Shown here: in pieces, positions 1 to 64,000 of the stretch | Layout of the letters: each line of letters opens with the position of its first letter | Position numbering within the stretch: position 1 is the first letter of the stretch | NCBI RefSeq assembly: GCF_025758695.1 | Contig: NZ_JANJQP010000001.1 | Span: 186,001 to 250,000, forward strand | Length of the DNA: 64,000 bases | Direction of reading: 5' to 3' | From: Oenococcus kitaharae | Lineage (GTDB): Bacteria; Bacillota; Bacilli; Lactobacillales; Lactobacillaceae | Notes under the pieces: generated by a model | What the model was told of the DNA's origin: nothing | What the model saw: the letters and a program-made list of their open reading frames with translations, nothing else | Database searches by the model: none | Position numbers and translations under genes: made by a program

Positions 1-1
1 T

Positions 2-508
2 GAACCAACCTATCGAGTCAAACGTGTCTGGGGGATTAGCCCAAAAGCGCTCCAGTTGCGTGGTATCACAACAGTTTTAGCGGATTTGGACAATACTCTA
101 GTTGCGTGGAACAGGCCTGAAGGCGACCTGGATTTTTTTGATTGGCATGCAAAATTGCAGGAGGCAAAGATTAATCTGATAGTCGTTTCCAATAATTCCA
201 CTGCCCGAGTCAAAAGAGCAGTGACGGCCTTGGGCGTCCCATTTGAATCCTGGTCCTGGAAACCACTACCACGCGGCATCAAAAAAACATTGCGCGATTT
301 TGATCTCTCTAAAGATGAAGTTATTATGGTTGGCGACCAAATTACTACGGATATCATTGCATCCAATCTAGCTGGCGTACGCAGCGTTTTGGTACAGCCT
401 TTAACGGAAACAGATGGTTTTCCGACTAGAATCAATCGTCAAATTGCTAAAATTGTTACCGGCCGCAAAGAAATTCGTTGGGAGGATGATTTAATTGACC
501 CTAAATAA
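2..508 (+). CDS. yqeG: YqeG family HAD-IIIA phosphatase (5' partial)
   Basis: Cytoplasmic HAD-superfamily phosphatase of the YqeG family, whose physiological substrate is not established. The reading frame is open from base 2, and the residues before the first possible internal start (a TTG at 56) still match the family: a PTYRV stretch, then LADLDNTLV with the nucleophile and acid aspartates (DxD) of HAD motif I. Motif II is VVSNNS, and the third motif is VGDQITTDI. The true start therefore lies just outside the window and TTG 56 is not the start. The stop overlaps the next gene, yqeH, by 14 bases, so the two are translationally linked. The yqeG-yqeH order is conserved across Firmicutes at the head of a ribosome-assembly/NAD cluster. 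Confidence 0.93.
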   Translation, partial: EPTYRVKRVWGISPKALQLRGITTVLADLDNTLVAWNRPEGDLDFFDWHAKLQEAKINLIVVSNNSTARVKRAVTALGVPFESWSWKPLPRGIKKTLRDFDLSKDEVIMVGDQITTDIIASNLAGVRSVLVQPLTETDGFPTRINRQIAKIVTGRKEIRWEDDLIDPK

Positions 509-1649
509 TGACCAGATTCAACAAATCTTGGATGAAGGTATCACCTGTATCGGCTGCGGTTCTTTGTTTCAAACGACAAATCCTGATCAGGCCGGATATA
601 TCAAGGCTAGCAAATTACATGATTATTTGGCTGGACTTAATTCGCCTGATGATCCAATTGATTTATTATGCGAGCGTTGCTTTAAACTGCGTCATTACAA
701 TCAAATTCAGCCAGTGGCGCTTGAATCCGGGCATTTCCAGAAAATTTTATCGGCAATTGCTGATAAAAAGGCACTTGTTCTTTACTTAATCGACTTGTTT
801 GATGTTAGCGGATCGATGATCAATGGCATTTCGCGTTTTATCGGTAATAACCCCATCGTGATCGTCGGTAATAAGGCTGATATTCTGCCCAAGTCAGTCA
901 AAAAACATAAATTAGCTGATTGGCTGCAAAGAGAGGCTAAAAAGCAAGGCCTTCAAGCCGTTAAAACCGTTATTTTGTCCGCCGACAAAGGCGATGCTGG
1001 TGAAACACTTTTAAATGAAATCAATGACTATCTTGACAACTATCCGGAAATTTATGTTGTTGGTGTCACGAATGTGGGCAAGTCTACTTTGATTAATCAG
1101 ATCATTAAAGCACTGTCTGGCAGCGGGTCAGTCATCACAACATCCCGTTTTCCTGGTACGACGCTAGACAGGATAGTCATCCCGTTGACTGAGAAAACGG
1201 CGATTATCGATACACCGGGAATCATACATGCCTCACAAATGACGCACATTGTCAGCCCCAAAGATTATAAGTATTTGCTGCCGAATAAAGAAATCAAGGC
1301 GCGCACTTTTCAATTACAATCAGGACAGACGATCTTCTTTGGCGGACTGGGCTGGATGGATTTCTTGAATCGACAGAATATCTCAATCACAGCTTATTTT
1401 GAAAATAATTTGCTGCTTCATCGTGGTAAAACAGAAAAATCATCTGATTTCTTTAGGCTCCAAGCTGGCAAAACTTTGCTGCCGATTACTGAGTCGGTGA
1501 TGGATTGGATTAGTCAGGAAATCAAAATTCTACCCGGTCAGGATGTTGTTATTTCTGGCTTAGGGTGGGTGACTTTCCGTAATTCAACGACAATTCGCCT
1601 GCATTTACCGAAAGGTGTGGCCTTTTCCGTACGCCAAGCCGAAATTTAG
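495..1649 (+). CDS. yqeH: Ribosome biogenesis GTPase YqeH
   Basis: Circularly permuted GTPase needed for assembly of the 30S subunit in Bacillus. An N-terminal zinc finger is visible (CIGCG near residue 17 and CERC near residue 58). The G motifs are in permuted order: G4 (NKAD, about residue 130) precedes G1 (GVTNVGKSTLIN, about residue 192) and G3 (DTPG, about residue 240), as in YqeH/YlqF proteins. The C-terminal half is the family's RNA- or protein-binding extension. Length 384 aa is about normal. The start is TTG at 495, inside the end of yqeG, preceded by GGGAGGAT at 480-487 as Shine-Dalgarno. Confidence 0.96.
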   Translation: MTLNNDQIQQILDEGITCIGCGSLFQTTNPDQAGYIKASKLHDYLAGLNSPDDPIDLLCERCFKLRHYNQIQPVALESGHFQKILSAIADKKALVLYLIDLFDVSGSMINGISRFIGNNPIVIVGNKADILPKSVKKHKLADWLQREAKKQGLQAVKTVILSADKGDAGETLLNEINDYLDNYPEIYVVGVTNVGKSTLINQIIKALSGSGSVITTSRFPGTTLDRIVIPLTEKTAIIDTPGIIHASQMTHIVSPKDYKYLLPNKEIKARTFQLQSGQTIFFGGLGWMDFLNRQNISITAYFENNLLLHRGKTEKSSDFFRLQAGKTLLPITESVMDWISQEIKILPGQDVVISGLGWVTFRNSTTIRLHLPKGVAFSVRQAEI

Positions 1650-1650
1650 A

Positions 1651-1656
1651 TAGAAT
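1651..1656 (+). promoter_or_regulatory. Candidate -10 element immediately upstream of yhbY
   Basis: TAGAAT lies 7 bases before the yhbY ATG and no Shine-Dalgarno is visible between them. If used, transcription would begin at or beside the start codon, giving a nearly leaderless mRNA. No good -35 is seen, and readthrough from yqeH is also possible. Confidence 0.35.
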
Positions 1657-1663
1657 AAAAGAA

Positions 1664-1984
1664 ATGGAAATTTTATCAGGCAAACAAAAAAGATATCTCC
1701 GCGCACAAGGCAATCAACTGCCAGCGGTTTTTAGTATAGGAAAAAATGGCTTGAGCAAGGTCTGGTTAGGAGAGGTGCTGGATGCACTACGTGTCCGGGA
1801 ATTGATCAAAATCAGTCTGCAGCAGAATAGCAGTTCCGATATTGAGGATGCGATCACTTTTATTCAGAAAAATTCTCAGATCACGGTTGCCCAAAAAATT
1901 GGGCACACGCTGCTGCTTTATTTACCAGCCACAAATCCGGATTATCAAAAAATTTCTCTTGAGGTAAATGAACTTGCTCACTAG
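1664..1984 (+). CDS. yhbY: YhbY family ribosome assembly RNA-binding protein
   Basis: Small RNA-binding protein with a CRS1/YhbY domain over almost the whole 106 aa. Family features visible are the N-terminal LSGKQKRYLRAQ block, then SIGKNGLS (GxxG loop used for RNA contact) and the C-terminal GHTLLLY strand. E. coli YhbY associates with pre-50S particles. It sits 14 bases after yqeH and its end overlaps nadD by 17 bases, the conserved order in this cluster. There is no clear Shine-Dalgarno; a -10-like TAGAAT lies 7 bases before ATG. Confidence 0.94.
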   Translation: MEILSGKQKRYLRAQGNQLPAVFSIGKNGLSKVWLGEVLDALRVRELIKISLQQNSSSDIEDAITFIQKNSQITVAQKIGHTLLLYLPATNPDYQKISLEVNELAH

Positions 1985-2621
1985 TTTTTCATCAATGACA
2001 GCATTATCTCAACCGCAGACTGCCTTAGATCGCCTCAAAGAAAAGCATAGAATCGGTATTTTTGGCGGGACTTTCAATCCTATTCACAATGGTCAGTTAA
2101 TCGCCGCTGAACAGGTATGTACACAGTTGGGCTTGGATCGCGTCTACTTTATGCCGGACGCAGTGCCTTTTGGCGGAACACATGAGAACGCTGTTGAGCC
2201 CTCAACGCGATCAGAAATGATTCGTTTAGCTATTCGAGGCAATTCTAAATTTGATATTGAATTGACTCCTATTCATGATGGCGGTCAGCAGTCTACTTAC
2301 AGCGTTTTAAAGAAATTAACGACGGCTCATCCAGAAAATGATTATTACCTGATCATGGGTGCTCATTTAATCAGGCAGATATCGAGTTGGGATCAGGTTT
2401 CGTCACTGACTAAATTGGTTCATCTTGTTGCAATTGAAGAACCGGGTGTTGCCCGTAGTTCTGATTTTCAAGCGATTTGGGTTTACGTAAACTGGCTAAA
2501 CATTTCTTCGTCTGATATTAGATCCCGTTTACGGACCCGCCAGTCTGTACGCTATTTGATTCCGGATGTTGTTGCAGCTTATATTGCCGAATATGGTTTG
2601 TACCAAGGGAGGTTTTTGTAA
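1968..2621 (+). CDS. nadD: Nicotinate-nucleotide adenylyltransferase
   Basis: Transfers AMP from ATP to nicotinate mononucleotide to form deamido-NAD in NAD(P) synthesis. The nucleotidyltransferase phosphate-binding signature GIFGGTFNPIHNGQL (about residues 30-44), with the HxGH-type His/Asn pair, and the C-terminal ISSSDIRSRL motif identify the family. Length 217 aa is normal. The ATG at 1968 lies within yhbY and overlaps it by 17 bases. An in-frame ATG at 1995 is an alternative that would shorten the unusual N-terminal tail. The stop shares one base with the start of yqeK. Confidence 0.96.
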   Translation: MNLLTSFSSMTALSQPQTALDRLKEKHRIGIFGGTFNPIHNGQLIAAEQVCTQLGLDRVYFMPDAVPFGGTHENAVEPSTRSEMIRLAIRGNSKFDIELTPIHDGGQQSTYSVLKKLTTAHPENDYYLIMGAHLIRQISSWDQVSSLTKLVHLVAIEEPGVARSSDFQAIWVYVNWLNISSSDIRSRLRTRQSVRYLIPDVVAAYIAEYGLYQGRFL

Positions 2622-3190
2622 TGGCTTATCCAAAATATGATCAACTTTACCCAGAAGTAAAAGCAGCTTTGTCTCGGGAAAGGTTCGAACATGTCGTGCG
2701 AACCGGCGAGTATGCTGTTCATCTCGCAGAGCTCAATCACTATGATATCGAGAAGGCCCGGATTGGCGGTTTGATTCACGATTATGCCAAAGAACGCACA
2801 GCAGATGACTTTTTGGCTGAAATTGACAAAAAACACCTGGATCCGGATTTAAAAAATTGGAATAGTGCTATCTGGCACGGTGTTGTCGGTGCAGAATTTG
2901 CTAAGGACGAACTTGGTATTGAAGACGAAGAATTGTTGAATTCGATGCGACGTCATACGACGGCCGATGTCAATATGACGATGCTTGATAAAATCGTGTT
3001 TATGGCTGATTTTCTTGAGCTTGGCCGCAACTTTGCCGACACAGATGTCGCTCGTGATGTTACCGAACAGTCTTTGGATGACGGTGTTGCTTGGCAGCTT
3101 GAGTTTTCAGTAACGAGATTGGTTCGGAACCACCGAGCTGTCTATCCGAAAACAATTTATGCATATAACCATTGGGTTGGGGGAAAATAA
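2621..3190 (+). CDS. yqeK: HD-domain Ap4A hydrolase YqeK
   Basis: Symmetrical bis(5'-nucleosyl)-tetraphosphatase of the YqeK family, which cleaves alarmone-like Ap4A to two ADP. HD-domain metal ligands are visible: H near residue 24 (FEHVVR), the HD pair in GGLIHDYAKE (about residues 49-58), HGVVGA, and DKIVFMADFLE (about residue 125). Length 189 aa is normal. It follows nadD with a TAATG overlap and precedes rsfS directly, the standard order. A GGGAGG Shine-Dalgarno lies within the end of nadD. Confidence 0.94.
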   Translation: MAYPKYDQLYPEVKAALSRERFEHVVRTGEYAVHLAELNHYDIEKARIGGLIHDYAKERTADDFLAEIDKKHLDPDLKNWNSAIWHGVVGAEFAKDELGIEDEELLNSMRRHTTADVNMTMLDKIVFMADFLELGRNFADTDVARDVTEQSLDDGVAWQLEFSVTRLVRNHRAVYPKTIYAYNHWVGGK

Positions 3191-3553
3191 TTGACAAACA
3201 CAGAATTACTGGAAAGAATTGTCACTGCAATTGATAGCAAGAAAGCGGAGCGGATTGTCGCTTTAGATATTCAAAACATTTCATTCATTTCGGATTATTT
3301 TGTGATAGCAAGCGCAGATACAGGCCGTCAAGTCAAAGCTATTGCAAATGAATTGATTGATCAGTTAAGCCAAGCCGGCCGCGCGCCATTGCAGATAGAA
3401 GGCCTGAGCCAAGGTGATTGGGTCCTGATTGATTTCGGTGATATCGTGGTCCATCTTTTTACGAGTGAACAGAGAGATTATTACAAATTAGAGCACCTGT
3501 GGAGCGATGCGAAAACGATTGATGTTTCTAAGTGGGTAACGGTTGAGTTTTAG
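3191..3553 (+). CDS. rsfS: Ribosomal silencing factor RsfS
   Basis: RsfS (Iojap family) binds ribosomal protein uL14 and blocks subunit joining when nutrients are short. The 120 aa protein shows the family hallmarks DIQNISFISDYFVIASA and GDWVLIDFGDIVVHLF, with a YKLEHLW block near the C terminus. The start is TTG 3191, directly after the yqeK stop and preceded by GGGGGAA, a strong Shine-Dalgarno that supports this rare start. Confidence 0.95.
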   Translation: MTNTELLERIVTAIDSKKAERIVALDIQNISFISDYFVIASADTGRQVKAIANELIDQLSQAGRAPLQIEGLSQGDWVLIDFGDIVVHLFTSEQRDYYKLEHLWSDAKTIDVSKWVTVEF

Positions 3554-3558
3554 TTACG

Positions 3559-4302
3559 ATGGCTGATAATTATTCAACATTCGCTGATCTTTATGATTCG
3601 CTATTTGATCTTGACCTATACCAGGCGTGGGCTGCTTTTGTCAGAGAACACAGCACTGCTTGCCCAATGATTGATTTGGCCGGTGGGTCCGGCAGATTGG
3701 GCGTTTTGTTATCACAAGCCGGTTATCAGGTCACACTTATCGATTTGTCCGAACAAATGCTTGGTCTTGCTGCTAAACACGCTGCAGAAAATGATGTTCA
3801 TTTAGATTTGATTCAAACAGATATGACGGCAGATTGGGGGATACCTGATCAGTTTCCTCTCATTACAAGTTTTGCCGACTCATTAAACTATTTAGTTAAT
3901 AAACAGCAGTTTGCCAAGGCTCTCACACAAGTATATCGGCATTTAAGGTCTGGCGGCCGTTTTTTGTTTGATGTGATCACACCTTACCAGGTTAATGTCC
4001 ATTATGATAATTTCATGTATAATAATGACGATGATCCCGAGAAGATTTTTATGTGGAGCAGTTTTCCAGGCGATGAGAAAAATTCAGTGGATCATGATTT
4101 GAAGTTTTTCATTTATGATGAGCGCCTCGATGCTTTCAAATTGGTGCGGGAAGTTCATCATGAACAAGCATTTCCTTTGACTGATTACACACAAATGCTG
4201 AAACAGACTGGTTTTGTCAATATTCAGATTTCGGCTGATTTTGGCAGGCAGCCGGTCGGGCCAGACACGGCACGTGCTTTTTTTTCTGCGGAGAAAGCAT
4301 GA
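3559..4302 (+). CDS. Class I SAM-dependent methyltransferase (YqeM-like)
   Basis: Methyltransferase of unknown substrate. The SAM-binding motif I is IDLAGGSGRLGVLLSQ (about residues 38-53), followed by the acidic motif LIDLSEQML. ITSFADSLNYL is the motif IV region. The 247 aa length and the position between rsfS and tmcAL match B. subtilis YqeM and its lactobacillar relatives. It starts 5 bases after rsfS and overlaps tmcAL by 4 bases (ATGA), so it belongs to the same transcript. No convincing Shine-Dalgarno is seen. Confidence 0.85.
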   Translation: MADNYSTFADLYDSLFDLDLYQAWAAFVREHSTACPMIDLAGGSGRLGVLLSQAGYQVTLIDLSEQMLGLAAKHAAENDVHLDLIQTDMTADWGIPDQFPLITSFADSLNYLVNKQQFAKALTQVYRHLRSGGRFLFDVITPYQVNVHYDNFMYNNDDDPEKIFMWSSFPGDEKNSVDHDLKFFIYDERLDAFKLVREVHHEQAFPLTDYTQMLKQTGFVNIQISADFGRQPVGPDTARAFFSAEKA

Positions 4303-5432
4303 AGTCTGTCGGTCTGATAACTGAGTATAATCCCTTGCATAACGGTCACCTGTATCATTTGCAGCATGCCAAAGAACTGACTGGTGCTGATATTGTCATT
4401 GTGCTGATGTCAGGAAACTGGGTTCAGCGCGGTTTGCCAGCAATTGTCGACAAATGGCAGCGCGCCCAGGCGGCTCTTTCGGCGGGTGCGGATTTGGTCT
4501 TTGAACTGCCTTTCTATTATGCTGTGCAGTCGGGAGACATTTTTGCCGATGGTGCGGTCAAATTATTAGCAGATTTGCAAGTAGATACAATTGTTTGCGG
4601 TGCTGAACATAGTGATACTGATTTTATTACTTTAGCTAGGCAGGCACCTGATGATCAAGGACAAGCGCAATTTGACGCGAAGAATCAGACTTATGCCAGT
4701 AATTTTGCTGCGGCTCTAGCTAAAAAAAGCGGCTTTTATCTGGAAGATGCTAATGATATTTTGGCTTTCAGCTATGCGCGTGCTATTGTAAATCAAGGAT
4801 TAGAAGATCGACTAGCCTTGAAAACAATAGCTCGTATTGGTGCCTCTTATCATGACGAGACAGCCAATACAGAAAGAATCGCTTCTGCGACTGCGATTCG
4901 AAATATTCTAAGCCAAGGTGGGGATGCATCAGCTTATACACCCATGAAAAACTTGGTTTTTAAAGAATATGAGACTGAATTGTTTCAACTTCTCAGGTAT
5001 CGCTTGTCTACAGACGGATACGGCCAGCTTCGTGGTATTTATCAGGTTAGTGAGGGGATGGAGTATCTTTTCAAACAGGCAATGGAACAAAATCCGAAAG
5101 ATTTTCAAAGTTTTCTGTCCATGATCAAGTCAAAGCGGTATACTTTTGCACGTCTGCATCGCGTTCTAGCTTACATATTAATGAATATTAAAGTGGACCA
5201 AATGAATCTTGCGATGAATCATCCTTATCATCGCTTACTGGCTTTTAATGATGCCGGGCGAAGTTATCTTCATGAAAACAAGCCAAATTTTGCCTTTCCA
5301 ACCATCAGCCATGTGGATCAAAAACGAGCCGTTAAGGAACTCAATATTGATTATAAAGCAGGCCTTGTCTACCAGCAGATTATGGCTGTCCCGCAAGGGC
5401 AAGATGTGGCAAGGACACCAATTCAAAAATGA
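4299..5432 (+). CDS. tmcAL: tRNA(Met) cytidine acetate ligase
   Basis: TmcAL (formerly YlbM) activates acetate with ATP and makes N4-acetylcytidine at the wobble position of elongator tRNA-Met. The N-terminal nucleotidyltransferase motif GLITEYNPLHNGHLYHL (residues 5-21) carries the HxGH signature, followed by VLMSGNWVQRG and DLVFELPFYYA. At 377 aa it is close to family length. Both ends overlap neighbours by 4 bases (ATGA with the methyltransferase, ATGA with the DUF177 gene), indicating tight coupling. Confidence 0.94.
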   Translation: MKSVGLITEYNPLHNGHLYHLQHAKELTGADIVIVLMSGNWVQRGLPAIVDKWQRAQAALSAGADLVFELPFYYAVQSGDIFADGAVKLLADLQVDTIVCGAEHSDTDFITLARQAPDDQGQAQFDAKNQTYASNFAAALAKKSGFYLEDANDILAFSYARAIVNQGLEDRLALKTIARIGASYHDETANTERIASATAIRNILSQGGDASAYTPMKNLVFKEYETELFQLLRYRLSTDGYGQLRGIYQVSEGMEYLFKQAMEQNPKDFQSFLSMIKSKRYTFARLHRVLAYILMNIKVDQMNLAMNHPYHRLLAFNDAGRSYLHENKPNFAFPTISHVDQKRAVKELNIDYKAGLVYQQIMAVPQGQDVARTPIQK

Positions 5433-5983
5433 AATTTTTAGTTCAACAATTACAAAAATATCGTCAAAGCCCCTTGGTCATTGATGAGCAGGTTGATTTA
5501 TCAGCACCCGCCAAAGAAAATTTTGCTGACCGTCTACTGGATCTATTGCCAATACATGTGACTGGTGAAATTAGTTATGAGAAGAATGATCAAATCAAGT
5601 TGGATCTGCTCTTGAAAGGGACAGCAGTTCTGCCTTCTGCCCGCAGTTTTAAGCCGGTTCAATATCAGTTTGAAATTCCAGTTAGTGAATTGTATGTGCA
5701 GGATGAAGAGACACTGGATACTTTTGATCAGAGCGAACAAGTATTTCTCGTTGAGAAGAATCAGATTGATCTCGATGCGATTATTCTGGAAAACATTATC
5801 ACCGATTTGCCCATGACGGCCTACACGCCTGAAGAAACGGCGGATAACCCGATTTCCGGAGATGGCTGGCAGATTATCAGCGATGAAAATTATGTCGCGC
5901 CCAAACGGGATTTGCAGGGGCCGCAAACGCAAAGCCTTGGTGATTTTTTCCCGGATGAACCAGAAAATAAAAAAGATAGGTAA
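5429..5983 (+). CDS. YceD/DUF177 family protein
   Basis: Protein of the DUF177 (YceD/YlbN) family, widely linked to 23S rRNA or large-subunit maturation but without settled biochemistry. The 184 aa sequence is acidic, with the conserved core around LLPIHVTGEISYEKND and the FLVEKNQIDLDAIILENIITDLPM segment near residues 110-130. In most bacteria this gene precedes rpmF (L32). Here rpmF is absent and yidC follows. It overlaps tmcAL by 4 bases. Confidence 0.85.
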   Translation: MKFLVQQLQKYRQSPLVIDEQVDLSAPAKENFADRLLDLLPIHVTGEISYEKNDQIKLDLLLKGTAVLPSARSFKPVQYQFEIPVSELYVQDEETLDTFDQSEQVFLVEKNQIDLDAIILENIITDLPMTAYTPEETADNPISGDGWQIISDENYVAPKRDLQGPQTQSLGDFFPDEPENKKDR

Positions 5984-5986
5984 AAT
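5981..5986 (+). promoter_or_regulatory. Candidate -10 element close to yidC start
   Basis: TAAAAT lies 8 bases before the yidC ATG, with no Shine-Dalgarno in between. Transcription from here would start about two bases before ATG. It overlaps the stop codon of the DUF177 gene. Support is the motif and spacing only. Confidence 0.3.
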
Positions 5987-5994
5987 AGTATTTT

Positions 5995-7020
5995 ATGAGT
6001 AAAGAAAAAACAAGTATGTGGCAGTCAATTCGGCGTTTGATTATTTTTGCTTTAATTGCATTGGAAATTCTGCTGGTCTTTGGTGGCTATACCAAAAGCG
6101 GCAGAACCTGGCAGTGGATTGGCCAGTACATGGTTGGTTTCATGGACTGGATGGCTAATGATGTTTTTAAATCAACGAACGGCATTGGTTTTGCGATTAT
6201 TATTATTACAGCCGTCATTCGTTTGGTACTGCTGCCAATCATGTTCGATCAGCAACGGCAAGGCACAATTCAGGCTGAAAAAATGGCCATGCTGCAGCCA
6301 CAATTATCCAAGATCCAAGAGGCAATGAAAAAAGCCAGCACGCAACAGGAAAAAATGACTATCAACTCAGCGATGATGGCCGTTTATCGTGAAAATAATG
6401 TTTCGATGATGGGCGGAATCAATTTTTTGTCCATGCTGATTCAATTACCGATTATCTCTGCTTTGTATACAGCGATCAGATTGTCGACTAGTGTGTTGGC
6501 AACTGACCATATCAACCCGGCGACTTATAATCCTGGATTTCTGCTTAACGGCGCCCACTTTTTTGGCATCGCACTTTATCGGCCTTCTCTGATTATTGCT
6601 GTGATTGCGGCTTTGTTTTATGTTGGGCAGTCCATGATCAGTTTGAAAATGGCACCAGAGGCTCAGCGCAAACAAATGCAGACCATGATCTGGATTAGTC
6701 CAATTTCCATTTTCTTCTTTTCAATTTTTCAGTCAGCGGCCTTAGGCCTGTACTTCTTGGTTGGTGGTTTTTTCGTATTAATTCAATCTTATATTCTGCT
6801 AAAAATCAGACCAAGTCTGCAAGAAAAAATTCGAAAAGAGTTTACAGTTAAGAATGTAGCTGATGACTTATTAGCAAAAGCAGGCAGTAGCCAGGCAGCA
6901 ACTGATGCGGTTAACACACTTGCTAATAATATAGATAATAAAAAAGGGAATGAGTCTCAGAAAATCACTGGTACCGGTGCAAGAAATGCCGGTAAACAGC
7001 ACAGAAAGCCAAAAATATAA
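5995..7020 (+). CDS. yidC: Membrane protein insertase YidC
   Basis: YidC/Oxa1-family insertase that places membrane proteins with or without SecYEG. Five hydrophobic segments are visible: an N-terminal one (about residues 10-30), GFAIIIITAVIRLVLLPI (about 62-79) with the functionally important arginine in the groove, then MGGINFLSMLIQLPIISAL, LIIAVIAALFYVG and the pair ISIFFFSIFQ/LGLYFLVGGFF. The C-terminal tail is basic and hydrophilic. No lipobox cysteine is seen at the N terminus, unlike many Gram-positive YidC1/2 lipoproteins. The 341 aa length is slightly long because of the tail. The stop overlaps the next start by one base. Confidence 0.93.
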   Translation: MSKEKTSMWQSIRRLIIFALIALEILLVFGGYTKSGRTWQWIGQYMVGFMDWMANDVFKSTNGIGFAIIIITAVIRLVLLPIMFDQQRQGTIQAEKMAMLQPQLSKIQEAMKKASTQQEKMTINSAMMAVYRENNVSMMGGINFLSMLIQLPIISALYTAIRLSTSVLATDHINPATYNPGFLLNGAHFFGIALYRPSLIIAVIAALFYVGQSMISLKMAPEAQRKQMQTMIWISPISIFFFSIFQSAALGLYFLVGGFFVLIQSYILLKIRPSLQEKIRKEFTVKNVADDLLAKAGSSQAATDAVNTLANNIDNKKGNESQKITGTGARNAGKQHRKPKI

Positions 7021-7787
7021 TGGAAATTATTACGTCGAATCAGAATTCAAGAGTTAAGTTGTGGACCAGCCTTCAGACGGCAAAGGGCAGGCAGCAATCA
7101 GGCAGTTATCTATTGGATGGCTGGCATTTGGTTCAAGAAGCTTTGAACCAGGCAGCACCAATTCAAGCTGTGATTGCAACTGAAGCACAAATGGACGAAC
7201 ATTTGGCCGATGTCCCGCAAGGTGTTCCTGCTTTTCAGGTGACTGACGAAGTTGCTCGCCACATTGCAAAGACAAATAACCCGCAAGGTATTTTTGCGCA
7301 GACCAGCCTGCCTAATAATTCTTTCGATCCTAAGTACGTGCATGCCGGCCAGTGGCTTTTGCTAGATCGTATTCAAGATCCTGGAAATGTTGGTACCCTA
7401 GTTAGAACAGCTGATGCGGCTGGTTTTGTAGGTGTGGCTCTTTCTGTGGGATCCGCGGATCCTTTTGGTCCAAAAGTTGTTAGAGCTATGCAAGGCAGCC
7501 AGTTTCATTTGAAAGTCATTAAGGATCTCGACCTGGCGACCTGGATTGATGATTTGGAAGAAAATAATTACGATGTTTATGGAACAACGCTCTCTGATAC
7601 GTCTGTTGATTACAAGACAGTTGTACCAGAAAAATCTTTTGCGCTCATTCTAGGAAATGAAGGACAAGGATTGGATCCCGAATTATTGGAAAAGACATCT
7701 GCCAATCTCCATATTAATTTCCTTGGCAAAGCAGAATCTTTGAACGTTGCTGTTGCCGGCGGCATCTTAATGTTTGCATTAAATTGA
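7020..7787 (+). CDS. TrmH/SpoU family RNA methyltransferase
   Basis: 2'-O-ribose RNA methyltransferase of the SPOUT class. An N-terminal substrate-binding domain begins NQNSRVKLW. The three SpoU motifs are seen: LLDRIQDPGNVGTLVRTADA (about residues 116-135), FALILGNEGQGLDPELLE (about 207-224) and LNVAVAGGILMFAL at the C terminus, which form the trefoil knot. 255 aa is normal. It is placed just upstream of pheS, as in B. subtilis ysgA-pheST. The target (23S rRNA or tRNA) cannot be decided from sequence alone. Confidence 0.92.
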   Translation: MEIITSNQNSRVKLWTSLQTAKGRQQSGSYLLDGWHLVQEALNQAAPIQAVIATEAQMDEHLADVPQGVPAFQVTDEVARHIAKTNNPQGIFAQTSLPNNSFDPKYVHAGQWLLLDRIQDPGNVGTLVRTADAAGFVGVALSVGSADPFGPKVVRAMQGSQFHLKVIKDLDLATWIDDLEENNYDVYGTTLSDTSVDYKTVVPEKSFALILGNEGQGLDPELLEKTSANLHINFLGKAESLNVAVAGGILMFALN

Positions 7788-7800
7788 ATTTGCTTATAAT
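7774..7800 (+). promoter_or_regulatory. Promoter of the HxlR-type regulator gene
   Basis: TTGCAT (7774-7779) and a perfect TATAAT (7795-7800) with a 15-base spacer. The ATG of the downstream gene is only 8 bases beyond the -10 and has no Shine-Dalgarno, so the mRNA would carry about two untranslated bases. Confidence 0.6.
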
Positions 7801-7808
7801 ATGTAAGT

Positions 7809-8117
7809 ATGGCCGGAAGACTAGAATTAACAGAATCAGCATTTGAAATCCTTGGAAGAAAGTGGAATGGCTTGATTATTCAGACACTGCTTGATAGCCC
7901 AGATGGGTCTTTGCATTTTACGGAACTATCTAGGACAGTACATGCGTGCAGTGACCGTGTTTTGACAGTTCGTTTGAAAGAATTAGAAGACGCTGGTATT
8001 ATTGAACGTGGTTGTTGTCCGGATAATGGCAAATTTGGCTACCGTTTGACCGAGAAAGGTTTTTCGATGCGGCCGCTCATGTCGGAAATTTCAAGCTGGG
8101 CAGCAAATAATATTTAA
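7809..8117 (+). CDS. HxlR family transcriptional regulator
   Basis: Small winged-helix DNA-binding protein of the HxlR family, 102 aa. Typical features are an N-terminal LGRKWNGLIIQTLLDSPDGS, the recognition region FTELSRTVHACSDRVLTVRL (about residues 38-57), and the wing KELEDAGIIERGCCPDNG followed by the YRLTEKG strand. Two cysteines in GCCPDNG and one in HACSD could make it redox-sensing, as in other HxlR regulators, but that is inference. It lies alone between the rRNA methyltransferase and the pheST leader. Its own TATAAT promoter gives a nearly leaderless transcript. The target is unknown. Confidence 0.9.
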   Translation: MAGRLELTESAFEILGRKWNGLIIQTLLDSPDGSLHFTELSRTVHACSDRVLTVRLKELEDAGIIERGCCPDNGKFGYRLTEKGFSMRPLMSEISSWAANNI

Positions 8118-8129
8118 AAATTTGAGAAA

Positions 8130-8337
8130 GACTAGTAAGTCCTGACACGCAAAGCGAACCGGAACAGTGAGAGCCGGTGGTGGTGAAGGCTGAATTTCAC
8201 TTTCGAGTATTTTGGTTAATCACCAACGGGTTGTTCCGTTATTGACAACTAGAGTTAGGAAATTTGTTTCCTAAAAAAATGGGTGGTAACACGATAATTC
8301 GTCCCTTATGCTTGATGGCATAAGGGATTTTTTTATT
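8130..8337 (+). promoter_or_regulatory. T-box leader of pheST
   Basis: tRNA-sensing T-box riboswitch in front of pheS. The conserved T-box sequence GGGTGGTAACACG occupies 8281-8293, preceded by Stem I elements (AGTAAGTCCTGAC near 8133, the AGTGAGAG block near 8166 and GGTGGTGGTGAAGG near 8176). A UUC triplet (8196-8198 or 8202-8204) in the expected specifier region fits phenylalanine. Uncharged tRNA-Phe should pair with the UGGU bulge and prevent the following terminator. Confidence 0.93.
8303..8335 (+). terminator. T-box-controlled intrinsic terminator
   Basis: Perfect 8-bp stem CCCTTATG (8303-8310) and CATAAGGG (8319-8326) followed by a T-run. Its 5' arm overlaps the antiterminator region, the usual T-box switch. 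Confidence 0.92.
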
Positions 8338-8350
8338 AGTTAGGGTGAAA

Positions 8351-9394
8351 ATGGATATCAAAGAGAAGTTAAAAAGTTTACAAGAAAGGGTTATCCAGCA
8401 GCTCAGTTTATCGAAAACCGATGATGCAGTTGAAGATATCCGTGTTCATTTGTTAGGTAAAAAAGGCGACCTCACAAAAATTTTGAAGGGCTTAAAAGAC
8501 TTGACCGCAGATCAGCGGCCGTTAGTCGGCCAATTAGCCAATGAAATTCGACATAATTTGGAAGAGCAGATCGAAGACAAAAGAGCACGTTTAGCAAAGG
8601 CTATTCTTGATCGTCAATTAGCTGCCGAACAAATTGACGTAACTTTGCCTGGAAAAACAGTGATCATCGGCACGAAGCATGTGCTTCAGCAGATTCAGGA
8701 TCAGATCGAAGACCACTTTATCAGTCAGGGCTTTCAAGTGATGTACGGAACGGAAGTCGAGACCGATGAATTTAACTTTGCTCGCATGAATCTGCCTAAA
8801 GACCATCCGGCTCGTGATATGCAGGATACTTTTTATTTGACGCCAAATATTTTATTGCGGACTCAGACCTCAGCCATGCAGGCACGCGCCATGGATAAGC
8901 ACGATTTTGCCACTGGCCCTTTGAAAATGGTCAGTCCTGGTAAAGTCTATCGGCGTGATAACGATGATGCGACTCATTCGCATCAGTTTCATCAAGTTGA
9001 GGGTCTAGTAGTGGGCAAGGGGATTACACTCGCGGATTTAAAGGGCACCTTGCAGGCTTTAACCGATGAACTATTCGGAAAAGGCCATGCCATGCGTTTT
9101 CGCCAGAGCTATTTTCCTTTTACGGAACCGAGTCTAGAAGTTGATATCAGTTGGAATATTGTCGATGAACATACACCGGCAGAAGATATTCAATGGATTG
9201 AAGTGCTGGGAGCCGGTATGGTTCACCCAAATGTCTTGAAGATGGCTCATATTGATCCAGATGAGTACACAGGCTTTGCCTTTGGCTTGGGCCCGGATCG
9301 TTTTGCGATGATCAAATACGGTATCGATGATATTCGCAATTTTTATCTAGATGATCTTCGTTTCTTAAAGCAATTCAGTCAGGTGGGCAAATAA
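8351..9394 (+). CDS. pheS: Phenylalanyl-tRNA synthetase alpha subunit
   Basis: Alpha subunit of the cytoplasmic alpha2-beta2 PheRS, which carries the class II catalytic core. An N-terminal coiled coil precedes motif 2 (KVYRRDNDDATHSHQFHQVEG) and motif 3 (GFAFGLGPDRFAMIKYG near the C terminus). The ATG at 8351 is chosen because AGGGTG at 8342-8347 is a Shine-Dalgarno at good spacing. The in-frame GTG at 8345 lies inside that site and is unlikely to be the start. It is followed directly by pheT and controlled by the Phe T-box. Confidence 0.96.
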   Translation: MDIKEKLKSLQERVIQQLSLSKTDDAVEDIRVHLLGKKGDLTKILKGLKDLTADQRPLVGQLANEIRHNLEEQIEDKRARLAKAILDRQLAAEQIDVTLPGKTVIIGTKHVLQQIQDQIEDHFISQGFQVMYGTEVETDEFNFARMNLPKDHPARDMQDTFYLTPNILLRTQTSAMQARAMDKHDFATGPLKMVSPGKVYRRDNDDATHSHQFHQVEGLVVGKGITLADLKGTLQALTDELFGKGHAMRFRQSYFPFTEPSLEVDISWNIVDEHTPAEDIQWIEVLGAGMVHPNVLKMAHIDPDEYTGFAFGLGPDRFAMIKYGIDDIRNFYLDDLRFLKQFSQVGK

Positions 9395-11827
9395 ATGAAA
9401 ATTTCAGTTAATTGGATCAAAGAATTTATGCCGGATTTTCCGGTGAGCAATGAAGCGGATGCTCAAAAAATTTCTGACAAACTGGCGCTGACTTCGACAG
9501 AAGTTGAGGACAAAGGCTATCAGATTCCGCAATCTACAGGACTCGTCGTCGGGCAAGTGCTGGAAGTACGGTCAATTGAAAATTCGACCCATTTGAAGAT
9601 CACGATTGTCAATGCGGGTAAGAAAGATTATCAAGTTGTCACCGGCGCACCAAATGTGGTCAAGGGCCAGCTGGTTGTTTTGGCATTGCCAGGTGCACAT
9701 TTGCCAGAAAATAAGCTGATCGAAGCCACTGAGCTGGATGGCCAAATTAGTCAGGGAATGCTGGTGTCACTGCAGGAAATTGGTTTTGATGATGCCATTG
9801 CGCCAAAAAAGCATGAAGCCGGTATCTATGTTTTCCCAGCTGATTCAGAGGTTCAGCCTGGCGATGACGCTGTGAAGGTTTTGGGCATTGACGACTTGAT
9901 GATTGATACAGAACTGACGGCCAACCGTGGCGATATGCTGTCGATTCGAGGCAATTTGTACGAATTTTCTGCTTTGTTTGAAAAAGACTTCAAAAAAATC
10001 GACTTTGATTTACAGGAATCTGCTCAAACAGCTGCTTCGCAGTTAAGTGCTAGTGTCGATCCAACTTTGGCAAATCCTTATTATCTAAGGATTGTTAATC
10101 ACGTGACGGTTAAGGAAAGCCCATTATGGCTGCAGCGGCGGCTTTGGAATTCCGGGATTCGCCCGATAAATAATTTAGTAGATGTGACAAATTATGTCAT
10201 GCTGCTTTTGGGACAACCCATGCATGTTTTTGATCTTGATCAATTACACCATCATGAGATCAGAGTGGCTTTATCGTCAGACGAGACGATCACAACTTTA
10301 GATGGTGAAAAACGTCAACTGAAAGCTGGCGAGGATATTGTTGTCTATGATGGCCAAGATCCGCAGATGCTGGCCGGAGTGATGGGCGGTTCACAATCCG
10401 AAGTGACAGAAAATACGAGCAACGTGGTTTTAGAATCAGCTGTTTTTAATCCTGTTTTGATCCGTAAAACAGCTCGCCGTTTTAATCTCCACTCACAAGC
10501 AAGCCAGCGTTTTGAACGCGGTATTGATGTCAGCAACTCACGTAAAGCTTTGGATTATGCAGCAGCTCTGATTAAGGACCTGGCTGGTGGGGAAATCGCT
10601 CAAGGAGTGATTGAAGCACAAGCTGATATTGCCAAAGAAAAGCAGATCGCCATCTCATTAGGTGATATTAATGGCTATTTGGGTACACAGGCCGGTCTTG
10701 ACGATGTAGCAGATATTTGGCGGCGGCTCTCTTTTACATTCGAACAAGAAGGTGAAAATTTCCTTGTAATGATACCGCGGCGTCGTCCGGATATTACGAT
10801 TAAAGCCGATTTAATTGAAGAGTTCGTCCGTATTTATGGTTACGAGAAGATACCGGCTCATCTGCCACAGGCTGTTAACCAAAAATCGGGCCTAACTGCA
10901 GACCAAAAATTAGACCGCTCGATTCGAGAAATTTTATTGGCTTTAGGGTTAACTCAAGCCATTTCATATTCGCTCACCACGACTGAATTCGCGTCACAAT
11001 TTACGTCTCAAGCCCGTCCGCTTGTCAAATTAGCTTATCCGATGAGTCAAGAACACGCTGTCATGCGCCAGTCGGTCTTAGCTACATTAATTCAGGCAGC
11101 TGCTTATAATGCCGCTAGAAAGATATCTGATATCCGGCTTTTTGAAACAGGTGATGTTTTTTATGGCCGTCCGGATAACGATCCTGATCAGCTGCCAATC
11201 GAAAAGCAGCAGATTGCTGCGGTAATTTCTGGAAAACCGTCTGCTGATTGGCAGCACAACGATCAAAACTATGATTTTTATGATATCAAGGGTTTACTAA
11301 CAGCATTACTGAGCAAGCTGAACTTAAAGGGAAAAATTCTTTTTAAAAAATCTCAAAGCCAGCCTGAGATGCATCCTGGGCAGACGGCAGATGTCTATCT
11401 AGATGATCAGTATTTGGGTTTTGTCGGACAAATTAATCCGCAGTTAGCTGACCAGTATAAGCTGGGACGGACCTTTGTTTTCCAATTGGATAGTAATTTG
11501 GTTCATGACCGCTGTCAGCATGGCACTGATTATCGTCCATTAGACAAGTTTCCTGCGATTGAACGTGATCTCTCGCTGCTAGTGGATAAAAACCTGCAGG
11601 CCGCTGATATTGTTTCGATTATCACCAAGAATGCCGGCTCTTATCTGCGTCAGGTTAACTTGGTGGATGTCTATGAGGGCACTGAATTGGGTCAGCAGAA
11701 AAAATCTCTTTCGTATCGCCTGCAGTTTGTTAATCCAGATGCAACTTTGACAGACGAGATCGTTAATGCAGCAATGGCACGGATCAGTACAGCACTTTTT
11801 GATCAATTGCGGGTCACGACCAGATAA
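9395..11827 (+). CDS. pheT: Phenylalanyl-tRNA synthetase beta subunit
   Basis: Beta subunit of PheRS, 810 aa, near family length. Domain order is an N-terminal tRNA-binding OB-fold (VGQVLEVRSIENSTHLKI, about residues 50-67), the B3/4 editing domain in the 200-390 region (RPINNLVDVTNYVML), B5 (about 405-480), a catalytic-like core (LIEEFVRIYGYEKIP), and the C-terminal ferredoxin-fold anticodon-binding domain (FPAIERDLSLLVD, about 715-808). The ATG follows the pheS stop at once, and GGTGGG in the end of pheS is a usable Shine-Dalgarno. Confidence 0.97.
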   Translation: MKISVNWIKEFMPDFPVSNEADAQKISDKLALTSTEVEDKGYQIPQSTGLVVGQVLEVRSIENSTHLKITIVNAGKKDYQVVTGAPNVVKGQLVVLALPGAHLPENKLIEATELDGQISQGMLVSLQEIGFDDAIAPKKHEAGIYVFPADSEVQPGDDAVKVLGIDDLMIDTELTANRGDMLSIRGNLYEFSALFEKDFKKIDFDLQESAQTAASQLSASVDPTLANPYYLRIVNHVTVKESPLWLQRRLWNSGIRPINNLVDVTNYVMLLLGQPMHVFDLDQLHHHEIRVALSSDETITTLDGEKRQLKAGEDIVVYDGQDPQMLAGVMGGSQSEVTENTSNVVLESAVFNPVLIRKTARRFNLHSQASQRFERGIDVSNSRKALDYAAALIKDLAGGEIAQGVIEAQADIAKEKQIAISLGDINGYLGTQAGLDDVADIWRRLSFTFEQEGENFLVMIPRRRPDITIKADLIEEFVRIYGYEKIPAHLPQAVNQKSGLTADQKLDRSIREILLALGLTQAISYSLTTTEFASQFTSQARPLVKLAYPMSQEHAVMRQSVLATLIQAAAYNAARKISDIRLFETGDVFYGRPDNDPDQLPIEKQQIAAVISGKPSADWQHNDQNYDFYDIKGLLTALLSKLNLKGKILFKKSQSQPEMHPGQTADVYLDDQYLGFVGQINPQLADQYKLGRTFVFQLDSNLVHDRCQHGTDYRPLDKFPAIERDLSLLVDKNLQAADIVSIITKNAGSYLRQVNLVDVYEGTELGQQKKSLSYRLQFVNPDATLTDEIVNAAMARISTALFDQLRVTTR

Positions 11828-11847
11828 TCTTTGCTAAGCTTGTAGAT

Positions 11848-12591
11848 ATGAGAAAATCCATTTGGCGTATACTTCCGCCGGTTACGATGACACTTTTTGT
11901 ATTGACAGTTGCCATCTACCTGCTGCAGATCTTGTTTGATGGTTATTTGATTTTGTCCTCAGGGCAACCGGTCGGCGTTTTTTATTTAGTTTCCCGATTC
12001 ATTAATGGCCCTTCGATCCAATCTTTAGTGCTGCTAGGCGGCGGTGTTGACAGCCTTTTCCTTTCTGGCGAGTGGTATCGTGCTTTTACGCCGATTTTCC
12101 TGCATGCTTCGTTGATGCATATCTTTTCTAATATGCTGACACTGGTGATTGTAGGGCCTTTTGTTGAAAAGCTTTTTGGCAAAGGGAAGTTTCTTTTGAT
12201 TTATTTGATCACGGGAGTTTGGGGAAACCTGTTAACGTTTATTTTTGACCCTAATCCCAACGTTGTATCCGTTGGGGCATCAGGCGCATTATTCGGCCTT
12301 TTCGGCGTCATGATTGTGAGCGGCTGGTACAATCGCAATAATTTTGTTTTTCGACGTCAGCTCATCATTTTTGCTGCCTTGGCAGCTTTTAACCTAATTG
12401 GTAATCTAAACGATCCTAGCGTGGATATTTGGGCTCATATCGGCGGATTGATTTCCGGCAGTTTGTTAGCCATTGTATTTGATTTTCCAACTTCGGTTTA
12501 TGGCCGCATCAAACAGCCGGCTCGAATCTTGGCTGTTATTCTGCTGCTTTTGCCGGTTGCCTATTTTGCTTGGAGAATGAGAATTTTATGA
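11848..12591 (+). CDS. Rhomboid family intramembrane serine protease
   Basis: Integral membrane serine protease. The Ser-His dyad is visible: GASGALFGLFG carries the catalytic serine (about residue 144) and WAHIGGLISG carries the histidine (about residue 196). The loop-1 region shows SGEWYRAFTPIFLHASLMHI, with the HxxxH-like helix and the oxyanion asparagine (IFSNML). 247 aa with about seven hydrophobic segments. The natural substrate is unknown. Upstream is a possible extended -10 (TGCTAAGCT, ending at 11840) only 7 bases from the ATG, with no Shine-Dalgarno. Rhomboid next to glucokinase is a conserved arrangement in Firmicutes (B. subtilis yqgP-glcK). Confidence 0.93.
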   Translation: MRKSIWRILPPVTMTLFVLTVAIYLLQILFDGYLILSSGQPVGVFYLVSRFINGPSIQSLVLLGGGVDSLFLSGEWYRAFTPIFLHASLMHIFSNMLTLVIVGPFVEKLFGKGKFLLIYLITGVWGNLLTFIFDPNPNVVSVGASGALFGLFGVMIVSGWYNRNNFVFRRQLIIFAALAAFNLIGNLNDPSVDIWAHIGGLISGSLLAIVFDFPTSVYGRIKQPARILAVILLLLPVAYFAWRMRIL

Positions 12592-12599
12592 GAATCATT

Positions 12600-12613
12600 T
12601 GAAAGCGCTTGTG
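12600..12613 (+). promoter_or_regulatory. Candidate cre (CcpA) site upstream of glcK
   Basis: TGAAAGCGCTTGTG keeps the central palindromic AAAGCGCTT of catabolite-responsive elements but departs from consensus at its right end (TG where CA is expected). It lies 40 bases before glcK, directly after the rhomboid stop. Confidence 0.4.
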
Positions 12614-12652
12614 TTTATTGAAAAAAAAAATTAATCTATTAATGAGGTAATT

Positions 12653-13624
12653 ATGGCTAAAGATAAATTAATTGGTGTCGACCTTGGCGGTACGACCATT
12701 AAGTTTGCTATTTTAACGGATACAGGAGAAATTCAAGAAAAATGGTCGGTTCCGACTAATATTTTAGATAATGGTTCACATATCGTCCCCGATATTATTG
12801 ATTCGATTAATGGACGGCTGGATTTGCTGAAACTAGATCGTGACCGTATCATCGGTATTGGCATGGGCACTCCAGGAACAGTTAACCGTGAAAAGGGCAC
12901 TGTTGAAGCAGCTTACAATCTGAACTGGAAAAATGTTCAGCATGTGCGTGATCAAATTCAGAAAAGTACTGGTTTGAACTTCACGATGGACAACGATGCT
13001 AACTCAGCGGCTATTGGCGAACAGTGGAAGGGTGCTGGGGAAAATGATCCTAATGTCTCTTTTATCACGCTTGGCACTGGTGTTGGCGGCGGCATTATTG
13101 CAAATGGCCAAATGGTTCGCGGCGTTTTTGGTGCCGGTGGCGAATTTGGCCATATGGTTGTTGAACCTGGTGGCTATTTGTGCACCTGTGGTAATCACGG
13201 CTGTTTGGAACAATATTGCTCAGCTACCGGTGTTGTTCATTTGGCACGTGATTTTGCTGACGAATATGAGGGCGATTCAAAGCTGAAAGCAATGCTGGAT
13301 AACGGCGATGAAGTGACTTCTAAAATTGTCTTTGATTTGGCCAAGGGCGGTGACTTTTTGGCCAATGAAGTTGTTAACAAAATGGCTTATTATCTGGGCT
13401 ATGCGACGGCGGCTCTGTCGAATATTTTGAACCCGGCCTACGTTGTCATTGGGGGCGGCGTTTCAGCTGCAGGCGATTTCCTGCTTGACAAGGTCAAAGC
13501 TAATTGGACACAGTATGCTTTTTCATCAGTTCGTTCATCGACACAGCTGCGTTTGGCAGCTTTAGGAAATGACGCTGGTGTGATCGGCGCTGCCAGTCTG
13601 GCCAGAGAATTTATTGAAAAATAA
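12653..13624 (+). CDS. glcK: Glucokinase (ROK family)
   Basis: ATP-dependent glucose kinase of the ROK family, 323 aa. The N-terminal phosphate-binding loop is GVDLGGTTIKFAIL (residues 8-21). The sugar-binding/catalytic region has DNDANSAAIGEQ (about residues 114-125), GTGVGGGIIANG, and GEFGHMVVEPGG with the ExGH motif. The ROK zinc-binding CxCGxxGCLE motif (CTCGNHGCLEQY, about 181-192) is present. The Shine-Dalgarno is GAGG at 12642-12645. A cre-like sequence upstream suggests carbon control. In a heterofermenter this enzyme feeds the phosphoketolase pathway. Confidence 0.95.
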   Translation: MAKDKLIGVDLGGTTIKFAILTDTGEIQEKWSVPTNILDNGSHIVPDIIDSINGRLDLLKLDRDRIIGIGMGTPGTVNREKGTVEAAYNLNWKNVQHVRDQIQKSTGLNFTMDNDANSAAIGEQWKGAGENDPNVSFITLGTGVGGGIIANGQMVRGVFGAGGEFGHMVVEPGGYLCTCGNHGCLEQYCSATGVVHLARDFADEYEGDSKLKAMLDNGDEVTSKIVFDLAKGGDFLANEVVNKMAYYLGYATAALSNILNPAYVVIGGGVSAAGDFLLDKVKANWTQYAFSSVRSSTQLRLAALGNDAGVIGAASLAREFIEK

Positions 13625-13635
13625 GCTTTTCACGC

Positions 13636-13664
13636 TTCAAATTCGTGTCATTATTTGGTAGAAT
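13636..13664 (+). promoter_or_regulatory. Promoter of the tRNA-Trp/His genes
   Basis: TTCAAA (13636-13641), a 17-base spacer and TAGAAT (13659-13664), with TGG making an extended -10. It lies about 48 bases before tRNA-Trp. Confidence 0.5.
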
Positions 13665-13711
13665 GATTCAGTTGGCTTTGCTTGTGTCAGAGCTTAGTGG
13701 ACTGATTATAT

Positions 13712-13785
13712 AGGGATATAGTATAGAGGTAGTACAGCGGTCTCCAAAACCGTTAGCGGGGGTTCGATTCCCTCTATCCCTGCCA
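13712..13785 (+). tRNA. tRNA-Trp (CCA anticodon)
   Basis: Acceptor arms AGGGATA and TATCCCT pair. The anticodon stem-loop CGGTCTCCAAAACCG shows anticodon CCA, and the T arm GGGGGTTCGATTCCCTC is standard. The 3' CCA is encoded (13783-13785), unlike in its His and Leu neighbours. Confidence 0.96.
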
Positions 13786-13786
13786 T

Positions 13787-13861
13787 GGCGGTATTGGTGA
13801 AGTTGGTTAACACACCGGTTTGTGGTACCGGCACGCGTGGGTTCGAGTCCCACATACCGCC
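13787..13861 (+). tRNA. tRNA-His (GTG anticodon)
   Basis: Acceptor GCGGTAT pairs with ATACCGC, with the extra G-1 (13787) opposite C73 (13861) that marks tRNA-His. Anticodon loop TTTGTGG gives GTG. It follows tRNA-Trp with almost no gap. The 3' CCA is not encoded. Confidence 0.95.
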
Positions 13862-13862
13862 C

Positions 13863-13892
13863 TTGCAAGTTTCATAGGATTCTTGCTATAAT
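13863..13892 (+). promoter_or_regulatory. Promoter of tRNA-Leu
   Basis: TTGCAA (13863-13868), an 18-base spacer and a perfect TATAAT (13887-13892) with an extended TGC. The transcript start would be about a dozen bases before the tRNA-Leu 5' end. Confidence 0.75.
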
Positions 13893-13911
13893 TTATATTC
13901 GTGATTCAAAT

Positions 13912-13995
13912 GCCGTTGTGGCGGAATTGGCAGACGCGCTGGACTCAAAATCCAGTGGTGGCAACACCGTGTGGGTTCGACTCCCACCGACGGCA
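13912..13995 (+). tRNA. tRNA-Leu (CAA anticodon)
   Basis: Class II tRNA with a long variable arm (TGGTGGCAACACCG). Acceptor GCCGTTG pairs with CGACGGC, with discriminator A. Anticodon loop CTCAAAA gives CAA, reading UUG. CCA is not encoded. Confidence 0.95.
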
Positions 13996-13998
13996 AAT

Positions 13999-14030
13999 AA
14001 AGCATTTCATAATAGTGAGGTGCTTTTTTT
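13999..14030 (+). terminator. Intrinsic terminator after tRNA-Leu
   Basis: Stem AAAGCATTTCA / TGAGGTGCTTT (with G-U pairs) followed by TTTT. Confidence 0.65.
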
Positions 14031-14126
14031 ATATAGTTTTTACTGAAAGGAAACTTATCATGTTGCTCTTGTTTAACATTCCGATAGCTTGATTCTTTAA
14101 CAAATACTTCAAAAGGAGCAATGTTC

Positions 14127-14534
14127 ATGATCATATATACAGAAAAGATACCGTCAATGGCGCAAATGGAGGATCTTTATGGTGCAGTTGGCTGGATTGC
14201 CTATACGCATCAGTTGAGTACGCTGGGCAAAGCCTTAGAGAATTCGGTATTGATTTCTGCTTGGCAAGAGGACGAACTTCTAGGTTTCGTCAGAGGGGTA
14301 ACGGATCAGACGACTATTTTGTTCATCCAGGATTTATTGGTGTTTCCAAAATATCAAAGAGAAGGCATTGGCCGTGAACTTGTTGAGCGGCTGATGAAAA
14401 AATATCCTGTTGGGCAAACGGTTTTAATCACTGATGACAGTCCGGCAACCAACTGCTTTTACGAAGCAATAGGTTTGCAAGATTTATCGAAAAATCGTAT
14501 GAAAGCTTTTTATAGCGACACGCGGATCATTTAA
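14127..14534 (+). CDS. GNAT family N-acetyltransferase
   Basis: Acetyl-CoA-dependent N-acetyltransferase of unknown substrate, about 135 aa. The acetyl-CoA-binding motif A is LVFPKYQREGIGRELVERL (about residues 72-90; pattern Q/RxxGxG/A). The C-terminal part (SPATNCFYEAIGLQDL) is the usual motif B. AAAAGGAG at 14111-14118 sets the start at ATG 14127 with 8-base spacing. The in-frame ATG at 14121 is too close to it. It stands alone between the tRNAs and the DUF1413 gene. Confidence 0.85.
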   Translation: MIIYTEKIPSMAQMEDLYGAVGWIAYTHQLSTLGKALENSVLISAWQEDELLGFVRGVTDQTTILFIQDLLVFPKYQREGIGRELVERLMKKYPVGQTVLITDDSPATNCFYEAIGLQDLSKNRMKAFYSDTRII

Positions 14535-14782
14535 GATACTGAGAAAACAGATACAGAGATGATAAAGACCTGCATTGACCGCACACTAGATATGGTGTCA
14601 CACAGATTGTTGTTGAGAGATCAGCCAAGTTGTAGGGAGGAGATAATTAGTTATTCTGTTGGGTCTGTTAAATATGTGTTTTATGTTGTACTCTCTCCAC
14701 AAAAAAACGTGTTTTCAGTCAATTGCTCGCAGAAGTCAACTGGATCTCTTCGATGGCGTATGATCTATTTAAGGATTGCAAA

Positions 14783-15025
14783 ATGAATAGAGAACTAGAC
14801 CAGATTTTTCATAAAGTTAATTCACGGTTGGAAAGTTTAAAAACGGGTACGACTTTTTCCCTACCTGATTTATATGGTGAGGAAGCTTGGCGAAACTTGT
14901 ATATTGGTGATCGTGTTATGGCTGGTAATTTTTTTCTGCGTCGTGTTCGACAAGGCGAGTATCCGCATGTCAAAGAACTAGCAGATAAAGACGCAAAAAA
15001 TCGTCGTCAGTATCTCAAATATTAA
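14783..15025 (+). CDS. DUF1413 domain protein
   Basis: 80 aa protein resembling the DUF1413 family: LKTGTTFSLPDLYGEEAW (about residues 20-37) and GDRVMAGNFFLRRVRQGEYP (about 42-61) match the domain's conserved blocks. Function is unknown. The start is placed at ATG 14783 because AAGGA at 14771-14775 is a good Shine-Dalgarno. An open frame extends upstream to 14723 but has no support. The 248 bases before it (14535-14782) hold no gene I can support. Confidence 0.7.
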   Translation: MNRELDQIFHKVNSRLESLKTGTTFSLPDLYGEEAWRNLYIGDRVMAGNFFLRRVRQGEYPHVKELADKDAKNRRQYLKY

Positions 15026-15036
15026 AGGAGTTTGTG

Positions 15037-15594
15037 TTGTTTATTTTTTCAGAGTTTAGCATCAATCAACATCGGGTTCGTCTGCTTTTTCCCGATCAAA
15101 GCCAGGCCAAGGATCTGATCGAGCAGATTAATCGGGACAGAGAAAGTTTATCCCGCTGGATGCCTTGGACCAAGGAGACAAATAATGAGCAGGATGAGCT
15201 GCATTTTATCGATTATGCCCGCCAGCAGAATGCGAAGAACCAATTGCTAGAACTGACGATCGAGGTAGACGGCAAAGCCGTTGGTATGATTGACCTGCAC
15301 AATATCAGTTCGCGTTCTCACCGTGCCGAGGTCGGTTACTGGTTGTCGAGCAGCTGTCAAGGCAGCGGCATTGTCACTCGGTCGCTTCATCAGTTGATCA
15401 AAATAGCTTTTGGCGAGCTGGCCTATAACAAAATTATTATCATGGCAGAAAGCGAGAATCTCAAAAGCAGAGCCGTAGCAAAACGACTTGGATTTCAGCA
15501 TGAGGGCACTTTACGGGAAGAATACTTTGTGGCAGGCAAATATCGGAATTTAGAAGTTTATTCGATGCTGGCTGCGGAATACAAAAAAGCATAA
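15037..15594 (+). CDS. RimJ/RimL-type GNAT acetyltransferase
   Basis: Acetyltransferase of the Acetyltransf_3 (RimL-like) type, about 185 aa. The layout is usual: an N-terminal INQHRVRLLFPDQSQAKDLIE, a central GMIDLHNISSRSHRAEVGYWL, the acetyl-CoA loop SSSCQGSGIVTRSLHQLI, and a C-terminal NLKSRAVAKRLGFQHEGTLR. Members acetylate ribosomal protein N termini or other amines; the substrate here is unknown. Shine-Dalgarno AAAGGAG (15024-15030) allows GTG 15034 or TTG 15037; the latter has the better spacing. It probably shares a transcript with the DUF1413 gene 8 bases upstream. Confidence 0.85.
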   Translation: MFIFSEFSINQHRVRLLFPDQSQAKDLIEQINRDRESLSRWMPWTKETNNEQDELHFIDYARQQNAKNQLLELTIEVDGKAVGMIDLHNISSRSHRAEVGYWLSSSCQGSGIVTRSLHQLIKIAFGELAYNKIIIMAESENLKSRAVAKRLGFQHEGTLREEYFVAGKYRNLEVYSMLAAEYKKA

Positions 15595-15601
15595 ATTGAT
15601 G

Positions 15602-15628
15602 AAAAAAGTTCTAAATTGGACTTTTTTT
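15602..15628 (+). terminator. Intrinsic terminator
   Basis: AAAGTTC (15605-15611) pairs with GGACTTT (15618-15624), followed by a T-run. It ends the DUF1413/GNAT transcript. Confidence 0.7.
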
Positions 15629-15658
15629 ATTTAATTGTGTTAGTATTTTTTGAGTAGG

Positions 15659-15676
15659 AATGAATATTCTTTCATT
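15659..15676 (+). promoter_or_regulatory. Candidate TetR operator
   Basis: Inverted repeat AATGAA (15659-15664) - 6 bases - TTCATT (15671-15676), 11 bases before the TetR start codon. Related TTCATT units recur upstream of the exporter gene (16297-16307: TCATTCATTCATT-like), which suggests that one regulator binds both places. Confidence 0.5.
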
Positions 15677-15687
15677 TTTAGGAAAAT

Positions 15688-16269
15688 ATGACCGAGACAA
15701 TCAAAAAAGTAAATAAGAAAGAGGCTATCTTAAAAGCGGCCTTGCAGTTGTTTTCTCAAAGAAGTTTTTATGGGACGACAATGCCGGATATTTCAACACT
15801 TGCTGATGTTGGAGCGGGGACAATTTATCGTTATTTCACATCCAAGGAAGCTCTGGTTAACGCGCTCTTTTTTAGGATTATGACTGAATTTGATCAGCGC
15901 TTGGAATCTGATTTTCCAAATGGTATGGATACAAGAATCCAGTTTCACCACTTGTTTCAAAGCCTTTGGGGCTATGTAGTCGATAATACACAGGCATTTG
16001 TCTTCATTAATCTGCATGATGAAGGGAAATATCTAGATGAGCGGAGTCACGCGAGCTTTGATAAGTTGTGGAATTTTATTACAACGATTATTGATAAAGG
16101 GCAGCAAAGAGGCGACGTCGTAGATCTGGATCCAAAATCAATTGTGTCATTGGTATATGGGCCTTTGATTCCAATCTCAAAGTTGTTGATTAATCATAAG
16201 TACACGGCATCGAAAGATTTTGTTTATGCGTTAGAAGAAGCGACATGGCGGGCCGTTTCAAGCAAGTAG
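15688..16269 (+). CDS. TetR/AcrR family transcriptional regulator
   Basis: 193 aa repressor-type regulator. The N-terminal helix-turn-helix is clear: AILKAALQLFSQRSFYGTTM, then ADVGAGTIYRYFTSKEALVN (about residues 33-52). The remaining helical domain would bind a ligand. It sits 52 bases upstream of an MMPL exporter on the same strand, so local control of that exporter is likely. An inverted repeat in its own leader supports autoregulation. The signal ligand is unknown. Confidence 0.93.
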   Translation: MTETIKKVNKKEAILKAALQLFSQRSFYGTTMPDISTLADVGAGTIYRYFTSKEALVNALFFRIMTEFDQRLESDFPNGMDTRIQFHHLFQSLWGYVVDNTQAFVFINLHDEGKYLDERSHASFDKLWNFITTIIDKGQQRGDVVDLDPKSIVSLVYGPLIPISKLLINHKYTASKDFVYALEEATWRAVSSK

Positions 16270-16321
16270 TTTTTTTCGTTTAAAAAAGGAACGATCATTC
16301 ATTCATTTATTGGAGCGTAAA

Positions 16322-19300
16322 ATGGAAAGATTTTTAAAAAAAACACGTATTTTTATTATTATCTTTTGGGTTCTGGCGGCAGTTGTTGCTGTTTTTGCTT
16401 TACCAAATGTGTCTCAGCTGGTTCAAAACAAGGGGCAGATTACTGTACCGAGATCGGCTAATGTTTCTGAAGGCCGTCGTTTGCAGAAGAAACTAAATCC
16501 AGGAGAACCTGTTAGCAGCGATATCATCGCAGTTTATAATAGCGGCGCGAACAAAAAATTAACCAAACGGCAGATTTCTGAGATTCGCAGCTCGGTTACA
16601 AAAGTGTCGCGGAATCGGGCTAAATATCATATCACAGCTATTACGTCGCTTTTGGATGGCAAATCTGTCCGCCAGCAGCTGACTTCTAAAGATCAGACGA
16701 CGATGCTGGTACAAATTTCAGTGAAGTCTAATCAAAACCAAATTAGTCAGCGAAGCGCGGCAATTAAGCAAGCGCTCAAGGCCGACCATTTGCGCTTGAA
16801 TATGACGGGCAGCAGCCTTGTGAATCATGACTTTGCTTCAGCCACGCAGGATGGTGTTAAAAAAACAGAAGTGATTGCCATCGTCTTCATCTTGATCATC
16901 CTTGTGCTTGTTTTCAAAACGCCAATCATTCCCGTGATCAGCCTGTTGACAGTTGGTATTTCTTTTCTGACTTCGTTTTCTTTGGTCACAAATCTTGTAC
17001 AGAATTACAATTTTCCGTTTTCAAACTTCACACAAGTCTTTATGGTGGTGGTTCTCTTCGGGATTGGAACGGACTATAACATCCTCTTTTACACAAGATT
17101 TAAAAGAGAACTGGGCTTAAATCCCGAGAAGACTACGAATGAAATCGCAGTTAAAACACTGTTCTCAGCTGGTAAAACGATTCTGTTCTCCGGTTCCTCT
17201 GTCTTGATCGGATTTTCGACACTGGCTTTGGCAAAATTCAGCCTCTATCAAGCTACAAGTGCTGTCGCAATTTCTGTTCTGATCCTCTTGCTAGTACTAA
17301 TTACGCTGACACCGGCTTTAATGAGCTTATTTGGCCACGGATTATATTGGCCGTCTAAGAATTTTGATGGCGAAGGCGGTTCTAAGATTTGGCAGGAGCT
17401 GACTTCGACAGCTGTCAAACATAGTGTCATCACTGCATTGGCCACTCTTATTATTGCTGTACCTGTGGCGATGATGTTTTCCAATCGATTGAACTTTAAC
17501 GATTTATGGGAAGTTCCTAATCAATATGAATCCAAACGCGGCATTAATCTGATTCAAAAACATTTTCCAGCTGGTTTTTCATCGCCGATGACTTTGATTA
17601 TTTCCGGCGATAAACGTTTGGATAATAACCAGCAGCTGTATGCCTTGGATATGCTGCAAAATAGGTTAAAACATGACAAAGATGTCAGTGCGGTCATGGG
17701 CGTGACACGGCCTTTAGGCGATCGGATTAATCAGCTCTATGTGAATAATCAGCTGAAAACTTTGAATTCTGGCATTGGTCAGGCCGGGACTGGCGTTTCA
17801 ACGATTAATAATGGCTTGAAAAATGCTAGTGACCAGCTTGGCCGCCAACAGACCAACACAAATGGTGTCCAGCGCCTGATTGACGGTACAGGCCAATTAA
17901 GCACTGGCGCTAACCAGCTTCAAGCGGCTTTAAACACACTGCAATCCCGCCTGGCCAGTGGTGCCGCTGGAGCTAATCAATTGAATGATGCTTTAGCTAC
18001 TTTATCTGCTAGTACAGATCAGCTGAAAAACGGTGTCGACCAGATTTTGGCGCAGTTAAACCAAACTGAGGTTCCTTCGCGTGAACAGGTACAAGCTCAG
18101 ATTGATCAACTGAATGCGATGAAAACAGTTTTGACACCAATCATTCAGAATGCGGTGCTTTCAGGACAACTTCCAGTGGACCAAGCAGAGCGTATTAATC
18201 AGGCATTTGCAGATTTCCCAAATCAATTACAGCAATTAAGTGGCTTGGGTTCTCAGATCGATGATTTGAAGAACGGATTGACGCGTGTTGATAATGGCCT
18301 TGGTGCGATGCAATCCGGCATCGCTCGTATGCGCACCGGGGCTGGCCAATTGTCATCAGGTATGCAGCAAGGAGCTAGTGGCGCAGGTGAAATTGCTTCT
18401 CGCACGAACGATTTAACAAATGGTTTAGCACAGATTCAAGCCGGCCAGCAGCAGATGAAGACGGCTTTGGATGGTTTGGCATCACGCAGCCGCGAGCTTA
18501 AAAATGGTTTGGATCGTGCGTCTGATGGCCTTAACCAGGTCGGCCAAGGGTTAAATCAGGGACAAAGTTATGTTAAAGGGCTGGTCGGTAATTCTTCTAG
18601 CGACTGGTTGAACGTGCCGGATTCAGTCCTCCATTCAAAGACCTTTAAGCGTTCTTTGGATCAATATATGAGCCCGGATCGCAAGACCACACAGTTAACG
18701 GTCATCTTGAAATTAAATCCTTTTTCTCATCCGGCCATTGGCGTTGCCAATCATATCAAACAAGTAACGGCTCGTTCACTCAGTGAATCTGGACTAGACC
18801 ACGCAAAAGTAGGGATCACGGGCACCAGTATGCAGAATTTTGATCTCCAGCAGATTTCGACTTCTGATTTTCTGCGGACTGCAATCATTATGCTGATCGG
18901 TATCACGCTGGTTATGATTTTAATTACACATTCCACACTTTACGCTGTCACGATTGTGGCTTCTCTAGCAGGTACTTACTTCGTTTCCCTGGGTATCGGT
19001 GAAAAAATCAGTCAGATGCTTTTGGGAAGAAATATGTTGTCCTGGAACGTGCCTTTCTTCAGCTTTATCATGCTGATCGCTTTGGGTGTGGATTATGCCA
19101 TTTTCGTCATGATGGCTTTCAACGAGGAAAGAGGTAGTACGGTCGAGCGTTTGGTTTCTGCTTCAAACCGTCTTGGCAAAGTTGTTATGTCGGCTGTCGT
19201 CATCTTAGGTGGTACTTTTGCTGCTATGATTCCGTCAGGCATTCTGACCTTGATTCAGGTACCGATTGTTGTCATTACTGGATTGCTGATTCTGGCCTTT

Positions 19301-19393
19301 GTGACAATTCCGATGTTTATTCCGGCTGTGATCACGATCAGTGACTGGATGCTGAGACGTAAATTTGCTTCAATGAAAAAATTTGAACGTTAA
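16322..19393 (+). CDS. MMPL/RND family transporter
   Basis: Large multi-pass membrane transporter of the MMPL branch of the RND superfamily, 1023 aa. There are two repeats of membrane domains: the first around residues 180-400 with GIGTDYNILFYTRFKREL, the second around 840-1010 with ALGVDYAIFVMMAFNEER; these carry the charged residues of the proton relay. The large second extracytoplasmic loop (about residues 460-750) is rich in repeated heptad-like units with LNxGL/QLxxG patterns, as in YhgE/Pip-type proteins, and probably forms long coiled coils across the wall. ATG 16322 is chosen because TGGAG at 16311-16315 is its Shine-Dalgarno; the in-frame TTG at 16310 overlaps that site. The substrate (lipid, toxic amphiphile or surface polymer) is unknown. 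Confidence 0.92.
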   Translation: MERFLKKTRIFIIIFWVLAAVVAVFALPNVSQLVQNKGQITVPRSANVSEGRRLQKKLNPGEPVSSDIIAVYNSGANKKLTKRQISEIRSSVTKVSRNRAKYHITAITSLLDGKSVRQQLTSKDQTTMLVQISVKSNQNQISQRSAAIKQALKADHLRLNMTGSSLVNHDFASATQDGVKKTEVIAIVFILIILVLVFKTPIIPVISLLTVGISFLTSFSLVTNLVQNYNFPFSNFTQVFMVVVLFGIGTDYNILFYTRFKRELGLNPEKTTNEIAVKTLFSAGKTILFSGSSVLIGFSTLALAKFSLYQATSAVAISVLILLLVLITLTPALMSLFGHGLYWPSKNFDGEGGSKIWQELTSTAVKHSVITALATLIIAVPVAMMFSNRLNFNDLWEVPNQYESKRGINLIQKHFPAGFSSPMTLIISGDKRLDNNQQLYALDMLQNRLKHDKDVSAVMGVTRPLGDRINQLYVNNQLKTLNSGIGQAGTGVSTINNGLKNASDQLGRQQTNTNGVQRLIDGTGQLSTGANQLQAALNTLQSRLASGAAGANQLNDALATLSASTDQLKNGVDQILAQLNQTEVPSREQVQAQIDQLNAMKTVLTPIIQNAVLSGQLPVDQAERINQAFADFPNQLQQLSGLGSQIDDLKNGLTRVDNGLGAMQSGIARMRTGAGQLSSGMQQGASGAGEIASRTNDLTNGLAQIQAGQQQMKTALDGLASRSRELKNGLDRASDGLNQVGQGLNQGQSYVKGLVGNSSSDWLNVPDSVLHSKTFKRSLDQYMSPDRKTTQLTVILKLNPFSHPAIGVANHIKQVTARSLSESGLDHAKVGITGTSMQNFDLQQISTSDFLRTAIIMLIGITLVMILITHSTLYAVTIVASLAGTYFVSLGIGEKISQMLLGRNMLSWNVPFFSFIMLIALGVDYAIFVMMAFNEERGSTVERLVSASNRLGKVVMSAVVILGGTFAAMIPSGILTLIQVPIVVITGLLILAFVTIPMFIPAVITISDWMLRRKFASMKKFER

Positions 19394-19415
19394 TCGCGAT
19401 GCTTCATTATTGACA

Positions 19416-19447
19416 AAAATGAGTGGATAATGCCCACTCATTTTTTA
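19416..19447 (+). terminator. Intrinsic terminator after the MMPL gene
   Basis: Perfect 11-bp stem AAAATGAGTGG (19416-19426) / CCACTCATTTT (19434-19444), followed by TT. Confidence 0.9.
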
Positions 19448-19564
19448 TACGAAAAAATCTTTGTTCGCGCTGAGATCTAATCATCCCTGCTGGGATTGTT
19501 TCATCTGATTAATAATTTCAACGCCGTGATTTCTGTTGAATCGCAGAGCTATGTTAAAGAGAGA

Positions 19565-20572
19565 TCATTTCAGCAATTTTTTTTCAATCGTATACCGAGG
19601 GCGGTGTTTGACCTCGGAGAAAATCTTGCCGATGTATTCGCCTGTCAGGCCGATGGCCATCATCTGGCAGCCGCCGACGATCCAAATGGAAATCATCAAA
19701 GAAGACCAGCCGGCGGCTGTCACGCCTCTGAGTTTGGTCACCAGGGTATAGATCAGCATCACGAAGCCGAAAAGGGCAAAGCCGACACCCAAACTCAAGA
19801 CCAGCCGTAAAGGAGCAATGGAAAAACTGGTCACCCCGTCCCAAGCAAAGCTCAGCATCTTAAACAGCGGGTACTTGGACTTGCCGGCCAGGCGCTTATG
19901 CCTGGCATAGTAGACACGGCTGCTGTTAAAGCCTAACAGCGGGATGATGCCGCGAATGAACATGTTTTCCTCTTGGTACTGCAGAAAGGCTGTGATGGCT
20001 TTCGGGCCTAGGAGACGAAAGTCCGCGTGTTCCGGCACCAGATGGACGCCTAGCCTGCCTAATAAGCTGTAAAAAGCTTCAGCTGATACGCGTTTCAACC
20101 AGCTGTCTGAATCCCGGTTGTTGCGCACGCCAAAGACCACCTCAGAGCCGGCCTGATACTGTTCGACCATCTGGAAAATGGCCTGCGGGTCGTCTTGCAG
20201 GTCGGCATCAATAGAGATCACAAAATCAGCCAGCTGCTGTTTAGACATCACGGTCAAACCTGCGATCAGCGCATTCTGGTGGCCGAAGTTGCGGCTGAAT
20301 TTCACACCCATCACTCGGGCATCGGCTTCATGTGCTTGTTCAATCAAAGACCAGGTCTGATCCGTTGAGCCGTCGCTGACAATCATCAAGCCGGAATCCG
20401 AGGCAATCAGCCGCCGATCAATCAGCTGCTGGATAATCTTTTGTAAGATCGGCAGGCTTTCGGGCAAGACCTCTTGTTCGTTATAGGCCGGTATGAGAAT
20501 CATGAGCTTTTGTAGGGATTGTGTTAAAGAGTTTTTTGTCATATTTTTTTGCAAAGACTTGTCAGTTAACAT
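19565..20572 (-). CDS. Family 2 glycosyltransferase (YkcC/GtrB-like)
   Basis: Membrane-bound polyprenyl-phosphate glycosyltransferase, 335 aa. The GT2 core has ILIPAYNEQEVLPESL (about residues 30-45), ISDG-type VSDGSTDQTW and the metal-binding VISIDADLQDDPQAI (about 125-139). Two C-terminal membrane segments are seen (LRLVLSLGVGFALFGFVMLI and ISIWIVGGCQMMAIGLTG). Such enzymes charge undecaprenyl phosphate with a sugar for later transfer outside the membrane by a GT39/GtrC-like partner; a GT39-type gene lies 1.2 kb upstream on the same strand. The start is at 20572; a second ATG at 20542 is possible, and neither has a strong Shine-Dalgarno. Confidence 0.9.
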   Translation of the reverse strand: MLTDKSLQKNMTKNSLTQSLQKLMILIPAYNEQEVLPESLPILQKIIQQLIDRRLIASDSGLMIVSDGSTDQTWSLIEQAHEADARVMGVKFSRNFGHQNALIAGLTVMSKQQLADFVISIDADLQDDPQAIFQMVEQYQAGSEVVFGVRNNRDSDSWLKRVSAEAFYSLLGRLGVHLVPEHADFRLLGPKAITAFLQYQEENMFIRGIIPLLGFNSSRVYYARHKRLAGKSKYPLFKMLSFAWDGVTSFSIAPLRLVLSLGVGFALFGFVMLIYTLVTKLRGVTAAGWSSLMISIWIVGGCQMMAIGLTGEYIGKIFSEVKHRPRYTIEKKLLK

Positions 20573-20606
20573 CTCAGCTGAGTCATTTACATTAGAAGAT
20601 TATAGT

Positions 20607-20647
20607 TTGACAAGAAGGGAGAAGACCTGTGAATATTATGATAGAAT
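20607..20647 (+). promoter_or_regulatory. Promoter region of the esterase gene
   Basis: A perfect -35 TTGACA (20607-20612) with GAATAT 18 bases later; alternatively an extended -10 TGATAGAAT ends at 20647. Either would drive the esterase gene. Confidence 0.45.
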
Positions 20648-20719
20648 CTCATTTAATTCGTGTTTTCGTTTTTTTCACATTGAGATCATAATTTTGTGCA
20701 CTTGAACTACGATAAATCT

Positions 20720-21748
20720 ATGCCCAAAAAAAATAAAAAGTCTCATTCCTTGTTGAAAAAAATAGTTCTGTCATTTCTGTCAGCTATTGTTCTGCTGGCC
20801 GCTTGTGTTTGGCTGGCTTTTCAGTTATCCCCACGGCCTTTTGTGATGTTATTGAATGCAATTCCTCAAGAACATCCTAAACAGCCGAAAGATTTTCAAA
20901 CAGTATTGGCTAAGACAAACTCGTTGAAGAACATTACCTATTTGACTGGCAAAAAGACCGGCAAGTTGCAGATGGACATTTACTATCCTAAAAAACAAAC
21001 GATCCAAGGAACGATTATTTGGTTCCATGGTGGCGGGTTTATTGGTGGCGATAAGGCCATGCTGGATTATTGGGGACCGAGTTTGGCTAGCCAGGGCTAT
21101 AGTTTTGTTTCATTGAATTATTCAACGGCACCGGATTTTCATTACCCTGTTCCATTACGGCAGGCTGATGCGGCTTATCGTTTTTTGGAATCTCAAACAG
21201 GTGTCAATCAGGTGATCAATTTGAAAAACATTATTATCGGAGGAGATTCGGCAGGTGCACAAATCGCATCGCAGTATGCAGCAATTCAGACAAATTCTAA
21301 ATTAGCTCGGCAAATGCATATGAAACAGCTCATCAAGCCCTCAGCAATCAAAGCGGCACTGCTTTTTTGCGGTCCTTATGATTTGAAGAGCCTTTCTGAA
21401 AACATGCCTGCGAGTTTTAGAAAATATGTAAATGATATTGGATGGGCCTATATCGGCCAGAAAAATTGGCAGCGATCTGCTGCAGCACGCCAGGCATCTA
21501 CGGTTGATTTCGTTACGAAAAAATATCCAGCAACTTTTTTGACGGATGGCAATACGGCTTCCTTTGAGACACATGCTAGAAAAATGATTCAGGTTCTGCG
21601 ACGGAAAAATATTTATCATGAATCTTTGTTTTTTCCAAAATCGCAATATGGCAAAGTCAATCATGAATATCAACTGGATTTAAATACTGCTAATGGACAG
21701 CGATGCTTGCATCGGGCAATTCATTTTCTGAAAAAAGTTGTTCACTAG
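20720..21748 (+). CDS. Membrane-anchored alpha/beta hydrolase (esterase/lipase)
   Basis: Alpha/beta-fold hydrolase of the Abhydrolase_3/HSL-like group, 342 aa from ATG 20720. An N-terminal membrane segment (about residues 13-33, IVLSFLSAIVLLAACVWLAF) places the catalytic domain outside the cell. Oxyanion motif WFHGGGFIGG and nucleophile elbow GGDSAGAQ are clear. An aspartate in FLTDGN and a histidine in VNHEYQ near the C terminus fit the acid and base. GTG 20696 is an alternative start, and no Shine-Dalgarno distinguishes them. It is inserted between two glycosyltransferase genes of the opposite strand. The substrate is unknown; a role in cell-envelope ester metabolism is an inference. Confidence 0.85.
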   Translation: MPKKNKKSHSLLKKIVLSFLSAIVLLAACVWLAFQLSPRPFVMLLNAIPQEHPKQPKDFQTVLAKTNSLKNITYLTGKKTGKLQMDIYYPKKQTIQGTIIWFHGGGFIGGDKAMLDYWGPSLASQGYSFVSLNYSTAPDFHYPVPLRQADAAYRFLESQTGVNQVINLKNIIIGGDSAGAQIASQYAAIQTNSKLARQMHMKQLIKPSAIKAALLFCGPYDLKSLSENMPASFRKYVNDIGWAYIGQKNWQRSAAARQASTVDFVTKKYPATFLTDGNTASFETHARKMIQVLRRKNIYHESLFFPKSQYGKVNHEYQLDLNTANGQRCLHRAIHFLKKVVH

Positions 21749-21774
21749 GCCGGTCGTTTACTCGCTTGACAGGA

Positions 21775-23772
21775 TTAAAGTGCTTTCCGGTCACGAGTCT
21801 GATTGATTTGATATAGTTGGTTTTTATGCTGCGGATCTCGGTGGTTGTCTGAAACAGATTTAATGACTCGTCCTCGGTCAATAACCCAATCGGCAATTTT
21901 GGCGTTTTGACTCTTTGGATCCAAGGAACGCAAACCACTGCTGCCAAAATAAAAATATTTGATTTTATGTTCGAAAACGAGTCTTTTAAATCGATCCAGT
22001 GAAATGGCTGGATCTGTGCCGTTATAGCCGCCAATTGCCATGACTGCTTTATGACTCTGAATCATAAATGGCGCAGCCGTAGGAGCGTTAATCGTAGCAA
22101 ACAAGTATCGAGACTGTCTGTTTTCTGAATACCTGCTTTTCAAAAAAGATAGTAGATCCTTACGTGCCTCGTTGGCTTTTTGCGATCGCCTTGCGGAGAT
22201 ACCGATATATCTTTTTGGGTCCAGGTAAGTGCTGATTAATCGATCCGCCGGGTATTTTAAAAGCAGCTGTGGGCTTGCGGCCGGGAAAGAAGCTGAAGTG
22301 CCAAACAGGGGCACTGTCGACCATAAACCGGGAATTAGGCAGGCTACAAACAGGGCAATTTGAAATGTTTTTTTATATCTATCAGGAAATTTAATCCAAA
22401 ACAAGCTCACTATGAGTGCAAGGACAAAGAAAATTACCACGAAAAACTGGGCATAGTACCAAGAAAAATAGCTCTGCAGCAGTAGTGTCGCTAGAAAAAT
22501 ACCTGCCATGGCGATATGTGCGGCTGCTTTGTTCACAATTCCGAAAGGTAATTGATTCTTTTCAGCTGATATAAAAAGGATTGCCGCTAAGGCCGCAATG
22601 GCAGGTGCAAGAATATTCGTGTAGTAGGGGTGAAAAAATCCGGCCACACTGAAAAAAGCCGATATTGAAATTAGCCAACTGCCCCAGAAGATGGTCTGAG
22701 CACCTTTTTGGGTCAGCTTGCGTTGGTTGGCTTTAAATAGACGAATGCCTTGGATCGTTGCAGCTAACAGGCCGAAAAGAGCTAGAGGCAGAAACCAGCT
22801 GATTTGTGTTCCCAGTGCAAGATCGAATAGTCGAAATGGACCGGGTTGACCAATGTTTCCCGGATGTCCTAATCTTTGCAAGACTTTTAATGGCGACTGT
22901 TTTTTTAACGATGTTGGATAATTACTAGCAGTAAAAACACTGTTTTTCATACCTCTATGGCTGGCTGAAATGCCGCTGGTCTGACCTAATAATCTTTGGC
23001 TGCCATTGTATCCAAAAACGAGATTTGTCATCGAATCATTCTGTGAGGAACCGACGTAAGGGCGCTGGCTTTGCGGAATATGGTCCACGGTGACCGGATA
23101 AGCAAAGGAAAAAGTTAGTAAGGTCAGCAATGCTGCTAATAGTTCGACTACTTTTTTCTTTAAATGCTGATTGTTTGTTGCTAGCCAATAGTATAAAAGC
23201 ATTGCCGGCAGGATCATAAAAGCTTCAAGCATTTTGACGTTGAATGCTAGGCCGACTGAAGCAAATGCGGCTATAAGATTAATAAAATGATGCTGCAAAA
23301 TAAATTTTTCAAGCAGTCGTGCTGCCAGCAGCAGGAAGAAAAGCATGACAGCGTCCATGTTGTTGCTTCGCGCATCGGCCACCACAATTGGCGTCAAAGT
23401 CATCAACAATGCCGCAATATGCCCGGCACGATTGCCAAAAGTTGTTTGAACGATCTTGAACAATAGAAATATGCTGCCTAGACTACATAAAACACTTGGT
23501 AAAGCCGTCGACCAGCCGGATAAAGAAAAAATTTTGGCTGACAAAACCATCATCCAAAGTGCTACCGGGGGCTTATCGACACTGATAAAATTAGTTGGAT
23601 CAAAGGAAGAGAAGAAAAAGGCTTTCCAATTTCGCGACATCGAACCGACAGCTGCTGTATAGAAAGGATTGGCATTGCCAATGCGATTCAAATTAAAGAG
23701 ATAAAGAAATGCTGCTAGGCATAAAATAATCAGTAAAATATAATCGATTTTTTTAATTTTTTCACGTTCCAT
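21775..23772 (-). CDS. GT39-family membrane glycosyltransferase (YkcB-like)
   Basis: Polytopic glycosyltransferase of the ArnT/PMT_2 type, 665 aa with about 10-13 membrane segments. The first extracytoplasmic loop has the conserved acidic region (NANPFYTAAVGSM, then FISVDKPPVALWM, residues 33-74), as in B. subtilis YkcB. It would transfer a sugar from undecaprenyl-phosphate to an acceptor outside the membrane. The C-terminal 200 residues form a soluble domain with the YIGISARR and AIGGYNGTDP segments. It pairs functionally with the GT2 gene at 19.6-20.6 kb, from which it is separated by the divergent esterase gene. The acceptor (teichoic acid, exopolysaccharide or protein) is unknown. Confidence 0.88.
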   Translation of the reverse strand: MEREKIKKIDYILLIILCLAAFLYLFNLNRIGNANPFYTAAVGSMSRNWKAFFFSSFDPTNFISVDKPPVALWMMVLSAKIFSLSGWSTALPSVLCSLGSIFLLFKIVQTTFGNRAGHIAALLMTLTPIVVADARSNNMDAVMLFFLLLAARLLEKFILQHHFINLIAAFASVGLAFNVKMLEAFMILPAMLLYYWLATNNQHLKKKVVELLAALLTLLTFSFAYPVTVDHIPQSQRPYVGSSQNDSMTNLVFGYNGSQRLLGQTSGISASHRGMKNSVFTASNYPTSLKKQSPLKVLQRLGHPGNIGQPGPFRLFDLALGTQISWFLPLALFGLLAATIQGIRLFKANQRKLTQKGAQTIFWGSWLISISAFFSVAGFFHPYYTNILAPAIAALAAILFISAEKNQLPFGIVNKAAAHIAMAGIFLATLLLQSYFSWYYAQFFVVIFFVLALIVSLFWIKFPDRYKKTFQIALFVACLIPGLWSTVPLFGTSASFPAASPQLLLKYPADRLISTYLDPKRYIGISARRSQKANEARKDLLSFLKSRYSENRQSRYLFATINAPTAAPFMIQSHKAVMAIGGYNGTDPAISLDRFKRLVFEHKIKYFYFGSSGLRSLDPKSQNAKIADWVIDRGRVIKSVSDNHRDPQHKNQLYQINQTRDRKAL

Positions 23773-23817
23773 CTCTGACTCACGAACATTCTAGCTTTTA
23801 CTGCCTGGTTTTTCACC

Positions 23818-23960
23818 TATAATCTGCTGATGATTTATCAGATTTTGGCTGGATCAACAAAAATTGTAAATCTGATAAAATCTCATGAAACTTTCAGCTA
23901 AAAGCGGCTGAAGATCTGTGTTAGGCCCATTAGACTGAAGATATCAATCAGTTGATTGAT
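23818..23960 (+). promoter_or_regulatory. Structured 5' region of dedA with promoter and inverted repeats
   Basis: A perfect -10 TATAAT (23818-23823) is followed by three stem-forming repeats: TTTATCAGATTT / AAATCTGATAAA (23834-23845 and 23868-23879, perfect 12 bp), TTCAGC / GCTGAA (23893-23898 and 23907-23912), and ATCAATCA / TGATTGAT (23943-23950 and 23953-23960). No T-run follows, so these look like operators or an RNA leader rather than a terminator. Confidence 0.5.
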
Positions 23961-23981
23961 CGAAAGGTTAGGTAACTGCGA

Positions 23982-24644
23982 TTGGCAACAGCACTTTTTT
24001 TAAATCTTCTAAATGTTAACAAGCTGCTCCCAGGTTTGATGGGGCCATATAGTCTACTAATTTACAGTCTGTTTTTTTTAATTATTTTTGTCGAGACAGG
24101 TCTCGTCTTCGTGCCGTTTTTACCGGGCGATTCGATTTTATTTTTATCAGGAAGTTTAGCCGCTTTGGATGGTGGATTGAATTTGCCAGGGATCATCTGT
24201 GGTTTTATTATTGCGGCTATCCTCGGTGATTTTGTCAACTTTGAATTAGGGCGGCATTTTGGTCAACGGATTACGAAATCACCAAGACTAAAAAAGCTTA
24301 TTAAAGAAAAAAGTTTGAAAGCCTCAGAACGTTTTTATGCTAAATATGGCAAGGCAGCTATTTTCCTTGGCAGGTTTGTTCCGATTGTGAGGACGATTGT
24401 GCCTTTTACAGCCGGCATGAGCAGAATGCCGTATCGCAGTTTTTCTAAATTTAATATTATCGGTGCCGTTTCATGGATTTTAATCATGACTCTCAGCGGT
24501 TTTTTCTGGGGCAACATCCCCGTTGTAAAGAATAATTTCCAGTTTGTGATGATTGCGATCATTGTGATTTCTCTCTTGCCGATTTTTCTGGCACAGCTCA
24601 GGGCACATTTGGCAGCAGCTAAAAGTGACGGCCGGCATGATTGA
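23982..24644 (+). CDS. DedA family membrane protein
   Basis: DedA/VTT-domain membrane protein, 220 aa; members flip undecaprenyl phosphate or phosphatidylethanolamine. Conserved features: IFVETGLVFVPFLPGDSILF (about residues 35-54) with the essential acidic residue and PGD motif, GDFVNFELGRHFG (about 86-98), and the amphipathic re-entrant segment with FLGRFVPIVRTIVPFTAGMS (about 127-146) holding the key arginines. The TTG start at 23982 has TTAGGT 8 bases upstream. The downstream PAP2 gene overlaps its 3' end, so undecaprenyl-phosphate recycling is a reasonable joint role. Confidence 0.9.
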   Translation: MATALFLNLLNVNKLLPGLMGPYSLLIYSLFFLIIFVETGLVFVPFLPGDSILFLSGSLAALDGGLNLPGIICGFIIAAILGDFVNFELGRHFGQRITKSPRLKKLIKEKSLKASERFYAKYGKAAIFLGRFVPIVRTIVPFTAGMSRMPYRSFSKFNIIGAVSWILIMTLSGFFWGNIPVVKNNFQFVMIAIIVISLLPIFLAQLRAHLAAAKSDGRHD

Positions 24645-25284
24645 CCGTTTAACAAGGCTTGACAAAAGCCAATTATTAATCGGTTTTGGCGGATTTGCGA
24701 TTTTGATGCTGACTGTGCTGGCTCAGAGCCGTCTTTTGAGGCAGCTGGATCTACAGGGGATACGCTTGATAAGTTTTAATCACAGTCCATCGTTGATTAA
24801 AATGGTCAACGTGATCAGTTTCTTTGGCTGCCCGCCTGTTTCGATTATCTTGTCGTTTTTGATTATTGTTTTTGTACTATGGCGCAGACAGCGATACATT
24901 GAGGCTGTGTGGGCAAGCATGCTCTTATTATCTGGCAACGCAGTTTGTTTCTTATTAAAGGAACTGGTTAGGCGGCCGCGGCCTGTGACGATGCTGATCA
25001 AAGATACTGGATTTTCATTTCCTTCTGGCCATGTTTTCAGCACTGCTTTGTTTGTCTTTCTTGTTTGGCACTTTATGGTCGCGAACTTGAAAAAACAACG
25101 CATGCGGGAAATGGCTAGGATAGGATTAATTATCTGGCTGTTGATTATTGCCTTGAGCCGAATATATCTGCAGGTTCATTTTCCTAGCGACGTTCTGGCT
25201 AGCGTGCTGCTTGCTTTGGGCATGGCAGCCTTTACAAAACAAGGATTAAAACCTTTAAGCAGATCAGAACGTATTTCTGTTTGA
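24637..25284 (+). CDS. PAP2 family membrane phosphatase
   Basis: Type 2 phosphatidic acid phosphatase-like membrane enzyme, about 215 aa with five to six membrane helices. The three-part signature is present: KELVRRPRP (KxxxxxxRP), PSGHVF (PSGH) and SRIYLQVHFPSDV (SRxxxxxHxxxD). Likely substrates are undecaprenyl pyrophosphate (BacA-independent recycling) or phosphatidylglycerol phosphate. ATG 24637 gives an 8-base overlap with dedA; GTG 24625 is an alternative. It is co-transcribed with dedA. Confidence 0.9.
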   Translation: MIDRLTRLDKSQLLIGFGGFAILMLTVLAQSRLLRQLDLQGIRLISFNHSPSLIKMVNVISFFGCPPVSIILSFLIIVFVLWRRQRYIEAVWASMLLLSGNAVCFLLKELVRRPRPVTMLIKDTGFSFPSGHVFSTALFVFLVWHFMVANLKKQRMREMARIGLIIWLLIIALSRIYLQVHFPSDVLASVLLALGMAAFTKQGLKPLSRSERISV

Positions 25285-25316
25285 TAAATAATTTAAAATC
25301 ATAAAAGGAGTTGATT

Positions 25317-26003
25317 GTGACAAAACCTGTTATTTTAATCATTGAAGATGAAGAAGCAATTGTCGCTTATTTAAAAACTGAATTACAGTTTGAGGACTAT
25401 GATGTATTGACTGCCACTGATGGTGAAAGCGGCTTTGATATTTTTGAGCAGAATGCCGATCGTGTCAGCGTCATTTTGCTGGATTGGATGCTGCCGCGCC
25501 GAAATGGCTTGGAATTGCTGCGACGGATTAGAAAGTCAAAAAGCCAAGTACCGATTATTCTGATGACGGCCAAAAGTGATGTTGGTGATAAAGTCGCTGC
25601 CCTGGATTCAGGTGCTGATGATTATATTACCAAGCCCTTTGAAATTGAAGAATTGCTGGCAAGATTGCGAGTGGTGCTCAGACGCGAGCAGCAGCCGGCT
25701 AAGCGGCGTTTTCAGGTGGCGGATCTAATTTTGGATCTAGACGCGCATCGTGTATTTCGTGCAGGATTGCCAATCAACCTGACACAAAGAGAATTTCAGC
25801 TACTGACTTATCTGATTGAAAATGTGGGCAAGGCGGTTAGCCGGGACAATCTGCTGGACAATGTTTGGGGTGAAGATTTTGGCGGCCAATACAATACAGC
25901 AGATGTTTATATCAGATATTTGCGTCAAAAAATCGACAAAAATTTTCAACCTAAATTAATCCAAACCGTACGCGGTGTTGGTTATGTGTTGAGAGCAGAT
26001 TAA
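25317..26003 (+). CDS. OmpR/PhoB-type response regulator
   Basis: Two-domain response regulator, 228 aa. The receiver has the acidic pocket EDEE (residues 10-13), phosphoacceptor Asp56 in VILLDWMLPRRNG, the threonine of LMTAKS and the lysine of DYITKPFEIEE. The C-terminal winged helix spans about residues 130-228 (LTQREFQLLTYLIENVGKAV; YIRYLRQKID). GTG 25317 is the start because AAAAGGAG (25303-25310) is the Shine-Dalgarno; the in-frame TTG 25311 touches it. One base separates the stop from the kinase gene. It likely regulates the adjacent flavin and envelope genes. Confidence 0.94.
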   Translation: MTKPVILIIEDEEAIVAYLKTELQFEDYDVLTATDGESGFDIFEQNADRVSVILLDWMLPRRNGLELLRRIRKSKSQVPIILMTAKSDVGDKVAALDSGADDYITKPFEIEELLARLRVVLRREQQPAKRRFQVADLILDLDAHRVFRAGLPINLTQREFQLLTYLIENVGKAVSRDNLLDNVWGEDFGGQYNTADVYIRYLRQKIDKNFQPKLIQTVRGVGYVLRAD

Positions 26004-26004
26004 A

Positions 26005-27417
26005 GTGACGAAAATCAGACAATCTTTTAAGAACTTTCTTGAAAAAATCAGGCCGTTAAAGAACAGCAGCGCGGCCATTATGACCTCCTCTTATATGTTT
26101 TTGCTGGTCATGATTACGCTGGGGATGGGTGTTTCGTTGCCAGCTGTGCTGGGTTATCAGTTGGTACAGAATCAGTCTCAAGAGGCTAGCCAATATTTGC
26201 AAAGTTTACAAAAGACAAATATTGATTCGGCTCACGACTGGCGGATTTGGATGCGAAACAACGTTTTTGATAATGAAACAATTTTTATCAAAGCTCAATC
26301 ACACACAAACAAAGTTTTTTATTCCGAGCATGCTGCCCGCGTTGCTAACAAAAAGCATCACGCCTTGTTTTTTTCAAAACACTATCTGCTGGATATGAGA
26401 ACCTGGTACGATTTTGACTCATATCATTTCTACTTCACGCAAAGTGCAACTCAATACGGCAACCATTTCACGGTCTGGATTAATTTATATAAAGTCGTAG
26501 ATATTATCAAGATTACTTTGAGTACGGTTCTGATCGTGATTGCCTTATTGCTGATATTTGGTATTTGGCGTGTTTGGCAGCTGTCTCAGTCTTTAACGCG
26601 CTCGTTGAGTGAAGTCAGCACAGCTATCAAGCACAACAGCCAGGATCTGACAGGGGACGGCAAGGAACCTGATTACCGTTTGCCAGAGCCAGCCACGCCG
26701 ATTGAAGTTCATGAATTGGCAAGCTCCTTTAATCAATTGCTAGACGCTTTATCAGAAAAGGAAAAGTTGGAGAAGCAATTTGTCTCCGATGCTTCTCATG
26801 AATTGAAAACGCCGATTGCCGCTATTAATGGGCACTTGAAATTGATTGCACGTCGTGGGAAACAACACCCGGAAATTATTGCTGATTCTCTGAAATATAT
26901 TTCATCAGAAACGCAACGGATGCAGCATTTGGTCGAAAATTTATTGAATTTATCGCATGCACAAGGAAATCCATTGGAGATCACACTCGTTGATATTGGC
27001 GCATTGCTGGCTGATATTAGCGATAATGCTGCATTTGGACAAACAATCAAGACTGATTTTCCAACAGACATTTATGTTAAGGCTGATTTGGAACAATTGC
27101 GGGAAATCCTGCTAGCTTTACTGGAAAATGCCAGCAAATATAGTCCGAAGAAATCTACGATCACCATTTCTGCCTGGCAGAAAGAGGGCCAGACACATAT
27201 TTCTGTTGCTGACCAGGGGCAGGGGATTTCGCCTCAGGAACGAGAGAAAATATTTGAGCGCTTCTATCGGGTCGATACCTCGCACAGCAATCAGGTACCT
27301 GGTTCCGGACTGGGATTAGCCATTGTCAAAAAACTGGCCGATCGACAAAACATTCAGATTCGTATTTCAGATAATCACCCGCATGGAACAATTTTTGAAC
27401 TGATTTTGCAGGGATAG
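26005..27417 (+). CDS. Membrane sensor histidine kinase
   Basis: 470 aa HAMP-containing histidine kinase. Two membrane segments (about residues 30-50 and 170-192) flank an extracytoplasmic sensor of about 120 residues. A HAMP linker leads to the HisKA box SDASHELKTPIAAINGH with phosphorylated His265. The HATPase domain has the N box ALLENASKYSP, the G1 box VADQGQGISPQE, the F box FERFYRV and the G2 box GSGLGLAIVKKL. GTG start one base after the response regulator stop. The sensed signal is unknown; the gene order suggests redox or envelope state. Confidence 0.94.
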   Translation: MTKIRQSFKNFLEKIRPLKNSSAAIMTSSYMFLLVMITLGMGVSLPAVLGYQLVQNQSQEASQYLQSLQKTNIDSAHDWRIWMRNNVFDNETIFIKAQSHTNKVFYSEHAARVANKKHHALFFSKHYLLDMRTWYDFDSYHFYFTQSATQYGNHFTVWINLYKVVDIIKITLSTVLIVIALLLIFGIWRVWQLSQSLTRSLSEVSTAIKHNSQDLTGDGKEPDYRLPEPATPIEVHELASSFNQLLDALSEKEKLEKQFVSDASHELKTPIAAINGHLKLIARRGKQHPEIIADSLKYISSETQRMQHLVENLLNLSHAQGNPLEITLVDIGALLADISDNAAFGQTIKTDFPTDIYVKADLEQLREILLALLENASKYSPKKSTITISAWQKEGQTHISVADQGQGISPQEREKIFERFYRVDTSHSNQVPGSGLGLAIVKKLADRQNIQIRISDNHPHGTIFELILQG

Positions 27418-27445
27418 TTTAAAAAAGTAGTGAAGGAAATTAAAC

Positions 27446-27931
27446 ATGTTAAAAAAACTAACTGCATTTATTATCAGTATTATTTTGGCAGTGGCCATTG
27501 CCATTGATGGCTATCTGCTCTTCTTTAAAAAAGCTGATCCCCGCACGGTGACAACACAGGCAAACACTAATAGCCAGGCGGTTCCAGCTTCATCATCGTC
27601 TGTCAGCAGTAGCAGCGGCAGTTCAACAGTGCCGTCATCTTCAGGTGCATACCGAGATGGGAGCTATACAGGCAGTGCGGTTCGTATTCGCTGGGGAAGA
27701 GTTCGGGTGCGCGTTTTAATTAAAAACGGCAAAATTGCCAGTGTCAGTACGCTCGAATACCCAAATACCAATCCACACGACCAAAGAGTCAGCCAAATTG
27801 CTTTGCCAACTTATGAGAGTGAATCGGTTCAGGCTAATTCGTCTAAAATTCAGGCCGTCAGTGGTGCAACTGAGACTTGGCAGGGATTTACGAAGTCTCT
27901 GCAGAACGCTTTAAACCAGTCTAAAGGATGA
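27446..27931 (+). CDS. Extracytoplasmic FMN-binding domain protein
   Basis: 161 aa surface protein. An N-terminal membrane anchor (residues 5-27) is followed by a Ser/Thr-rich linker (about residues 40-70, many serines), then an FMN_bind domain (about 75-158) beginning YRDGSYTGSAVRIRWG and ending with VSGATETWQGFTKSLQNAL. The SGAT motif is the flavinylation site, where ApbE attaches FMN to the threonine; the ApbE gene follows directly with a 5-base gap. Together with the downstream transmembrane reductase this is a one-electron relay on the outer membrane face. No lipobox cysteine is seen. Confidence 0.9.
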   Translation: MLKKLTAFIISIILAVAIAIDGYLLFFKKADPRTVTTQANTNSQAVPASSSSVSSSSGSSTVPSSSGAYRDGSYTGSAVRIRWGRVRVRVLIKNGKIASVSTLEYPNTNPHDQRVSQIALPTYESESVQANSSKIQAVSGATETWQGFTKSLQNALNQSKG

Positions 27932-27936
27932 TACTC

Positions 27937-28782
27937 ATGTCGCTATACTCAAAACAAATTCAAAATCGGACCATGCTGACTGTTGTGTTCCATGAAATGA
28001 CGATTCCTTTTACGGTTCAAGTTATCGTCGCACAACCATTAACCAGGGCGAATAGACTTGTGCTAAAGCAGTCGTCAGCCATCCACGATTATATGAAACA
28101 TATTGATCGGGTATTTTCACCATTTCGCGAGGATTCTGAGCTGACAGCTTTTAATCAGGGAAGCTTGATGTTTGAGAACACTAGTCAGGACTTTCAAACC
28201 GTTTATGCCATCAGCAGCTGGGCCGAGGAAAAAACAAATCATTTATTTTCAGCTGATTATTTGGGCACACAACAATATGATCCGACTGGTCTCGTCAAAG
28301 GCTGGGCGATCGAACAGGCTGCTAAACACTTTTTATTTGCACTGCTGGCCGAAGACGATTTTATTGCTGCAAACTTAATTGGCGGCGGCGATATGCAGTT
28401 TGCCACTCGTCCCGGTAGTGATTGGGTCTGGCAGCTGGCAATCGCCGATCCATTCGATACCAAAAAAATCATGGCCAAGCTGGCCATGACGTCTGGTGCC
28501 ATTGCTAGTTCAGGAACGGTTGAGCGTGGTCAGCATCTGATTAATGTTGCTCAACACCGCGCGATTGGCACGCAAGCGAGCGATATTATCAGTGGCAGCG
28601 TGATTAGTGATTCTTTGGCGGAAGCCGACATTTGGGCAACTGCGGTCACGACCACTAGTATTTCGGATCATCGTTGGCTGAAAGAACTTGATGGTTCTGG
28701 TATGAGAATCAGCTATGGCAAAATCGCAGAACGTTGGCAGAATAATCGGATTGTCGATCAAAAGGAGCTAATTTATGCTTAA
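27937..28782 (+). CDS. apbE: FAD:protein FMN transferase (ApbE)
   Basis: Mg-dependent flavin transferase that links FMN through a phosphoester to a Thr of FMN_bind proteins. 281 aa. ApbE motifs: FSPFREDSELTAFNQG near residue 50, YDPTGLVKGWAIEQAA (flavin/metal loop), ANLIGGGDMQ, GAIASSGTVERGQH, and near the C terminus SDSLAEADIWATAV with metal-binding acidic residues. No signal peptide is obvious, so it may act inside or be exported by another route. The start is ATG 27937 (8 bases after AAAGGA); the upstream ATG 27928 overlaps the Shine-Dalgarno. Its 3' end overlaps the reductase gene by 8 bases. Confidence 0.92.
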   Translation: MSLYSKQIQNRTMLTVVFHEMTIPFTVQVIVAQPLTRANRLVLKQSSAIHDYMKHIDRVFSPFREDSELTAFNQGSLMFENTSQDFQTVYAISSWAEEKTNHLFSADYLGTQQYDPTGLVKGWAIEQAAKHFLFALLAEDDFIAANLIGGGDMQFATRPGSDWVWQLAIADPFDTKKIMAKLAMTSGAIASSGTVERGQHLINVAQHRAIGTQASDIISGSVISDSLAEADIWATAVTTTSISDHRWLKELDGSGMRISYGKIAERWQNNRIVDQKELIYA

Positions 28783-30082
28783 AAGTCATCACTATTTATT
28801 AGGGTTGTTCTGGTCAGCAGCTATCTTCCTATTGCCTCTGCCGTTGTTACAGGCATTGGCTTTAGGCTTGCCAAGCTCCTCTTCAGCAATCCTCGGTATT
28901 CAGTTGGGCACAATTGCCTATATCTGGATGCTGTTTGTTATTTTTGTCAGCACTAAACCCAAATGGCTGGATCGCTTAATCGGATTGCCATCCATGTATT
29001 TTGTCCATGCTTTTCTTGGCTTGAGTTTAATCGTTTTAGCTTATTTGCATACCAAAATGTCGCCATCTGATGGTTTAATCAAGTTGACTGGAGATTTAGG
29101 CCTCTGGATCATGATTGCCGTGGCTGCCTATTCATTGTTGTTTTTGAGTGATTGGCTAACGGCACGTGTCCAGTTTTTACGGACGATTGTGCGTTTCTTT
29201 GAAAAGAATCTATTTCATCATGAGGTCACGATCTGGCTGCACCGTTTGAATATTGTCGCGACCTTCTTTGTCTTTATTCATGTTCTGCTGATTGGCTACA
29301 TTATGCAGATTCAGTCCTTCGCCTGGCTTTTTATCTTATACTCGCTCTTTGTTTTTTCAGCCTATACGATCTTCTTTATTCGCAAATTCCGTGGCTATAG
29401 CCGGGCAAACCTGGTTCAAGTTAAGCACTTGGCATCGCGCATCACACAAATCACACTTAAATTCAACTCAGGCCATCAACGAATTTTAAACAACTACCGC
29501 CCAGGGGATTATCTCTTCATTGCTTTTCGAGAAATAGCCGACATGAAGGAACTGCATCCATTTTCTTTTGTTAATTTTGATGCAGCTGCTCGTGAAGTAA
29601 CATTAGCAATTCGTGCGGATGGCGATTTTTCCGGCCGAATTGCCCAGTTGCGAGTTGGCGAGACTGCCAGAATTGATGGTCCATACGGCACTTTGGATGA
29701 TCGCATGCGAGAATTAACAGCTGACGGCCAATCGGTGGTTATGCTGGCCGGTGGTACAGGTGCCTTTCCTTTGATTAACCTGGCCATGCAATATGCGAGC
29801 AGCAAGGAAATTTATTTTATTTGGACTGTCTCAGATGAAAAAGAATTAGTTTATCGGCAGCTGTTGCAAAAGATAGCTGCAGATAATCCGCGTTTCCACT
29901 ATTTTGAATCAATCCATCGCTTGAATTTGCAAAAATTATCTCAGATGGTGCCAAACAAGGTTCGTGATCAAGCGACTTTTCTCATGTCTGGCTCCAATCA
30001 GATGATGATTGGTTATCGCGGTCTGCTTCGCCAATACGGTATTCGTGCCCGACATATTTATTATGAAAAATTCAACTTTTAA
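28775..30082 (+). CDS. Ferric-reductase-like transmembrane flavoprotein oxidoreductase
   Basis: 435 aa, three-part enzyme. The N-terminal ferric-reductase-like membrane domain (about residues 1-205, six helices) has paired histidines for b-type heme (HAFLGLSLIVLAYLHTKM; HEVTIWLHRLNIVATFFVFIH). Next comes an FAD-binding ferredoxin-reductase-type barrel (about 215-320, HPFSFVNF, then FSGRIAQLRVGE), then an NAD(P)-binding domain (VVMLAGGTGAFPLINLA onward). It would pass electrons from cytosolic NAD(P)H across the membrane to the flavinylated partner. Oenococcus is not known to make heme, so exogenous heme may be needed. Shine-Dalgarno AAAGGAGC lies inside apbE. Confidence 0.9.
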   Translation: MLKSHHYLLGLFWSAAIFLLPLPLLQALALGLPSSSSAILGIQLGTIAYIWMLFVIFVSTKPKWLDRLIGLPSMYFVHAFLGLSLIVLAYLHTKMSPSDGLIKLTGDLGLWIMIAVAAYSLLFLSDWLTARVQFLRTIVRFFEKNLFHHEVTIWLHRLNIVATFFVFIHVLLIGYIMQIQSFAWLFILYSLFVFSAYTIFFIRKFRGYSRANLVQVKHLASRITQITLKFNSGHQRILNNYRPGDYLFIAFREIADMKELHPFSFVNFDAAAREVTLAIRADGDFSGRIAQLRVGETARIDGPYGTLDDRMRELTADGQSVVMLAGGTGAFPLINLAMQYASSKEIYFIWTVSDEKELVYRQLLQKIAADNPRFHYFESIHRLNLQKLSQMVPNKVRDQATFLMSGSNQMMIGYRGLLRQYGIRARHIYYEKFNF

Positions 30083-30108
30083 AAAAACCAAGCATATGCT
30101 TGGTTTTT
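30083..30108. terminator. Bidirectional intrinsic terminator
   Basis: Perfect palindrome AAAAACCAAGCAT / ATGCTTGGTTTTT between convergent genes. It ends the reductase transcript on + and the arg/ABC transcript on -. Confidence 0.92.
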
Positions 30109-30113
30109 GTTTG

Positions 30114-30914
30114 TCATTGATATGCGGCGACTTTTTTGCCCATCCATTTTGTGGCGAGTTTTTTAAGCGTCCCATTCTTTTTATATAATTTTATTTTCTT
30201 GTTGATTGCTTTTTGAAGTTTTGGCTCTTTGTTCTTTGGAAATGCAATTGAGAACGTGTTTGGCTGACTCAGTTTTAATTCTTTATTTGTAAATACGTAG
30301 TAGCTATAGCCTTTGTGGCTTTTGATCAAATCTTGTGCTTTAGTTTGATCCATGATAGCACCTTGAACGCTGCCATTCCATAAATCTTGTGCAACAAGCG
30401 TACCTGTGTCTAGTGCTGTGACTTTTGCACCCATTTTTTTGACCTGATCGACATACTGTGTGTTAAAGACGGCTGCTACTTTCATATTTTTTAAATCTTT
30501 AGCGGATTTTATTTTGATATTTTTTGGATGAAGAATAGCAGTTTTGGCGTTGAAATAATGTGTTGAGAAATTGACATTCTTTGCACGCTCAGGAGTTGCT
30601 GTCATGCCGGAAATAACCATGCCAGCACGGTTGGACTGCAGATAGCCGATCAAACCGCTGAAGTCAGTTTCTTGTAAGCTGAATTTAAATCCCAAATCTT
30701 TTGACAGTTTTTTCAACAGATCGATATCAAAACCGACGATTTTCGAATTACCTGCCGAATCGACGACTTTATTTTCAAAGGGTGGGAAATTTGGACTTGT
30801 CGCAACTTTGATCGTTTGTCCGCTGAAAGGTTTCTTGGCTTGGCTCGAAAGTGTGAATAGAGTGGTGAAGGCCAACAGGGCCGTAAAAATTAAGAGAGAA
30901 AAACGTTTAATCAT
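30114..30914 (-). CDS. Amino-acid ABC transporter substrate-binding protein
   Basis: 266 aa periplasmic-type binding protein (SBP_bac_3). A signal sequence (about residues 1-26, LLIFTALLAFTTLFTLSSQA) is followed by TIKVATSPNFPPFE (domain start), GFDIDLLKKLSKDLGF and MVISGMTATPERAKNV, the polar amino-acid-binding signature. Unlike most Gram-positive binding proteins there is no lipobox cysteine, so it may be held by its uncleaved signal or act free. The family prefers arginine, glutamine or histidine. It overlaps the permease gene by 4 bases, and the pair lies downstream of argH-argG, which suggests arginine or citrulline uptake. Confidence 0.9.
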   Translation of the reverse strand: MIKRFSLLIFTALLAFTTLFTLSSQAKKPFSGQTIKVATSPNFPPFENKVVDSAGNSKIVGFDIDLLKKLSKDLGFKFSLQETDFSGLIGYLQSNRAGMVISGMTATPERAKNVNFSTHYFNAKTAILHPKNIKIKSAKDLKNMKVAAVFNTQYVDQVKKMGAKVTALDTGTLVAQDLWNGSVQGAIMDQTKAQDLIKSHKGYSYYVFTNKELKLSQPNTFSIAFPKNKEPKLQKAINKKIKLYKKNGTLKKLATKWMGKKVAAYQ

Positions 30915-31588
30915 TTTGATTGATTTAAATTCCTTTCGAGTTTGTTGGAAAAATTTGTCAAAATCATGACGAGAATGTAGTAGACAATTGCAACGATGAT
31001 GAAGGGTTCAAAGGCTAAGTAAGTACCTCCTTGAGCCGTCATGCCAGCACGCATGAGGTCCATCATACCGACTGTTGATACTAAAGAGGTATCTTTTAAG
31101 AGACTGATTGCCTCGTTGACCATGGCCGGCAGGACAGATTTTAATCCTTGCGGGAGAACAACATAGAAGAAAGATTGTCTATAATTAAAACCTAGTGAGC
31201 GTGCCGCTTCTGTCTGACCGATGCTCACAGCTTGGATGCCGCCACGCAGAATTTCTGAGATATAAGCAGCTGAATTCAAAGACAAGGCGACCAAAGCTGA
31301 GAAAAAAGCATTGACGTTAAATCCGACAATTTGTTTAGCACCAAAGTAGATGAGAAATATTTGCACTAAAAGCGGGGTTCCGCGAAAAACAGATGTATAG
31401 AAGCGTGCAAACAAGCTCAGCCAAGGAACTTTAATTACTTTAACCAGGGCCAAAAGCAAGCCTAGTGCTAATCCGATCAATAAGGCTAAAATTGTTAATT
31501 GCAAAGTATTGAACAACCCATTGATAAAAATCTTGCGATATGGCCACATTTTTGCGAAATCTAAAGCCGCCAGACTAACCGGTATCAT
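30911..31588 (-). CDS. Amino-acid ABC transporter permease
   Basis: 225 aa HisM/GlnP-type permease with five membrane helices. The EAA loop (SIGQTEAARSLGFNYRQSFF, about residues 140-160) that docks on the ATPase is intact. It begins one base after argG ends, so argH, argG, permease and binding protein form one transcript. No ATP-binding subunit gene is present next to it; the ATPase must be supplied from elsewhere in the genome. Confidence 0.92.
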   Translation of the reverse strand: MIPVSLAALDFAKMWPYRKIFINGLFNTLQLTILALLIGLALGLLLALVKVIKVPWLSLFARFYTSVFRGTPLLVQIFLIYFGAKQIVGFNVNAFFSALVALSLNSAAYISEILRGGIQAVSIGQTEAARSLGFNYRQSFFYVVLPQGLKSVLPAMVNEAISLLKDTSLVSTVGMMDLMRAGMTAQGGTYLAFEPFIIVAIVYYILVMILTNFSNKLERNLNQSK

Positions 31589-32809
31589 TTAAATTTCTTC
31601 TTTTTCTTTTGAATGAACGTGGTTCACTTGCTCGTAAACAGTCGCTGGCAGCGTGTACAGTTTCATAAAGCCGACTGCAGCCTGTTCGTCAAAGGAGTTG
31701 GCCGATGTATAAGTGGCCAGTTTCTCAGAGTAAAGAGAATTGTGTTTCGACTTTCTGGCAACAGCGGTGGCAGAGCCTTTAAACAGCTTCATCTTAACAA
31801 CGCCATTGACAACTTTTTGTGTTTCATCAATGAAAGTATTCAGTGCATCGAATAACGGTGAGACCCACATGGCGTTATAAATCAAGTTGGCAATCTTTTG
31901 TTCGATGATTGGCTTGAAGTGGGCAACATCGTGTTCCAAGGTGATATCTTCCAAGTCCTTATGAGCTGTCATGATGACAGCCGCTGCAGGTGCTTCATAA
32001 ATTTCACGAGATTTGATGCCGACCAGTCGGTTTTCGACGTGGTCAATCCGGCCGATACCGTGTGATCCAGCTAAAACAGACAATTTGCTGATCAAATCAG
32101 ATAGTTTCATCTGCTGTCCATTCAAGGCGACAGGCAGGCCATTCTTGAATTCAATATCGACAAAATCGGCTTTATCTGGCGCATCCTCGACGGCAACAGT
32201 CAAAGCATAAGCATCAGCTGGGGCTTGATTCCAAGGGTTTTCCAAAATGCCGGCCTCGTTGGAACGGCCCCAAAGGTTTTCATCAATCGAGTAAGGGGAG
32301 TCGAAATTGATTGGCACGGGCACATCATGCGTATGGGCGTACTGGATTTCTTCTTCTCTGGACCACTGGAAATCACGAATCGGTGCCTCGATATGCATTT
32401 CCGGATCAAGAGCATGGATCGCAGCTTCAAACCGCACCTGATCATTGCCTTTTCCTGTCGATCCATGAGCAATCGCTACGGCATTATTTTCATGAGCAAT
32501 TTCGACGAGTTTTTTGATAATTAAAGGCCGGGAAAGGGCAGAGAGCAATGGGTATTCGCCTTCATAAAGCGCGTTTGATTTGATAACCTTGCTGACAAAA
32601 TCATCGGCGAATTCATCTTTAGCATCAATCACGATTGATTGAACGGCGCCGATTTTCAGAGCTTTTTTCTGAATGGCATCCATCTGTTTTCCGTGCTGGC
32701 CAACATCCAGTGAAACGGCGATGACGTCATATCCTTTATCTCCGAGCCAAGGGATAGCCACTGAGGTATCCAATCCGCCGGAATAAGCTAAAACAATTTT
32801 CTTTGACAT
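31589..32809 (-). CDS. argG: Argininosuccinate synthase
   Basis: Joins citrulline and aspartate with ATP cleavage to make argininosuccinate. 406 aa, normal. The N-terminal PP-loop ATP motif is [13 protein letters not shown] (residues 7-19). [15 protein letters not shown] (citrulline/ATP contacts) and [14 protein letters not shown] follow. Shine-Dalgarno AAGGAG lies 6 bases before ATG. It is downstream of argH, in the reverse of the common argGH order, with a 129-base gap that encodes a small arginine-codon-rich reading frame. Translational or transcriptional control by that frame is inferred. Confidence 0.97.
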
Positions 32810-32864
32810 AATAGTCTCCTTATAACGAATAAAGTATTTTTAGTATTTTTTTGAAAACGCCTAT

Positions 32865-32942
32865 TTAATCAGGCTCGCTTGAATTTTCAGTTGGGCATCG
32901 TCGTCGTCGGCTAATCCAAGCCGCTAAGAGGGGAGAAATCAT
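32865..32942 (-). CDS. Putative regulatory leader peptide with four tandem Arg codons
   Basis: 25-codon frame between argH and argG. ATG (32942) overlaps the argH stop as ATGA, and the end of argH supplies AAAAGGAG 5 bases upstream, so initiation is well supported by coupling. The peptide begins MISPLLAAWISRRRR; codons 12-15 are all CGA, followed by Cys and a short acidic tail, with a TAA stop at 32865. Ribosomes would pause on CGACGACGACGA when charged tRNA-Arg is low. A hairpin (CGGCT/AGCCG) overlaps codons 7-12, and another (GCCT/AGGC with outer GAAAA/TTTTC) spans the stop. No clear T-run terminator is seen, so the output may be argG translation or mRNA stability. Function is inferred. Confidence 0.6.
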   Translation of the reverse strand: MISPLLAAWISRRRRCPTENSSEPD

Positions 32943-34258
32943 AACATCTCCTTTTTGATGCCTTTAGTCATCGACTGACTGACATCCAAATATTCATAGA
33001 TATCGTCCTGAATGATCGGGCTGCATTGCTGCAATTCTTTTAGGGTCAAATCTTCCAATTTTTTATGAGCCTGTTCAGCCATCAGGACTGCTTGTCCCAC
33101 GACGCCATGAGCGTCTCTGAAGGGCAACCCTTTTTTAACCAGGTAATCAGCCATATCGGTCGCATTGAGAAAACCATTTTTCACGGCCGCGGTTAATTTC
33201 TTGGAATTGAGTTTCAGCGTCAGGACAATTTTTTTCATCAGCAGCAGCATGTGCTCAATCCGATCAAAGGCTGGTAAAAAGGTATCTTTATCCAGCTGTA
33301 TATCTTTGTTGTATGCCAGCGGCAGACCTTTCATGAGGATCAGCATTTGGTTCAGCTGGCCGATGATTAAGGCTGAACTGCCGCGAATTAATTCTGCTGA
33401 ATCAGCGTTCTTCTTTTGCGGCATCATCGAAGAGCCGGTCGAAAGCGAATCATCAAAGACCACATAATTGAATTCCTGACTGGCGAAGATAATTAATTCT
33501 TCGGATAGGCGGGAGAGATGCATGGCCATGATAGAGAAATCAGCTAGAACCTCGATGATGTAATCCCGGTCTGAAACGCCATCAATAAAGTTGTCAACGG
33601 GTTTTTTAAATCCAAGCAGGTCGGTTGTCAGCTGGCGGTCAATGTCATGCGTTGTTCCTGCGATTGCACCAGATCCGAGCGGGTTTTCGTCCATGACATC
33701 AATGGCGTTTAACAGCCGTTTTTTATCCCGCTTTAGCATTTGTGCATAGGCGCCGAGGTAATATTTGAAAGTCACGGTCTGCGCTTTTTGCAGATGTGTG
33801 TAGCCTGGCATAATTTGCGGATTAGCATTGCCTTTATCAATGAAAGCTTGAATCAAAAGGTCAATTTCTGAGATCACACCCTGCAGACGGTTTTTGATAT
33901 ACATTTTTGTATCAACGGCAACTTGGTCATTTCTCGAACGTGCCGTATGCAGTTTCTTACCGGCCGCGCCAATTTTTTCTGTCAGAACACTTTCGACAAA
34001 GCTATGAATATCTTCAAAACCTGTATCAGGTATTTTCAAACTGCCAGCTTTAATTTCACTGAGAATTTCTTTTAAGCCTGCGACAATGGCATCGGAATCT
34101 GATTGACTGATAATGGCTTGTTTGCCAAGCATCGTCGCATGTGCAATTGATCCTAAAATATCTTCTTGATACATCAGTTTGCCTTGTGGCAAAGAGTTAT
34201 CAAACGCGGTCATGTCCGGATCTTCGGACTTTACAAAACGTCCACCCCATAATTTCAT
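32939..34258 (-). CDS. argH: Argininosuccinate lyase
   Basis: Cleaves argininosuccinate to arginine and fumarate. 439 aa, slightly short of the 455-465 common length. The fumarase/aspartase superfamily signature GSSMMPQKKNADSAELIRG (about residues 277-295) with the catalytic serine is intact, as are TARSRNDQV (about 108-116) and GYTHLQKAQ (about 154-162). Shine-Dalgarno AGGAGAA precedes ATG. The leader carries a promoter, an 18-codon arginine-ending frame and an intrinsic terminator. The stop codon is shared (ATGA) with the second leader frame. Without argF or carbamoyl-phosphate genes here, the pathway likely starts from citrulline. Confidence 0.97.
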   Translation of the reverse strand: MKLWGGRFVKSEDPDMTAFDNSLPQGKLMYQEDILGSIAHATMLGKQAIISQSDSDAIVAGLKEILSEIKAGSLKIPDTGFEDIHSFVESVLTEKIGAAGKKLHTARSRNDQVAVDTKMYIKNRLQGVISEIDLLIQAFIDKGNANPQIMPGYTHLQKAQTVTFKYYLGAYAQMLKRDKKRLLNAIDVMDENPLGSGAIAGTTHDIDRQLTTDLLGFKKPVDNFIDGVSDRDYIIEVLADFSIMAMHLSRLSEELIIFASQEFNYVVFDDSLSTGSSMMPQKKNADSAELIRGSSALIIGQLNQMLILMKGLPLAYNKDIQLDKDTFLPAFDRIEHMLLLMKKIVLTLKLNSKKLTAAVKNGFLNATDMADYLVKKGLPFRDAHGVVGQAVLMAEQAHKKLEDLTLKELQQCSPIIQDDIYEYLDVSQSMTKGIKKEML

Positions 34259-34285
34259 TTATCTATTCTCCTAAATTTTGAGTAC

Positions 34286-34337
34286 AAAAAAACAACTAAT
34301 TTCGTGCCGAACAAATGCACAAGAAAAGTTGTTTTAT
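34286..34337 (-). terminator. Intrinsic terminator in the argH leader (attenuator)
   Basis: In minus-strand sense, AAACAACT pairs with AGTTGTTT, with an inner pairing TTTC..GTGC / GCACGAAA, followed by a run of T. It lies in the leader, before argH, not after a gene. Its 5' arm begins at the stop codon of the small Arg-ending frame, so a ribosome paused at those Arg codons would cover the arm and prevent termination. Confidence 0.8.
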
Positions 34338-34390
34338 CGTCGGATAAGTTTAGAAGAGATAAATGAAGTTGTGAATGATTTCGCCTTCAT
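34334..34390 (-). CDS. Putative argH leader peptide ending in Arg-Arg-stop
   Basis: 18-codon frame: MKAKSFTTSFISSKLIRR then TAA. The last two codons before the stop are CGA CGA, and the stop lies in the 5' arm of the leader terminator. The promoter predicts a transcript start about 10 bases upstream of this ATG, so initiation would be near the 5' end; no Shine-Dalgarno is visible, the main weakness. Codon content, position and the overlapping terminator together match ribosome-mediated attenuation responsive to arginine. Inference only; no homologue is known to me. Confidence 0.6.
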   Translation of the reverse strand: MKAKSFTTSFISSKLIRR

Positions 34391-34407
34391 GATGTAACTT
34401 GAGTTTT

Positions 34408-34435
34408 AGTATACATGCTTTTCAGAAGAAAACAA
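34408..34435 (-). promoter_or_regulatory. Promoter of argH-argG-ABC operon
   Basis: On the minus strand, TTGTTT (34435-34430), a 16-base spacer and TATACT (34413-34408). No convincing ARG box (ArgR operator) was found around it. Confidence 0.65.
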
Positions 34436-34470
34436 TATTTTTTTAAAACTTTTTTCATTTTCTCGAAAAA

Positions 34471-37400
34471 TTAAATGATTTGACCGTTTCCAAACTTGTC
34501 GTCAAAATAATAAGTCTGTTGTGTAACAGGATCCGTCTGCGAACCGCCTTTTAGTTGGATACCATCTTGGCCAAAATATTGGACTTGACCATTGATATTC
34601 TGAAAACCAGTGACCGGCTGGCCGCTATCATCGGCATAATACCAATGAATTTTGTCTGGGGAGAAGTAATCATTTGTGACCATTGCACCATTCGTACCGT
34701 TGAAGTAGTGTTTTTCGCCGCTATTAGGATCCTGGGCAAATCCGTCTTTGATCTGAGTGAAGTCATCTCGAAAATAATTAGTGAGACCGTTGATAACCCG
34801 CATGCCGCGCACCGCCTCACCATTTTCATCCAGATAGATCCAATTACCATCAGATCGGCGCATGAAACGATTTGTGATCATTTGTCCGCTGATATCGTCA
34901 AAATACTGCAAATGGCCATTGATCGTTTGAAAACCAGTCACAATCTGCCCTTGGCTATCAGCGTAGTACCAAAGATGGCTATCGCCTTGATAACTGCCGG
35001 CCGTATTATCGTCAGGTGTGAAACTGCTGGAGGCACTCGTATAAATGAAATCGCCTTTAACTAAATCGCCGGTGAGGGCATTGAAGTAAAAACGCTGACC
35101 AGATTGGTTCGTGTAAAAGGCGTCTTTCATCTGCTGACCATGATCATCGAAGTAAAGCTGACGACCATTGATTGTTTGCAAACCGGTAACAGCCAACCCG
35201 TCAGCACCAAAATAATAGTAGCGGCCATTTTCGCTGCCTTTGAATTCGTTAACAGCCATATTGCCATTGCCGCTCTCAAAGTAACGCATCCGGCCGTCGC
35301 TGCCCAGAATAAAGGCATCTTTAGCCTCTACGCCGCTGGATTTGAAGAATTGCCAATGGCCATCAATTTGAGCCAATTGATTTGCCAGCATGATACCGTT
35401 CTCGTCAAAACGGAAACTATTGCCGTTTGTATCAGTCACATACTGATTAGCAACTTGTCGGCCTCTTTGATCGTAGTAATAGGTCTCGCCACGGTCATTT
35501 TGGACAAAGACATTTTGTGCTTCAACGCCGTTAGGAAAGAAAAGGTAGTGCTGGCCATTGATCGTTTGAGGCCCAGTCACCATATGGCCAGTGTTGTCAA
35601 AATAATAGTAGTTGCCGTCATCGCCTTGGACAAAAGCATTTGTGGCTTGATAACCACTGGTCGAGAAAAAGATAATGCCTTGATCATCTTGGGTAAAACC
35701 AGTTTCACCAGGCTGATTAGTCAATTGTTTAGGCAGAAAAGCTTCGTTTTCATCGTTTGAAACAACTTTAAAGTATTGATCTGTGCCTGAATCGCGCAGG
35801 ACGTAATAAGCACCGCGCCCCTGGATGTTGGAACCATTGAAGTATTTGGCCGACCATTCAGTAATTTTTTGACTAGGATCAATCGTTTGACCGGTTGAAA
35901 TTTGTGTTTTCGTAAACAAATCTGGATAAAGTTGCTGAAGTTTCTCCAGGAAAGCGCCGCCGAATTTTGTTTGATACTGCCCGCCCCCATTTGTATAAGC
36001 CAAGTAAAGATCGTTTTGCAAATCGGATCCAGCGATCGGCTGACCATAGGAGTCAGTTCGGTTGACTGTAATAATTTCTGGGTTTTGCAGATTATAAATT
36101 TGGTCGGGTACCCAATCGGCCATGACCTGGATGTTGTTGGCATGCAGGGCTTTGATAGCCGCTCTTAAGTCATCGACATCGCCGTATTTTGTCGGCGTAT
36201 CAAAGCCTAAATCATAGCGGTCGGTAAAGGCATAGCCGTTTTGAATGATTGAATCAAGAAAACTGCTGTCGCTGCTGGATCTGTACTGCGGTGCCAATTG
36301 GAAGCTGGTGATTCCCCAATCTTTAAACAGACCGGCGTTCTCGGTGATTTTCACGTTCGTAAAATTGTCGTGCTGTTCAGCGGTCGGGATCGACTGGAAA
36401 TTAGAAAAGCCTTCAAAAATCACGTTGCTGTCCAGTGCAGCGTTTGAATGATACACACTGCCATCAACACTAGCGGCCGAATCAGCTGTTGTTCTGGCAT
36501 CTTGATTGTCAGCAGCGCCGACAGGCACCCAAGCTGATAGGTATCCGGAAACTTCTGGATTCAAATAGCCGGCCAGTTCTGCTGCAGTAAAAGTCAAATC
36601 ACCATTTGCGTCTGTATATTTCACCGGTGCTTGAAGATCTGTATCAAAGTTCTCTAATCCAGACTCAGTAGTCAATAGTAGGGCGCGAAAAGCCTGATTT
36701 TTGTGGGCGGCACCCATGTGCAGGACAACCTGATCATTTTCAGCTAGTTTTAAATGAGAATTATTGCTGACGATCACGCCAATACCTTCTTGACGCGTTT
36801 GATTATCGCCTAAGTCGCTTGCCAGCATGGCATTTTGGCCAAAACGAACACTGGTCAGAATGTCGTTTTTATCAACGGCCATGCTTTGTCCACCGGTGGC
36901 ATATTTGACTCTGGCCTTTAAAAGGGTACTAATAGCATTAAAGTAAGGCGACTTGTTTGCCATGTAATCGCCATCGTCTGTGTACATATCACCGTAATAG
37001 ACACGCGGAACGGTATCTTTGTTGGTTAAAAGCATTGCATAGGCGCTGGGAATGTTATATTGTGTGTATTTTTTAACATCTGACTTCATGTCGGCGTTAT
37101 AGACTTCAAAAGCTGCCTTCAGCTGATCAGCTGTTGGAATCAAGCCGCTGCCGGAATTTGGATACAGGTCTGAAATAATTTGTGCAATGACTGTTTGGAC
37201 TTCCGAGTCGTGTGCACGGACAAAAGAATAGTTGGCAACGGCTTGATTGTCAGTCGAATCGTTTGCGCGATTGACTAAGTAGTAATCCATAAAACGCTGC
37301 ATTGTACCGCGGATGTTGTCCGGCTTTGTCAAAGACCAGATTAGCTGTGTGTGCATATAATCGTCCATGGTTAACTGCGGGTAGCCTTGGGCTTTCATAT

Positions 37401-38994
37401 ATTCGGGATCGTTGTGGCTCCAGTCCTCCAAAATAGATAGATGCTGATCAGAAGTAAGATCGTTTGAACCACTCTTAAAAGCATCTTTGAAATATGCAGC
37501 TGCAATCTGCAATAAATCAGCATCGACATTATCAACAGCATCAACACGGATGCCGTCAAAGTTAGCATCTGGATCATTGGCTGTGATTGATCCGAAGTTC
37601 ATGAGATAATAAAGCCAATTGAGTTGTTCGGCCTGGACAACAGGATTGGAATTATCGACATCGTTGGCTAGCAATAATTCAAAGCCGCCAAGGGACGCAT
37701 CCGTATTATATTCTGGCGTTCCAGTTTGATTTGTCGGTGTCCGATTTAGCAAACGGAAGTTGGAATTAGCATCTGGCGTTAATGGACTGTTAACGAAGGT
37801 GAGGGCGCCGCCTTGTAGATGGTCGCTGCCAGGATCTTCGCTCTCTTCATTCCAAGAAGGCTGCTGGTTGATAAAAGTCTGCAGCAGTGTTTTCAACCAA
37901 TCAGTTGAAGCTTGCTGACTGATTTTCTTTTCAATCGCACCTTGTACAGATTGAGCGGCGTGATTCAATAAAAGCTGGTCATCAGCAATTTTGAAATCCT
38001 GATCATTGGCAATAAAGCCCTGAGTTTTCATGTAATTCAGGTAGTTGACTTCTGTTTGTTTGTCGGGCCACCAAGTGGTCAGAATTGGGCGGAAGTCATC
38101 AGTACGCGAGGCGCGCCAGTCGGTGCCATTTTCAAGAATGTCGGCTGGCCGATACCAAGCTTCAGCGGTTAAATAACCGTTGATATTTGTGAAACTCTCG
38201 CTTTTTGTCGAATAAACGGCATTGTGAGCTGTAAAATCGTCATTTTGTGCTGTGAGCCCTTCTTTAATACTGGATGCATTTGTGTTGGTCAATGCACCGG
38301 TTGTTTTGTCAAAGTAGAGAACTTGGTTGTCAAAAACGCCGGAATAACCTTTTCTCATGTGGCCGTCCTGATCAAAGTAATAACTTTGGCCTTGAATTGT
38401 TTTCAGACCGGTTGCCATCTGACCCTTGTCATCAAAATAGAAAATGTTGCCTTGCTTATCTGTAGCATAGTTATTGACTGTTTCCTTGCCATCTGCTTCG
38501 AAGTGATGCAGGTCATTATTAATGATTTTAAAGCCTGTTACAGCATTGCCGCTTTGACTATCGAAATAATAGCTTGAGCCGTCCACTGTTTCAAAACTGC
38601 CTTTAATCTGAATGCCTTGTTCATCAAAGAACTGCAAACTGCCGTCAATGGTCTGCAGGCCTTTGACAAATTGGCCGTCGCTGCCCATGTAAAACCAGTT
38701 TCCCGCCTGTTGAACGTAGTGGGGTACGATTGCTGCTGGAGTTGGGCTGACAGTTTGAGAGATCTCGTCTGTTTCCGGCTGTTCTGCGCTTTGCGATGTC
38801 GGCTCGCTTTGATCAGCGGCCGCTGTCAAAGGAGCGACTGATTGCGCAGTTGTGTCTTCCTGATTCAAGTCGTCTGCCTGAACCGTGATAAGATTTGAGC
38901 CAGCAGCCATCATAAAAACGGTCGTGCCGGCTACAATCCAATTTTTTCCTGATTTATAGAGCTTTTTTCGATCTATTCTTGCCTTTCTTTCCAC
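34471..38994 (-). CDS. Dextransucrase (GH70 glucansucrase)
   Basis: Secreted enzyme that polymerises the glucose of sucrose into alpha-1,6-linked dextran. 1507 aa from GTG 38994, chosen because AGAGGAA (39008-39002) is a Shine-Dalgarno 7-8 bases upstream; an ATG at 39015 has none. The N terminus carries a KxYKxGKxW signal (KLYKSGKNW). Glucan-binding repeats with YYFD/G-x-x-TG units occupy about residues 95-240. The GH70 core has the nucleophile Asp485 ([12 protein letters not shown]), acid/base Glu523 ([11 protein letters not shown]) and transition-state Asp596 ([13 protein letters not shown]; the SEV triad is typical of dextran makers). A second part of the permuted barrel follows ([10 protein letters not shown]), then nine or more C-terminal glucan-binding repeats to the end. 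It stands alone, with its own leader. It resembles the known O. kitaharae dextransucrase from memory. Confidence 0.96.
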
Positions 38995-39008
38995 TATAAA
39001 ATTCCTCT

Positions 39009-39100
39009 TTTCCATTTATGGGCCGAATCAGCTTCAGCCGAGTCCCTTCATCTGGGCTTGAACCAGCAGGTTCCCATTTTTTGAACCACAAAGAGATGCA
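39009..39100 (-). other. Repeat-rich 5' region of the dextransucrase gene
   Basis: In minus-strand sense this region holds GGTTC / GAACC / GGTTC alternating complementary units, then CTGG-TTCAAGC-CCAG and CGGCT / AGCTG / GGCCC elements, able to form alternative stems. One stem mimics a tRNA T arm. No ORF is present. The 286 bases from 39016 to 39301 hold only this and the folD promoter. Confidence 0.4.
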
Positions 39101-39310
39101 AAACTTAAAGGTCAAAGTATTGGACAGCTTTAATGAAAAGTAAAGACAGTCTTAATTTTTTGTTAAAAAAATAACTTAATTTTCTACAATGATTTATTAG
39201 TCAATTAATATTGAATCTATCTGTGCCAATTTCGGACGAGCTAATATTGTGGCGAGCCAGGCTTTGTTTGAAAAAATGACATTTCTCCCTTTGAGACTGG
39301 ATTGATATGC

Positions 39311-39316
39311 GATAAT
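39311..39316 (+). promoter_or_regulatory. Extended -10 element of folD, leaderless start
   Basis: TGCGATAAT ends at 39316, six bases before the folD ATG (39323). Standard -10 to +1 spacing puts the first transcribed base at the A of ATG. There is no Shine-Dalgarno. Confidence 0.55.
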
Positions 39317-39322
39317 TTACGC

Positions 39323-40183
39323 ATGGTTCAAATACTGGATGGTAAAAGTGTCTCCAAAAAAATCCTTGAAAAGGTGAAAACATCTGTCGAGCAGGCCGAT
39401 TTTCCTGTCAAACTTGCGACGATTTACGATCAAAGCGATGCCGGCAGCAGCATGTATGTGGCTATGAAAATCAGACGAGCCAAGCAGGTTGGTATTGCTT
39501 CTGAAGAATTCAAAATTGATGATTCTTGGACAACGGCCAGCCTATTGACCTTGGTTAAGCGATTAAACGATGATCCGACTATTTCCGGTATTCTGGTACA
39601 ATCGCCGCTGCCTGCCTCGATTAATGAATCCGATATTTTTAATGCGATCGCGATTCAAAAAGACGTGGACGGTTTGTCTGCTTTAAATCAAGGCTTGTTG
39701 TTTGAAAATGCTAGCCAGAATTACCTGATCCCTGCGACACCGGCTGGTGTGATCAAACTGCTTGAAAATTATGATTTTGATTTTGCAGGTAAAAATGCAT
39801 TGGTCATCGGGAGATCAGTTTTGTTTGGCCGTCCAATGAGTATTGCCTTGACCAATCACGATATGACCGTGACATTGGCTCATTCCAAAACCAGTCGCGC
39901 GACTTTACAGAGATTGGCTGAATCCGCTGACTTGATTGTTGTGGCAGTTGGCAAGGCGAATTGGTTTGATCTGCCTAATTTAAAATCTTCGGCGGTAGTG
40001 ATTGATGTTGGTGCCAATAAAGTTACCGGTAAAGCGGTCGGAGATGTTGATTTTGAAAAAATTGCACCTCAAGTGGCTCAGATTACACCGGTACCAGGCG
40101 GTGTCGGACCGATGACAATCGCCACTTTGATTCAGCACACATTTTTACTAGCGACGTTACAGCAAAAAGGAGAAGTTAGATGA
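39323..40183 (+). CDS. folD: Bifunctional methylenetetrahydrofolate dehydrogenase/cyclohydrolase
   Basis: FolD interconverts 5,10-methylene-, methenyl- and 10-formyl-tetrahydrofolate. 286 aa, normal. Visible motifs: the catalytic-lysine region MYVAMKIRRAKQVG (normally YxxxKxK; here the tyrosine and lysine are kept), GILVQSPLPASI (family ILVQLPLP with Ser for Leu), DVDGLS, the cofactor-binding VIGRSVLFGRPMS and the C-terminal TPVPGGVGPMTIA signature. ATG 39323 is chosen over TTG/ATG upstream because conserved MVQILDGKSVSK starts there. No Shine-Dalgarno; a leaderless transcript is likely. It overlaps the ACT-domain gene by 4 bases. Confidence 0.95.
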   Translation: MVQILDGKSVSKKILEKVKTSVEQADFPVKLATIYDQSDAGSSMYVAMKIRRAKQVGIASEEFKIDDSWTTASLLTLVKRLNDDPTISGILVQSPLPASINESDIFNAIAIQKDVDGLSALNQGLLFENASQNYLIPATPAGVIKLLENYDFDFAGKNALVIGRSVLFGRPMSIALTNHDMTVTLAHSKTSRATLQRLAESADLIVVAVGKANWFDLPNLKSSAVVIDVGANKVTGKAVGDVDFEKIAPQVAQITPVPGGVGPMTIATLIQHTFLLATLQQKGEVR

Positions 40184-40452
40184 AAAGAGCAGTTGTGACT
40201 GTCATAGGAAAGGATCGCCCTGGGATTATTGCTGGCGTTTCAAAGACCTTAGCCGAAAAACAAGCCAATATCCTTGACGTTTCCCAGACTTTGATGGGGA
40301 CTATTTTTACGATGAGTATGCTGATTGATATCACTGAGATTGATGCCCAATTTGATGATTTGCAGAACAGCCTCAAGCAGACCGGTGAGGTATTAGGCGT
40401 GACTGTCCACATTCAAAGAGAAGAAATCTTCAATTCAATCTCACAAATTTAG
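40180..40452 (+). CDS. ACT domain protein (UPF0237)
   Basis: 90 aa single ACT domain of the UPF0237 family (GcvR-like). The start [21 protein letters not shown] is the ligand-binding loop (DRPGI), followed by a complete beta-alpha-beta ACT fold. It likely senses an amino acid and may control the next gene's product; the ACT/UPF0210 pair is conserved across Firmicutes. Function is unproven. Shine-Dalgarno AAAGGAG lies inside the end of folD, with ATGA overlap. Confidence 0.92.
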
Positions 40453-40463
40453 CCGAGGGACTC

Positions 40464-41807
40464 ATGGATATAAAAAAAATTAATGAAACAATCCAGATGA
40501 TTTCTGAAGAACATTTTGATATCCGGACTGTCACGATGGGTCTCTCTTTGTTAGATTGTATCGGTGCAAATGGTCAGCAGACGGCTGAAAAAGTTTACGA
40601 GAAAATCATTAAAAAAGCTGGTAATTTGGTGGCAACTGCAAGGCAATTGGAGCGGGATTTCGGTGTGCCGATTGTTAACAAACGAATTTCTGTGACGCCG
40701 ATTTCGCTACTGGCCGGAAACTCTGATTATGCCGGATTATTAGCTATCGCACATAGTCTGGACCGGGCGGCCGCTGCTGTAGGCGTTGATTTTATCGGCG
40801 GCTATTCAGCACTGATTCAAAAAGGCACAACACCGAGTGAAAAAATGCTGATTGAAAGTTTACCAGAGGTACTCTCAAAAACTAATTTGTTAATGTCTAG
40901 TATTAATGTTGCTTCGACCAAAGCAGGCATTAATCTGAATGCCATTCGTAAAATGGGCGAGACAATCAAAGATATTGCCCAACAAGATCCGCTGGCAAAT
41001 GCCAAACTGGTTGTTTTTGCGAATGCCGTTGAAGATAATCCTTTCATGGCTGGTGCCTTCCACGGTGTTTCAGAAGATGATGCTGTCATTAATGTCGGTG
41101 TCTCTGGACCGGGTGTTGTCAAACGCGCTTTGGAAACGGTTCGTGATCAGCCGATTGACGTTGTCGCTGAAAAAATCAAGACCACGGCTTTTAAAATCAC
41201 GCGGATTGGGCAGCTGATTGGTACTTTGACTGCACAAAAATTGGGCCTGCCTTTTGGCATTGTTGATTTAAGTCTTGCGCCGACCCCAGCGCGTGGCGAT
41301 TCTGTCGCTGAAGTGTTAGAGGAAATTGGTTTAGAGCAAGTTGGTACGCAAGGCACGACCGCTGCTTTAATGCTGTTAAATGATGCAGTCAAAAAGGGCG
41401 GCGTCATGGCCAGCCAACGGGTCGGTGGTTTGAGCGGCGCCTTTATTCCTGTTTCTGAGGATGCTGGTATGATTGATGCAGCAGTTGCTGGTACTTTGAC
41501 AATCAGCAAGTTAGAGGCAATGACGGCCGTTTGTTCCGTTGGCCTTGATATGATTGCCATTCCGGGCGATACACCTGCCACGACCATCTCAGCTATGATT
41601 GCTGACGAGGCGGCCATTGGCGTACAAAACAATAAGACCACGGCTGTGCGTGTGATTCCAGTTCCGGGTAAAGGCGTTGGCGACGAGATTGATTTTGGCG
41701 GCCTGCTTGGCCGCGCGCCGATTATGCCTGTTATCAATCGGTCTTCAGAGAAATTTATTAGTCGAGGAGGGCACATTCCTGCTCCGATTCATTCATTTAA
41801 AAATTAA
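40464..41807 (+). CDS. PFL family protein (UPF0210/DUF711)
   Basis: 447 aa protein of the UPF0210 family, structurally related to pyruvate formate-lyase-like barrels but with no known reaction. Conserved blocks: [15 protein letters not shown] near the N terminus, [15 protein letters not shown] (about residues 110-124), [20 protein letters not shown] (about 198-217) and [12 protein letters not shown] (about 330-341), and the C-terminal [13 protein letters not shown]. It is paired with the upstream ACT protein, 11 bases away. Confidence 0.92.
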
Positions 41808-41816
41808 GGAGGTTAT

Positions 41817-42593
41817 ATGATTTACGGTTTTTTGGGTGCCGGGCATTTAGCTGCGACAATGATTAAGGGGCTAATTAAAAGCGGTGTCTCTCCGGAAAAA
41901 ATTTTGGTTAGCTCGCCGCATTCCGCACAACGATTATCTACTGAGATTGGTGTTGTTTCCGTTTCTGAAAGTGAACTGATTGAAAAATCGGATCTGCTTG
42001 TTTTTGCTTTCTTGCCGCAGCAGCTCAGCACAATTATACAGACAATCGGTACAGACAAGTTTTCTGACAGATTGATTGTTTCTCTATTGGGTTCAACGAC
42101 TGTTTCTCAGCTTCAAAATCTTCTGCCCGCTGCCAGAATTGTGCGCGCCATGCCTAATATCAACGCTGAATTTAACAGGTCAACCACAGCTGTTGTGGCG
42201 GCACCTTCTGCAAGTGATCACGATAGACAGTTGGTGGACACATTTTTTGCCAAGATCGGGTCGCTAACAGAATTGCCTGAGGAATTGTTCCCGGCTTTTT
42301 CTGCGATTGCCGGCTCCGGTCCTGCTTTTGCTGCTTTGTTCTTAAAGGGACTGCAGCTGTCCGGAATCAAGCTTGGGCTTTCAAAAAAAGATAGTCTCAA
42401 AATTGCGGCCGATATGGTATTGGGATCAATGGCCGCCATTCAAAAAGGCAGTCAGCAGCCTGATCAGGTTATTAAAGCTGTGGCATCGCCCGGCGGCAGC
42501 ACTGCTTTAGGCGTTGCTTCTTTTGAAGCTGACAATTTTGTGGGCGTGATTGAAAAAGCGATTAAAAAAACGGCTGGTTATGGTCAAAAATAG
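41817..42593 (+). CDS. proC: Pyrroline-5-carboxylate reductase
   Basis: Last step of proline synthesis: NAD(P)H reduction of P5C to proline. 258 aa. The N-terminal Rossmann motif is GFLGAGHLAATMIKG (residues 4-18). VRAMPNINAEFNRSTTAV is the substrate region, and AIAGSGPAFAALFLKGL, SPGGSTALGVASFE are the C-terminal signature. Shine-Dalgarno AAGGAGG (41807-41813) immediately precedes the ATG. It heads a proC-proB-proA operon, with proB starting inside its 3' end. Confidence 0.96.
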   Translation: MIYGFLGAGHLAATMIKGLIKSGVSPEKILVSSPHSAQRLSTEIGVVSVSESELIEKSDLLVFAFLPQQLSTIIQTIGTDKFSDRLIVSLLGSTTVSQLQNLLPAARIVRAMPNINAEFNRSTTAVVAAPSASDHDRQLVDTFFAKIGSLTELPEELFPAFSAIAGSGPAFAALFLKGLQLSGIKLGLSKKDSLKIAADMVLGSMAAIQKGSQQPDQVIKAVASPGGSTALGVASFEADNFVGVIEKAIKKTAGYGQK

Positions 42594-43380
42594 GGGCAAA
42601 GATTGGAAAAGGATTGTCGTTAAGGTTGGCACATCGACGATCGTTTTAAAAAACGGCAAGATCAATCTGCCTGTTATCGGTCAACTTGTTCAGACGCTTT
42701 GTGCCTTAAGGAATTCCGGTAAAGAGGTGATCTTTGTGACCTCTGGTGCGATTGGTGTTGCTTTGAATCAACTTGGGCTTAAAAAACGACCGGCTGCCAT
42801 CCCGGAACAACAAGCTTTGGCTGCAATTGGACAGGCAAATCTGATGGCCATTTACAACCAGACCTTCGCTTTTTATCACCAGCTGACCGGTCAAATTCTA
42901 CTCACTTACGATGTTTTTGATAATCCCAAGATGCTGGATAACATGTTAAACGCCTTGGGCGAACTACTGCAACTGAACGCTATTCCGATTATTAATGAAA
43001 ATGATGTGATTGCCGTTGATGAGATGGACCATAAGCATTCATTTGGCGACAATGACCGTCTAGCTGCAATGGTCGCTAACGCCATTGATGCCGATGCCTT
43101 GATTATTTTGTCGGATGTGGATGGCCTTTATGATAAAAATCCGCATCTTTTTTCTGATGCTAAAAAAATTTATCAAGTTAAATCTGTTGATGATCACATT
43201 TTGGCGCTTTCTTCAGGCAAGAGTGATTTAGGGAAAGGCGGCATGCAGACTAAACTAAAAGCGGCTGAGTTATTATTGAAGCATAATAAAGAAATGCTGC
43301 TGTTATCAGGCTCTCAACCGGCAGATATTTTGGCGGCGCTTTCTGGTAAGGACATCGGTACTTTGTTTAGCCATGAATGA
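42580..43380 (+). CDS. proB: Glutamate 5-kinase
   Basis: Phosphorylates glutamate at the start of proline synthesis. 266 aa amino-acid-kinase domain only: RIVVKVGTSTIV (about residues 11-22), VTSGAIGVALNQLGL (about 49-63), IINENDVIAVDEM, FGDNDRLAAMVANAI, and KGGMQTKLKAAELL. The C-terminal PUA domain of E. coli and B. subtilis ProB is absent, as in several lactic acid bacteria. The start is taken as ATG 42580 (14-base overlap with proC); a TTG 42550 would extend it into proC without support. Confidence 0.95.
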   Translation: MVKNRGKDWKRIVVKVGTSTIVLKNGKINLPVIGQLVQTLCALRNSGKEVIFVTSGAIGVALNQLGLKKRPAAIPEQQALAAIGQANLMAIYNQTFAFYHQLTGQILLTYDVFDNPKMLDNMLNALGELLQLNAIPIINENDVIAVDEMDHKHSFGDNDRLAAMVANAIDADALIILSDVDGLYDKNPHLFSDAKKIYQVKSVDDHILALSSGKSDLGKGGMQTKLKAAELLLKHNKEMLLLSGSQPADILAALSGKDIGTLFSHE

Positions 43381-44632
43381 CACATTACATACGCAAATGA
43401 TTGACATTGGGCAGCGAGCCAAAACAGCGGCGCTTGCTTTGGCTCGTTTGAATTTCGCTCAGAGAAATGCAATTTTAAGTGCTTTTGCGGACACAATTTT
43501 GGCAAACAAGGCAGAAATTCTGCGAGTTAATCAGCAAGAATTAGACGAACATCGCCGTGATTTAACGCTGGCTATGCAAAACAGACTGGCGCTGGATTCA
43601 AAAAAAATCACCAATATCATCGAATCCTTGCAGGCACTTATTAGAATAGATGATCCGCTCGCTGGCAGAGACCAAGAATGGCAGGCCGCGGCTGGGTTTA
43701 AAATTTTGAAAAAAATCGTGCCGCTGGGCGTGGTTGCCATGATTTATGAAGCTCGGCCGAATGTCACGATCGATGCTGCTGCATTAGCAATTAAGTCTGC
43801 TAATGCAGTCATTTTGCGTGGCGGTAAAGAAGCAATCCAGACAAATAGCTTTTTAGCACACATCTTAAGAGAGACCATCTCAAAGCTCGGTTATAATCCA
43901 GACATGGTTCAGTTAATTTCAGATAGCAGCCATGCTTCTGTTGATGAGCTTCTGCATGCCAGAAGCTTCGTAGATGTTTTGATTCCTCGAGGATCACGCC
44001 AATTTATTAATCAAGTAGTTGAAAATGCCAGTGTGCCTGTGATCGAAACCGGTGCTGGCAACGATCATATTTTTGTTGATGAATCGGCAGACCAGCAGCA
44101 GGCTATTGGAATTATTCTCAATGCTAAGACACAAAGTCCAGCTGTGTGCAATGCTGCCGAAAAGCTCTTGATCCACAAAAATATCGCTAAAGAGTTTCTT
44201 CCAAAAATTGTTAGTGCATTAAAAGCGGCCGATGTTGAAATTCGTGCTGATGCACAGGCCCGGCAGCTCGATCCGACTCTTATTCCGGCTAGTGCTGAGG
44301 ATTGGGATACAGAGTATAACGATCTGATTATGGCTATTCACATAGTGGGCAGCCTTGACGAGGCCATTTCCTGGATTAGCAAACATACGACTCATCACAC
44401 TGAGGCAATTCTGACCCAAGATCCCGCACATGCCGCCGCTTTTATGAATGATATTGATGCCGCTGTAGTGATACTAAATGCATCCACACGTTTTACAGAT
44501 GGTTTTGAATTTGGTTTTGGATCGGAAATTGGTATCAGCACACAAAAGCTCCATGCCAGAGGCCCAATGGGCCTTAAAGCATTGACAAGTTACAAGTATG
44601 AAGTTTTCGGCCACGGCGAGACACGGAAGTAA
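43373..44632 (+). CDS. proA: Glutamate-5-semialdehyde dehydrogenase (gamma-glutamyl phosphate reductase)
   Basis: Reduces glutamyl phosphate to glutamate semialdehyde, the second proline step. 419 aa, normal. Motifs: VPLGVVAMIYEARPNVTIDA (about residues 118-137), ILRGGKEAIQTN, LIPRGSRQFINQV, the catalytic cysteine in SPAVCNAAEKLLIH (about residue 262), and the signature FGFGSEIGISTQKLHARGPM near the C terminus. It overlaps proB by 8 bases. Confidence 0.97.
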   Translation: MNDTLHTQMIDIGQRAKTAALALARLNFAQRNAILSAFADTILANKAEILRVNQQELDEHRRDLTLAMQNRLALDSKKITNIIESLQALIRIDDPLAGRDQEWQAAAGFKILKKIVPLGVVAMIYEARPNVTIDAAALAIKSANAVILRGGKEAIQTNSFLAHILRETISKLGYNPDMVQLISDSSHASVDELLHARSFVDVLIPRGSRQFINQVVENASVPVIETGAGNDHIFVDESADQQQAIGIILNAKTQSPAVCNAAEKLLIHKNIAKEFLPKIVSALKAADVEIRADAQARQLDPTLIPASAEDWDTEYNDLIMAIHIVGSLDEAISWISKHTTHHTEAILTQDPAHAAAFMNDIDAAVVILNASTRFTDGFEFGFGSEIGISTQKLHARGPMGLKALTSYKYEVFGHGETRK

Positions 44633-44633
44633 T

Positions 44634-44662
44634 TTTTCAAGAAAAGTAATCAATGGTATCCT
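44634..44662 (+). promoter_or_regulatory. Promoter of the glycerophosphodiesterase gene
   Basis: TTTTCA (44634-44639), a 17-base spacer and extended -10 TGGTATCCT (-10 at 44657-44662). Six bases separate it from GTG 44669, pointing to a leaderless mRNA. Confidence 0.5.
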
Positions 44663-44668
44663 GATTTG

Positions 44669-45421
44669 GTGAACACTTTAGTCTTTGCGCATCGTGGTTA
44701 TAAACTGGTTGCGCCGGAAAATACGCTGCCAAGTTTTAAGGCCGCTTTAAAATACCCGATCGATGGTTTGGAAATTGATTTACATATGACTGCCGACGGC
44801 GAATTGGTTATCATTCACGACGAGACAGTCGATCGGACTTCTAATGGGCAGGGTTATGTTAAAGACATGACTCTAGCGCAATTACGAGCTTTGGATTTTG
44901 GCAGCTGGTTTTCTGAACATTTTAAGGGCATACAAATTATGCGTTTTCAAGATTTTCTTGATTGGCTAGCAGATATTAATTACAAAGGCGTGTTATTAAT
45001 TGAATTGAAGACGGATCATGTTGATTATCCAGGCATCGAAGAACGTGCCTTAGAAGCAAGCCGGCAACATCAAGGTGCATGGTCGGTCATATTTCAATCC
45101 TTTAACCCCAAGACTTTACAGAGGCTTTACCAGCTGGATACCCATTTACATATCGACCGTCTCTCTTTTGTTCCAAATCCAAAAGACTTTTTGGCTTGTC
45201 ATGCAGACAGAATCCAACATATCAATTTGGATCTGCGTTTTGCACTGAATCGCTTGCTTCTGAAGTATTTTAATAAGGGCCAAAAGTTCGTACCGTGGGT
45301 AGTGGACGATCAGCGTTATCTTGAAAGAGCCTTTAGGCAGCCCCTATCAGCAGTTATTACGAACCAAGTTGCCCGTGCAACTTTATTACGGGATAAAATC
45401 CAGGGAATATATGAATCCTGA
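44669..45421 (+). CDS. Glycerophosphodiester phosphodiesterase
   Basis: GDPD-family enzyme that cleaves glycerophosphodiesters to glycerol-3-phosphate and an alcohol. About 250 aa. The N-terminal catalytic region is FAHRGYKLVAPENTLPSF, then GLEIDLHMTADGELVIIHDE with the metal-binding Glu/Asp and second His. C-terminal WVVDDQRYLERAF is the family end motif. No signal peptide, so it is cytoplasmic. GTG 44669 is chosen (TTG 44666 directly before it is an alternative). The 3' end overlaps miaA by 11 bases. Confidence 0.92.
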   Translation: MNTLVFAHRGYKLVAPENTLPSFKAALKYPIDGLEIDLHMTADGELVIIHDETVDRTSNGQGYVKDMTLAQLRALDFGSWFSEHFKGIQIMRFQDFLDWLADINYKGVLLIELKTDHVDYPGIEERALEASRQHQGAWSVIFQSFNPKTLQRLYQLDTHLHIDRLSFVPNPKDFLACHADRIQHINLDLRFALNRLLLKYFNKGQKFVPWVVDDQRYLERAFRQPLSAVITNQVARATLLRDKIQGIYES

Positions 45422-46181
45422 CAGCAAACAAAAGATTGTCGTTGTTTTAGGGCCTACTGCTAGCGGAAAGACGTCCCTTGGTATCAAAATCGCTCAAGCT
45501 CTAAAAACAGAGATTATTTCGACAGATGCGGTTCAGATTTTTCGTGGACTTGACATCGGCAGTGCCAAACCAACAGCTGAAGAACTGTCCGAAGTTAAAC
45601 ATGCCTTCATCAATATTAAGAATGCAGATGAAAGTTATAACGCGCACGAATTTATGATTGACGCGCGACAAAAAATTGCGGCACTTTCGAGAAATGGACA
45701 GCTTCCCATCCTAGTCGGCGGTTCCGGCTTTTTTGTACAAACAGTAATTGGTGATCGGCGCTTGGCTGATCAAGATCATCCGATAGTCCCGCCAAAAGCC
45801 GGCATTGAGAATCGCCTCTATCAGGCCTTACTGATTGGGTTGACAATGCCGAGAGAAATTTTATATGACCACATTAATCGGCGTGTCGATTTGATGTTTC
45901 AGCAAGGGCTTCCTCAAGAAGCTGAGAAGCTGCTGATACAGCCGGGGGATTTTCAGTCGAAAAAAGCGATTGGTTATCGCGAGTTCAAGGATTATTTTTT
46001 CGGAAACCAGTCCCTGGACCGGACAAAAGAATTGATTAAACAAAATACACGCCATTATGCCAAACGGCAATTAACTTTTTTTAAGAACCAGTTTCCGGAT
46101 ATTCAATGGTTTGATGCGGTACAAACTGCCAAAAATAGCCAAAAAATCATTGATCTTGTTAAAAAATTCAACCAGTCATAG
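45411..46181 (+). CDS. miaA: tRNA dimethylallyltransferase, internally short
   Basis: Adds an isopentenyl group to A37 of tRNAs reading UNN codons. 256 aa against a usual 300-315. The P-loop VVLGPTASGKTSLGIKIA (about residues 10-27), the substrate motif STDAVQIFRGLDIGSAKPT (about 39-57; the more usual form is DSxQxY) and C-terminal IGYREFKDYF and NTRHYAKRQLTFFK are clear. The middle part that normally forms the helical tRNA-clasping insert, with the usual HPND..RAL segment, is reduced to about 25 residues (after VGGSGFFVQTVIGDRRLAD). The start is ATG 45411 with CAGGGA upstream; a longer frame to 45321 lies within the previous gene and lacks support. The altered AVQIF motif is also unusual. 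Confidence 0.88.
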   Translation: MNPDSKQKIVVVLGPTASGKTSLGIKIAQALKTEIISTDAVQIFRGLDIGSAKPTAEELSEVKHAFINIKNADESYNAHEFMIDARQKIAALSRNGQLPILVGGSGFFVQTVIGDRRLADQDHPIVPPKAGIENRLYQALLIGLTMPREILYDHINRRVDLMFQQGLPQEAEKLLIQPGDFQSKKAIGYREFKDYFFGNQSLDRTKELIKQNTRHYAKRQLTFFKNQFPDIQWFDAVQTAKNSQKIIDLVKKFNQS

Positions 46182-46185
46182 ACCA

Positions 46186-46204
46186 ATGTCAGTTTTCCTA
46201 ACAT
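46186..46204 (+). promoter_or_regulatory. GlnR operator
   Basis: ATGTCA - 7 bases - TAACAT matches the GlnR/TnrA consensus TGTNA-N7-TNACA exactly. Its right half overlaps the -35 position of the glnRA promoter, giving classic autorepression. Confidence 0.85.
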
Positions 46205-46221
46205 TTTTCCCGAAAGGCGGC

Positions 46222-46227
46222 TATAAT
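46222..46227 (+). promoter_or_regulatory. -10 element of glnRA promoter
   Basis: Perfect TATAAT, 17 bases downstream of TAACAT (46199-46204), which doubles as -35 and GlnR half-site. Confidence 0.65.
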
Positions 46228-46252
46228 TTTAGTTAGATATTCTTAGTAAGAA

Positions 46253-46585
46253 ATGATTGATGAGCGATTAAAAAAAGATTTAGCGATTTTGCCGATCAGT
46301 ACGGTTCGCGCACTGACGAACCTTTCTGATAGACAAATTCGCTATTACGAAAGTCAGGATTTGCTTACTACGAAAAGAGGTAAAGGTGGACAAAGGCGTT
46401 TTTCTTTAAATGACGTCGAGCGTTTAATCGAGATTCGTACGATGATGGAGTCTGGGGATAGCCTGAAGGATATTCATAGTCTTTATGAGACGAACCGCGT
46501 GAATAGCCGGCGTGATGAGAAGAAAGATTTTGTTCATTCTTTGGAAAACGAATTTTTGAAAATCGGAAGGTTGGAAAAGCATTAA
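46253..46585 (+). CDS. glnR: Glutamine synthetase repressor GlnR (MerR family)
   Basis: 110 aa MerR-type regulator. Helix-turn-helix: [20 protein letters not shown] (about residues 20-39), followed by the [20 protein letters not shown] wing. The short C-terminal tail interacts with feedback-inhibited glutamine synthetase in Bacillus. It is just ahead of glnA (ATG shares one base with its stop) and preceded by a perfect GlnR box, so autoregulation is expected. Confidence 0.95.
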
Positions 46586-47928
46586 TGGCAAAATTAACGA
46601 AAGCAGCAATAAAAGAGGCAGTTAAGGAAGAAGGTGTCGATTTCTTAAGAGTCATGTTCACAGATGTCTTCGGCATGATTAAAAATGTTGAAATTCCCGT
46701 CAGCGAACTTGACACGGTTCTTGACAACAATTTATTGTTTGATGGATCTTCTATCGATGGTTTTGTTCGAATTGAAGAGTCTGATATGTACTTGTATCCC
46801 GATTTGGATACCTTTAAGATTTTGCCGGACACAATGACTGGCGAGCATGATGGCAAGGTTGCGATGATTGTCGCAAATGTTTACACAAGCAGTCGTGAAG
46901 TGTTTGAGGGCGATCCGCGTAATAATTTGATTCGTGTGCTTCGTGAGATGAAAGCAGACGGCTTTTCTGATTTCAATGTTGGTACTGAGCCAGAGTTCTT
47001 CTTGTTTAAAGTCGGTGAAGACGGTAAACCAACGATGGAGCTCAATGATAACGGCGGTTATTTCGATTTGGCACCTCTTGATCTTGGGGAACATGTCCGT
47101 CGTGAAATTGTCCTGACTTTGGAAAAGATGGGATTCGAAGTTGAAGCTGCTCATCACGAAGTTGCTCCAGGACAGCATGAAGTTGATTTCAGATATGCAG
47201 ATGCTGTCACAGCTGCCGATCATATCCAGCTTTTCAAGCTCATCGTCAAGACAGTCGCACGTAAATACGGCTATTATGCTACTTTTATGCCAAAGCCAAT
47301 TGCAGGTATTAATGGTAATGGTATGCACACGAATATGAGTCTCTCAAAAGACGGCAAAAACGTTTTTGATGATCCCACAGATAAATTAGGTTTGTCTGAG
47401 ACTGCTTATCATTTCTTAGGCGGCCTGTTGACTCATGCTGAGAATTTTGTCGCGATTACCAATCCGACAGTCAATTCTTTCAAGCGTCTAACACCAGGAT
47501 TTGAAGCACCCGTTTATATCGCTTGGTCCGCTTCTAACCGTTCACCGATGGTTCGTATTCCAGCATCTCGTGGTGCAGCCACACGTCTGGAATTACGAAT
47601 GGTAGATCCAACAGCCAATCCATATTTGGCTTTTGCAGTCGTTTTGGCTTCTGGCCTTGACGGTATTGAAAAGAAAATTACGCCTGAGCATTCTGTTGAT
47701 AAAAATATTTTCCGCATGGATGCCGATGAACGACAAAAGGCCGGGATTAAAGATTTGCCGGATACTTTGCTTGCGGCCGTACAGAATTTAGAGCAGGATG
47801 AAGTTGTTACAGCTGCTATTTCCAAGCGTATTGCAGATACTTTTGTCGAAGCTAAGAAGCTCGAATATCAGTCCTATCGCGCATCTGTCTCGAAGTGGGA
47901 AATCGATCAGTATCTGGAAACGTTCTGA
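46585..47928 (+). CDS. glnA: Glutamine synthetase type I
   Basis: Makes glutamine from glutamate, ammonia and ATP; dodecamer. 447 aa, the typical GSI-alpha length. Motifs: [19 protein letters not shown] (about residues 53-71), [11 protein letters not shown] (about 132-142), [14 protein letters not shown] (about 247-260), [20 protein letters not shown] (about 300-319) and the catalytic [15 protein letters not shown]. No adenylylation-type insert, in line with control by GlnR and feedback inhibition. Confidence 0.98.
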
Positions 47929-47954
47929 TTGTTTAAAAGAAAATAATATTTATT

Positions 47955-47980
47955 AAACGTCTGTTCAAAGGCGTTTTTCT
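47955..47980 (+). terminator. Intrinsic terminator after glnA
   Basis: AAACGTC pairs with GGCGTTT (one G-U) around an 8-base loop, followed by a T-rich stretch. Confidence 0.55.
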
Positions 47981-47996
47981 TTGCAAAAATTAGGGT

Positions 47997-48701
47997 ATGA
48001 CAAAACAGTTGAATCTTCATTTAGTAGCGGAAAATAAAATTCCACTTTTGAATAATCTCATTAATAACAAGATTGATTATTTGACATCAATTAAAAAAGC
48101 AATCTCTGAAAGTGATTATTTGTCAATTTATGAGTTACTTGATTCGGCGCGTTTTAACGAGAAAATTAGACATTGGCAGCACGCGGATCCAAATTATTTT
48201 TTGAGCAACATGACCGAAACAATTCAACCTGAATTGGCCGAATTTTTGGTTCCTAAACTGCTTGCTTATCTGCAGATTTATTTTCCCTTCTTCTTCTTTA
48301 GAGAGGTCAAGACCGGCGTTTATGAGATCTTATTTGGCAGGTGGCCATCGGCGCGCACTTTTGGTATTTTGGATGTTATTCGGATTGAGTTCATCTTTAA
48401 CGACCCGGTCATAAATGAATTGCGAGATTTCATGGATGACCCGTCTTTTGTTCAAAATAGGGATGACCAATTGAAGGAGCTTCATCGGGCGAACCGGATT
48501 TATGCAGGCAAGCCGGGGATTGTTTCCGAACAGAGTATGCAGGAAAATCAGACCGAAATTTTACGCCTGCAAAAGACTCAGGCAGTTTTGGAACTTGAGC
48601 AGGAACAGATTGAGAAACATTTTGGCAGTTTTTCGCACTTTTTAGAGCAGGCAGGCCATCTGTATGTTGACTATCTGAATTTCTTGAATAAGGAAAATTA
48701 A
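47997..48701 (+). CDS. Unrecognised protein, first of a gene pair
   Basis: I do not recognise this 234 aa protein. There is no signal peptide and no long membrane segment; a hydrophobic aromatic stretch IYFPFFFFRE lies near residue 100. The C-terminal 60 residues are predicted coiled-coil by eye (ILRLQKTQAVLELEQEQIEK). The body is rich in acidic and aromatic residues (FGRWPSARTFGILDVIRIEF). It follows glnA after a terminator and shares one base (TAATG) with the next gene, so the two are coupled. AGGG just before ATG is too close to act as a normal Shine-Dalgarno. Normal codon use for the neighbourhood argues for a resident gene. Confidence 0.75.
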   Translation: MTKQLNLHLVAENKIPLLNNLINNKIDYLTSIKKAISESDYLSIYELLDSARFNEKIRHWQHADPNYFLSNMTETIQPELAEFLVPKLLAYLQIYFPFFFFREVKTGVYEILFGRWPSARTFGILDVIRIEFIFNDPVINELRDFMDDPSFVQNRDDQLKELHRANRIYAGKPGIVSEQSMQENQTEILRLQKTQAVLELEQEQIEKHFGSFSHFLEQAGHLYVDYLNFLNKEN

Positions 48702-49627
48702 TGGCAAATCAGGATAATTCGTTCGCACAATTAGCAATATTTCAGCAGCATCTTGACCTTGACAGCAGTCGTGTTGCTGCTTTGAGCCATGCTTTGAAAC
48801 GCTTTTTAAGTGCACAGAACCCGGTTGACAACATTCGCACGATCAGAGATCTGATGCAGGTACAGCTCCAGTTCGGCCCATTGGCTGAATTTGCACCCTT
48901 ATTTCGATTTGATGATGGTTTTTGGCTGTCCGAACTATTTATCAAACTGCTTTCTTTTAAAGACAATGATTTTTTTTCGACACTGGATGGCCAAAATAAG
49001 TTATCGGTCGGTTTGCGTTCTCGTATTTTGCCAAATTTTGAATTTATCTTTGTGCCGGCTGCAATAGCGGCTGGGGGTTTTTATCTGCAAGAGGCCAATT
49101 TACAGATCAGAATTCTATATTTTGATATTTGCCATCAGCGTCTCTTTATCGAGCCTAATGGTCTTTTGGCTCTTTTTACATCCGAGATTGGTCAAGGGCT
49201 CAGTACTAGACAGCTGGGGTTAACCATCCAAACGTTGAATGATCTGGCAGAAGTATTGCTCGAAGACCAGTTCGTGCTGGATTTAAATTTAATTCAGATG
49301 GAGAATGATGCCCAGCTGGAAATAAATAAAGCGGATTTGCCAGTTGCCGTCAGCGACAAACTTTTTATTTTAGCACAAGCAAATCAGGTAGATATTGTTG
49401 CGTTGGATGACGGTTTTTTGTTAAACTTAAACAGCAGCTTGAAATTATATTTTACAGAAGTTGTTGATCGCATTGGCCATGCCCAGTGGCGGTTTCGAGT
49501 ATCCGATAAGGATGATTCTGAGACATTTTTATCTGTCTTGTTAAAATATGCTTGGTTTCGGAATTGGTATTGGGATAATATTCAGGATTTGCAAATTGCC
49601 TATCGCGATGAGTTTTTCTTGGGTTAG
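48701..49627 (+). CDS. Unrecognised protein, second of a gene pair
   Basis: 308 aa soluble-looking protein without recognised motifs. The composition is Leu/Phe/Asp/Gln-rich, with no signal peptide, and one weak hydrophobic patch (FIFVPAAIAAGGFYL, about residues 115-129). The C terminus is aromatic (YAWFRNWYWDNIQDL). It begins one base before the preceding gene's stop codon ends and shows similar acidic/aromatic character, so the pair may form a complex. A tRNA-Arg gene follows 38 bases later. Not further assignable from sequence. Confidence 0.75.
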   Translation: MANQDNSFAQLAIFQQHLDLDSSRVAALSHALKRFLSAQNPVDNIRTIRDLMQVQLQFGPLAEFAPLFRFDDGFWLSELFIKLLSFKDNDFFSTLDGQNKLSVGLRSRILPNFEFIFVPAAIAAGGFYLQEANLQIRILYFDICHQRLFIEPNGLLALFTSEIGQGLSTRQLGLTIQTLNDLAEVLLEDQFVLDLNLIQMENDAQLEINKADLPVAVSDKLFILAQANQVDIVALDDGFLLNLNSSLKLYFTEVVDRIGHAQWRFRVSDKDDSETFLSVLLKYAWFRNWYWDNIQDLQIAYRDEFFLG

Positions 49628-49664
49628 TGTGAAATGGTCGCATTTTTGACTATACTAAAAGTAC

Positions 49665-49738
49665 GCGGAAGTGGCTCAACTGGATAGAGCATCGGAGTTC
49701 TAATCCGCAGGTTGTGGGTTCGAGTCCCACCTTCCGCA
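49665..49738 (+). tRNA. tRNA-Arg (TCT anticodon)
   Basis: Acceptor GCGGAAG pairs with CTTCCGC, with discriminator A. Anticodon loop GTTCTAA gives TCT, reading AGA. The T arm is GTGGGTTCGAGTCCCAC. A TATACT -10 lies at 49651-49656. CCA is not encoded. Confidence 0.95.
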
Positions 49739-49745
49739 TTAAATT

Positions 49746-50258
49746 ATGAAAAAAAGTTTTTGGATTTTAGCATCGGTTGTTGTGGTTCTGCTGGTTGCAG
49801 CGTATTTTTTGTATCCGCGGGCTTCTTTTGGCGGTGTTCAGATGTCTGAGAAACAGTACAGACAGGTTCAGCGTTCAAAGGAAAATATTGATACCTTACT
49901 GACGGATCTTGGCAAATATCAGCCAACTCAAAGCTCGACGGTCACAAAAATTAAGCAAGATGTTGATCGCCTGATCTCTGAAAACGGCCAAAACTTATCG
50001 ACTGCGGATTTTGATAAATTAGAGGCTGCTGCGGGTGACAAAGGTGGTATACTGGCCACAATTGAAGCGGCTCAAAAAGGCCGGTATTTGATTGACGGTG
50101 ATATTGCATCGGTACTCCACGCTAAATTTTCCGTGATTGTTCAGCAATCCGCTAAATCTGCGACCGAGTCGGATTCACAGGCGGCCCAAGTTGCTTCACA
50201 GATTCAAAAAGATTTGAGTGTCGATTCCCGGCTTTATAAGTTAGGGATCAAGAGCTAA
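49746..50258 (+). CDS. Unrecognised membrane-anchored protein
   Basis: 170 aa protein with an N-terminal membrane segment (WILASVVVVLLVAAYFLY, residues 6-23) and a hydrophilic, mostly helical extracytoplasmic part rich in Gln, Lys, Ser and Asp. No lipobox, no sorting signal and no known domain. It begins 7 bases after tRNA-Arg, without a Shine-Dalgarno, so it may be translated from the tRNA precursor transcript. It is followed by the rplU promoter. Function unknown. Confidence 0.7.
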   Translation: MKKSFWILASVVVVLLVAAYFLYPRASFGGVQMSEKQYRQVQRSKENIDTLLTDLGKYQPTQSSTVTKIKQDVDRLISENGQNLSTADFDKLEAAAGDKGGILATIEAAQKGRYLIDGDIASVLHAKFSVIVQQSAKSATESDSQAAQVASQIQKDLSVDSRLYKLGIKS

Positions 50259-50261
50259 ACG

Positions 50262-50291
50262 TTGACCTGAAAGGGTCTTTTTTGATACAAT
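50262..50291 (+). promoter_or_regulatory. Promoter of rplU-rpmA
   Basis: TTGACC (50262-50267), an 18-base spacer and TGATACAAT, an extended -10 (50286-50291). Confidence 0.7.
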
Positions 50292-50297
50292 GAACGG

Positions 50298-50378
50298 GTT
50301 GTTGCAAAGCTTCAACCACTCTAAAGCGGTAATTAAGAGACCTAGTCCACCGCCACGGTGAGTATAAGAGGAGGCCGT
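50298..50378 (+). ncRNA. Ribosomal protein L21 leader
   Basis: The 5' region of rplU has the layout of the Firmicutes L21 leader: short GGTTGTTGCAAAGC and GCTTCAACC pairing elements, a CACTCTAAAGCGG block, then CCGCCACGGTGAG just before the Shine-Dalgarno AGGAGG. Such leaders bind L21 for feedback. Assignment is by position and general resemblance. Confidence 0.6.
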
Positions 50379-50380
50379 TA

Positions 50381-50683
50381 ATGGCTAATAAGTACGCAGT
50401 TATCGAGACTGGCGGCAAGCAGTATCGTGTAGAAGCAGGGGACGCTATCTTCATCGAGAAACTTGAAGCCAACGAAGGCGATAAAGTTGTTTTTGATAAA
50501 GTTTTGCTCGCAAATGGCGAATTTGGCGATCCATATGTAGCTGGTGCACAGGTTACTGGCACTGTTGCTAAACAGGGCAAAGAGAAAAAAGTTGTTACCT
50601 TTAAATACAAGGCTAAAAAGCACGGCCATGTTAAAAAAGGTCACCGTCAACCATATTCTAAAGTATTGATCGAGAGCGTTTAA
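50381..50683 (+). CDS. rplU: 50S ribosomal protein L21
   Basis: 100 aa bL21 protein. Family opening [20 protein letters not shown] (residues 4-23) and the C-terminal [17 protein letters not shown], matching the rRNA-binding signature. Shine-Dalgarno AGAGGAGG precedes ATG. In most Firmicutes a prp (ysxB) gene lies between rplU and rpmA; here only 10 bases separate them. Confidence 0.97.
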
Positions 50684-50693
50684 GGAGGACGAC

Positions 50694-51011
50694 ATGTTTG
50701 AGAAGTTAGAAAATCTAATTAAATTAGCCCACCATAAGGGAGGCGGATCATCTTCCAACGGTCGCGATTCTGCAGGACGTCGTCTTGGTGCAAAGCGTGC
50801 TGATGGACAGGATGTTTTGGCCGGCACAATCATTTACCGTCAACGTGGTACACATATTTACCCAGGTAATAATGTTGGTCGCGGTGATGATGATACTCTT
50901 TATGCTTTAACAGATGGCGTTGTTCGTTTTGAACGCAAGGGCAAGGCACAGAGACAAGCATCTGTTTATTCTAGAGAAGAATATCAGTCAAAATTAGAAG
51001 CAGTTGATTAA
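50694..51011 (+). CDS. rpmA: 50S ribosomal protein L27
   Basis: 105 aa bL27 protein. The core signature [20 protein letters not shown] and [19 protein letters not shown] is intact. The N-terminal extension (about 11 residues, [12 protein letters not shown]) differs from the usual Firmicutes extension, which has an LQFFA-like site cut by the protease Prp. Together with the missing prp gene next door this suggests a different maturation. Shine-Dalgarno AAGGAGG precedes the ATG. Confidence 0.96.
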
Positions 51012-51023
51012 AATTTTTTGTGA

Positions 51024-51048
51024 GTAGCGGTTTACCGCTATTTTTTTT
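51024..51048 (+). terminator. Intrinsic terminator after rpmA
   Basis: TAGCGG / CCGCTA stem with TTTA loop and eight T's. Confidence 0.92.
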
Positions 51049-51060
51049 AGGCAGGTATCT

Positions 51061-52149
51061 ATGAAATATGATTTTGAGAAAAGAATAGAGAAATTAAGAA
51101 AGTTATTCGATGTGTTGAAGGTAGATGCCATGACAATTTATCAGGGCACTAATATTGAATATCTGACAGGCTTTGATGCAGGCTCAGGCGAGGGCATGTT
51201 CAGCTTGGACCGGACGCACGCGCTGCTTGTTACTGATGGCCGTTACGAAGAAGCCTTGACCGGAAATTTGCCTGATGGGGTTGACCTAAAAATTACGAGA
51301 GATTATTACGGTGATACTGCTAAAGCACTGAACAAGTGGCAAGCAGACACGGTAGGTTTCGAAGAGAATCTTCCCTTCAACGTTTTTGATTTTCTGGATA
51401 GCGAATTAGATTCTAATTTCGTCCCAACACCTGCGCCAATAGAAGCTTTGCGCGAAATCAAGGATGCCGATGAGATTGAAAATCTTCGTCAGGCGACTCG
51501 GCGATCGGTAGCTGCGTTTAACCAATTACTAAATTGGATCAAGACGGGACAAACTGAAAGAGAAATTGCAAACCAACTGGATTACTTTGCGCGTAAAGAG
51601 GGGCTTGAAAAAACTAGTTTCGATACAATCGTTGCTTCCGGGGAAAATTCTGCCAAGCCTCACGGCACCGCTAACGAACGTCGAATTAGACAGGGTGATT
51701 TGCTGACAATTGATTTTGGCTACTACTATCACCATTACACTTCTGATATCACAAGAACACTGGCCGTAGGACCCATCAACGACAAATTGCGAAACATTTA
51801 CGAAATTGTTAAAGAGGCCCAAAAACGTGCTATTGCAGCAGTTAAACCTGATGTTTCACTCAGTGATGTTGACTTGGCTGCTCGTGCTTACATCTCGTCA
51901 AGGGGGTTTGATAAAGAATATAATCACGGTGGCGGCCATGGCGCAGGACTTGATATTCACGAAGGCCCGGCAGTGTCTCCTAGGTCGACAGACGAAGCCG
52001 TGATCGGCCAGATGCTGACAATTGAACCAGGAATATATCTTTCCGGACTAGGCGGCGTGCGTATTGAGGATGATATTCTAGTTACCAAAAACGGCTTTGA
52101 AAACCTCACTGGCGGTATTACACGCGACTTAATCACAATCGAGAACTAA
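51061..52149 (+). CDS. M24 family Xaa-Pro aminopeptidase
   Basis: Cytoplasmic metallopeptidase (pita-bread fold), 362 aa, that removes an N-terminal residue before proline. N-terminal creatinase-like domain (about residues 1-130; LLVTDGRYEEAL). Catalytic domain metal ligands: TIDFGYYYHHYTSDITRT (two Asp), GGGHGAGLDIHE (His), TIEPGIY (Glu) and RIEDDILV (Glu). Lactic acid bacteria use it in peptide utilisation. It comes after the rpmA terminator and is not followed by efp as in many Firmicutes. Confidence 0.93.
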   Translation: MKYDFEKRIEKLRKLFDVLKVDAMTIYQGTNIEYLTGFDAGSGEGMFSLDRTHALLVTDGRYEEALTGNLPDGVDLKITRDYYGDTAKALNKWQADTVGFEENLPFNVFDFLDSELDSNFVPTPAPIEALREIKDADEIENLRQATRRSVAAFNQLLNWIKTGQTEREIANQLDYFARKEGLEKTSFDTIVASGENSAKPHGTANERRIRQGDLLTIDFGYYYHHYTSDITRTLAVGPINDKLRNIYEIVKEAQKRAIAAVKPDVSLSDVDLAARAYISSRGFDKEYNHGGGHGAGLDIHEGPAVSPRSTDEAVIGQMLTIEPGIYLSGLGGVRIEDDILVTKNGFENLTGGITRDLITIEN

Positions 52150-52150
52150 C

Positions 52151-52657
52151 ATGACTATTAGATTAGATTATTTAGTATTTTATATTGGCAACATTAGTTA
52201 TGGTTTTGACTATGTGTACACAAAAAGAATTAATGGGCACGCTTTTTATGTCCGCCGACAGCCGCAAGAAGAGATTGCAGATATTTTGGACGAAAATTTT
52301 GATTTCTATAATCCGCATATCGCTGAGGATACACATGCAGCTTTTAACTGGAAATATGACGAAAAATTCACGGATTTAAGCCGTGTTTGGGATCACTATT
52401 CAGATGTAGTACTAGGTTTTATAGAGCCTTGGGAAGCTGATTATCGTGCGCCAGTCGATTATAATTCCGATAAGAATGTCGAGTGGGGTATTCGTTTTCA
52501 CTCACGAAACTTAAAGGGCGAACAACTAATTTATGGTGTTAATGCTTATCCTGAGCGCTTTGACGATTTCGTTAATTATTTACGATCGTTCGACCCAGAA
52601 ACACCCACCAAAGTACCGGACAATCTGCCTTACACACAGGGGCGCTTCGCTAATTAA
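52151..52657 (+). CDS. Unrecognised protein
   Basis: 168 aa protein of unknown function. It is hydrophilic, with many Tyr, Trp, Asp and Asn residues (FIEPWEADYRAPVDYNSDKN near residues 95-115), no signal peptide and no membrane helix. It starts one base after the peptidase stop, so it is co-transcribed with it. I could not match it to a family by eye. Confidence 0.7.
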   Translation: MTIRLDYLVFYIGNISYGFDYVYTKRINGHAFYVRRQPQEEIADILDENFDFYNPHIAEDTHAAFNWKYDEKFTDLSRVWDHYSDVVLGFIEPWEADYRAPVDYNSDKNVEWGIRFHSRNLKGEQLIYGVNAYPERFDDFVNYLRSFDPETPTKVPDNLPYTQGRFAN

Positions 52658-52692
52658 TTCATAAAAACACATCTCAACTCGTACAAATAAGT

Positions 52693-53421
52693 ATGAGCGA
52701 TTTTTTAAAAACATATATCACTAAAATCAAAGGGATAAACCCTAAAATTCTATGGACATGTACTGGGCTAGTTTTAGTCTTTAGTACGTGTTTTTTGTTT
52801 TATCTGATTCCGAATTCTAAAGCTGAACATGACTCTGTGATGATATCATCGAGCTCGGCGCAGGCATATTCCGCGCTGAGCTCAAGTACTAACTCAGCAG
52901 AGGTCCAGCGAAAAAATGAAAAGAAGCAGCCAGTTCAGGATCGATTGGTTTTCTTTGTTGATGTTAAAGGCGCGGTTTTGCATTCACAGGTAGTCAGAAT
53001 GACAAGCGGGGAAATTATCCAATCGGCCATTAATCGAGCTGGCGGTGCCAATGCAGATGCTGATTTGAATCAGTTGAATTTAGCTGCAGCAGTTGTTGCT
53101 GGGCAGGCCATCTATGTTCCAAAGAAGGGCGAGGAGATACCGGAACAGTTTGCAGCCTCATCTGTTAATTCCAATGCCTCTGCCAGTGCAGGATCTTTGG
53201 AAGTAAATGCTAGAAATTCGAGTGATACCAAAATTGATTTAAATCAGGCTGATGCCGAACGTTTGCAAACTATTAGCGGAATCGGTGAGAAAAAAGCTGA
53301 TGATATTATCAAATATCGTGATGAACATGGTCGTTTCAAGACGGTTGAGGATTTGAAAAATGTTGCTGGTTTTGGCGATAAGACTGTTGAAAAATTGAAA
53401 GACTATGTCACGGTTCAGTAA
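52693..53421 (+). CDS. comEA: Competence protein ComEA
   Basis: DNA receptor of the competence machinery, 242 aa. One membrane segment (about residues 16-36), a Ser/Ala linker, an SLBB-type beta-grasp (about 75-150; VDVKGAVLHSQVVRMTSG) and a C-terminal double helix-hairpin-helix DNA-binding domain (about 180-240; LNQADAERLQTISGIGEKKA, then LKNVAGFGDKTVEKLKDY). The 3' end overlaps comEC by 17 bases. Confidence 0.95.
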   Translation: MSDFLKTYITKIKGINPKILWTCTGLVLVFSTCFLFYLIPNSKAEHDSVMISSSSAQAYSALSSSTNSAEVQRKNEKKQPVQDRLVFFVDVKGAVLHSQVVRMTSGEIIQSAINRAGGANADADLNQLNLAAAVVAGQAIYVPKKGEEIPEQFAASSVNSNASASAGSLEVNARNSSDTKIDLNQADAERLQTISGIGEKKADDIIKYRDEHGRFKTVEDLKNVAGFGDKTVEKLKDYVTVQ

Positions 53422-55702
53422 ATCAGTTCTGCAAAATGGCTTGATTTTGTCATTACTGCTTGCTGCAATAAGTGGTGTTTTTTTCAATTGTTGTCTTTTA
53501 ACTGTTGGATTGTTATTAGCTGTTATTGTTAGAATTCTGATGGGAAAATCTGTGCAAACAGTGATTGCAGCTTTATTAGTTTCTCTATTATTTTTGCTGC
53601 GATTTTCTTGTTTTCAATCCGCTTTTGAAGCGAAAACATTGCCTAATAGCGATCAAGCAAGCTTACGTTTACGTATTTTCGCTGATGACATAACCATTGA
53701 TGGCGACCAGCTTAGGGCAAGAGCCTTTGATCAGCAGCATAAACAAAAGATTCTGCTTTATGCAACTGTTGGATCTGAGGATGAAAAACATTTTTGGGAA
53801 GCCAACCAAAAAAATTTGAATTGTTTGGTTAATGGACGAATTTCTAAACCCATGCGGTCAACTAATTTTCGGCAATTTGATGTTCGCAGTTACTTTCATA
53901 CACAGTCGATCAGCAATCAGATCAGTAGGACTCGTTTTGAAAAAATATCTGTTTTTCGGTCGGCCAATCCATTTGACTGGATTATTTCGACCACACATCA
54001 TCTGCGAAAATTACTCATTAATCAGTTGAACCAGCTCCCCAGCCCATTGTCGGATTATGCTAAGGCACTTTTGATAGGTGATTTAGATAGTGATTTTTAT
54101 GACCGCTATCCAGGCGTCACGAACCTGGGCCTGATTCATTTATTTAGTATTTCCGGCTTTCAGGTCAGTTATTTTGCAGTTCTTTTAAAAAAATTTTTGA
54201 GAAAACTCCATATGACTAAAGATCACAATACAATCATGACTGCTTTTTCCCTACCGATATTTTTTATTTTTGCTGGAGGAGTTCAATCCTTGGTTCGCCC
54301 CGTTGTCTCAGCTGAATTATCTTTGGGGGCGACTTTGATGAAAGTACGCGTAAGCAAAGAGCTTATTTGGTCTGGCACATTGATGATCGGACTTTTCGTA
54401 TCGCCGATGATTTTGTTCAATATTGGCGGTCAGCTTTCTTACTTGCTCAGTTTTGCATTGATGTACACCTATCGGCTTGGATCTTTTAAAACGAGTCTAT
54501 TTATGAGCTTAGTTAGTATGCCAATTGTGTTGGCTGCAAAATATTCTTGGCATCTTCTTAGTATGCCGGCAAATTTTATTGCTATTCCTCTTTTTGGGAT
54601 CTTCATTCTGCCACTAATCTTTTTAGCTATGCTGGTACAAATTATTTTTCCGGCCCCTTTAGGCTGCTTGAATTTTGTGATTCAGCTTTTTACTGAGAGT
54701 GTCGAATGGCTGGCACTTTTGCCAGGCCAAATATATTTTGGCAAACTAGCTGACTTTTTAGTTATTCCGTTAATCTGCTTGATATTCGTACTTTTTGACG
54801 AGAAAAAGATTCGTCGGCGCATCGCGACAGCGCTGTTTTCCGCAATTCTAGTCACTAGTTTCCTTATCATTCATTTTCCTAAAGAGGGTGAGTTAATGAC
54901 TTTTGATATCGGCCAAGGGGATTCTGCATTTCTTCGCACGCCTCGTAATCGGCAGACTGTTCTCATTGATACGGGTGGTCGAGTTGGCTTGCCTAAAAAA
55001 CCCTGGCAGATTACAAAGAGTGGCGTTAACCAGGGGCAATCTATCATTGTCAATTATCTGCAGTCAATTGGCGTCGGCCATCTGGACTATTTGGTGCTGA
55101 GTCATGGGGACATGGATCATATCGGTAATGCAAAAGACATTTTGAAATTAATGGCTGTTAAGCGTTTACTGATTCCGGCTGGAATGCGGAGTACTGATCC
55201 CTTTAAAATTCAGCTTCAGCCTTTTATTAAAAAGGGAACAGAAGTTATTGAAGTAACCAATTTATCCAATCTGCCAGGGTTTCCTCTTAAAATATTGCAT
55301 CCCTTTGGGCAAGGTAAAGCTGAGAATGAGGATTCCATCGCACTGTGGACGACTTTGGGTCCGCTAAGATTCTTCACTGCTGGAGATTTACCGAAAGAAG
55401 GTGAGATTCAGATCGATGAAAAGTTTCCGGGACTAAAAGTTGATCTGCTAAAATTGGGGCATCACGGTTCCAATACCTCCAGTGATGCGCAGGTCCTAAA
55501 AAAATGGCAAGTGAGCTACGGCTTGATTTCAGCGGGTCGGCATAATCGCTATGGTCACCCCAAAGCAGAGGTCATTTCTGTGATGGATAGACTTCATGTT
55601 CATGTTTTTAACACCCAGACTAATGGTGCAATCCGTTTTCGTTATACTGAGCATAAGGGCTTTTTTGAGACTTTTACGAGAGATTTTGATGACACCGAAT
55701 GA
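53405..55702 (+). CDS. comEC: Competence DNA channel ComEC
   Basis: Membrane channel for single-stranded DNA uptake, 765 aa. N-terminal OB-like DUF4131 region, competence (ComEC/Rec2) membrane core with LIHLFSISGFQVSYFAVLL (about residues 240-258), and C-terminal metallo-beta-lactamase-like domain starting MTFDIGQGDSAFL (about 498), with SHGDMDHIGNA and HHGSNTSSDAQV. The HxDxDH and GHHGS motifs are intact, so nuclease activity is plausible. No comEB lies between comEA and comEC. Confidence 0.95.
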   Translation: MSRFSKSVLQNGLILSLLLAAISGVFFNCCLLTVGLLLAVIVRILMGKSVQTVIAALLVSLLFLLRFSCFQSAFEAKTLPNSDQASLRLRIFADDITIDGDQLRARAFDQQHKQKILLYATVGSEDEKHFWEANQKNLNCLVNGRISKPMRSTNFRQFDVRSYFHTQSISNQISRTRFEKISVFRSANPFDWIISTTHHLRKLLINQLNQLPSPLSDYAKALLIGDLDSDFYDRYPGVTNLGLIHLFSISGFQVSYFAVLLKKFLRKLHMTKDHNTIMTAFSLPIFFIFAGGVQSLVRPVVSAELSLGATLMKVRVSKELIWSGTLMIGLFVSPMILFNIGGQLSYLLSFALMYTYRLGSFKTSLFMSLVSMPIVLAAKYSWHLLSMPANFIAIPLFGIFILPLIFLAMLVQIIFPAPLGCLNFVIQLFTESVEWLALLPGQIYFGKLADFLVIPLICLIFVLFDEKKIRRRIATALFSAILVTSFLIIHFPKEGELMTFDIGQGDSAFLRTPRNRQTVLIDTGGRVGLPKKPWQITKSGVNQGQSIIVNYLQSIGVGHLDYLVLSHGDMDHIGNAKDILKLMAVKRLLIPAGMRSTDPFKIQLQPFIKKGTEVIEVTNLSNLPGFPLKILHPFGQGKAENEDSIALWTTLGPLRFFTAGDLPKEGEIQIDEKFPGLKVDLLKLGHHGSNTSSDAQVLKKWQVSYGLISAGRHNRYGHPKAEVISVMDRLHVHVFNTQTNGAIRFRYTEHKGFFETFTRDFDDTE

Positions 55703-56690
55703 TTTTAGTGCACAATTAAAAAAACAAGGCATTCTTCCAGCTGTTCTTTTGTTTTCTGGCCAGGAGGATTTTTTAGCCCAGCAAAGTCTTAAAAAAGTCG
55801 AGCAGTCAATTGAGACAAATTTTCGAGCTTGGGATTTTGTTAGAAGCGATATGAGAGATCAGTCTGTGCCGGTTGTTTTGCAAGATGTTTCGACGATGTC
55901 TTTTAGCGGTGAACGGCGTTTCGTTATCATGGATCAACCTGTTTTTTTGTCTTCTAAAGGCAGTTTGGAAAAACAGGATGAAAAAAATTTTTTGAATTAT
56001 CTTCAGAATCCTGAATCGGAAAATACGTTAATCGTCAATACGGTCGGTATCGATATTGATAAACGAAAAAAAATTGTCAAAGCTCTTCTCAAAAGCGGGG
56101 AACAGGTTAATTTTGAGCCATTGCCTGAGAGAGAGGTTTTTAAAATTGTCAAACGGCATTTGTCACTAGCTCATGTTTTAATGGCTGACGATGTTATTAA
56201 CTACTATCTGCGCCGCTTAGCCTTTGACCTGCGATTGGTCATGACTAATTTGGACAAACTAATACTTTTTGGTGTTTCAGGGAAAGCAATTGGGCAAGAG
56301 GAGATTGATCAATTAGTCACTGCTGAATTGAATGAATCTGCTTTTGATCTCGTCACTGAGATTAACCGGCGCCATTTGGATAAAGCCTTGCAACTGTACG
56401 TTAATCTTATTGATCGAGGAGAGGCACCTATTCGAATCAATGCGCTGCTTCAGTCCCAGTACCGCCTTTTGATTCAGGCTAAAGCTCTATCAATCAATGA
56501 CACACAACTTGCTCAAAAACTTAAAATACATCCGTATAGGGCAAAATTAGCTAATCAAGCTGTCAGTGTCCAAACGATGCCGCAATTGTCGAATGCCTAC
56601 TTGGATTTAGCTAAAATTGATTTTCGACTCAAGTCGACAACATTAGATCCAACGATGTTATTTGAAATGTTTCTTTCAAACAATGTTTAG
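55689..56690 (+). CDS. holA: DNA polymerase III delta subunit
   Basis: HolA is the clamp-loader wrench subunit, 333 aa. Opening ILPAVLLFSGQEDFLAQQS and the FSGERRFVIMDQP segment; AAA-like fold without a P-loop; C-terminal helical collar (RGEAPIRINALLQSQYRLL). ATG 55689 overlaps comEC by 14 bases; an extension to 55596 in the comEC region has no support. The comEC-holA order is conserved in Firmicutes. Confidence 0.94.
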   Translation: MTPNDFSAQLKKQGILPAVLLFSGQEDFLAQQSLKKVEQSIETNFRAWDFVRSDMRDQSVPVVLQDVSTMSFSGERRFVIMDQPVFLSSKGSLEKQDEKNFLNYLQNPESENTLIVNTVGIDIDKRKKIVKALLKSGEQVNFEPLPEREVFKIVKRHLSLAHVLMADDVINYYLRRLAFDLRLVMTNLDKLILFGVSGKAIGQEEIDQLVTAELNESAFDLVTEINRRHLDKALQLYVNLIDRGEAPIRINALLQSQYRLLIQAKALSINDTQLAQKLKIHPYRAKLANQAVSVQTMPQLSNAYLDLAKIDFRLKSTTLDPTMLFEMFLSNNV

Positions 56691-57511
56691 AACCATTTTT
56701 TAGATATCTCGTTCAGATTCTCCTTCTTGAATAGGCGAAATGTGTAGTACAGAAAAATGATCAGTAGTATGGCTTGAAAAGCAAACTGAGTCGCGGTTAC
56801 TTTGGGATTACCCAAGCCGAAAATGGCTTGCGGATTGGCTGCAAAAGCTAAACCATCGATAAGAGCGTGTATCAGGATCGTGACTGATAGATTCTTACTG
56901 AATATGTAGGCGGAGGCGAAAATGAGCCCGAGTGCAAACACATAAATCATTTGAATTGCTGTCACGGCTATACTGGCCGAAAAAAGATTAATCAAATGCA
57001 GGCCAGCAAAAAACATCGCTGACAATAAATTGGCTGCTAAGAAACTAAATGTACGGCTTCCTTGAGATAACAGGTTTCCCAGCATTAGTCCACGCGCGGC
57101 ATACTCTTCAAAAATGCCGACCGAGAGCGAAACTGCTAGGGCAGTAAAAAGTTCGAAGGGGCTTAAATGGTGACTTTGGCTTGAAAACACGAGCAAGTTT
57201 ATCAAAACGAATAAGATACTAGGGGAAGCTACTTTTAGTCCAAGAAAGAAACTGTGATTAAAAAAAGAAACTCTGATTTTAAAAAAGAAATGATTAAACA
57301 AGAAAATGAACAGAATGGCAAAGGACTCGCCTAGAATTGCCAACCAGCTTAACAAAAAAGGATCCCGATTTACCGCAAGCGTACTGTTATAAAATAACAA
57401 GCGGTAAACAGAAATAAGAATTGAGCCCAGGATTGAACCAAGGATCAAAGAAATAATCGTCGAGAAAAAAATTAAAAAGGATTTTAAGAGTACGTCTCTT
57501 TTACTTTTCAC
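56687..57511 (-). CDS. CPBP family intramembrane glutamic protease
   Basis: Abi/CAAX-type intramembrane protease, 274 aa with about 8 hydrophobic segments. Motif 1 EEYAARG (EExxxR, about residue 142), motif 2 FFAGLH (FxxxH) and motif 3 HALIDG (HxxxD) match the family. Roles in lactic acid bacteria include bacteriocin self-immunity, but there is no bacteriocin gene here. It is convergent with holA, overlapping its stop by 4 bases. Confidence 0.88.
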   Translation of the reverse strand: MKSKRDVLLKSFLIFFSTIISLILGSILGSILISVYRLLFYNSTLAVNRDPFLLSWLAILGESFAILFIFLFNHFFFKIRVSFFNHSFFLGLKVASPSILFVLINLLVFSSQSHHLSPFELFTALAVSLSVGIFEEYAARGLMLGNLLSQGSRTFSFLAANLLSAMFFAGLHLINLFSASIAVTAIQMIYVFALGLIFASAYIFSKNLSVTILIHALIDGLAFAANPQAIFGLGNPKVTATQFAFQAILLIIFLYYTFRLFKKENLNEISKKWF

Positions 57512-57593
57512 TTCAGTGCATTGCTCCCTTTTTAAGTAATAGACAAATATTGGCTCAAATAATATCTGATTTGTCTGTTTGAGAGAAATTGGA

Positions 57594-57682
57594 AGGAGAC
57601 ACGGGGATTCGAACCCCGGCGCCGACTCTACATCGGTTCGGCGGATTTCGAGTCCGCTGCATTACCGCTCTGCCATATCTCC
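57594..57682 (-). tRNA. tRNA-Ser (CGA anticodon)
   Basis: Class II tRNA. In minus-strand sense acceptor GGAGATA pairs with TGTCTCC (one T-G), anticodon loop CTCGAAA gives CGA (UCG codon), long variable arm CCGAACCGATGTAGAGTCGG, T arm GGGGTTCGAATCCCC. The base after the acceptor is T rather than the G common in tRNA-Ser. Confidence 0.94.
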
Positions 57683-57732
57683 GAGCTACAAAAACCATTC
57701 TAACAAATAAGCGGCTTTTTCAGCAATAAAGT

Positions 57733-58371
57733 TTAATAAATTGAATTACGATACAGACCAACAACTTTGCCCAAAATGGCAACGTTATGAACAATAATCG
57801 GTGCCATCGTGTCATTTTCAGGCTGTAAGCGATAGTGCCCAGCTTCTTTAAAGAAACGCTTGACTGTGGCTTCGCCTTCGCCATTACCAAAGTCACTGGT
57901 CATGGCCACAACAATATCACCATTGTCTGCATAATCTTGTTTGCGGACGAAAACCATATCACCATCTAAGATACCGATATTGATCATCGACGTTCCTGAA
58001 ACTCGCAAAACAAAAAGATCACCTTCAAAACGTTCAAGATCATCCGGAAGGGGGAGAAACTCGGTGGCATTTTGTTCGACGGCCAGGATAGGCATACCGG
58101 CGGTCACAATTCCGATAACCGGTACTTTACCGGGTGTTACGGGGACACCGAGGGCCCTAAGGCCCTTTTCGGTAATTTCGATAGCACGCGGTTTGGTTGG
58201 ATCTTTGTGTAACAACCCATGCTTTTCCAGACGTTCGATATGACCGTGAACAGTTGAAGTAGATGAAAGCCCAACCGCTTCGCCGATTTCACGCACAGTA
58301 GGGGGATACCCTTTTTCGTTCTGTTTTTCGTATATATAGCGGAGCACACCGAGTTGTTTTGTTTCAGTCAT
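57733..58371 (-). CDS. lexA: LexA repressor
   Basis: SOS repressor with self-cleavage. 212 aa. Winged-helix N terminus ([20 protein letters not shown], residues 22-41). Cleavage site Ala91-Gly92 in IVTAGMPI; catalytic Ser128 (SGTSMINIG) and Lys171 (EATVKRFF). Binds the SOS box found just upstream, and so likely regulates itself and the divergent ynzC gene. Confidence 0.97.
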
Positions 58372-58432
58372 TTGAATCCCTTCCTGCTAAGATATTGCTA
58401 TATGCAATTATAACCAAACATTTCAAGTAAAA

Positions 58433-58446
58433 CAAACACATGTTCG
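58433..58446. promoter_or_regulatory. SOS box (LexA operator)
   Basis: CAAACACATGTTCG, i.e. CGAACATGTGTTTG on the other strand, departs at one base from the Gram-positive consensus CGAAC-N4-GTTCG. It lies in the lexA/ynzC divergent region. Confidence 0.85.
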
Positions 58447-58474
58447 TTAAATTTAAGAAAATCATTATTTTTTG

Positions 58475-58480
58475 TATAAT
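58475..58480 (+). promoter_or_regulatory. -10 element of ynzC-yneF promoter
   Basis: Perfect TATAAT with TTTAAG (58452-58457) 17 bases upstream, just downstream of the SOS box. Confidence 0.6.
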
Positions 58481-58499
58481 GCAAGTATGGAGATTTCTG

Positions 58500-58805
58500 A
58501 TGACAGATAATTCAAGATCCGAAGAGGAACATAATGAACCGAAATTCATCGTTGACGAAGATGAGCAGGCTGCAAATGAGGCTTTGAGAGCGAGAATTAA
58601 CGAATTGGCTGCAAAGCAAAAGACGGCTCAAGGATTGACTGAGTCAGAGAAAGAAGAGCAGAAAACACTTCGAGCAGCTTTTTTGGCAAATTTTCGTAAA
58701 GCTTTTCGATCTCAGGTTGAAATGATGCAGATTTTCGATAAGAATGGTAAAGAAGTTACTCCTAAAAAGGTAATTGATATTCAAAAAAAGAAAGGATTGA
58801 GATAG
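58500..58805 (+). CDS. DUF896 (YnzC/UPF0291) family protein
   Basis: 101 aa protein whose C-terminal 75 residues carry the DUF896 domain: INELAAKQKTAQGLTESEKE, LRAAFLANFRKAFRSQ and the IFDKNGKEVTPKKV end. The N-terminal about 25 residues are acidic and variable. In B. subtilis ynzC is the third gene of the LexA-controlled yneA-yneB-ynzC operon divergent from lexA; here yneA and yneB are gone but ynzC keeps its place beside lexA. ATG 58500 has TGGAG 7 bases upstream; a longer frame to 58440 would run into the promoter. Confidence 0.9.
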   Translation: MTDNSRSEEEHNEPKFIVDEDEQAANEALRARINELAAKQKTAQGLTESEKEEQKTLRAAFLANFRKAFRSQVEMMQIFDKNGKEVTPKKVIDIQKKKGLR

Positions 58806-58808
58806 AAA

Positions 58809-59015
58809 ATGGACTGGATATGGTTTGTACTGATTGGACTGGTTATTGGTTTTGCAGCGGGAATGATTGTTTCTCGTTTTACACTGAAAAGTTATCTTAA
58901 AAAGAATCCACCAATCAATGAGCAGATGCTTCGTCAGTTGGGTGCTTCGATGGGCAGAAATTTGAGCCAAAAGCAGATCAACCAGATGATGGCGCAAATG
59001 AAAAAAAATTATTAA
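58809..59015 (+). CDS. YneF family small membrane protein (UPF0154)
   Basis: 68 aa protein with one N-terminal membrane helix (WIWFVLIGLVIGFAAGMIV, residues 3-21) and the conserved cytoplasmic tail NPPINEQMLRQLGASMGRNL, SQKQINQMMAQM. Function unknown. It follows ynzC after 3 bases, as the lexA region of Bacillus also carries yneF. Confidence 0.93.
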   Translation: MDWIWFVLIGLVIGFAAGMIVSRFTLKSYLKKNPPINEQMLRQLGASMGRNLSQKQINQMMAQMKKNY

Positions 59016-59047
59016 AAAAACAAACCCAGTTTGAGGTTTGTTTTTTT
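59014..59047. terminator. Bidirectional intrinsic terminator
   Basis: AAAAAAACAAACC / GGTTTGTTTTTTT perfect 13-bp stem between convergent yneF and plsC. Confidence 0.93.
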
Positions 59048-59669
59048 ATTCTTGATTCTTTTTTTCCGGATGCTGGTCAACATAATGCCAATCTTTATCA
59101 ATTTGCTGATCAAGTTGGGCAAACGCAGCCTGCATTTTCGGAATTGTTTCTTCAATTGAATCTTTTCGGCCGACCTTGATAACTGGTCCGAAGGCAATCG
59201 TCGTTGATCCCCGCCGAAAGAGGCCTTTAAAGCTTAACGGTCCTTGGTAGACAACTGGCAGAAGACTTTTACCGGACATCTTTGCGATTAGTACCGCTCC
59301 ACCTTCTAGCTGAGATGAGTGTCTGGAACCCGAAGGGAAAATCATGAAATTGCGACTGCCGCTTTTCAATTCTTTGACAGGAATTTTAATCGCTGATGGG
59401 CCTGGATTTTGTCGGTCAACGGAGAATACGCCAACTTTTTTAAGAGCCCAAGCGAAAAGTTTGTTTTTAAAAAGCTCCTTCTTCCCCATGAAAATAAATT
59501 TCTTGGGCAAAAGAGCGATCGCAAACCACAAGGGATCCCACCATGTGCGATGTGGTGCAACAAGAATGAATTGTTCATTTTCAGGGATATTGGCGCGGCC
59601 TTGAATGTTCAGTTTGCCATTTATTATCCAGCGAATAGCTTGAATGATTCGAAAAAGGAACACGTACAT
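59046..59669 (-). CDS. plsC: 1-acyl-sn-glycerol-3-phosphate acyltransferase
   Basis: Membrane-associated PlsC acylates lysophosphatidic acid in phospholipid synthesis. About 207 aa from ATG 59669. The HX4D catalytic box is APHRTWWDPLW, the FPSGSR motif (FPEGTR equivalent) is MIFPSGSRHSSQ, and SLLPVVYQGPL is the fourth block. A longer frame to 59714 exists but has no Shine-Dalgarno; for 59669 a TATAAT lies 7 bases upstream, implying a leaderless message. In this group plsC commonly neighbours the yabB/rpsB region. Confidence 0.92.
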   Translation of the reverse strand: MYVFLFRIIQAIRWIINGKLNIQGRANIPENEQFILVAPHRTWWDPLWFAIALLPKKFIFMGKKELFKNKLFAWALKKVGVFSVDRQNPGPSAIKIPVKELKSGSRNFMIFPSGSRHSSQLEGGAVLIAKMSGKSLLPVVYQGPLSFKGLFRRGSTTIAFGPVIKVGRKDSIEETIPKMQAAFAQLDQQIDKDWHYVDQHPEKKNQE

Positions 59670-59676
59670 GACTATT

Positions 59677-59682
59677 ATTATA
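59677..59682 (-). promoter_or_regulatory. -10 element close to plsC start
   Basis: In minus-strand sense a perfect TATAAT, 7 bases before ATG 59669. The site lies between plsC and the divergent methyltransferase gene, whose ATG (59690) is also only 7 bases from it. Confidence 0.45.
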
Positions 59683-59689
59683 TAGAGAA

Positions 59690-60682
59690 ATGGCAAAAAA
59701 CATCTTACAATCACAGGAAAAAATTGAAAACGTCACAGATTCACTCAAAATTATTCAGAACAATTCTCTGCCTAAGTTCGGGATTGATGCTTTGATTCTG
59801 GCTGATTTTATTGATGGAAGCCATTCTCAAAAGCAGAAAGCTGCTGACTTTGGATCCGGCAGCGGCATCATCGGGTTGGCTTATGCACGCAAAAGCAGCG
59901 GCAAAATTTCTTTGATTGAAATTGATTCAGAATTATGCGAGTTAGAAAAAAGATCAGTCCAATTGAATAATCTTGAAGATCGGGTTCAAAGTTTCCGAGC
60001 GGATGTCAACCAGCTTGCTGACATTTTTCAACTGAATTCGCTGGATTTGATTATGTCCAATCCACCGTATTTTGACGAGAGAGACTATGCCTCTAAAAGT
60101 CCCGATCCGTCCCGATCCCTTGCAAGACACGGTTACAACTTTAATTTACAAACGCTTTTTACACAGTCAAAAAAATATTTGAAATCAAAGGGCAAACTAT
60201 ATTTTATATACCGTGCTGAAAAAATGGCTGATATTTTTAGTGTGGCAATTGAAAACGGATTCGGCATTAGCAAAATGCGTTTTGTCTATGGCAAGGCCGA
60301 CAGTCCAGCCAAAATGATTCTTGTTAAAGCTATCAAACAGGCCAGCAATGCGAAAATTCAAATTGAGAAACCGCTTGTTATTTATACTCAACAGGATAAT
60401 TACGTGCCTGAAATTAAGGAGCTGCTTCAAAAAAGAGACTACTATTTTTATGTGATTCAGACTGCAGATAATTATCTTTACGCAGGAACGAGCGATGATG
60501 TTGACCGCCGTTTCGCTGCTCACCAGGCAAAGAAAGGCGCAAAATTTACCAAAGTTGATAAACACCACCCTTTGACTTTGGTCTATCGCGAGAGGTTTTC
60601 AAGCAAACACGAAGCCCTGAGCTTTGAAAGCCGCTTTAAACGCTTTACCCGGGCGGAGAAGGAACGGTATATAGGCTTGTAA
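59690..60682 (+). CDS. Fused tRNA m6A37 methyltransferase (YabB/TrmN6-like) and GIY-YIG domain
   Basis: 330 aa two-domain protein. Residues about 1-240 form a class I methyltransferase: ADFGSGSGIIGLAYA motif I and MSNPPYFDERD (NPPY catalytic motif of amino adenine methylases), like YabB/YfiC acting on tRNA A37. Residues about 245-330 form a GIY-YIG domain of the YhbQ/YazA type: YYFYVIQTADNYLYAGTS and then FAAHQAKKGAKFTKV with RERFSSKHEALSFE. In B. subtilis these are separate neighbouring genes (yabB, yazA); here they are joined in frame. It precedes the rpsB leader. Confidence 0.88.
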   Translation: MAKNILQSQEKIENVTDSLKIIQNNSLPKFGIDALILADFIDGSHSQKQKAADFGSGSGIIGLAYARKSSGKISLIEIDSELCELEKRSVQLNNLEDRVQSFRADVNQLADIFQLNSLDLIMSNPPYFDERDYASKSPDPSRSLARHGYNFNLQTLFTQSKKYLKSKGKLYFIYRAEKMADIFSVAIENGFGISKMRFVYGKADSPAKMILVKAIKQASNAKIQIEKPLVIYTQQDNYVPEIKELLQKRDYYFYVIQTADNYLYAGTSDDVDRRFAAHQAKKGAKFTKVDKHHPLTLVYRERFSSKHEALSFESRFKRFTRAEKERYIGL

Positions 60683-60705
60683 TTACCCCGCTATTCAGGT
60701 AAACT
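60677..60705 (+). promoter_or_regulatory. Promoter of rpsB
   Basis: TTGTAA (60677-60682), a 17-base spacer and TAAACT (60700-60705). It overlaps the end of the upstream gene. Confidence 0.55.
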
Positions 60706-60711
60706 ATTAAA

Positions 60712-60804
60712 CGGCATTCGCCAATACACAGCGGGAATAGATGCTTTGCCCGTTGCTCTTAGGAGTCGGCAAAGCAGTAGAAGTTTCTGCAAGGACAAAA
60801 ACAT
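60712..60804 (+). ncRNA. Structured rpsB (S2) leader
   Basis: The 5' region of rpsB holds a long imperfect hairpin (GATGCTTTGCCCG...CGGCAAAGCAG, 60739-60778: TGCTTTGCCcg / GGCAAAGCA arms) before the Shine-Dalgarno TTAGGAGG. This fits a Lactobacillales S2 leader for autoregulation. Assignment by position and structure only. Confidence 0.55.
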
Positions 60805-60816
60805 TAGGAGGCCAAA

Positions 60817-61611
60817 ATGGCTGCAATTTCAATGAAAGAACTTTTAGAGGCCGGCGCGCACTTCGGTCATCAGACTAGGCGCTGGGATCCAAGGATGGAT
60901 GAATATATCTTTACCTCTCGTAATGGTATTCATATCATCGATTTACAAAAAACTTTACGTATGGCAGATGATGCCTATAACTGGGTCAAAGGCGAGGCAG
61001 CCGATGGCGCAAACTTCTTGTTTGTCGGGACTAAAAAACAGGCTACCGAAGCAATCGAAGAAGAAGCAAAGCGCGCCGGCGTTGCCTACGTTAATCATCG
61101 TTGGCTCGGTGGTACTCTGACTAACTGGAATACGATCAAAACACGTATTAACCGGTTAAAGGAACTGAGAGCTGCTGAAGAAGATGGTTCATTTGACAAG
61201 CTTCCTAAGAAAGAGGCTTCTCAGTTGGGTAAACAAAAAGCAAAGTTGGAAAAGTTCCTTGGTGGTATTGCAGACATGGAAGACATTCCTGATGTTATGT
61301 TTGTGGTTGACCCAAAAACAGAAGAAATCGCTGTTAAAGAAGCACGCACGTTAAATATTCCAGTCGTAGCAATGATTGATACTAATGGAAACCCAGATTT
61401 AGTTGACGTTAAGATCCCTGCCAACGATGATGCAATTCGTGCGGTTAAATTAATCACTTCAAAGATGGCAGACGCCATTATTGAAGGTCGCCAGGGACAA
61501 GATGCTGGCGAGGCTTCCGTTGAAGAAGGCTTTGCTGATGCTGCTGACGAGCAGGCGGCTTCAAGTCAGCCTGTTGATACAGAAGACAAAGAAGTTTCAT
61601 CAAACAACTAA
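60817..61611 (+). CDS. rpsB: 30S ribosomal protein S2
   Basis: 264 aa uS2. The opening [20 protein letters not shown], then [13 protein letters not shown], and [13 protein letters not shown] with the [12 protein letters not shown] block are textbook. The C-terminal 30 residues are acidic, rich in Ala, Asp, Glu. Shine-Dalgarno TTAGGAGG. A terminator separates it from tsf. Confidence 0.98.
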
Positions 61612-61615
61612 AAAT

Positions 61616-61640
61616 AAGTCGCCTTTTTAGGCGATTTTTT
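61616..61640 (+). terminator. Intrinsic terminator between rpsB and tsf
   Basis: TCGCCT / AGGCGA stem with TTTT loop and six T's. It likely allows partial readthrough into tsf. Confidence 0.85.
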
Positions 61641-61654
61641 ATGAGGTAAAGAAA

Positions 61655-62533
61655 ATGGCACAAATTACTGCAGCACAAGTTAAAGAACTGCGCGAAAAAA
61701 CCAGCGCAGGCATCATGGATGCAAAAAAAGCACTCGTTCAGGCTGATGGCGATATGACAAAAGCTATCGATCTATTGAAAGAGCGGGGCGTGGCTAAGGC
61801 AGCAAAAAAAGCGGATCGCGTGGCTGCTGAAGGCATGACCTATGTTGCCGAAGAAGACAATCGTTCAGTGATCGTTGAATTGAATTCGGAAACTGATTTC
61901 GTTGCCAGCAACGATCAATTCTTGGCACTTCTGCACACGGTAGCAGCAACGATCCTCAAAAATAAGCCGGCAGATCTAAAAACGGCTTTGGCCCTGCCGC
62001 TTAACGGTGGGACGCTTAATGACGAAATCGTACAGACTTCTGCACACACTGGCGAAAAGATTACGCTTCGTCGCTTTAGCTTGATCGAGAAAAAAGATGA
62101 CGAAGTTTTTGGTAATTATTCACATCTTGGCGGTCAGATTTCAGTCATTGCTTTGTTAAAGGGCGGTAACGCTGCAGTTGCAAAAGATATTGCGATGCAT
62201 ATCGCAGCTATTGCACCGAAGTATCTTAGCAGAGAAGATGTGCCAAGCGAGGTTGTTGAACACGAAAAGGCAATCCAAATGAAGGCCGATGATTTGGGCA
62301 GCAAACCTGACAGCATCAAAGAAAAGATTGTTGAAGGCCGTTTGGGCAAGTTTTTGGATGAGCTTGCATTGCTGAACCAGCCCTTCGTCAAAGGTGATGG
62401 CGAAACAGTTACAGAGTATTTAAAGCAGCAAGGTGCTCAAGTTGAATCTTTTGTCCGTTACCAAGTTGGAGAAGGCATTGAGAAACAAGAAACGAGTTTA
62501 GCTGAAGAAATTGCTAAACAGATAAACGGGTAA
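61655..62533 (+). CDS. tsf: Elongation factor Ts
   Basis: Nucleotide exchange factor for EF-Tu, 292 aa. N-terminal UBA-like domain [19 protein letters not shown] (residues 10-28) and the core [19 protein letters not shown] (about 72-90) with the TDFV motif that contacts EF-Tu. Shine-Dalgarno ATGAGG lies just after the terminator. It follows rpsB in the standard order. Confidence 0.98.
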
Positions 62534-62537
62534 TTCT

Positions 62538-63269
62538 ATGGCTGAAGTAGAATTTCATCGTGTATTGCTCAAACTTTCAGGGGAAGCTCTAGCCGGTCAA
62601 TCAGGAATCGGGATTGATTTGCCAACAGTTCGACGTGTTGCAAACGAATTAGCTGATATTAAGAGGACATATCCGGAAATCCAAATTGCGATTGTCAATG
62701 GTGGTGGCAATTTGTGGCGTGGGGAACCAGCTGCTGAAGCCGGTATGGATCGGGCAAGAGCCGATTATATTGGTATGCTGGGTACAGTCATGAATGCCTT
62801 ATCTTTAGCTGATAGTTTGGAACAGGCAGGTGTGGATACGCGTGTTTTGACAGCAATCGAAATGAGACAAATTGCTGAGCCTTACATTCGCGGACGTGCA
62901 ATTCGTCACTTAGAAAAAGGCCGAATTGTCATTTTTGGTGCCGGGACCGGATCGCCGTATTTTTCAACAGACACAACAGCAGCGCTTCGAGCCGCCGAAA
63001 TTAATGCCGATGCGATCTTAATGGGCAAAAATGGGGTTGATGGCGTTTATAATGCTGATCCGCGCAAGTTTGCCGATGCAGTGAAGTTCAGCGAGTTAAC
63101 CTATGATGAAGTTTTGCAAAGAGGCCTCAAGGTTATGGATTCGACCGCTGGTGCTATGGCCAAGGATACCGATATGCCTTTGGTTGTATTTAATTTAAAC
63201 GAACCTGGCAATATTAAGAAGGCCATTGAAGGACAAAATATCGGAACAGTAATTAAAGGATCCAGATAA
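62538..63269 (+). CDS. pyrH: Uridylate kinase
   Basis: Phosphorylates UMP to UDP, hexameric amino-acid-kinase fold. 243 aa. [18 protein letters not shown] (about residues 10-27), [29 protein letters not shown], and [20 protein letters not shown], all PyrH signatures. The start is 4 bases after tsf, and the stop shares one base with frr. Confidence 0.98.
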
Positions 63270-63811
63270 TGATTGATCTAGTAGATTTAAAAAATAGAAT
63301 GGCAAAGGCCAGTAAAGCTTTTCAAAATGAGTTGGTCAACATTCGTGCCGGCAGAGCAAATCCAAATATGCTTAATAAAATCCAAGTTGAATATTATGGT
63401 GCCCCGACGCCATTAAATCAACTCGCTAGCATACAAGTTCCGGAAGCGCGGATATTACTGATTACGCCTTATGACAAAAGCTCATTAAAATCCATTGAAC
63501 AGGCTATTTTTGCCAGCGATCTCGGTCTAACACCTCAAAACGATGGCAATGTTATCCGTTTGACGATCCCTATTCTGACTGAAGATGGCCGTAAAGATTT
63601 GGTCAAACAAGTCAAAGCAGAGGCTGAAAAAGCAAAAGTTGCCAGTCGAAATATTCGTCGAGACTTTATGAATGATTTAAAAAAAGACAAGGATTTGTCC
63701 GAAGATCAACGCCATAAAGCTGAAGAGGATGTCCAAAAAGTAGCCGATTCTGAAATAAAAGATATTGATCAAATTGCGGATAACAAAGAAAAAGAATTAA
63801 TGGAGATTTGA
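63269..63811 (+). CDS. frr: Ribosome recycling factor
   Basis: Splits post-termination ribosomes with EF-G. 180 aa, a few residues short of the usual 185. [20 protein letters not shown] (about residues 24-43), [17 protein letters not shown] and the C-terminal helix [20 protein letters not shown]. The start overlaps pyrH by one base and the stop overlaps uppS by one base. Confidence 0.97.
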
Positions 63812-64000
63812 TGGTTTTTTTTGATGCAGCGAGTTCTAAGGAAAACGATCAGCTGATTCCCAAGCACGTTGCAATTATTATGGACGGTAATGGGCGCTGG
63901 GCTAAACGTCAACATCAGGCGAGAGTTTTCGGGCATAAAGCCGGTATGGAAAATGTGAAGAAGATTGCGCTTGTTGCTAATCAACTGGGAGTCAAGGTAT
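63811..64000 (+). CDS. uppS: Undecaprenyl diphosphate synthase (3' partial)
   Basis: Cis-prenyltransferase making the C55 lipid carrier for wall synthesis; cut by the window edge after 63 codons. The catalytic motif [15 protein letters not shown] (about residues 19-33) and [12 protein letters not shown] are visible. It starts at ATG 63811 with TGGAG 63801-63805 as Shine-Dalgarno, sharing a base with the frr stop. The frr-uppS order is standard in Firmicutes, usually followed by cdsA. Confidence 0.95.

Follow-up and report, generated by a model that had tools for sequence, protein, structure and literature searches.

A conserved leader frame ending in CGA CGA beside a terminator: a candidate arginine attenuator before two arginine operons of Oenococcus

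The argininosuccinate lyase gene argH of Oenococcus kitaharae is preceded by a short reading frame whose last codons, CGA CGA TAA, run into the 5' arm of a predicted intrinsic terminator, and the same arrangement stands before the argC operon. On comparative sequence grounds this leader probably acts as a ribosome-mediated transcription attenuator responding to the charging of arginine tRNA, and it would form a two-operon regulon standing in for the repressor ArgR. We analysed a window of 64,000 nucleotides (contig NZ_JANJQP010000001.1, positions 186,001 to 250,000; window coordinates are positions in this stretch) and a genus sample of seven Oenococcus genomes, five of them at least 90% complete and two 65-68% complete. 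The leader set comprises nine leaders, five before argH and four before argC, seven of which are distinct; they are related to each other and do not represent nine independent events. In the window the argH leader extends over about 142 nt of the minus strand, between a presumed glucansucrase-like gene (end 34471) and argH (start 34258), with the following features.

34435-34430, minus strand: -35 box TTGTTT, weak (3/6 matches), with TTG kept across the aligned leaders
34413-34408, minus strand: -10 box TATACT with TG just 5' of it, 16 nt from the -35 box and alignable in relatives
about 34400, minus strand: predicted transcription start, first A of AAGTT, 7 nt past the -10 box
34390-34334, minus strand: leader peptide frame MKAKSFTTSFISSKLIRR-stop, ATG at 34390, 18 codons
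34342-34337, minus strand: candidate regulatory codons CGA CGA, identical in 9/9 leaders (with TAA, 34342-34334)
34346-34335, minus strand: weak small stem UAUC/GAUA around the CGA codons, possibly a pause hairpin
34335-34289, minus strand: predicted intrinsic terminator hairpin, its 5' arm starting within the stop codon
34292-34286, minus strand: terminator T run of 7 T (seven T in 9/9 leaders)
34366-34348, minus strand: stretch of the frame complementary to the argH ribosome-binding region (P 0.009 and 0.006 in the window)
34272-34268, minus strand: argH Shine-Dalgarno sequence AGGAG, from sequence reading
34258-32939, minus strand: argH, argininosuccinate lyase (TIGR00838, 511 bits), the putatively regulated gene
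32809-31589, minus strand: argG, argininosuccinate synthase (NF001770 / TIGR00032)
31588-30911, minus strand: amino-acid ABC transporter permease (TIGR01726 domain above cut-off), probably in the same operon
30914-30114, minus strand: ABC transporter substrate-binding protein, nearest to the lysine/arginine/ornithine type (TIGR01096, below cut-off), probably in the same operon

All elements that a preliminary description of this DNA had reported, a minus-strand promoter, an 18-codon frame, CGA CGA TAA, a stop within the 5' arm of the hairpin and argH behind it, are present, and the leader observation (frame, Arg-Arg end and terminator) is confirmed. The weaknesses conceded at the same time are also real: the predicted 5' leader of the frame measures about 10 nt in the window and carries no Shine-Dalgarno sequence. 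The AAGTT at the predicted start is kept in all five argH leaders. The window contains 718 ATG-initiated frames of 8-40 codons; five of them end in Arg-Arg, and the leader frame is the only one of these five with a T6 run within 60 nt. A simple scanner run on the window listed neither the promoter nor the terminator of the argH leader, owing to the weak -35 box and the 9-nt loop. It marked another promoter-like site on the minus strand within the frame (34375-34347, 9/12 matches), and a transcript starting there would not contain the leader frame; four promoter-like sites were found by the scanner versus 4.8 in shuffled sequences. The gene directly 5' of the argH leader (34471-39015, minus strand, 1514 aa), which we take to be a large glucansucrase-like gene, has no clear terminator, and the terminator of the argH leader may also end its transcript.

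argH was found in five of the seven Oenococcus genomes, the two lacking it being those that are 65-68% complete, and a frame, CGA CGA TAA and an overlapping hairpin precede it in all five. The corresponding leader peptides are MKAKSFTTSFISSKLIRR in the window and in genome G001, MKSQILTSSSIHTNIARR in G003, MKTEIQTTLFVSSIARR in G004 and MKNEIQTTSFVSSIARR in O. oeni. Identity over the opening 600 nt of argH is 72-73% between the three main lineages (the window, G003, and G004 together with O. oeni), so the leader appears to be truly conserved and not to reflect recent copies, and since the sequence farther upstream differs among these three lineages, it seems to travel with argH. In O. oeni DSM 20252, argH lies in two frames through a frameshift split near codon 400 in this assembly, and its leader is intact (L005/L006/L038).

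The same leader stands before argC in four of the seven genomes, with the peptides MTHLQATSSFHSFNIVRR (window's genome and G001), MNLSRPTSSLIFSNIARR (G003) and MTHLWLTNSLILSNIARR (G004). These copies came to light when the genomes were searched for CGACGATAA with a T run behind it; the pattern CGACGATAA-N20-45-TTTTTT gave 28 matches in the seven genomes versus 21 for a reversed control, so that it is by itself no proof, and each locus was assessed by inspection of its sequence. In the window's genome the order argC-argJ-argD-argF was assigned by NCBIfam families and continues, by reading and position, into carA, carB and argB; the operon was traced through carAB-argB in this genome only and not in the other three. 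Together with the argH operon, argCJDF-carAB-argB would place the entire arginine pathway of this genome in two operons. At the operon end, argB is followed by a frame (L216:5517-6501) that is presumably ammonium-transporter-like. In O. oeni a second copy was found neither by the pattern search nor by the covariance model described below, which is consistent with the missing arginine pathway reported for this species in the part of the source available to us (PMC3250461). The frame, the Arg codons and the terminator, on whose conservation in relatives the preliminary description had staked its interpretation, are kept at all five argH loci and at the four argC loci, and this conservation before argH and before a second operon appears to lie well beyond chance.

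What varies within the leader and what stays is informative. Most residues change freely among the seven distinct leaders, the changes being mainly non-synonymous and falling on every codon position, and the frame is kept in 9/9 leaders with lengths of 54 or 57 nt only (17-18 codons). The flanks vary by non-multiples of three (predicted 5' leader 8-11 nt, stop-to-gene spacer 66-75 nt), and the other two reading frames contain stops in all seven distinct leaders. Apart from the start Met, only Thr7 and Arg-Arg are invariant among these seven; at the nucleotide level ATG, ACA at codon 7 (7/7), TCA at codon 9 (6/7) and CGA CGA TAA are kept, as is the start of the terminator within the stop codon. 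CGA fills all 14 terminal Arg positions of these leaders, and the neighbouring Ile and Ala codons vary synonymously while CGA CGA is constant. As far as alignments can tell, a fixed frame, length, CGA CGA TAA and terminator amid free residues is the signature of codon sensing, and neither a small functional protein nor an arrest peptide would readily produce such a pattern. The CGA constancy might partly come from RNA pairing, as the small stem, which takes the 5-bp form UAUCG/CGAUA in the other leaders, uses the same bases. No excess of third-position changes was found in the frame of the seven distinct leaders, so that standard coding statistics give translation no support and only frame, length and stop do. 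Codons 7-9 (ACA A.T TCA; alignment columns 29-38) form a stretch conserved at the nucleotide level within the otherwise free peptide, and in several leaders it complements the AUGAA of the start region.

Thermodynamic folding, which the preliminary description had proposed as a check, bears out the terminator: the window hairpin reaches -14.5 kcal/mol, with 0 of 200 shuffles as good (1 of 500 in a repeat), and a 155-nt stretch containing the whole leader folds at -37.6 versus a shuffle mean of -21.5 (0/200 as good). Across the nine leaders the predicted hairpins range from -10.6 to -16.8 kcal/mol, with at most 2 of 500 shuffles as good. If the leading edge of the ribosome is assumed to lie 13 nt downstream, 6 or 9 nt of the 5' arm lie under a ribosome that has CGA in its A site, and the remainder folds at -2.0 to -9.3 kcal/mol versus -10.6 to -16.8 for the full hairpin; the stem base beside the T run is lost, and an inner hairpin of up to -9.3 kcal/mol persists. 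A ribosome at the stop codon would cover 12 nt of the arm, more than at CGA, so repression would require fast release. The earlier contention that no antiterminator hairpin is needed is compatible with the geometry of masking, and no conserved alternative partner of the 5' arm was found: in seven leaders its upstream pairing has a mean probability of 0.02-0.52 with differing partners. The leader would therefore be attenuator-like in its action but not of the classical two-hairpin form known from trp and his. RNAalifold on the nine-leader alignment returned two weak stems (-2.27 kcal/mol in total) and did not recover the terminator, because MAFFT misaligned its loop; a structure supplied by hand gave 88.8% paired cells and two pairs changed on both sides, and owing to a register shift in three rows we relied on single-sequence folds.

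We consider it quite unlikely that translational attenuation is the main switch, with the leader frame hiding the argH Shine-Dalgarno sequence, a ribosome opening it and the hairpin being a scaffold or a weak terminator. The window fold does contain a long stem of leader codons 9-14 with UUUAGGAGAAUAGAUAAA, the duplex between the leader frame and the argH ribosome-binding site beats shuffles in the window (P 0.009) and in G003 (P 0.015), and leader ribosomes are described as controlling downstream ribosome-binding sites in Salmonella orf34-speF and S. aureus rbfL in the available parts of the sources (PMC6386406, PMC13009471). However, the duplex is not significant in G004 (P 0.59) and in O. 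oeni argH (P 0.72), and it is less clear before argC (P 0.04-0.16 in distinct leaders). The consensus fold of the nine leaders lacks this stem and instead shows a weak pairing of the T run to the Shine-Dalgarno region, and seven T plus a hairpin in 9/9 leaders would not be needed by a scaffold. As a second level of control, the stem hiding the ribosome-binding site is suggestive only, and it is not universal.

SpeFL and TnaC are arrest peptides that stall at the stop codon with a small-molecule ligand, and an Arg-Arg nascent chain might bind arginine, ornithine or citrulline in the tunnel and stall in the same place. Such a reading, which we regard as very unlikely, would profit from the C-terminal I-A/V-R-R in 6/7 and Thr7 in 7/7 distinct leaders, and a ribosome held at UAA would mask the terminator too; but the argH leaders of the window and G001 end in L-I-R-R, most residues differ among the leaders, and a ligand-induced stall would turn the genes on at high arginine, the wrong way for biosynthesis, unless the ligand were a precursor. 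The frame could also be fortuitous, the hairpin being a terminator that is constitutive or controlled by a protein and the conserved letters serving as RNA signals. ACAA.TTCATT and GTACTCA are indeed conserved without an obvious coding reason, the third positions show no excess of changes and a promoter-like site lies within the frame. Yet the length changes by 3 nt only and the other frames are stopped, the position of the Arg codons is shared by the leaders of both arginine operons in species that have diverged, and no leader matches an Rfam family at the gathering score; we regard a chance frame as very unlikely.

The preliminary description had remarked that arginine genes in Firmicutes are normally under ArgR and had seen no ARG box. 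This remark gains weight from the genus sample: neither ArgR domain (PF01316, PF02863) was found in any of the seven Oenococcus genomes (five of them at least 90% complete), in searches that were positive in the controls B. subtilis and Lactococcus, and ArgR occurs in 102 of 151 genomes of the family. No ARG-box match with up to three mismatches was found at the promoter (34286-34471), and over the whole window 28 matches compare with 29.1 expected. ArgR control was rejected because neither the domains in the seven genomes nor a box at the promoter were found. The T-box model RF00230 has no match at the argH or argC loci; of the 14 T-box-like matches in the window's genome not one reaches the gathering score, and they all lie away from the arginine operons. 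A T-box or other Rfam family was discarded as the identity of the leader because none reaches the gathering score. A possible operator palindrome over the -10 box (CTTGT-N10-ACAAG, in the G004 argH leader) was dropped because it is not kept in the argC leaders. In genera without ArgR in the sampled genomes, T-boxes lie on the same strand upstream of argG at 9 of 20 loci, three of them within about 0.4 kb and six about 2.3 kb upstream, argG being their putative target. Three tandem T-boxes stand directly 5' of argG in two genomes of one genus of the family where ArgR was not found (L138:1886-2641, L139:1718-2474). A his operon was sought in the window's genome for comparison, and histidinol dehydrogenase was not found there.

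In 52 long frames of the window CGA makes up 98 of 764 Arg codons, and none of their 40 Arg-Arg pairs is CGA CGA. The tRNA-Arg genes identified by ARAGORN in the window's genome have the anticodons ACG, TCT, CCG and CCT; a TCG anticodon was not found by ARAGORN on the 43 tRNA matches, minus one of 89 nt in the window, of this 98.5% complete genome. CGA is read in most bacteria by the ACG tRNA through inosine, according to the available part of PMC3711424, and judging from the tRNA genes CGA in the window's genome should be read by the single tRNA-Arg(ACG) via inosine wobble. In the Salmonella his leader, attenuation is reported to be lost most strongly, for every Arg codon but AGG, when that codon is paired with CGA (PMC4046918, as far as available). 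In Salmonella orf34 arginine control was kept with CGA CGA and with CGC CGC, as stated in the available part of PMC6386406, so that CGA need not be special. We infer that CGA may raise the sensitivity of the Oenococcus sensor.

The attenuation interpretation put forward in the preliminary description is supported by these comparisons, which add to it the copy at the argC operon, a possible stem at the ribosome-binding site and the apparent service of CGA by one wobble tRNA. Initiation at the predicted start site, translation of the frame, ribosome stalling, termination, the reading of CGA by inosine and the response to arginine are all inferred, and the mechanism would run as follows. RNA polymerase would begin some 10 nt 5' of the leader AUG, and translation would initiate on a nearly leaderless mRNA. 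With ample charged tRNA-Arg, CGA CGA would be read, the ribosome would be released at UAA, the hairpin would form and transcription would terminate. When charged tRNA-Arg is scarce, the ribosome would stall with CGA in the A site, its edge would lie over 6-9 nt of the 5' arm, the terminator would not form properly and read-through would allow transcription of argH-argG and the linked transporter genes. Through the copy at the argC operon the whole pathway would become one two-operon regulon in place of ArgR. A fuller reading, possible yet held tentatively, is that of a genus that has lost the repressor and in which one duplicated attenuator governs two operons, with nine biosynthetic genes and transporter genes, CGA CGA senses how far a single tRNA is charged and perhaps also whether it carries inosine, and control has two levels in some species; these levels would be terminator masking plus, in some species, release of a hidden ribosome-binding site.

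A covariance model built from the nine leaders scores its own members at 112-142 bits, as it must, and the next match in the genus at 34.8 bits. Two matches of 34.8 bits stand before pyrB (recognised by eye) and are a different thing, seen in O. oeni and G004.

L162:1440-1670 (reverse strand) and L164:1440-1670: pyrB-upstream leader, with a promoter and a short frame MMLAHCKQTININSFRKTTSKSSLI-stop that extends across a T-run hairpin, just before pyrB-pyrC (recognised by eye)

No Rfam match was obtained at this leader, and its frame is possibly a translation-linked pyrimidine attenuator. Among 201 genomes of the family the model gave seven weak matches in six non-Oenococcus genomes (best 38.3 bits), and the two of these seven that were inspected are hairpins next to unrelated genes. 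Among 395 genomes of the order, searched with stricter filters, only the window's own genome passes 1e-4, the other leader-bearing Oenococcus evidently being unsampled there. No such leader was recognised by eye in about 310 nt upstream of argG at 25 other loci of the family, a few of whose operons start farther upstream, and a script applied to 20 loci of genera without ArgR returned 13 candidate frames in 12 loci, none of them ending in Arg-Arg.

Arginine biosynthesis serves in textbooks as the example of repressor control, exerted by ArgR, and attenuation by leader peptides is known from the pathways of other amino acids. The top-ranked matches of the open-access literature, to which the search was confined, included no attenuator that senses arginine and controls its biosynthesis; subscription papers lay outside the search. 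While the principle is known, what appears to be new, judged on sequence, is the sensing of arginine for its own pathway with no antiterminator, at two operons and in a genus where the repressor was not found. If true, a repressor regulon would have been fully swapped for an RNA-plus-ribosome switch of minimal design, two codons beside a terminator arm without an antiterminator, and two copies in several diverged species permit direct tests. In that case the slow decoding of CGA measured in Salmonella could also be part of a natural sensor (PMC4046918, as far as available).

The trp, his, leu, thr, phe and ilv leader peptides are ribosome-mediated attenuators of amino-acid operons, and in resistance-gene attenuators a stalled ribosome masks the terminator. 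Like the classical amino-acid systems, the Oenococcus leader combines a short promoter-proximal frame carrying codons for the product, an intrinsic terminator and a biosynthetic operon; it differs from them in the amino acid, arginine, in having two regulatory codons that are the last before the stop, in the position of the stop within the terminator arm, in that no conserved antiterminator hairpin was found, and in belonging to a genus where ArgR was not found. Salmonella orf34 (SpeFL) likewise senses arginine through two consecutive Arg codons upstream, but in the available part of the source it acts on the ornithine decarboxylase gene speF through Rho termination, opening of the ribosome-binding site and RNase G, with no intrinsic terminator (PMC6386406). 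S. aureus rbfL shares the short frame, rare Arg codons, pausing at arginine limitation and a Gram-positive host, whereas its pausing blocks the ribosome-binding site of a biofilm regulator, a translational effect of opposite sign, with no terminator described in the available part (PMC13009471), where a leader peptide is also mentioned for isoleucine biosynthesis in S. aureus. For mef/mel (PMC4335068) and the tylosin gene yxjB (PMC6851288) the portions available describe leader-peptide transcription attenuation in Gram-positives, but drugs and not amino-acid supply cause the stalling. The hisS/hisZ leaders of bacilli also place a leader peptide and a terminator in Firmicutes, in place of a T-box; they differ in concerning histidine and tRNA synthetase genes, and the main text of the source, as available, does not contain the word arginine (PMC2965389). 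ArgR/AhrC responds to the same arginine signal at the same genes, yet is a DNA-binding protein and was not found in Oenococcus, and the T-box leaders of arginine genes in related genera whose sampled genomes showed no ArgR sense the status of tRNA-Arg, but by an RNA that was not found at the Oenococcus arginine loci. Since such genera often have T-boxes before the same genes, the family appears to hold three answers to one control problem: ArgR, the T-box and the leader peptide.
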